From positions 1 to 24,415 of IMG/VR virus record IMGVR_UViG_3300006086_000035: 24,415 bases of DNA; one strand, written 5' to 3'. The translations under genes were made by a program, and so were the position numbers. Shown one piece after another: positions 1-24,415 of this stretch. The notes under the pieces are model-generated. The model had not been told where the DNA came from, did not search any database, and saw only the letters and a program-made list of their open reading frames with translations. Numbering within the stretch: position 1 is the stretch's first letter; each line of letters begins with the position of its first letter. This stretch comes from a virus.

Positions 1-2
1 GC

Positions 3-14
3 ATCACAACATAG
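3..14 (+). CDS. Possible 3' tail of an upstream gene (partial)
   Basis: One reading frame runs in from the left edge and stops at a TAG at 12-14. That stop overlaps the AGGAG ribosome-binding site of the next gene, an arrangement seen repeatedly in this block. Only three sense codons are visible, so nothing can be said about the product. The other two frames are also open here, so this is a guess from context. Confidence 0.25.
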   Translation: MTT

Positions 15-27
15 GAGCGAAAGAACA

Positions 28-234
28 ATGCCAGTAATTAGCAGCATGCGTTACCGATGCAACTGCGGTGGAAAAATTTACGTGAAAGAAACCCGGGCGG
101 CTGAAGATGCAATCTATCGCACTCGAAAATGCAAAGATTGCAGTTACCTTTACACCACCAAAGAAACTGCAATAGACGGCGGAATACCCAAACATGCGCG
201 GTTGCAAAATTACACAGACAAGGAACGTCGATGA
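28..234 (+). CDS. Small zinc-ribbon protein, NrdR/Ogr-like Cys arrangement
   Basis: The product is 68 residues. It has Cys11-x-Cys13 and Cys35-x2-Cys38 flanking a basic stretch, and the second pair sits in RTRKCKDC followed by YLYTTKE. This resembles the zinc ribbon of NrdR repressors (RRRREC..C..RFTTYE) and of Ogr/Delta-type phage late activators. No ATP-cone follows, so it is not a full NrdR. The likely role, by inference, is a small DNA- or RNA-polymerase-binding regulator. The ATG at 28 is preceded by AGGAGCG at 12-18. The next gene starts inside its stop codon (ATGA). Function is not certain: free zinc ribbons also occur as structural folds. Confidence 0.8.
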   Translation: MPVISSMRYRCNCGGKIYVKETRAAEDAIYRTRKCKDCSYLYTTKETAIDGGIPKHARLQNYTDKERR

Positions 235-434
235 CCGACTATCAAGCAGGCATTGAAGGTGGAGAATATTTGTACCCACACGTAGGCGACCCTGAGCCCC
301 GCAAAGGCGCCAAAGTGCAATTGCTTACCAAGGGCGGTATACACACGACCGGCCCGTGGGACCCGTCATTTTGCATTGGCTGGCTACCGTTACCAAAACG
401 CAACATGGATAAAGAAAGATCGGGTAAACCCTGA
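231..434 (+). CDS. Conserved-looking small phage protein, unknown function
   Basis: The product is 67 residues from the ATG at 231, which overlaps the previous stop as ATGA and has AAGGAA at about 220-225. A longer reading from 129 exists but would run through the upstream gene, so 231 is chosen. The middle and end (KVQLLTKGGIHTTGPWDP, then GWLPLPKR) resemble small phage hypotheticals built on a 'KLLLLTxGG...GxW...W.PLPK' pattern. It is probably a small beta-rich domain. No catalytic motif, signal peptide or membrane segment is visible. It ends with two in-frame stops (TGA TAG). No function can be assigned. Confidence 0.7.
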   Translation: MTDYQAGIEGGEYLYPHVGDPEPRKGAKVQLLTKGGIHTTGPWDPSFCIGWLPLPKRNMDKERSGKP

Positions 435-470
435 TAGGCAACTACGCGCCGCTACAGTACAAACACAGGC

Positions 471-650
471 ATGACGTACTCACCCATGACCAACTGGCAA
501 CTTGTGAGGCTATGCCGCGATGGTGTAACCACTCCACTCGAACGCGAGCTAGGTTTGCGTCTGGAAGAAGTCATGACAGAGATTCAACTTATCAGCAAAG
601 ATTTTTTAACTGAGGACACTCATGGACCCGAACTTACCAAGCTTAGCTAA
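471..650 (+). CDS. Small phage helical protein, unknown function
   Basis: This 59-residue reading frame fills the gap between the gene ending at 434 and the one starting at 622, overlapping the latter by 29 bases. Its core WQLVRLCRDGVTTPLEREL followed by GLRLEEV looks like short phage proteins with a 'ELVRLA...PLERELA.RLE' helix pair. Charge and leucine spacing suggest two amphipathic helices. The start is uncertain: the ATG at 471 has only a weak, too-close AGG, and a second ATG lies at 486. I call it from protein-like composition and position; the product's role is unknown. Confidence 0.5.
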   Translation: MTYSPMTNWQLVRLCRDGVTTPLERELGLRLEEVMTEIQLISKDFLTEDTHGPELTKLS

Positions 651-912
651 CAACATTTCTGTTGGCCAATACCTCAACAGTACCACAACAGCAATGTCTT
701 CTGCCATGCAGAAGACGCATTCTCAAGCCATTAAAAGCATACTGGCACAACAAACGATGAGCATGGAGACCAACCATGAAGTCATCATCCGAATCCGTGA
801 AGTCGAGAACGGTCGCATCATCACAGTTAACAACCGGGACTACATTGTTACTCCTGATCAATCGTTGATTGATGTCATTCGGGTAGCACTAGTCAATTTA
901 AAACTGGAGTAA
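622..912 (+). CDS. Small protein, first of three related early proteins
   Basis: The product is 96 residues; GAGG at 612-615 precedes the ATG. The N-terminal half is Ser/Thr/Gln-rich and probably flexible or helical. The C-terminal half (about 51-96) shows a beta-beta-helix-like pattern: VIIRIREVENGRIITVNN, then YIVTPDQ, then DVIRVALVNLKLE. The same pattern (hydrophobic strand, NG turn, strand, then V..D..., then a closing helix of type V..A.V...L) recurs at the C-termini of the products of 1258-1539 and 1536-1814. They therefore look like diverged paralogues. There is no recognisable family and no catalytic residues. Function is unknown; a host-takeover or regulatory role is only a guess from position. 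Confidence 0.75.
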   Translation: MDPNLPSLANNISVGQYLNSTTTAMSSAMQKTHSQAIKSILAQQTMSMETNHEVIIRIREVENGRIITVNNRDYIVTPDQSLIDVIRVALVNLKLE

Positions 913-915
913 TCA

Positions 916-1137
916 ATGCGCGCCAACGAAAAACAAGTGGGTGGTAACCACTACAACAGCAAACGCGTGCAACCGTGGGAAGCCATGGAATCGTGCATGT
1001 CCAAGGAAGAATTCGTGGGTTTCCTGCGTGGCAACGTCATCAAGTACACGATGCGTTGCAACGACAAAGGCGGTATCCAAGATTTGGAAAAAGCCCAGCA
1101 CTACATGGAAAAGCTGCTGGAAGTATTGAAATCGTGA
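916..1137 (+). CDS. DUF3310 family protein
   Basis: The product is 73 residues. It matches the DUF3310 pattern seen in many phages: an N-terminal QVGGNHY at 7-13, QPWE at 19-22, then GNVIKYTMR at about 39-47 and DLEKAQHYMEKLLE at 56-69. The family is short, mostly helical, and often sits in phage replication or nucleotide-metabolism regions. Annotations as a nucleotide-kinase-like protein exist, but no P-loop is visible here and the biochemical role is not established. The ATG at 916 has GGAG at about 905-908. The next start codon (GTG at 1134) lies inside this gene's stop. Confidence 0.88.
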   Translation: MRANEKQVGGNHYNSKRVQPWEAMESCMSKEEFVGFLRGNVIKYTMRCNDKGGIQDLEKAQHYMEKLLEVLKS

Positions 1138-1298
1138 TTCGGTTAGCCACCGGTTTACTGATTGTTTTTACGCTAGGGTCGTGTTTGTACGATGCATTGT
1201 GTCCCACCAACAAAACACCTAAAGAGTGCCACCCTGCCCATTACTTAAGGAAACACCATGAAACAATGGATTCTTCGCTGGCTTGGCCTTGCGCCTAA
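1134..1298 (+). CDS. Tiny predicted lipoprotein / membrane-anchored protein
   Basis: A GTG at 1134 overlaps the previous stop as GTGA and opens a 54-residue frame. The product begins with Arg at position 3, then a hydrophobic stretch (about 4-15) ending in LGSC at 14-17. This looks like a bacterial lipoprotein signal peptide with a lipobox-type Cys17. Two further Cys follow in the short mature part (ALCPTNKTPKECHPAHY), then a hydrophilic tail. If real, the product would be lipid-anchored and exposed to the periplasm, facing either outer or inner membrane. Its last 41 bases overlap the next gene. The ribosome-binding site is weak, and the same stretch could be explained by a plain membrane anchor. 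Confidence 0.55.
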   Translation: MIRLATGLLIVFTLGSCLYDALCPTNKTPKECHPAHYLRKHHETMDSSLAWPCA

Positions 1299-1539
1299 AG
1301 AAAATTACGGGGTGCCGTCAGCGCCCAGTACCCGAGGTAACCAGCTTATTCCCGGTATGTTGTCGCGCAATTACTTTGAAATCATCACAGCCGTCAACGG
1401 CAAGATCGTGGTGTACAACCGGCACACCGCCAATTTCAACGGGCCTGACAAAAACGATATGGAAATTTATATCGTGCCCGATGGCGAAGATTTGATGGCT
1501 ACTGTGACAACCGCTATTGTGTCTGCGAGGTTGAAATGA
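1258..1539 (+). CDS. Small protein, second of three related early proteins
   Basis: The product is 93 residues; AAGGAA at about 1248-1253 supports the ATG at 1258. The N-terminus begins MKQWILRWLGLAP, a short amphipathic helix, followed by a Pro/Ser/Gly linker. The C-terminal domain (about 39-93) holds FEIITAVNGKIVVYNR, a charged insertion, then MEIYIVPDGEDLMATVTTA and IVSARLK. This layout matches the C-terminal domains of the 622-912 and 1536-1814 products, with a longer insertion between strands. I see no known family and no catalytic motif. The overlap with 1536 (ATGA) suggests coupled translation. Confidence 0.78.
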   Translation: MKQWILRWLGLAPKENYGVPSAPSTRGNQLIPGMLSRNYFEIITAVNGKIVVYNRHTANFNGPDKNDMEIYIVPDGEDLMATVTTAIVSARLK

Positions 1540-1814
1540 GCGCGCCTAAAACTATGCGTGAAGGCGATTATTTCACAGCGCCCGGTGAATGGGCGTTCAA
1601 TAACAACAGTAACGTATCGTATCAAGCATTGACTTTGCCTGTGACGCAATCTGTTCGCCTTGACATTGCCAAACTTGAAAATGGGTATATCTTGTCAATA
1701 ACTAACCAACGCGGGCATTCAAATTTACCCATGCTGTGCGTTGGCGCTGAATCTGTTGAATCAGGTGTGCGCGCGATACTGGCGTACTTAGTAACCAAGG
1801 AACTTGAAACATGA
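1536..1814 (+). CDS. Small protein, third of three related early proteins
   Basis: The product is 92 residues, starting within the stop of the previous gene (ATGA) and preceded by GAGG. The N-terminal third (MSAPKTMREGDYFTAPGEW) is hydrophilic. From about 36 onward it follows the shared pattern: VRLDIAKLENGYILSITN, then MLCVGAESVESGVRAIL, then an acidic end. It looks like a diverged copy of its two relatives upstream. No function is recognised. Its own stop overlaps the start of DNA polymerase, so expression is probably coupled to the polymerase. Confidence 0.75.
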   Translation: MSAPKTMREGDYFTAPGEWAFNNNSNVSYQALTLPVTQSVRLDIAKLENGYILSITNQRGHSNLPMLCVGAESVESGVRAILAYLVTKELET

Positions 1815-3775
1815 AACTTACTCCCGTTTACCTTGATTTTGAGTCGTTTTGGTCGGCCACGCACACACTTTCCAAGATGACCAACATCGAGTACGTCATG
1901 CATCCAGACACGGAAATTATTTCGTTGTCGATGAAGGTAGGTCACAACGCAGCCACGATGGTGTATTTTGGCGACGCAGAAATTCGTCGAATACTCAAGA
2001 CGGTTGACTGGTCGAAGTCCATGGCGATCGGCCACAATATGTCAGGGTTTGATGCGTTGATTTTGTCGTGGCGTTTTGGTGTCAACCCGGCCATGTGGGG
2101 ATGCACGTTGGCTATGGCACGTTCCAAATACAACGCAAGCGTTGGCGGCTCGCTTGGTAAACTGGTTGCGCACTTTGCACCGCAACTTCAAGCCATGGGC
2201 ATCAGCGGAGTCAAAGACAACTCGGCGTTGCTCAACACCAAGGGTAAAAATCTCAAGCACTTTACGCCCGAAGAAATCCGCTTGATGGGCATATACAACA
2301 AGACGGACACAGAGCAGTGTTGCGGTCTGTTCAAAATTTTGGCCCGCGAAACACCGGCAGCGGAATTGCTGCAGATCGATTTGACAACGCGCATGCTGAC
2401 AGAGCCACAGTTTGTTGTTGACAAGGGTTTGCTGCAAACCACGTTGGTCAAAGTGCAGGAAGAAAAGTTGCGCTCACTGAAAGAGCTCGCTCAAATGCTG
2501 CTGGACCCAGACGAGGTAGCAACCATCGTTTTTGAAGGTGGCAAGCTAGAAGAATTTACACGCACGCAGTTGATGTCTGCTGCCAAGTTCAGTGAGATAC
2601 TTGTTAATCGCAGCGTGGACGTTCCCATGAAACAGTCGCCGTCAGACCCTAGCAAGATGATACCGGCGCTCTCGAAAACCGACCAAACGTTTTTGGATTT
2701 GCAAGAGCATGACGACCCCGTAGTGGCCTGCGCTGCCCGGGCCCGGTTAGAAGCCAAAAGCACATTACTGGAAACCCGCATTAATGCATTTTTGCAAGCG
2801 TCTGGCAGGCTCAAAGGTTATCTGCCGATGCCGTTGCGTTATTGCGGAGCAACCACCACTGGTCGCTGGAGTGGTGAAATTTTTAACCCACAGAATTTGC
2901 CACGCATTGACCCGACCAAACCCAAGATGTCTGATGCACTACGCAACAGCTTGCGCGCGCCAGACGGATACAAAGTAGTGACTTCAGACTTGTCGGGGAT
3001 TGAATTGCGCGTCAACCATTTTCTATGGCAAGTGCGCTCCAGTATAAATTTGTTTCAGGCTGACCCAGCTAAAGCAGACCTGTATCGTGAGTTTGCCGCT
3101 AATTTGTACACGGTTCCCAACAAGGCTGACGTTACTAAGCAGCAGCGTCAGATCGGCAAGATCGCTCACCTTGGGTTGGGTTTTGGCGCCGGGCCCGGCA
3201 CGTTTCAACGCATTGCTAAGATGATGGGCGGTGTGGATATGGAGCTGGAAGAAGCCAAGACCGTTGTGGAAACGTGGCGCGAAGAATACAGCGAGATTGC
3301 TGCAGGCTGGCGTACCTGCCACGATGCCCTGACAGACATTGCAAACGGGCGTGAGAGCGCGATTGACCCATGGGGGCTATGTACCACAGGCAAAGATCAC
3401 ATTCAGCTTCCCAGCGGCCGCAAAATTTGGTACCCCGGGCTGCATCGTGAGGTTGGTACAGATGGCAAAAAAGAATGGATTTACGGCGAAGGCCGCAACC
3501 GGGCCCGAATTTATGCTGGAAAGGTCGACGAGAACATCGTGCAAGCGTTGGCTGCTGATTGCTTGAGGTCTGTTGTGCGGCGCATGTACAAGCAGTACGA
3601 TGTCAAGCCTGCGTTACTGGTACACGACGAGTATGTGCTGGTAATTGAGAAAGCTCGGGCAGAAGAAATCCGTGAAAAGCTTGACGATGCCATGCGCACA
3701 CCGCCTGTATGGTGGCCCGACTTGGTGACTTGGAGTGAATCTGGAATTGGAGACACTTATGGCGAAGCTCATTGA
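1811..3775 (+). CDS. polA: Family A DNA polymerase with 3'-5' exonuclease domain
   Basis: This is a 654-residue replicative polymerase for phage DNA. The proofreading domain is intact: exo I D9-F-E11, exo II N76-x3-F80-D81, exo III Y162-x3-D166. The thumb/template segment has TTTGRWSG at about 348-355. Motif A is SDLSGIELR with catalytic D393. Motif B is R446-x3-K450-x7-F458-G459, and motif C is H605-D606-E607 with catalytic D606. Aligning motif B to E. coli Pol I puts Leu454 at position 762 and Phe458 at position 766, where Tyr is usual. No 5'-3' exonuclease domain is present, as is normal for phages. AAGGAA precedes the ATG, which overlaps the previous stop. The identification is firm; biochemical effects of the Leu/Phe pair are inference. 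Confidence 0.97.
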   Translation: MKLTPVYLDFESFWSATHTLSKMTNIEYVMHPDTEIISLSMKVGHNAATMVYFGDAEIRRILKTVDWSKSMAIGHNMSGFDALILSWRFGVNPAMWGCTLAMARSKYNASVGGSLGKLVAHFAPQLQAMGISGVKDNSALLNTKGKNLKHFTPEEIRLMGIYNKTDTEQCCGLFKILARETPAAELLQIDLTTRMLTEPQFVVDKGLLQTTLVKVQEEKLRSLKELAQMLLDPDEVATIVFEGGKLEEFTRTQLMSAAKFSEILVNRSVDVPMKQSPSDPSKMIPALSKTDQTFLDLQEHDDPVVACAARARLEAKSTLLETRINAFLQASGRLKGYLPMPLRYCGATTTGRWSGEIFNPQNLPRIDPTKPKMSDALRNSLRAPDGYKVVTSDLSGIELRVNHFLWQVRSSINLFQADPAKADLYREFAANLYTVPNKADVTKQQRQIGKIAHLGLGFGAGPGTFQRIAKMMGGVDMELEEAKTVVETWREEYSEIAAGWRTCHDALTDIANGRESAIDPWGLCTTGKDHIQLPSGRKIWYPGLHREVGTDGKKEWIYGEGRNRARIYAGKVDENIVQALAADCLRSVVRRMYKQYDVKPALLVHDEYVLVIEKARAEEIREKLDDAMRTPPVWWPDLVTWSESGIGDTYGEAH

Positions 3776-4007
3776 CCGACATCACATTTTGCACGACCAC
3801 TACCATATTGCTAAGATTAACCAGCTTAGTGAAGTGCCGTCGTCCATTGTGCACAGACTCTCGTTTGTGTTGCCCGCGCTATCGGTAAAACTCAAAGAGT
3901 GTAAACCCGGTGACCTAATAGACTTGCACATGTGGGGGCAGCCAATGACAATGACGTACGAAGTGTGTCAGTATCTTGTTGTTACTTACGCACTGGAGCA
4001 TGCATGA
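3759..4007 (+). CDS. Hypothetical protein, His-rich N-terminus
   Basis: The product is 82 residues from the ATG at 3759, which has GGAG at about 3749-3752. A GTG at 3735 in the same frame would add eight residues but is less well placed. It overlaps the end of the polymerase gene. The N-terminus is His-rich (DRHHILHDHYHIAK), which could bind metal, but no Zn-finger spacing is visible. The middle is hydrophobic without being a clear membrane segment (SFVLPALSVKL), followed by KPGDLIDLHMWGQPMTMTY. No family is recognised. The downstream start overlaps its stop (ATGA). Confidence 0.7.
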   Translation: MAKLIDRHHILHDHYHIAKINQLSEVPSSIVHRLSFVLPALSVKLKECKPGDLIDLHMWGQPMTMTYEVCQYLVVTYALEHA

Positions 4008-4099
4008 ACATCGACTGGCAAATGTTGCTAAACCTTGGCGTGTTTGCGTTGGCGCTTGTGCCTTTTTTGTACATTATTTTTGGACAAGATGATGAGTGA
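4004..4099 (+). CDS. Tiny single-pass membrane protein (31 aa)
   Basis: A 31-residue frame starts at the ATG overlapping the previous stop, with GGAG at 3994-3997 six bases upstream. The product has a short polar start (MNIDWQ), one strongly hydrophobic segment of about 19 residues (LLNLGVFALALVPFLYIIF) and an acidic end (GQDDE). It would insert as a single membrane helix. It overlaps the next gene by a few bases. Good ribosome-binding site, coupling and a clean membrane segment argue it is real despite its size. Role unknown. Confidence 0.6.
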   Translation: MNIDWQMLLNLGVFALALVPFLYIIFGQDDE

Positions 4100-4265
4100 A
4101 ATTAAATTGTTACCAACAGCTAATTCAAAAATAGATCACGGAGAATTAGTTGACAAAGTACGTAACCTTTTGTACGAAGTTCGACCTCGGTTAAAAGTGG
4201 TCGAAGCATTAGGAATTTTGGAATTGGCCAAACACGTTTTATTAAAAGAGCAAGACGATGACTAA
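4092..4265 (+). CDS. Small hypothetical protein
   Basis: The product is 57 residues from the ATG at 4092; an adjacent ATG at 4089 would add one Met, and a GGA at 4082-4084 serves either. Composition suggests two or three helices (HGELVDKVRNLLYEV, then LKVVEALGILELAKHVL), with an acidic tail. It overlaps the tiny membrane protein upstream and the nuclease downstream by eight bases. No family or motif is recognised. Possibly a small binding partner of the nuclease, purely from the coupling. Confidence 0.65.
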   Translation: MSEIKLLPTANSKIDHGELVDKVRNLLYEVRPRLKVVEALGILELAKHVLLKEQDDD

Positions 4266-4914
4266 CCCCGCATGGACGTACAGCCGACTCGACAAGTTTG
4301 AAACATGCCCTAAACAGTTTTATGAAACCAAGGTGGCCATGAATTATGTTGAGCCGCCAACTGAAGCTACGTTATGGGGCGAACGTGTTCACTCAGCATT
4401 TGAAGCTTTGTTATTGCACGGTACACCGATGCCTGAAGGAATGACGCAATGGCAAGGACTGGCATCTAAGTTTGCAGCGTTGCCCGGAAAAAAGTTTGTA
4501 GAACACAAGTTCGCATTGGCGCACAGCTTGCAGCCTACTGAGTGGAAAACAGCGTGGTCACGTGGCATTGCTGATTTGGTTGTCAAATACAAAACCACGG
4601 TGCTGATTGTGGATTGGAAGACCGGCAAAAAGAAGCCCACTGAGCAGCTTGATTTGTACGCAGCGTATGCCAAAGCATATTGGCCAGACATACAAACGAT
4701 CAAGACATCGTTTGTGTGGTTGCGTGAGAAAAAGTTTACCAACAACACCATCGCCGCTGACTCCGGCGTCCCTATTATCTGGCAGGAATTTATGCCACGC
4801 GTACGTAGAATGGAGCGTGCGTATCAAGAAAACAAATGGCCTGCAAAACCATCTGGGCTCTGCAATGGTTGGTGTCCAGTGAAATCGTGTGCGTACTATA
4901 AGGAGAAAAAGTGA
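4258..4914 (+). CDS. Cas4/RecB-type PD-(D/E)XK exonuclease with probable Fe-S cluster
   Basis: This 218-residue nuclease has the order of motifs seen in Cas4/RecB-like phage exonucleases: YSRLDKFETCP at 8-18, WGERVH with H45, a metal-binding IAD (D106), VDWK (D119, K121), and Q130-x3-Y134. Four cysteines, C17 near the start and C202, C206 and C211 near the end, match the one-plus-three layout that holds a 4Fe-4S cluster in Cas4 and AddB, although spacing of the last three (x3, x4) is slightly unusual. Expected activity is DNA end resection during replication or recombination. There are no CRISPR genes nearby, so it is a stand-alone phage enzyme. The ribosome-binding site is weak; translation is likely coupled to the preceding gene. 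Confidence 0.9.
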   Translation: MTNPAWTYSRLDKFETCPKQFYETKVAMNYVEPPTEATLWGERVHSAFEALLLHGTPMPEGMTQWQGLASKFAALPGKKFVEHKFALAHSLQPTEWKTAWSRGIADLVVKYKTTVLIVDWKTGKKKPTEQLDLYAAYAKAYWPDIQTIKTSFVWLREKKFTNNTIAADSGVPIIWQEFMPRVRRMERAYQENKWPAKPSGLCNGWCPVKSCAYYKEKK

Positions 4915-5072
4915 ACACAGAAAGCAAGTTTGACTTTGTAACCATTTTGCTCAAAATGGATTTACCCGAAGAACACGTCATGACCGTCAATAATTTGTGG
5001 TTGCGTGTTGGGTTGACGCGTGTTTTGTTGGGTGGTCGTTACTATCGTTTACGTGAATTGGAGTCATTATGA
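4911..5072 (+). CDS. Small hypothetical protein, GTG start
   Basis: A 53-residue frame opens at a GTG overlapping the nuclease stop (GTGA), with an excellent AAGGAG at about 4900-4905. The product reads as a small globular helical protein: KFDFVTILLKMDLPEEHV, then NNLWLRVGLTRVLLGGRYY and a charged end. No membrane segment or known motif is visible. The next gene begins in its stop codon. The strong ribosome-binding site and perfect packing support it. Function unknown. Confidence 0.68.
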   Translation: MNTESKFDFVTILLKMDLPEEHVMTVNNLWLRVGLTRVLLGGRYYRLRELESL

Positions 5073-5194
5073 AATTTGTTTTTATTTTGTTGTCGTCACC
5101 TGCCATCGTTGCAGGTGTTGTCTGGCAGATGTACGCGGACAGTTTTATCGCTGGTCGAACGTTGTACAACATGATGTGGAAAGCCAGCGAATGA
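5069..5194 (+). CDS. Tiny membrane protein (41 aa)
   Basis: The ATG at 5069 overlaps the previous stop, and its own stop overlaps the next start (ATGA at 5191). The product begins MKFVFILLSSPAIVAGVV, a short basic start followed by a hydrophobic segment, which could be either a membrane anchor or a signal peptide. A hydrophilic tail follows (WQMYADSFIAGRTLYNMM). It fills exactly the space between two coupled genes. Role unknown; it might anchor a complex at the membrane, but nothing proves this. Confidence 0.58.
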   Translation: MKFVFILLSSPAIVAGVVWQMYADSFIAGRTLYNMMWKASE

Positions 5195-5484
5195 CTCCCG
5201 AAGGTAAAGTCAAAGAACAATGCAAATTGCTTCTCAAAACTTATGGAATTTGGTACTATATGCCTGTTCAAAATGGTATGGGCACGGTAGGAATTCCAGA
5301 CATTATTGCGTGTTGGAAGGGACGCTTTTTGGCTATTGAAACCAAAGCCCCCGGCAAGCGCAGTAACACTACGCCTAACCAAGAACGTGTTCTCGCAGAA
5401 ATAGCTGCGCATGGCGGCATGCAAATTGTCGTTGACGACCCGGAACAACTGTTAGTTTATTTGTCGACAAAGGCTATGGAGTAA
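5191..5484 (+). CDS. VRR-NUC domain nuclease
   Basis: The 97-residue product is essentially a single VRR-NUC domain, a branch of the PD-(D/E)XK fold. Visible key residues are E4 in the N-terminal helix, GIPD (P36-D37) in the first active-site strand, FLAIETK with E50 and K52, and Q64 in the following helix. A longer reading back to 5020 crosses two other genes, so the ATGA-coupled start at 5191 is preferred. Phage stand-alone VRR-NUC proteins are thought to act as structure-selective endonucleases, for example at Holliday junctions or flaps. Its neighbours are Cas4-like and HNH-like genes and an SNF2-type helicase, consistent with DNA processing. Confidence 0.92.
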   Translation: MTPEGKVKEQCKLLLKTYGIWYYMPVQNGMGTVGIPDIIACWKGRFLAIETKAPGKRSNTTPNQERVLAEIAAHGGMQIVVDDPEQLLVYLSTKAME

Positions 5485-5486
5485 AT

Positions 5487-5795
5487 ATGCTATTTCCACC
5501 CGCATTAGCAGAAACTTTAGTTCAAACAATTACCGCCTCGTCTAGCTTGAGTACGTACCACCCGGCCATGACAACTTCTATTCCGAACCAGTTAAACATG
5601 AGCGCGTTAAGAACGTGGACAACAACGGTGTGTGTCGAAAGTAATCGGCACGATCAAGAACTTATTAACTTGCGCGATCAAGTGACCAAACTGCATCAAT
5701 TTATAGATTGGATTTCAGTTGCACACCCTCAGCTGCCCAGCGAGTTTAAACGTTTTGTATCAGCCCACGAAGTATTGGAGAAAGCAAATGGCTAA
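5487..5795 (+). CDS. Hypothetical protein with short coiled coil
   Basis: The product is 102 residues. GGAG at about 5477-5480 lies before the ATG, and the gap to the previous gene is two bases. The first half is Ser/Thr-rich (ALAETLVQTITASSSLSTY) and the second half is helical with heptad-like spacing (NRHDQELINLRDQVTKLH, then QFIDWISVAHPQLP). It may dimerise. No catalytic motif or family is recognised. It overlaps the HNH-like gene by eight bases. Confidence 0.68.
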   Translation: MLFPPALAETLVQTITASSSLSTYHPAMTTSIPNQLNMSALRTWTTTVCVESNRHDQELINLRDQVTKLHQFIDWISVAHPQLPSEFKRFVSAHEVLEKANG

Positions 5796-6066
5796 ATCAA
5801 CTGCAGAAAAACTGGCATATCAAAAAGCGTACGACGCGCGCCCTGACCAAAAAGCGTTGGGTGTCGAACGACGCCGCGAACGTCGTCATGAGATTGCTGC
5901 CGGCAAGGTGGCTATTGGCGACGGCAAAGACATCGCTCACGTAGTCCCGGCATCGCGCGGTGGCAAGACCGTACCGACTAACCTCAAAGTGGAAGCTGCT
6001 GCGAAGAATCGTGGCTGGCGCGCAGGTGAAGGCAATTACAAGGTGCCGGTGGACAAGAAAAAATAA
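5788..6066 (+). CDS. Small HNH-like (His-Me finger) protein
   Basis: The 92-residue product has a very basic helical N-terminus (VERRRERRHE), then a segment resembling the core of phage HNH endonucleases: DIAH (H51), VVPASRGGK, TNL (N65) and AAKNR (N74). HNH enzymes use such a His/Asn pattern to bind one metal and cut DNA. Here the usual DH pair is AH, and there are no zinc-holding cysteines, so catalysis is uncertain; a binding-only role is possible. The start at 5788 has GGAG at about 5777-5780; an upstream extension to 5719 would overlap the previous gene and is not chosen. Its stop overlaps the helicase start (TAATG). Confidence 0.62.
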   Translation: MAKSTAEKLAYQKAYDARPDQKALGVERRRERRHEIAAGKVAIGDGKDIAHVVPASRGGKTVPTNLKVEAAAKNRGWRAGEGNYKVPVDKKK

Positions 6067-7700
6067 TGTTCATCCACAAGAAGAAAAAAGCCGTGGTCAT
6101 GAAACTGCGGCATCCCTCAAGGGTTATGTCCGTGATACCAACGGCTCGTTTAGTCAACGATCACACGGTGGCGCTTCCACACAGGCCGGACGAGACAAGA
6201 GTGCTTCGCAACATGGGGTTTGCTGTACCGGACCCTATGCCGATTCATTACGAGTACCCGCTGGCCAACGGCAGGTACAGTCCGTTTGCAGTGCAGCGCG
6301 ATACGGCCACGTTCTTGTCCATGCACCGCCGGGCGTTTTGTCTTAACGACATGGGCACCGGCAAGACCAACAGCGCGTTGTGGGCGTTCGACTATTTGCG
6401 TTCAGTTAAACAAGCCAATCGCATGCTGGTAGTGTGCCCACTGTCCACTATGGAACGCACGTGGGGAGATGCAGTGTTCAGCACTTTTCATCATCTGGAT
6501 GCAGTCGTGCTTTACGGTTCACGTGAACGTCGATTGAAACTACTACGTCAAGAAGCCGACGTGTACATCATCAACATCGATGGAATATCCATCATAGCCA
6601 AAGAGCTTGCCAAACGCCCGGACATTAACGTCATAACGGTCGACGAACTGGCAATGGTACGCAACGCACAAACTGACCGATGGAAAATTCTCAACGACAT
6701 ATGCAACAAACAAACACCTCGCAGAGTGTGGGGGATGACTGGCTCACCTACGCCAAACTCCCCTACCGACGCGTGGGCTCAGTGCCGCCTTATTACCCCC
6801 GACAACCCGAACGTGTCGCGGTACTTCGGCCGGTTCAAAGATTCAGTGATGCGGCAGTTGACGCCCTTCAAGTGGGCACCACGTACGACGGCGAATGAGA
6901 CAGTGTTTCGGTGCATGCAGCCAGCCATTCGGTACGCACTGGACGATTGCGTGGACTTGCCCGAGCAAATAGTGTTAACGCATGAAGTATCACTCACACC
7001 CGAGCAGGCCAAAGCGTACAAAGACATGCTGACCAAGCTGGCAACTGAAGCCGCGGGTGGCCAAATACTCGCAGTTAACGAAGCTGTCAAGGCAAATAAG
7101 TTAATTCAGATCGCCTGTGGGGTAGCGTATGGAACAAATGGCGAAAACATTGTCATTCCGTCACAACCACGCGTCGACGCAGTGAAAGAAATCATTGAAA
7201 CGTCGGAAGGAAAAGTGATAGTATTTGTGCCCTTGACCGGTGCCCTTGAATCGATAGCCGTTGAAATCGCCAAAATGTTTCGGTCAGAAAAACACTTGGT
7301 TGAAACGGTCACTGACAAACTCGAAGGAGGTATAGGGTTGAACTCTATGGTCGCTGTGGTGCATGGTGGAACCAGCAAAACCCAACGCGATCGAGTGTTT
7401 AAAGAGTTCCAGCAACAAGACGAACCGCGTGTTCTGGTGGCCAACGCACAGACCATGAGCCACGGGTTAACCCTAACTGCAGCGACCACTATTGTTTGGT
7501 ATGCTCCCGTACATAGCAATGAAATTTACGAACAAGCGTGTGCTCGGGTAAGGCGCCCGGGGCAAAATAAAAAGACCGTGATTGTGCATATTGCAGGCAC
7601 ACCAATGGAACAGACAATATACAAGAGACTGGCAGCAAAACAGTCCATGCAAGGCGTTTTACTTGATATGGTTCAAGAGAACAATGGTGTTGAAGCGTAA
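6066..7700 (+). CDS. SNF2/DEAD-like superfamily 2 helicase
   Basis: This 544-residue ATPase has two RecA-like halves. Motif I is DMGTGKT with K100, motif II is VDEL (D193-E194), and motif III is GMTGSPTPN at 223-231. The second half carries VHGG and SHGLTLTAA, and ends with motif VI QACARVRRPGQ at 490-500. The last, with its RxGQ end, is typical of SNF2-like proteins. Expected role: an ATP-driven translocase remodelling DNA or branched intermediates during replication or recombination. It follows the three nuclease-like genes and overlaps the preceding stop. A second in-frame ATG at 6099 is possible. The identification is strong; substrate is unknown. Confidence 0.93.
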   Translation: MFIHKKKKAVVMKLRHPSRVMSVIPTARLVNDHTVALPHRPDETRVLRNMGFAVPDPMPIHYEYPLANGRYSPFAVQRDTATFLSMHRRAFCLNDMGTGKTNSALWAFDYLRSVKQANRMLVVCPLSTMERTWGDAVFSTFHHLDAVVLYGSRERRLKLLRQEADVYIINIDGISIIAKELAKRPDINVITVDELAMVRNAQTDRWKILNDICNKQTPRRVWGMTGSPTPNSPTDAWAQCRLITPDNPNVSRYFGRFKDSVMRQLTPFKWAPRTTANETVFRCMQPAIRYALDDCVDLPEQIVLTHEVSLTPEQAKAYKDMLTKLATEAAGGQILAVNEAVKANKLIQIACGVAYGTNGENIVIPSQPRVDAVKEIIETSEGKVIVFVPLTGALESIAVEIAKMFRSEKHLVETVTDKLEGGIGLNSMVAVVHGGTSKTQRDRVFKEFQQQDEPRVLVANAQTMSHGLTLTAATTIVWYAPVHSNEIYEQACARVRRPGQNKKTVIVHIAGTPMEQTIYKRLAAKQSMQGVLLDMVQENNGVEA

Positions 7701-7716
7701 CTCAAGGAAGCAAAAA

Positions 7717-8100
7717 ATGAAAATGTCAGAAGCAGTGGAGCTATACATTAGTCTCCGCGACAAGAAAGCAGAAATTTCGCGCTTGCGAAAAGAGGAAGAA
7801 GCAGCGGTCCAACAAAAAATGGACAAGCTCGAAGCGCACCTTATGGTCGCTCTCGACAAGCTGGGAGGGGAAGGCATGCGCACTGCTGCCGGAACCGCAT
7901 ACATCAGCCAGCGCACCAGCGCAACGGTCGGTGACAAAGACGCATTTATGAACTACGTCAAGGCCAACCAAGCCTTTGAACTCATGGATGTTCGCGTCAA
8001 CAAAACCGGTGTGGATGCGTACGCTGCTGAACACGGTGGTGTGCCACCGGGTGTGAACTATCGCACCGAACGCACAGTGGCAATTCGTCGAACACCCTAA
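7717..8100 (+). CDS. Coiled-coil protein of the replication module, unknown
   Basis: The 127-residue product starts at 7717 behind AAGGAAG; readings further upstream run through the helicase gene and are discarded. The first third is a charged coiled coil (SLRDKKAEISRLRKEEEAA). Then comes a compact region: GTAYISQRTSATVGDKDAF, NYVKANQAFELMDVRVNK and a C-terminal PPGVNYRTERTVAIRR. That arrangement is familiar from unnamed phage proteins next to ssDNA-binding proteins, but I cannot name the family. The CTCAAGGA ahead of it recurs ahead of the next gene. It probably helps the SSB or helicase, by position only. Confidence 0.78.
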   Translation: MKMSEAVELYISLRDKKAEISRLRKEEEAAVQQKMDKLEAHLMVALDKLGGEGMRTAAGTAYISQRTSATVGDKDAFMNYVKANQAFELMDVRVNKTGVDAYAAEHGGVPPGVNYRTERTVAIRRTP

Positions 8101-8116
8101 GCTCAAGGATTTTTTC

Positions 8117-9076
8117 ATGTCTCAACTTATCCCTTTTGAATCTTCCAATTTGCCAGCTCACTTGGCTGGCTTCGATGTCAAAGCATTCAATGCTGACCTG
8201 ACCAATCATGCAGGTGCAGGCTTTCCTGTCATCTCTATTAAAGGCAAGGTGTTTGCCATCGTGCGTGACGGCGAGCGTACCGTACTGCCAAACCCCAAAG
8301 ACCCAGAGAGCCCCGCAACCAGCATCGACGTGGTGTTGGTCAAGGCCAACAAGGATAAGTCCAAGGTGTACTACATGGAAAAGTACGACCCCAACTCCAG
8401 CGACAAAGCCAAGAAGCCGGATTGTTACTCCACGGACGGCACAGTGCCTGCAGCCGATGCCGAACACAAGCAAGCCAAAAGCTGCGCTGTGTGCAAGTGG
8501 AACGCATGGGGCTCAGCGGTCAATGACAAGGGTGTCGCCACCAAGGGCAAAGCTTGCCAAGATTCCGTGCGCATCGCTGTGGTGCCCGGTGGCACGCTCA
8601 ATGACCCCATGTTGATTCGTGTGCCTCCGGCATCCATCACGGGTCTGGGTGAGTACGGTCAGATGTTGGCCAAGCGCGGCGTCGCATACAACATGGTTGT
8701 GACCAAGATCAGCTTCGATCAGGAAGCCGAGTCACCCAAGCTGTTGTTTCGCCCCATGGGTTTCCTGTCTGCCCTCGATTACGAACAAGTCAAGGAGACA
8801 TTGGAATCCGATATTGTGTCCAACATCGTCGGTGCTGCCAGCTTGTTTGACGGTGCAGAAGCTCCTGAACCAGAAGCACCAGCGCCCGAGCCCGTAAAAG
8901 TTGAAGCCCCTGTTGAGACACCTAAAGCACCACCCAAGCCGCGCGCTGCCAAGCCCAAAGCTACGGGTTTTGAAACAGTTGAAGCAGCACCTGCCCCGGC
9001 TCCCGCAGCCAAGGCCGTACCTGTTGTAAACGAAGACCCGGACCTCGACATCGACGGTATCGACTTCGACGACTAA
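8117..9076 (+). CDS. Phage ssDNA-binding protein type, Zn site and acidic tail
   Basis: The product is 319 residues. The N-terminal two thirds look like a beta-rich binding domain (FPVISIKGKVFAIV; VVLVKANKDKSKVYYMEKY). They carry four cysteines (C103, C123, C126, C147) with the C123-x2-C126 pair, likely a structural zinc site. A Pro/Ala/Lys-rich linker (about 245-300) follows, ending in a strongly acidic tail, EDPDLDIDGIDFDD. A flexible linker plus acidic tip is characteristic of SSBs such as T7 gp2.5 and T4 gp32, where it contacts replication partners. Identification rests on this architecture and the neighbours, since no OB-fold signature can be read directly. AAGGA lies upstream of the ATG. 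Confidence 0.75.
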   Translation: MSQLIPFESSNLPAHLAGFDVKAFNADLTNHAGAGFPVISIKGKVFAIVRDGERTVLPNPKDPESPATSIDVVLVKANKDKSKVYYMEKYDPNSSDKAKKPDCYSTDGTVPAADAEHKQAKSCAVCKWNAWGSAVNDKGVATKGKACQDSVRIAVVPGGTLNDPMLIRVPPASITGLGEYGQMLAKRGVAYNMVVTKISFDQEAESPKLLFRPMGFLSALDYEQVKETLESDIVSNIVGAASLFDGAEAPEPEAPAPEPVKVEAPVETPKAPPKPRAAKPKATGFETVEAAPAPAPAAKAVPVVNEDPDLDIDGIDFDD

Positions 9077-9185
9077 ACCCCCCGGAAATCGGCTGAGAGC
9101 TCAGCGCCGGAAGCGTAACCGGTATTTTTCTCCATAATAAATTTTTGCCGGGGGGCATTATGAATTTTTTGTCGTGGGGTAATCC
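9077..9185 (+). promoter_or_regulatory. Structured leader between SSB-type and primase-helicase genes
   Basis: This 109-base gap is the longest in the rightward block. It contains a perfect 8-base inverted repeat, CCCCCCGG (9078-9085) and CCGGGGGG (9148-9155). Inside it lie a GCTGA/TCAGC stem with a GAGC loop (9092-9105) and a CCGG/CCGG stem (9107-9122), followed by a U-rich stretch (9123-9147). The downstream arm lies just before an ATG at 9160 opening a 12-codon frame that ends at 9198, beyond the primase start at 9186. A folded leader that hides a G-rich ribosome-binding stretch or partly terminates transcription is plausible. No sigma70-like promoter is visible. Confidence 0.5.
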
Positions 9186-12155
9186 ATGGATACCCTGACA
9201 TTTCTCCAAAGTATTTTGCCGGAGAACGGGGTTAAGTACGTGGTGCTTTTCCCGGTGGGCAAGGAATACAAAATCCACAAGCCGTACGTTGAACTTGAAG
9301 CTATGGCCAACGCCATCGCAAGTTTCAACCGGGACCCGCAGTACCGCGCCGTGTACCACGCATGCGCCAGCTACTTGCACCCGTACATTGAAGTCGAGAA
9401 AGACGGCAAGACCCGGCGCCAGTACCGCAAGGAAAACAACTGGGCTAGCGCAAAAAGCTTTTGGTTAGACCTCGATGTGGGTACAGGGTACTCCACCATG
9501 GAGCCGCCCAAGGGTTACGAGAACCAGCGCGATGCCGCAACCGCAGTTGCCAAGTTTGCCAAAGCGATCGGCTGGCCCACACCCATGATGGTGTCTTCAG
9601 GCAACGGCGTGCATGCGTACTGGCCTTTGACCAAGGCAGTCAAACACATCAGCTGGGTAAAGTGCGCCAAACTTCTTAAGGCCAGCGCGGTGCAGGCCGG
9701 GCTCGTTGCAGACCCCACACGCACAGCAGACTTTGCATCCATTTTGCGGCCAGTGGGCACGACCAATCGCAAGGACGCAACGAACCCCAAGAAGGTGCGC
9801 ACGCTCAAGGAAATAACTCCGTTAGACCCGGTGGTGTTGTTTACTGCGATCAAGGCGTATGCCGAGGCCAACAACGTTACAACACCGCTGGAAGTTGTAC
9901 CGGCTTACTTGCAGAACAGTGGACTCAACAGCGATTTAATTGCACATCTGCCCTACGCGGACGCACCTGTGGACGCTAACATCATGGCCGATAAGTGCGC
10001 TCAAGTCCGTGCGGTGCGTAACACTGCAGGCGACGTTTCGTACGAGGTTTGGAGAGGTGTTGTCGGTCTGTTAAAGCACAGCCAAGACGGCCGCAATCTG
10101 GCACAGGACTGGAGCAGCGAACGCGCCAGCACTGGTCACGACCAAATAGATTGGGACAACAAATACGATTCGTGGGACGCAGGCCCGACCACTTGCGCCC
10201 ATTTTGACAAGCACAACGCGGCGGTTTGTGTAGGGTGTGAATTTAAGGACAAGATAAAGACACCGCTGGTGCTAGGGCGCATCATCCCGATCGCAGTTGA
10301 AAAAGAAATTGAGGTCGAAACCGCGCAGCCCGAGGTCAAGGAAACGGTGGTGGTGCCAGCGTTCCCCAACGGTTACCAGTGGGACGGCCACGTGTTATCA
10401 AGGGTGCTGCCAGACAAAGACGGCATCAATCAGGTGTACCCGTTTACCAACCATCAGTTCTACCCGACGATGCGCATTCGGGGGGAAGATGGGGCCTACC
10501 GGATAGGCATGCGCATGCACCTACACAACAACCGGATTCGTGACTTTCAGATGCCGTTTGAAGCCATGGCGTCGCAGTCCGAAATGCTTAAATCACTAGC
10601 AAAATATGAACTCATGCAAACAAATAACGCCAACGCGGGCAACCACCTTACTGCGTACCTTCGAGACTCGCTGGAACAGCTTAAACGGCGCGTTGAAGAA
10701 ACTAATACTCTCACGGCTTTTGGCTGGAAAGATGAGATGCGCGGCTTCCTCATTGGTGACCGTTATTACCACGCTGATGGCACCGTCAAGCGAGTTCTCC
10801 TTGGTGGCTATGCTGCCCAGAAACAAGCTGCGCTTACGGCACCACAAGGCACACTGGCTGGGTATGCAAAGCCGCTTAACTATGTCTATGCCCGACCCGG
10901 TATGGAAAGCCTACAGTACGCTATTTGCTCAGGCTGGGGCTCCATCCTCAATCCCTTCTGCGAAGAACTATATTGCGGGCTTTTACTTGCAGTCACGGGG
11001 GGTGATTCGGGTAAGGGCAAATCCACTGTCGCGTATGCTTCTGTCTATGCCTTCGGTGATTCCAATGCCATGGCGCTCAAATCGGATGATGCGGGCACGC
11101 GCAACGCGCTTTGGGCCACAGTGGGCGCGTTCAACAACATCCCCCTCATTTTTGACGAGCTCACCGGGGTGGAAGCGGAATGGTTTTCGAACTTTACGTA
11201 CACACTATCGCTTGGGGAGGAACGGGCTCGTTTACAAGCTACCGGGTCGGGCGTAAAGTTTGCCAATCAAGCCACGTGGCGCATGAGTCCGTTCGGTACA
11301 GCCAACAAGGATTTGCACGGCGTGCTGGCAGCATCCCAAGCCAACTCACAGGCCGAGGCGGTGCGCATGGTTCAAATCCACGTGGACAGTTACGACATTC
11401 CCGTATTGGAAGAAACTGAGGTCAAGACCGCGTTGGCCCAGATGAAAGCGAACCGGGGCACAGCAGGCGCAGCGCTAATTCAGTACGCTGTCACACACAG
11501 GGAAGAAATTTACGAGCGTATTCAAGCCAAAATTTCCATGCTGGTGAAGCACATCCCCGGCACGAAATACCGTTTTTATCGCAGCCATGCAGCTTGCACC
11601 CTTGTCGCCGCCGAGCTTGCGGTGTCCTTGGGGGTATGCGAATTCGATACTGACAAGCTGACTAACTTTTCCATTGAACTGATGCAGAAGCTGGCCAAAG
11701 ACATTACCGTCAACAACACCGTAACTTCCGACGATGCGTTTAACCGCATGGTTGCCGCCATGACCCCGGGCATTGTGGTAACTGCCGAGTACCGCGACTC
11801 ACGCAGCTTGCTGGGCGTAGAGAGTCCACGCAACGTTTTGAAAGGCCCGATTGTGGGGCGTTACGTGCTGGGGTCCAAGAACGAAAAAGCCAACGCCGGC
11901 CGATTATTTTTGTGCCAGAAGTCCATGCGGGAATGGTGCATGAAAAACCGCACCGATTTTGGGAATGTAATCGACCACTTGCGTTCTGTTGGGGCGTTGG
12001 TTACGGACGACGAGCGCACTACTTTGACGCGGGGAACGGATTTGCCGCGGGTGCAGCAGCGTTGCGTGGTGATCGACTTGCCCAAGCTGGAAGCCAGCGG
12101 TCCTGTACTGGTGGTTGACAACGTGGTTTCGGCAGTTTCCAAAACTGGTCCATAA
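9186..12155 (+). CDS. Primase-helicase: AEP-like primase fused to DUF927-type ATPase
   Basis: This is a 989-residue fusion. The N-terminal part (about 1-230) has archaeo-eukaryotic primase motifs: FWLDLD with D95 and D97, SSGNGVH with H143, and LRPVGTTNRK with R188 and K196. A Cys/His cluster (C337, H339, C348, C351) in the linker may bind zinc. From about 385 onward there is a DUF927-type module: FGWKDEMRGF at 512-521, Walker A GDSGKGKS (K612), Walker B IFDE (D657-E658) and a SPFGTAN sensor-like segment. It probably unwinds the fork and makes primers, replacing a T7 gp4-like protein. The ribosome-binding site is weak (GGGG at 9176-9179), so expression may depend on the leader. Family assignment is from motifs. 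Confidence 0.88.
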   Translation: MDTLTFLQSILPENGVKYVVLFPVGKEYKIHKPYVELEAMANAIASFNRDPQYRAVYHACASYLHPYIEVEKDGKTRRQYRKENNWASAKSFWLDLDVGTGYSTMEPPKGYENQRDAATAVAKFAKAIGWPTPMMVSSGNGVHAYWPLTKAVKHISWVKCAKLLKASAVQAGLVADPTRTADFASILRPVGTTNRKDATNPKKVRTLKEITPLDPVVLFTAIKAYAEANNVTTPLEVVPAYLQNSGLNSDLIAHLPYADAPVDANIMADKCAQVRAVRNTAGDVSYEVWRGVVGLLKHSQDGRNLAQDWSSERASTGHDQIDWDNKYDSWDAGPTTCAHFDKHNAAVCVGCEFKDKIKTPLVLGRIIPIAVEKEIEVETAQPEVKETVVVPAFPNGYQWDGHVLSRVLPDKDGINQVYPFTNHQFYPTMRIRGEDGAYRIGMRMHLHNNRIRDFQMPFEAMASQSEMLKSLAKYELMQTNNANAGNHLTAYLRDSLEQLKRRVEETNTLTAFGWKDEMRGFLIGDRYYHADGTVKRVLLGGYAAQKQAALTAPQGTLAGYAKPLNYVYARPGMESLQYAICSGWGSILNPFCEELYCGLLLAVTGGDSGKGKSTVAYASVYAFGDSNAMALKSDDAGTRNALWATVGAFNNIPLIFDELTGVEAEWFSNFTYTLSLGEERARLQATGSGVKFANQATWRMSPFGTANKDLHGVLAASQANSQAEAVRMVQIHVDSYDIPVLEETEVKTALAQMKANRGTAGAALIQYAVTHREEIYERIQAKISMLVKHIPGTKYRFYRSHAACTLVAAELAVSLGVCEFDTDKLTNFSIELMQKLAKDITVNNTVTSDDAFNRMVAAMTPGIVVTAEYRDSRSLLGVESPRNVLKGPIVGRYVLGSKNEKANAGRLFLCQKSMREWCMKNRTDFGNVIDHLRSVGALVTDDERTTLTRGTDLPRVQQRCVVIDLPKLEASGPVLVVDNVVSAVSKTGP

Positions 12156-12163
12156 TACGCACC

Positions 12164-12180
12164 GACAGGCCCTTCCTGTC
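12164..12180 (+). terminator. Hairpin preceding the main terminator
   Basis: GACAGG (12164-12169) and CCTGTC (12175-12180) form a 6-base-pair stem with a 5-base loop right after the primase-helicase stop codon. No U-tract follows, so on its own it is not a classic terminator; it may stabilise the 3' end or act with the next hairpin. Confidence 0.5.
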
Positions 12181-12195
12181 TCCTTGAGTGCTTTA

Positions 12196-12224
12196 GACCC
12201 CGGCTACAAACCGGGGTCTTTTTT
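12196..12224 (+). terminator. Rho-independent terminator at the convergence point
   Basis: GACCCCGG (12196-12203), a 7-base loop and CCGGGGTC (12211-12218) make a perfect 8-base-pair GC-rich stem, followed by TTTTTT at 12219-12224. This is a textbook terminator for rightward transcripts. Read leftward, the stem is followed only by TAAAG, so it would terminate leftward transcripts less well, but it lies just past the leftward block's last stop. Confidence 0.9.
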
Positions 12225-15200
12225 ATTTCGGGAATTGAGCTGCTGCCCGGCCCGTGTCGGACGGCTTGTACTGCACACCGCTTGGCGTCGTAAATATTTG
12301 ACGGATAAGCTGCTGTGTCGGCGCGCGCAACATGTCTCCCAGCGGTGTTGGTTTAAACCCACGTGCCTGCATTTCTGCCCGGAGCTCGTTGAGGTTTTTA
12401 ATGTCGCTGCTGGGGTCGCCGTGACTTTGGACGGTGTTGTTGTAACGCTCTTTAAGCATTTCCAACCGGTCTTTAAACTGTTCCGTCGACTGAATCATGG
12501 CGCCAGTTTCCGATTGCATCAACGATTTGCTGGACGGCTGAAATCCAAGCGCTTCGGCAAACGCTTCGCCCGCATTCAAATTCATCAGCTTGTCGTTTTT
12601 GGTATTGGTCACGCCATTGGTCAATTCGCGCGCACCACGCATGACATTGGCAATACCTTGAGGCATCATACCTTCGATACCTTTGTAATAGTTGCCTACC
12701 AGAATGTGATGTAACGATTCGGCAGCGCGGCCCACAAGACCACCAAACGGACCCGCAGTCACTTGGCCAATGGCGTCTTGCACACTTTTGCGATCGGCAG
12801 GGTTTACATTCGTGTAAGGCGCAATTCCCAGCATGTCGCCATAGCCGACTTTGCTGGTCAAATCTACACCCAGTGCACCGGGAATACCCCGCAGCAGCAA
12901 CTGGGCGACATTTTTATCTCCCACTGCTTTTTCGATCTTTGTTTCCCAGTCTTCGCCTTCAATGCCTGTTAACATATTAGTAAGGTTTTGCGACACGGCG
13001 CTGTACGTACTGAAACCGGGCATGCCGATAACGCCTCCCAATACGCCCACATGGGCCAGCGTGTACGCCAAATGGCGTATGGCTATGGCACGTTCTTCTG
13101 GGTCGGCCGTTTTGAGGTTGCCGATCATTTTGGCCATCTGAGTCAGCTGCACCAACTGGAACTTGCGAAACTGCAACGCCACTTTGCCAAACCCGTTGTT
13201 AAACACCCGCGGTGCGTTGGCCCGGCTATGGTCACCGTGGGTTTCAGCTACCACGTCCGCAGCGTAGTGCAATGCTTTTTCAGCATCGCCGGTACGGGCA
13301 AACTCCAACCGGTATGCCGCCGCCGCGCTGGCCAAACGGTTCAATGCTTCCATCTTCAACGAGGCTGCAGCTACCCGGTCGGTTGCCGCCTGCGCCGCGC
13401 GCGTCACGATGTTTTTAGGGTGCATGGACATGGAGCCGTATTCGGTGTTCATGCCAATGTCCAACCGTCCCAGTTCCAGCAAACGTTGCATGGGCGCGCG
13501 CACGTCAGCTGGCATGTCTTCGATGCGCAGGGAACGCAGCAACCCAGTCTTACCCAAAATCCCGCCGATTTCTTTGTACGCTTTAAAAAACTCGTTCATG
13601 CCTTTGGCGTACCCGTGCTGCGCTTGCAAGTAAGGCAGCGTCATCGTCCATGGCTGCATCAGGTTACCGACGTAATGCGCCGGGCTGGTGGCGATTTGCC
13701 ACAACGCCGTGGCTTTGGTGATTTTGTTGGCCCATGGAGTCGGCACCGCGTTGGTGCTTTGCTCATGGCGTTTCAAAAATTCATCCAGCAGATTCAAGTT
13801 TGTAGTGCGTTCTTCGCCTTCGCCCCGGTCAGCCTGTTTGCGCGCATTTTTGAGCGCGGTGAGCATTTTGTCGTTGTACTTGATGCCCGAAATAAAGTGC
13901 GCGTCTGCCGCAGCCGATTGGCGAAATGAGTCGACCACATCCATCGTACCGTGTACACCTACCCGGCGCATCTCAGCTTTGCGAGAACTGCGGTGGCTCA
14001 ATGCATCCAACCACATGTGGGTCAATAGGTTGCGCATGGACGCCGCTTGCGCTTTGTCCGCTGGGTTGGTAGACTCTTGAGCCATCATGTCCAGCTTGTT
14101 GCGCAGTCGCGCCATACCGGCCAGCACGCCGCCGCCTTCTTGGGTCCAACGGTCTTTGGGTTTGTAATACGTGTGGTCGCCCGTCGACGGGAACCCGGCT
14201 GCACGCATGTTGTCGCGCAAGGCTTTGGCTTCTTGTTCGCTCTGGGCTTCAGACACCAAATAATGATTCGGGTCCGTCTGCATTTTTTCCAGCAGCGCGC
14301 GATGTGTTGGCGTGGCGTCTTCTGCATTTGCAGCCGCTTCGGCTTTTAAATACTCGTCGGACTTACCAACCGCTACAAAATCACCACGCCGTTGCATGGA
14401 CACGTAAGGCTGACCTTCACCGATGGACAACAGCGTGTTGTACTTTTTCAGCAACCCTTCACGTTCGCGCTCAAGGTCCCGGGCTACGTTGTGATGTCCA
14501 GCTGCCGTCGCTTCGGCAATCATGGGTTTGTACATGCTGTCAGCCAATTCCGTAATCGCGTCTTTTTTGGCTTTCAGTATGGTATCGCCATGGGCAAACA
14601 CGGCTTCCGCAACCCGTTTGGCGCGAGGGGACAAAGCATCGTACAGCTTGGCTGCGCGGCTGTTCTCTGCCCGCTTGGGACCATACCCCCATGCCGTTGA
14701 CAACGTGGATTCTTGCAAGAATTCACTAAGTGTGCGTTTTTCGGGGGTGCTAAAGGTGCGCACATCTTCCACTGCGTTTAACGCGGCTTTTTGGTAGTGG
14801 CCAGCCAACGCATCGCGCGATTCGCGGTGTTCGTCAAACGTCTCCAACGCATGCAAGCCCCGGGCAACTCCACGCTTCACCAGATCGCGGGTAAATATTA
14901 CTTTGTCCAGACCAGAATTGGTCCAGCGGTTAAGCCGGTCGGTGATGGTGCGCGCAGGCTCTTGCAACCTGTCAGGCAACTTGTCGATGTTGCGCGACAC
15001 CATGGCAGCACCTTCAGTCTTCAAACTGTTGGCCACGTCTTTCAACTTGGCCATATCCGCCGGAGAAATCCAATCGCCTGTGAAGTGGTCAAGGCCCACG
15101 CGCGCGATACCTACGCCGGCTTTGCCCGGCACGAAAATTTCGTCACCTCGCAGATTTTTACTGCGAATCAATATAAGCCCGTCTTTGTCGTACACAATTT

Positions 15201-18200
15201 CGCCACGACCTTTGTTGAGCAACGCAAACCCGGAATACCCTGATTTGTTTTCTTGCTTACCAAAAGACAATCCGCGGTCGTTGGCGTGTTTAACGTATGC
15301 CCCCGTGTCTTCCGACATCAGTTCGTCGCTGACAGAAATCAAGCGTGCAAGATCGGAACGCTCGTCAACCTTGTGCAAACCTAAAGCGTTGGCAACAATG
15401 TCGAGCAAGCGGTGGAACCACGTGCGCCCTTTCGGGTCAATGCGGCTGGCCAAATACTCCTGCATTTTGGGGTTGGTAAGCCCCCACGATAGCAACTCAT
15501 GGGCGTTTTCCAGCGAGTTGTTTTTGCCTGAGAAAAATGCTTTTTCAAAGTCGTTTAGCTTGTTGGCATTTTTGCGACTAAGAATGTCTTGCCGTAGTTC
15601 GTTATAAAACTCTTGCAATTTGCGCGCTGCAGTACCTTCAGGGTTTGCACTGATGGCAGCTTGGGTCACTGAGTGAATGAGCTCATGCGCTAAAGTTTCT
15701 TGGTTGGTACCCGATCGGGCACCCATGTGCGCACCGTTGAGGTTAACTTCGACTTTGCTGGCTTCTCCTAAAACGCCGGGAGTGTGGCTGCTAACGCCAA
15801 CCATATTGCCACGCAGCGCACGGCCCGGCTCGGTCACTCCGAACGAAAACTCAAATCCTAGTTTTTTAAGCTGCTCATACCGTGCAAGCACGTTGGTCAA
15901 AATCTGTTTGCGAAACTTGTTAGTTTCTTTGGCAATCGCGTACTGGATAGCCTGTTTAAACGGCTCGGACCCTTTGGCAATTTGGCGCAAATCGTGGTCC
16001 ATCTGCAAATCGGCATCCGACGACGCGTTATCTGCCACATGTGCTGATTCAGTGGGGTCATCCGACTCGTCTTTCCAACGGCCGTCTTCCGTTGTATCGC
16101 CTTTTTCGTCCGCAGCAAGCTGAGTTTCTCCGGCGATTTCAGCGTCGCGTTTGTCGTACAGCTTCTGACGTTCGTCTTCGAGTTTGGTAACCAGCTTGTG
16201 GTCGCCTGCGTCTTCCGCATCAGCAATTTTGTCGTTGAGCTCGTCGATGCGTTCATCGATGGGTTTGTCTTCAGTTTTAACCAACGTCGTTGTTTCTTTT
16301 TCTTCTTGTTTTTTTAAACCTTTTTTGTACAAATCGGACAGCACTTTTTGCTGGTCGCGGATTTCTGAGGCCTTCTTTTTGTCGCCGGCTTTGAGCGCTG
16401 CTTGGAGCTGTTCTTCAAGCGCTTTGGTTTTTTGAACCAGCACTTCTTCATTGGTCGCTAAACCGCTGCCCCGAGTTTCTTCAATGGGCGTTTCAGGCTT
16501 TTCCGCTTCAATGGCTTTTTGTTGTTCGACTTCAGCCGTTTTTTCGGCTTTGGATTTGACGCCCATGTTGTCAGCGCCTTGCACGTGAATGCCGTCGCCA
16601 ATCATCAAATCTTTGGTTTGCTCTGGGCTGATGTCGTTGGTAAGCAGACTGGAATCACCACCGTCTTGTTGAATGGCTGCTTGTGTTTTGCGCTTGGCAG
16701 TTTTTTCTTGCGCGATGTCAAGGGCGTCTTTCACCGCAATGGCTTCGGCTGGTGTAATGTCACCTTTCTTCAAAGCGGCTTCAATGCGCTCTGCTGTCAA
16801 ACGGTTGACAGACTTGCGCACGCCGTCTTCAGACACCGGTTTCTTTTCGGCCGCACCAACTTCGCCAAACTTTTTACCGTTGGCAATTTGCCACACGCGC
16901 TCACCGAAAATTTTGCCGAATACTTTGTGAAACACATCAGCGGGCGGTATGGTCGTCTTTTCTGCAGCGTCCGCAGCCAGTTGTTCGGGCGTCTTGGCGT
17001 CTTCGGCAGCGCTTTCAGCTTCCACGCGTTTGCGGTTTTGCTTAGCTTGCGTCTCTTTGGCCGTCTTTGCGGTGGCATCCCAGTTTTCTTGGGTCAGTTC
17101 ACCCTTGGCATGCGTGTCGTCGATCACCGCGCGCTGCTCGGGCGTCAACTCGCTGTATTTGGGCAAGCCGGTCTTGAGGCGGTTAAACGCTTGTTCGGCC
17201 GTCAGCTTTTTCTCGATTTTGGGTGCTTTAAGAGTAAGCCTGCCCGGTGTGGCTGGTTTGACTTCGGTAGGTGCTTCACTGAAATCTGGAACGACTGATT
17301 TGGGTAAAGCCGGCGCGCGCTGAACTTTTCCAGTAGGCAAACCGGTTTGTCCGGTTTTGACAGGGCGTTCAACAGGTTTATCGGTTGGTCGTGCACCGTT
17401 GCCGTAATAATCGCCGTTTGTGGCAACCCAACCTTCGTTGGTGCCAACGATCATAGGTTTCTCTACTGCAGACGCACCCACACGGGCATTTCCGCCAGAA
17501 ACAGGCGTTAGCACGCCGGCTGAAGATGCTTCGGTGCTGGGACGAACGTCTCCAGTGGGCTGTTTATCGTTAGCAATTCCAGTTCCCACGCTTCTTGCAG
17601 GCTCAACACTTGTAGGTTGACCCACTCCTGCAGTTCCGGGTGCAACGGGTCCAGATGTGCCGTCATTTTGTGCGCCTTTCAGTTTGGCAATTTCTTCGTC
17701 TGCCAACGCCATTTTGCCAGCCTTTAACGCTTTGACGAGCGTTTCGGCTTCTGGACTTTCAAGGTTGATGCCCGCGTCCATGGCGGCTGCGGCTTTGTCG
17801 CGCGCTGGTTTGTTCTTTTTGGGGATGCCAACAGCGTTCAGTGCGTCTTCCCGCACCAATTCAGCCCGTTCTTGATCGGCAGTTGGTGCGGCAGGCTCAG
17901 CGCCCGGAGGTGCGCCGGGCGGCGGATTTCCCGGTGGAGGCGGCGGTGCGTTGGGGTCGACCGGCGGCTGGCCTTTTTTACCTTTAGGTGTAAGGGCAAC
18001 AGGTGCTTCGGGTTGTGCTGGCCATGCAGCTTCCACGTCGGCTTGACGCGATGCATCGGGGGCAGGTGCTTGAGCTGCTGGAGCCTGACCGCCAAATCCC
18101 GGGGTTTCACCGCGCGCCGCGCGTTCTGCCGCAATCATGTTGTCGGCGTAGGCGTTGGTCGACCGGGCTTGCGTATCAGCCGTGTATTGCGCAGCCGCGT

Positions 18201-19632
18201 TTTTGCCGGCCAATGCACCGACTTCGGGTTGAATATCCTTGGCTGCTTTGTCCATTTTGACGGCTTGCAGCAAATCGATTTGCTGGTCCGGGGTAGCTAA
18301 CGCATCGCCCAACGCGCTGCGTCGAGTCGAATCTTGCACCGAATGAATGCCTGCCAACGGAGACAACACCGCGCCAAACGACAGCCCGGCGCCAAGACCG
18401 TGCAACATTGCATCCCCAACGTCTTGTTGTTGACCGCCGTAAGCATTGTTCGACGCCGCGCTGGCGCCAGCCATACCCGACATGACGCCGCCCTGAACAC
18501 CAATATTGCCGGCTCCGTTGGCCAGCATGCGCGCAAAGTACGCGGGGTTTGTTACGGCCGCTGCGGCTTGCTCTGCGGTCATGGCGCCTTTGCCGACAGC
18601 TTGTTGAAGCTTGGCTACCACTTGCTGAGCTGCGCCGTACGTGCCAGAACTGGCAACTTTGCCAAGATGCCCCATGGCCATAAGGCCACCACCTTGCGTA
18701 AAAAAATCTACCCATCCAGCTTGGTTAGCTTGATCAGGCGCGACACCTTGTTGCAAAAGCGACTCTTTTTTCTGCTGAGCAGCCTGTCCGCCAAACAGGC
18801 CCATGTTGAGCCCCACGTCGCCCAGAATTTGAAACGCTCGGGGTAACGCGGTTTCAGGCAACGCAAGAGATGCCGCCATGATTGGCAGCATGGGCGCAGC
18901 ATCGGCCATCGTCTGAACAAACCACGAACCAACAGGACCGCGACCTAACGTGTCAGGAACTTGATCAGCGCCGGTAAACCGGTCGACGGCAGCACCTGCG
19001 TTGTTGAGCCCCTGACCCACAGTGTCTGCGCCAGCCCATTGAGCAGCATCGCCAGCAGTATTTAAAAACGCCCCGGGCGCGCGTGTCGCCAATTCTTTGA
19101 CGCCTTGATACGCGTTGCTAAGCGTGCCGTGGTTGATGTTTTGCAGATAACCCGATACAAGTTTGGCTGGAACCAGTTTGTAACCGGGAGGTGCCGTCGT
19201 TGCGGATTGTTGGCCGTCGGGTGAATTAACCGCGTTCCACACAGCCGTCGGGTTGCTATCAATATCGTAGCTTTTGCCACCGATCAGAATGCTTTTGTCG
19301 TCCGCAGATACCGCGTAACTTGGCTGAGACGCTTGGGGTTGCAACAAAGCTTGCGTGTTGGCTTGCGCGTTGCCTGCTTGTTGCGCATACATTTGCTGAA
19401 TAACGGTGTCGTTATTTTGCGGTGCGGCTTGTTGAGGGGAATTGAAATAATTATCAAACCCCGACGGGCCTGTCGGCAGTTGCGGCATGCTGGACTGCGC
19501 AGGGGGTTGCCCGGCAGAACCTAACGGCTGATTTTGAGGGAGGCCCATGACGGCCCCCGTTGCGCTATTGCCCCCCGCAAGATTTGAACTCGCAAAGGTA
19601 TCCGGATTTTTCGCGGCGGGCGTAACTGCCAT
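12223..19632 (-). CDS. Giant virion/ejection-type protein with HELIH metallopeptidase-like site
   Basis: This 2469-residue protein starts behind TAAGGAG. The N-terminus is Gln/Ala/Pro-rich and disordered, then come hydrophobic and Gly/Ala-rich segments at about 240-430. A proline run lies at about 558-580, followed by long charged, Lys/Glu-rich regions with coiled coil at about 1025-1175. A peptidase-like site, LAHELIH (H1316, E1317, H1320), is followed by ENAHE at 1375-1379, which could supply the third zinc ligand. The C-terminal third is helical, with PYVSMQRRGDFVAVG, a TSPAHYVGNLMQPW segment at about 1980-1995 and a hydrophobic segment near 2180-2215. Similar very long multidomain proteins occur in podophages as internal virion or 'polyvalent' proteins delivered with the DNA. 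The role is inferred; no lytic transglycosylase motif was seen. Confidence 0.85.
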   Translation of the reverse strand: MAVTPAAKNPDTFASSNLAGGNSATGAVMGLPQNQPLGSAGQPPAQSSMPQLPTGPSGFDNYFNSPQQAAPQNNDTVIQQMYAQQAGNAQANTQALLQPQASQPSYAVSADDKSILIGGKSYDIDSNPTAVWNAVNSPDGQQSATTAPPGYKLVPAKLVSGYLQNINHGTLSNAYQGVKELATRAPGAFLNTAGDAAQWAGADTVGQGLNNAGAAVDRFTGADQVPDTLGRGPVGSWFVQTMADAAPMLPIMAASLALPETALPRAFQILGDVGLNMGLFGGQAAQQKKESLLQQGVAPDQANQAGWVDFFTQGGGLMAMGHLGKVASSGTYGAAQQVVAKLQQAVGKGAMTAEQAAAAVTNPAYFARMLANGAGNIGVQGGVMSGMAGASAASNNAYGGQQQDVGDAMLHGLGAGLSFGAVLSPLAGIHSVQDSTRRSALGDALATPDQQIDLLQAVKMDKAAKDIQPEVGALAGKNAAAQYTADTQARSTNAYADNMIAAERAARGETPGFGGQAPAAQAPAPDASRQADVEAAWPAQPEAPVALTPKGKKGQPPVDPNAPPPPPGNPPPGAPPGAEPAAPTADQERAELVREDALNAVGIPKKNKPARDKAAAAMDAGINLESPEAETLVKALKAGKMALADEEIAKLKGAQNDGTSGPVAPGTAGVGQPTSVEPARSVGTGIANDKQPTGDVRPSTEASSAGVLTPVSGGNARVGASAVEKPMIVGTNEGWVATNGDYYGNGARPTDKPVERPVKTGQTGLPTGKVQRAPALPKSVVPDFSEAPTEVKPATPGRLTLKAPKIEKKLTAEQAFNRLKTGLPKYSELTPEQRAVIDDTHAKGELTQENWDATAKTAKETQAKQNRKRVEAESAAEDAKTPEQLAADAAEKTTIPPADVFHKVFGKIFGERVWQIANGKKFGEVGAAEKKPVSEDGVRKSVNRLTAERIEAALKKGDITPAEAIAVKDALDIAQEKTAKRKTQAAIQQDGGDSSLLTNDISPEQTKDLMIGDGIHVQGADNMGVKSKAEKTAEVEQQKAIEAEKPETPIEETRGSGLATNEEVLVQKTKALEEQLQAALKAGDKKKASEIRDQQKVLSDLYKKGLKKQEEKETTTLVKTEDKPIDERIDELNDKIADAEDAGDHKLVTKLEDERQKLYDKRDAEIAGETQLAADEKGDTTEDGRWKDESDDPTESAHVADNASSDADLQMDHDLRQIAKGSEPFKQAIQYAIAKETNKFRKQILTNVLARYEQLKKLGFEFSFGVTEPGRALRGNMVGVSSHTPGVLGEASKVEVNLNGAHMGARSGTNQETLAHELIHSVTQAAISANPEGTAARKLQEFYNELRQDILSRKNANKLNDFEKAFFSGKNNSLENAHELLSWGLTNPKMQEYLASRIDPKGRTWFHRLLDIVANALGLHKVDERSDLARLISVSDELMSEDTGAYVKHANDRGLSFGKQENKSGYSGFALLNKGRGEIVYDKDGLILIRSKNLRGDEIFVPGKAGVGIARVGLDHFTGDWISPADMAKLKDVANSLKTEGAAMVSRNIDKLPDRLQEPARTITDRLNRWTNSGLDKVIFTRDLVKRGVARGLHALETFDEHRESRDALAGHYQKAALNAVEDVRTFSTPEKRTLSEFLQESTLSTAWGYGPKRAENSRAAKLYDALSPRAKRVAEAVFAHGDTILKAKKDAITELADSMYKPMIAEATAAGHHNVARDLEREREGLLKKYNTLLSIGEGQPYVSMQRRGDFVAVGKSDEYLKAEAAANAEDATPTHRALLEKMQTDPNHYLVSEAQSEQEAKALRDNMRAAGFPSTGDHTYYKPKDRWTQEGGGVLAGMARLRNKLDMMAQESTNPADKAQAASMRNLLTHMWLDALSHRSSRKAEMRRVGVHGTMDVVDSFRQSAAADAHFISGIKYNDKMLTALKNARKQADRGEGEERTTNLNLLDEFLKRHEQSTNAVPTPWANKITKATALWQIATSPAHYVGNLMQPWTMTLPYLQAQHGYAKGMNEFFKAYKEIGGILGKTGLLRSLRIEDMPADVRAPMQRLLELGRLDIGMNTEYGSMSMHPKNIVTRAAQAATDRVAAASLKMEALNRLASAAAAYRLEFARTGDAEKALHYAADVVAETHGDHSRANAPRVFNNGFGKVALQFRKFQLVQLTQMAKMIGNLKTADPEERAIAIRHLAYTLAHVGVLGGVIGMPGFSTYSAVSQNLTNMLTGIEGEDWETKIEKAVGDKNVAQLLLRGIPGALGVDLTSKVGYGDMLGIAPYTNVNPADRKSVQDAIGQVTAGPFGGLVGRAAESLHHILVGNYYKGIEGMMPQGIANVMRGARELTNGVTNTKNDKLMNLNAGEAFAEALGFQPSSKSLMQSETGAMIQSTEQFKDRLEMLKERYNNTVQSHGDPSSDIKNLNELRAEMQARGFKPTPLGDMLRAPTQQLIRQIFTTPSGVQYKPSDTGRAAAQFPK

Positions 19633-19669
19633 TGCAACTCCTTAACTGGGCCTATTCTAAGGCCCGGGG

Positions 19670-21325
19670 CTACGAAATGGCAACGGGAGCACCGGGAAAT
19701 TTGCCAGTGGCCGGGCCACCAAGCGGCGTCGCTTGGTTTGTTTTCGGATTGATAACGTACACCGTTCCGTCGTTGGACGACACAGTTTTGATAGCGCCAG
19801 TCTCGATGGCTTTTTGGAACTCTTGCGAGCTGTTGACGCCCATTTGTTTGAGCAATTCCACGTTGCCTTGGTAGTACGCTTTGGCCAACTCGGGTGCAGC
19901 TTTGGCCATAGCCATTGCTTTTTCCTGTTGAACTTGAACGCTCATTTGTTGCGCGCTGTGGTTTAAAGCAAAGCCCATAGTACCCGCCAAGTCGTGTGGC
20001 GTTCCCGTGGTAATAACCGTGCCGTTCTGCGCGCGCATAGCGTACTGCCCGTTACCTGTGGGTACGAGCTGAATCGGTGTGCCTGCACGCGACGTGTATT
20101 CTTGGAACAAAGTCTTAAACGCGTTCATGTCCCCAGCCTGCGCCTGCTGCGTGGTCATGTAAATCTGCGAATCGTAATATCCTTGTTGCGCCTGTCCAAG
20201 CGATTGCTGGGCTTGCATGTACGCTTGCCCGGTGGTGGGGTCTTCGGGGTGCGCTTGGTATCGCATTTGCGCTAATTTAAGTTGCTGCGCGCTCATCATG
20301 GCTTGCTGGCGCAGGCTTGCGATCGTGCGATCGTCATATGTCCCGGGCATTTGGAACGCCCCGCCGGGGCCAACAAACGTGGGCTTGGACGGGTCATTGG
20401 CGGGCGCAGCCGAAGCGGTTTGCGGCAAACCTTGTAACCCGGGGGCTGCGGCAGCAATGGATTTGCTGGGCCCAGTGTAGGTACCTTGTGGGCCTTGCGC
20501 TTGGCGTTGAAGATCGGCAATCTCTTGCCGAATCATTTGCTTGGATGCTTCGTCGGGGACTTTTTGCAAGTCTTGTTGCAGCGCCGCAATGTTTCTGGCA
20601 ATAGCGCCCGGGTCTCGCCCTATGTCGCCATTGACTTGCGCGGCCATCGCTGCATCAGACGCGTTGAGCTTTTGGCCGGACGAGTTAGTCGTTGGGGGCA
20701 AGCTGGTTCCCGTAGCTTGTGTTCCACCGGCCGGAGGCTTGTTAGACCGGCCAGCGTTGTATTCAGCCAGCGTAGTAGGCGCAGGGGGGATGCCGGTATC
20801 GACAGGGCTAATTATGGCCCCGGGGAGGTTGGTACCGATTATGTTGCCATCAGAGCCGTTAAGCATCTGGAGCTGACGCAGCCGCAACGCTTGCCCTTGT
20901 GGGGTGTTAAGCCCTAAATTTACGTTGTTTGGCCCCATCCCAATGGCGGTGGCGTTGCCCGGGTTGTTGTAATTAGCTAGGCGGTTAAGTTCAGCGGTTG
21001 TCGAGTCCGGTGCTATGGCGTAGTTGATCTGCCCGGGCGTCTCGGTGGGCTTAACAGGGTTGGTTCCAACGGTGCCGGTAGGCACAGTAGTAGCCCCGGG
21101 GGCGGTAGCCGACGCGTCGTTAGTAGCCCCAGAATCAGGGAACTGCTGCTCTCCCGTTGCTGTGGGCAGCCCTTTGGCGGCCGCAGGGTCCAAAGACTGA
21201 TTAGTTTGTTGGCGCATCTGCCCAGCCGTGATCGCGTCACGGGTCATTTGGTCAGAGCTTTGCAGCGCTTTCAGGGACGCAGCGTACTGCTGGTTCGAGT
21301 CATTGTCGTTGCCATAGAGGCTCAT
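19670..21325 (-). CDS. Gln/Ala-rich virion protein, probable internal or tail component
   Basis: The 551-residue product has a polar, Thr/Pro/Asn-rich first half and a more ordered Gln-rich helical region at about 325-480 (QAMMSAQQLKLAQMRYQAH, then QAQQSLGQAQQGYYDSQI). Near the end a short beta-like element reads DGTVYVINPKTNQATPLGG. There is no signal peptide or membrane segment. AAGGGG precedes the ATG and overlaps the stop of the upstream gene. Position just before the giant gene and low complexity suggest a partner in the ejection apparatus. It is not assignable to a named family. Confidence 0.72.
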   Translation of the reverse strand: MSLYGNDNDSNQQYAASLKALQSSDQMTRDAITAGQMRQQTNQSLDPAAAKGLPTATGEQQFPDSGATNDASATAPGATTVPTGTVGTNPVKPTETPGQINYAIAPDSTTAELNRLANYNNPGNATAIGMGPNNVNLGLNTPQGQALRLRQLQMLNGSDGNIIGTNLPGAIISPVDTGIPPAPTTLAEYNAGRSNKPPAGGTQATGTSLPPTTNSSGQKLNASDAAMAAQVNGDIGRDPGAIARNIAALQQDLQKVPDEASKQMIRQEIADLQRQAQGPQGTYTGPSKSIAAAAPGLQGLPQTASAAPANDPSKPTFVGPGGAFQMPGTYDDRTIASLRQQAMMSAQQLKLAQMRYQAHPEDPTTGQAYMQAQQSLGQAQQGYYDSQIYMTTQQAQAGDMNAFKTLFQEYTSRAGTPIQLVPTGNGQYAMRAQNGTVITTGTPHDLAGTMGFALNHSAQQMSVQVQQEKAMAMAKAAPELAKAYYQGNVELLKQMGVNSSQEFQKAIETGAIKTVSSNDGTVYVINPKTNQATPLGGPATGKFPGAPVAIS

Positions 21326-21334
21326 GGTGTCCCC

Positions 21335-22342
21335 TTAAGTGCCGGTGGAATCAGTGGCGTTTTTGATTGAGCCGTCTTTGCTGTTGCCAGCGTAAATGTT
21401 GTAGGCATTTCCAAGGTTTGCCGCGACAGCGGTATTGGTGCTGTTTGTGCCGTTCTGCGAAGTTTGCTGCGCCGCGCCCAGAGATGTGTCAGCGCCCACT
21501 TGCGGAGTGTATGCGGTGAGTAATCCTGCACCTTGCGTTTCTTGCGCGCCCATTGCAGACTGCCCTTGCGCCCACGCCGTTCCGTTGTTTTGGGAAGCGG
21601 TGGTAGCGTGCTGAGCCATGGCGCTGTCGTATTGCGGGTCACCTGCATGGTAACCCTCACGATTAAGCTGGGTCTGCAAAGCCGAACCCGTGGCGGCATT
21701 CGAGTTCATGGAGCCAGCTAATGCATTGTTTGCCAGATACGGCGCTTGCCCAATCAACGAGTTGCCCACGGCGGTTTTGCCAGCAGCGGTGGCTTGATTT
21801 GACGCGTTACCTTGCGCTTGCACGTCGGCCGCGGTTTGGTACCCTTGAGGGACGCTGTGGTTGGCCGTCAACGAGTTGGCCAAGTTCAACCCCGCATTCA
21901 CCAACTGAGGGTTTTGTTTCAGGTATTTGCCGACATTGTCCAAGCCACCGGTCATGTCTGTACCAGTTGAGGCTGGGCCGGGGGTGTCAATGGGCGGAGT
22001 GTACGCACCGCCCCCAGAGCCTATGGGTCCAAGGTTGGTGCCCGGCGAACTATTTGCTACGCCAGAGCTCACGCCGCTTCCCGACAGATCGAGGCCGGGC
22101 GTAGCAGCGCCGGAATACCCCAACCCGCCGGGGCCGCCGTACGTGGTGGCCGCCGTTTGCGCCAAATTACCAAGGTCTGTTCCAGCTGCGGCAGAAGGCG
22201 CGTCCAGTGGTGCTCCGCTAAACGCTGGCAAAGTCCCAGAAGCTGCGTCTGTAGGCACTCCACCGCCAAGGTCCGGTAAAGACGATGTGTCTGTTCCGTC
22301 GCCACCGGTAAAAAAACTTAACGCAGTATCCCAAATTGACAT
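21335..22342 (-). CDS. Gly/Ala/Ser/Thr-rich low-complexity virion protein
   Basis: The 335-residue product starts MSIWDTALSFFTGGDG, then runs through a Gly/Ser/Ala/Pro-rich stretch up to about residue 130. A more regular helical region follows (VGKYLKQNPQLVNAGLNLAN; YDSAMAQHATTASQNNG). Its pattern of small residues and Asn/Gln is typical of phage structural components that thread through narrow channels. TAAGGAG lies before the ATG and includes the stop of the upstream gene. No catalytic motif, no Cys. Function within the virion is unknown. Confidence 0.68.
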   Translation of the reverse strand: MSIWDTALSFFTGGDGTDTSSLPDLGGGVPTDAASGTLPAFSGAPLDAPSAAAGTDLGNLAQTAATTYGGPGGLGYSGAATPGLDLSGSGVSSGVANSSPGTNLGPIGSGGGAYTPPIDTPGPASTGTDMTGGLDNVGKYLKQNPQLVNAGLNLANSLTANHSVPQGYQTAADVQAQGNASNQATAAGKTAVGNSLIGQAPYLANNALAGSMNSNAATGSALQTQLNREGYHAGDPQYDSAMAQHATTASQNNGTAWAQGQSAMGAQETQGAGLLTAYTPQVGADTSLGAAQQTSQNGTNSTNTAVAANLGNAYNIYAGNSKDGSIKNATDSTGT

Positions 22343-22351
22343 AAAAACTCC

Positions 22352-23863
22352 TTAGCGCGGCTGCATCGCCGCAGGCGTGTGGTACTTGCGTACTATGTTG
22401 TCGAAGAACTCTTTGCCCTTCGTGGCTACCACGTCCGCAGGAATAATGTACTCGCCGTTGCTGAGTTTTACTGCTTGACCAGAATCTGTGTTGTGCGCTT
22501 GGATGGAGTCGCTGGTGCCGGTGCCCGGCCCATGTAACATGCCGCCGTTCTTGAACGCACCTTGGCGGTCACCATGTTGCGCTGCTTGAGATACGGCCAT
22601 CAACGCCATGCATAACTGCTGGTTGAACTGCTGGGGCAGCTGAGGTGCGTCTGGCAGCCCAGCTTGAATGGCGAATTGGCGCAACTTTGGCCAAAGTTCA
22701 GGGTTTTGCATAGCTGATTGCGCAAGCTGACCGAGCATCTGCAATTGTTGCGGGTTTACTTGGCCTGACTGAATAGCTTGAGACATGTCAGTCTGAATGG
22801 CCTGCATAACTTGCGGATTAGCCAGTTTGTTTTGAACGTGCAATGCGGCAATCGCCGGGTGCATGTCTGGGGGCGGGCTACCCGCAGAAGCACCGGCCGG
22901 GGCCATTTGCAGACCAGCAGTAGCCATTGTCGGATTAGCACCTTGTTGCACAGGCATTGGCTGTTGAGGCTGTTGCGCACCCGTAAGGCCGCCGTCTGCG
23001 TACCCTGCACCACCCGTTCCAGACCCTTCACCGCCATGGGGGCCTGCGTTGCCCCCTCCGCCCCCTCCGCCGCCATTACCATTGCCTCCGCCGTCGTCCG
23101 CAGATTTGCCCGGGTTACCATCCATGCCCGTCATACCATTAGGACCAATGCCCGCAGGTGCGCCACCAGTAGGCGCTTGGCCTTGCTGAGTTGCTGGGTC
23201 GGCTTGCGTCGGGTTAGCGGCAAAGGTGTTTGTGGCGGTCGCAAACGCAGGGTCCGTGTTCGTAGAAATAGTGGCCCCTTGCATTGTCGCCGGGTCTGCA
23301 GCTACGGGATTAGCCGCGGGCGCGTCTGCTAGAGGCGTTCCAAATAACGCGTTCATTCCTGCCGTTATAGGGCCAAACTGCGACAAATTTGCGCCAAACG
23401 TCGCTGAAGCTGGGCTGTTGCCAGACGTAGTACCAGTGCTATACCCGTCAGCCACATTTGTACCAAACCCCATCAATCCACCGATTACAGGGCCAAATGC
23501 CAAAGTACCAACTGTGCTGGCTATTTTGCCGGAAGTACCGTCGGCAACCCCGGTTCCATCTGACGCTGGAGCAGCAGTATTGCCACCGGGGGTCGAGTTA
23601 CCCCCTTTAGTGTTTGCGTAAGCTGGCGTAGTGGGCGGTGCTTCAGTTACGGGCGCGTACTGAAGCCCGACGCCTTGGCCCCCCGCGGACTGCTGTCGCA
23701 GGTAGTCACCAAAGTTTTGCCCTGCGGTCGGTGTATCCAGATTGGCAGGGCTGTTTGGGTCGCTCGACGTAGCGATCGTGCCGCCGTCAGCGTATTGAAT
23801 CCCCATGGTCGGGCCGGGCATCTGGCCGCCGTCAGCATATCTATTTTGCGGTTTTGCAGCCAT
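22352..23863 (-). CDS. Virion protein with YADGG motifs and conserved phage C-terminal domain
   Basis: The 503-residue product carries the motif YADGG near residues 9, 24 and 286, embedded in Gly/Pro-rich sequence, and an uninterrupted run of eight glycines. A helical Gln-rich region follows (NPQVMQAIQTDMSQAIQ; QFAIQAGLP). The C-terminus reads GPGTGTSDSIQAHNTDSG, then VKLSNGEYIIPADVV and GKEFFDNIV, a recurring ending in phage tail or internal virion proteins. GGAG precedes the ATG. The three-part architecture suggests a structural protein with a conserved interaction tail, but its exact place in the particle is unknown. The gap to its upstream neighbour is one base. Confidence 0.78.
   Translation of the reverse strand: MAAKPQNRYADGGQMPGPTMGIQYADGGTIATSSDPNSPANLDTPTAGQNFGDYLRQQSAGGQGVGLQYAPVTEAPPTTPAYANTKGGNSTPGGNTAAPASDGTGVADGTSGKIASTVGTLAFGPVIGGLMGFGTNVADGYSTGTTSGNSPASATFGANLSQFGPITAGMNALFGTPLADAPAANPVAADPATMQGATISTNTDPAFATATNTFAANPTQADPATQQGQAPTGGAPAGIGPNGMTGMDGNPGKSADDGGGNGNGGGGGGGGNAGPHGGEGSGTGGAGYADGGLTGAQQPQQPMPVQQGANPTMATAGLQMAPAGASAGSPPPDMHPAIAALHVQNKLANPQVMQAIQTDMSQAIQSGQVNPQQLQMLGQLAQSAMQNPELWPKLRQFAIQAGLPDAPQLPQQFNQQLCMALMAVSQAAQHGDRQGAFKNGGMLHGPGTGTSDSIQAHNTDSGQAVKLSNGEYIIPADVVATKGKEFFDNIVRKYHTPAAMQPR
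23038..23096 (-). repeat. Poly-glycine-coding, CCC/CCG-rich low-complexity tract
   Basis: On the + strand this stretch is dominated by CCC, CCT and CCG triplets. Within the 503-residue protein it encodes Asp-Asp-Gly repeats and an eight-glycine run. It is low-complexity coding sequence, not an independent element, and is prone to length variation. Confidence 0.7.
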
Positions 23864-23864
23864 A

Positions 23865-24242
23865 TTAGCTCCGTAGCTGGGTTATCAGCAAGTTTACAAC
23901 ACTTGTGAGGTATGTGACAGCATTTTGTAACTGCTGCACGTCGTTAAGCAGTGCTAGGTAACTCTGTGCGTTGACGATTGTGATGGCCCCGGTTTGCGCT
24001 GCCAAGTTGGCGCCGTTGGTGTACGTGGTGCCGGCGACAAGCCCAAGGGAAGTCATTGGAACAATTTGCGGGTTAGCTTGCGCGGCGACGGTAATTTCGT
24101 CGTTTGTGATGGCGTGGTAGCTGGCCTGCGCGTTTTGCCCGCACAAAATTTCAATGTTCTCTTTCATCGCGCGAAACAAGTTTGCTTCAGCCGCGTTTAA
24201 GCCCTCCAAGGGCACGTCAGGGATTGGTGCAAATGACGCCAT
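23865..24242 (-). CDS. Small virion-type protein
   Basis: The 125-residue product starts MASFAPIPDVPLEGLNAAE followed by LFRAMKENIEILCGQ, a helix with one Cys. Polar segments AITNDEITV and PMTSLGLVAGTTY follow, then a hydrophobic C-terminal helix (LALLNDVQQLQNAVTYL and VVNLLITQL) that could form a coiled-coil bundle. The style is that of small podophage structural proteins, but I cannot name the family. Its start overlaps the stop of the gene to its right (TAATG on the minus strand), so the two are probably co-translated. Confidence 0.72.
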   Translation of the reverse strand: MASFAPIPDVPLEGLNAAEANLFRAMKENIEILCGQNAQASYHAITNDEITVAAQANPQIVPMTSLGLVAGTTYTNGANLAAQTGAITIVNAQSYLALLNDVQQLQNAVTYLTSVVNLLITQLRS

Positions 24243-24415
24243 TACACAGCCTTCAAACTCATTGGGGTTTCACCAAGCTGCACTTGGCGCACCGGCGCAT
24301 TGCCGATAAGCTGCACCTCGAATTTATCCACGCGGTATCCGGTAGGTAGCCTAAACGGCGTGTCATTGACAACCGTTGCCGTCGAAGCAAGCGTGCCGTT
24401 GACGTAGAAATACAT
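24242..24415 (-). CDS. Partial structural-type protein (C-terminal part)
   Basis: The leftward frame runs in from the right edge and stops with TAA at 24242-24244, giving 57 visible residues. The end reads FRLPTGYRVDKFEVQLIG, then APVRQVQLGETPMSLKAV. This resembles the beta-rich end of phage structural proteins with a 'LP.GYR...WEVEL.G...V..V.LAE...EL' pattern. An ATG at 24413-24415 could be a start but is more likely internal, since the frame is open at the edge. Truncated by the window. Confidence 0.7.
   Translation of the reverse strand: MYFYVNGTLASTATVVNDTPFRLPTGYRVDKFEVQLIGNAPVRQVQLGETPMSLKAV

Follow-up and report, generated by a model that had tools for sequence, protein, structure and literature searches.

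The window analysed here, a phage record of 24,415 bases, carries on its minus strand a giant gene coding for a polyvalent-type protein of 2469 residues. The gene is identical to part of a 56.9-kb IMG/VR contig (L002). It closes a late operon on the minus strand and converges on a replication block that includes DNA polymerase, helicase, and primase genes. The features of the locus are listed below, in the direction of transcription for the parts of the giant protein.

19670-24242, minus strand: upstream late genes encoding proteins of 551, 335, 503, and 125 aa, in the same operon as the giant gene
12223-19632, minus strand: the giant gene, a single intact ATG open reading frame of 2469 codons
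18124-19632, minus strand: residues 1-503, N-terminal region kept in sister phages (BLASTP)
16039-18123, minus strand: residues 504-1198, low-complexity, charged and Pro-rich variable linker (composition and identity profile)
14998-16038, minus strand: residues 1199-1545, exchangeable cassette slot, holding unrelated sequence in three sister proteins (sequence comparison)
15292-15969, minus strand: residues 1222-1447, putative zincin-like metallopeptidase domain (profile, alignment, and predicted model)
15673-15687, minus strand: HELIH, residues 1316-1320, two candidate His ligands and a candidate general-base Glu (motif and conservation)
15496-15498, minus strand: E1379, invariant third-ligand candidate in a downstream predicted helix (alignments and model)
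12421-14262, minus strand: residues 1791-2404, PLxRFG/DarB-like C-terminal domain (NCBIfam NF032893 and phrog_10089)

The overall gene layout is podophage-like, of the short-tailed type. L002 encodes an internal virion protein upstream of the giant gene (phrog_511, E 1e-113), and a related 60-kb contig encodes a terminase, a head-tail adaptor, and a major head protein. We also note that the 503-aa protein (window 22352-23863, minus strand) has a weakly tape-measure-like C-terminus (phrog_3547, E 7e-9) in what is a podophage-like genome. Judging from its neighbors and relatives, the giant protein is probably packaged in the capsid and ejected along with the DNA. The sequence-only reading had invoked giant "polyvalent" phage proteins with effector domains delivered with the DNA, and a giant phage protein of this kind is supported by the related ejection proteins and by the PLxRFG domain, which scores 254 bits with NF032893 against a curated cut-off of 100, and matches phrog_10089 at E 6e-33; residues 1440-1545 gave no match. 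Disordered and hydrophobic parts had been noted too. The middle of the protein (about residues 500-1200) is indeed of low complexity, charged and Pro-rich; hydrophobic parts are present, but with no clear membrane helix, since the highest 19-residue Kyte-Doolittle mean is 1.33 and the usual threshold for a membrane helix is 1.6.

The HELIH site and its predicted fold

Both elements of the site first noticed, HELIH at residues 1316-1320 and ENAHE at 1375-1379, are present in the intact 2469-residue reading frame. A lone HExxH arises in 104 of 2000 composition shuffles of the giant protein (about 5%), so that the motif alone is weak and conservation has to carry the case. A tblastn search with the domain region matched 399 of 50,697 phage records at an E-value of 1 or below; many of these matches are weak. 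Internal virion proteins of the phiKMV type score best (E about 1e-11), ahead of Limnohabitans phage YIMV22061 (7e-8) and of Serratia phage Parlo (4e-7). HExxH is kept at the aligned place in all 17 annotated relatives examined (16 phage records out of the 399 and one plasmid), and a 13-row alignment leaves only the H, E, H, E and one Leu invariant. A match to a Mycobacterium phage (E 0.02) was taken as chance.

A deeper alignment has 36 rows, consisting of the window protein and 35 of the 37 loci recovered by four IMG/VR scans, with two near-duplicates left out; the rows form 17 clusters at 90% identity, and the relatives are 16-23% identical to the window protein. Separate viral_contigs scans, run with just the domain or with a two-row alignment, recovered nothing beyond the phage itself, and the single genome_contigs scan returned one Pseudomonas putida locus. 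The sole invariant columns are H1316, E1317, H1320, E1379, and G1384 (36 of 36 rows, 17 of 17 clusters). The earlier proposal of a gluzincin-like HExxH...E site is thus supported by conservation, with H1316, E1317, and H1320 invariant as predicted, but it had named the wrong Glu: Glu stands at 1379 in all 17 clusters and at 1375 in just 5 of them. We therefore reject E1375 as a zinc ligand, and the candidate third ligand is the last Glu of ENAHE, not the first. Since the putative general base and all three ligand positions persist in a domain that otherwise diverges, we take the domain to be catalytic and not just structural. That the HELIH is a chance motif in a low-complexity giant protein would agree with its frequency in shuffles and with the sister proteins that lack it (see below), but a homologous domain with the same four residues is found in every row and in relatives from several phage families; we reject this explanation on conservation and regard it as scarcely credible.

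An AlphaFold2 model built with 29 of the 36 rows (pLDDT 71.4, pTM 0.72) has a helix, three strands (46-52, 67-69, and 78-84), the HELIH helix (96-114), and further helices, with E1379 in a predicted helix at 162-171; the middle strand is of low confidence and the strand layout is a prediction. The model suggests a zincin layout, and the domain combines the features of zincin-like MPTases: an HEXXH, a Glu in the second conserved downstream helix, and a predicted three-stranded sheet with flanking helices. Foldseek alone found nothing significant for this model (best E 1.0). With VIA-align the top match is the phage N4 virion RNA polymerase (vRNAP) at residues 2124-2364, with 3.7 A over 181 residues and a Z of 8.6, which by the tool's note is modest and barely exceeds what unrelated models can attain; zincin peptidases take ranks two to five (Z 4.8-4.9), and unrelated chains appear among the lower ranks. 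Modest as it is, this top structural match is backed by sequence: searched against PDB sequences, the domain profile hits N4 vRNAP (E 4e-9), an internal virion protein of 1337 residues (3e-55), and a gp10 of 1239 residues (3e-18), relatives of all three being included in the profile, as well as PhiM1 gp48 (E 1.8e-11), whose genus is absent from it. Independently, phrog_2206, a virion RNAP family, matches phiKMV gp37 at residues 415-563 (E 2.5e-17) and the Limnohabitans phage protein at E 6.7e-12. No Pfam peptidase family (thermolysin/M4 or others) scored above cut-off for the giant protein. Membership of eCIS_core (PF13699) was rejected, the match reaching 16.5 bits against a cut-off of 22 and being confined to the HELIH surroundings.

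A metal-dependent domain that is not a protease, such as an alpha-ketoglutarate oxygenase-type HExxH domain with a zincin-like fold, could give a similar signature. The N4 authors mention the HExxH of fused radical-SAM enzymes in the available text, and the HExxH domain of ChlB matches our model at Z 3.0 with VIA-align; however, this lies below several peptidase zincins (4.9) and far below the N4 C1 domain, and we consider the explanation very improbable.

Module exchange between sister phages

Three sister phages (L003, L004, and L037) encode giant proteins with C-terminal ~920 residues that are 68-73% identical to those of the window protein and N-termini that are about 40-52% identical (41-52% over residues 1-503 in L003 and L037; BLASTP), in collinear surrounding genomes. 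None of the three has anything corresponding to residues ~1199-1545 of the window protein. Their slot carries instead HEVGTH, HEVGVH, or HEVGSH (HEXXXH), followed by a conserved E-x-V-A-Y, and in two of them a further piece lies alongside:

L003:13358-13940, L004:7406-8120, and L037:8219-8930: HEXXXH cassettes (HEVGxHLGL...E.VAYF)
L004:8066-9286 and L037:8867-9991: ADP-ribosyltransferase-like (ART-like) piece beside the HEXXXH cassette, with a weak ART-PolyVal match

The ART-like identity is tentative, as the Pfam matches (E 0.0012 in L004 and 0.14 in L037) are both below cut-off. There is no detectable profile similarity between the HELIH domain and the HEXXXH cassette (hhalign probability 0.3%), and searches of phage records, PDB sequences, and Pfam gave no relative of the latter; a fold search gave a best Z of 3.1, and Foldseek nothing significant. 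We describe the HEXXXH cassette as protease-like, a putative zincin, from its motif and downstream Glu, the strand and helix order of its model, and the HEXXXH set of Iyer et al.

The swap has a sharp right border at about codon 1546, with DNA identity resuming at L002:14638, and a left border that is blurred within the variable linker. L002 and L003 share the IMG/VR dataset number 3300027898, so both cassette variants may occur in one sample. The sequence-only reading had staked its case on conservation of the motif in homologues, and taken literally this does not hold, since the three full-length sisters have no HELIH; yet that position is filled in them by a cassette of the HEXXXH type, a finding that argues for module exchange rather than a spurious motif. 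The slot between the linker and the PLxRFG domain is exchangeable between sister phages.

T7-like ejection proteins, possible roles, and known systems

The same domain, with the invariant residues of the window protein, is present in phiKMV gp37, KP34 gp48, PhiM1 gp48, and the 1576-aa protein of Limnohabitans phage YIMV22061. These T7-gp16-like ejection proteins with the domain are 1232-1576 aa long. Outside the domain, BLASTP shows no relationship to the window protein (tested with the Limnohabitans phage protein). The HExxH domain is in 8 of the 11 T7-like ejection proteins tested and is lacking in phiAB1, Acibel007, and pphageBV72; the first two retain both flanks and pphageBV72 retains the C-terminal part. 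The zincin-like domain is thus optional in ejectosome proteins. The three (L070, L071, and L072) represent shorter natural versions without the protease-like insert. A weak profile match in phiAB1 (E 1.4e-4, residues 513-573, with the A2 profile only) was taken as helical noise.

The T7-like relatives are often annotated as an "internal virion protein with endolysin domain" or a "peptidoglycan lytic exotransglycosylase". In the Limnohabitans phage protein a genuine SLT domain (16-118) is followed by a separate zincin-like domain (about 553-755). For phiKMV gp37 (L008:3972-7985) and KP34 gp48 (L018:1385-5083) there is no SLT match in Pfam, and their alignment to phrog_342 starts at profile position 168 and 180, respectively, beyond the part of the profile that corresponds to SLT in the Limnohabitans phage protein. 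PhiM1 gp48 Asp268-Asp528 was named "endolysin/exotransglycosidase-like" through BLASTP and DALI, according to the available text of PMC11440229; the zincin profile covers residues 370-512 of this protein, with an HEAAH and a downstream Glu. We find the "endolysin" label unsupported by these comparisons for phiKMV gp37 and KP34 gp48, where it may be wrong; a distant wall-degrading activity could still be present in T7-like ejection proteins. Two further records are of note. The 3.2-kb sequence OR847408.1, which bears the name Listeria phage LM 4-11-1, codes for an ejection protein like KP34 gp48 (56% identity). Such a protein is odd for a Gram-positive host, and the record is possibly mislabelled. 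In the giant proteins of Xanthomonas phages Soumapaz and CP2 (L011 and L013) the HExxH motif occurs twice, as HEVLH and HEMGH, and one chain may hold two protease domains.

We propose that residues ~1222-1447 form a zincin-type metallopeptidase cassette in a packaged, ejected, podophage-like giant protein, a latent protease that becomes active after ejection, and we rate this reading slightly better than even. H1316, H1320, and E1379 would bind zinc, with E1317 acting as general base, and the domain would occupy, as a cassette, the slot between the flexible linker and the PLxRFG C-terminal domain. The giant protein would ride in the capsid and be ejected alongside the DNA, upon which the latent protease would turn active; its target would be host proteins, which we slightly favor, or linkers of its own chain, freeing other domains. 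Since the domain is not needed to build an ejectosome, being absent from 3 of the 11 proteins, a role as cargo is favored, and the exchange between sisters, with an alternative form beside an effector-like (ART-like) piece, favors a role after ejection. We count against the proposal the null Foldseek result, the modest Z, the lack of a Pfam peptidase match, and the sisters without the domain. A wider proposal, plausible but somewhat short of even, is that podophage ejection proteins possess an exchangeable effector slot that can take zinc proteases of unrelated type (HEXXH or HEXXXH), in some cases along with an ADP-ribosyltransferase, and that the "endolysin" domain of hundreds of T7-like phages is an infection-delivered protease.

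Alternatively, an inactive zincin fold might be kept as a structural or a DNA- or protein-binding module of the ejected complex. The domain is included in deposited ejectosome chains, and the PhiM1 authors discuss its loops as possible DNA contacts in the available text (PMC11440229), but nearly every other position drifts around an invariant general-base Glu and third Glu, and 3 of the 11 T7-like ejection proteins dispense with the domain; we judge this improbable. Autoprocessing, in which the protease would release domains by cleaving the giant protein that contains it, whether ahead of packaging, inside the head, or once delivered, seems to us a less remote prospect, if still an unlikely one. 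The position of the domain, with a long flexible linker before it and the C-terminal domain after it, would suit autoprocessing; we know of no separate enzymatic cargo that the domain-bearing T7-like ejection proteins would release, which counts against it. N4 offers an analogy, as C1 is placed between the RNA polymerase and the remaining C-terminal domain, which inhibits the polymerase (PMC12633501, available text), and a cut there could switch the polymerase on. Autoprocessing has been proposed for P1 DdrB and others, but the available text also reports that N4 vRNAP is packaged unprocessed (PMC5512222), and that of PMC12633501 finds "no evidence of degradation" of the recombinant protein. 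By the same analogy, both observations make action on virion proteins during maturation, also raised at the outset, less likely than the post-ejection protease that we prefer.

Zincin domains in polyvalent phage proteins, that of N4 included, were already published in 2017, and the window protein adds a member. In the available text, Iyer et al. (PMC5512222) describe zincin-like MPTases as the commonest polyvalent-protein domain, including N4 vRNAP and HEXXXH variants, and propose autoprocessing or host targeting; PMC8472413 restates this account for N4-like phages, and the N4 structure preprint, in the text available, points out the HExxH in C1 but assigns it no function. PMC5512222, in its available text, does not name the phiKMV/T7-like ejection proteins, and we found no report of a zincin in phiKMV-, KP34-, or PhiM1-type ejection proteins in the open-licence literature, itself weak evidence of absence. 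The same literature yielded neither the HEXXH/HEXXXH swap between sister phages nor the optional status of the domain in T7-like proteins, nor any demonstration of proteolysis by the zincin-like domain. Linking the N4, T7-like, and DarB-like domains is a useful unification, with re-annotation possible. If the protease is active, numerous well-studied lytic phages, of the phiKMV, KP34, PhiM1, and N4 types, would deliver a protease with their DNA, and the cell-wall-enzyme label in T7-like phages would misdirect experiments. phiKMV/LUZ19 or N4 are direct test systems, and the sister swap is a natural comparison of two cassette types within one protein frame.

Among known systems, C1 of the N4 virion RNA polymerase (gp50, residues 2124-2375) is the best structural and sequence-profile match for the window domain, although N4-type vRNAPs have a T7-like RNA polymerase domain, for which the window protein has no Pfam or PHROG match. 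DarB-like/PLxRFG giant proteins, such as Serratia phage Parlo gp81, have C-terminal and protease-like domains in common with the window protein, which has no Pfam match, at E up to 10, to the SNF2 helicase or DNA methylase domains of the DarB type. The zincin-like MPTases of polyvalent proteins, as described in the available text of PMC5512222, have an HEXXH with a Glu in a downstream helix and a three-stranded core, and they lie in the middle of a giant protein, as the domain does here.
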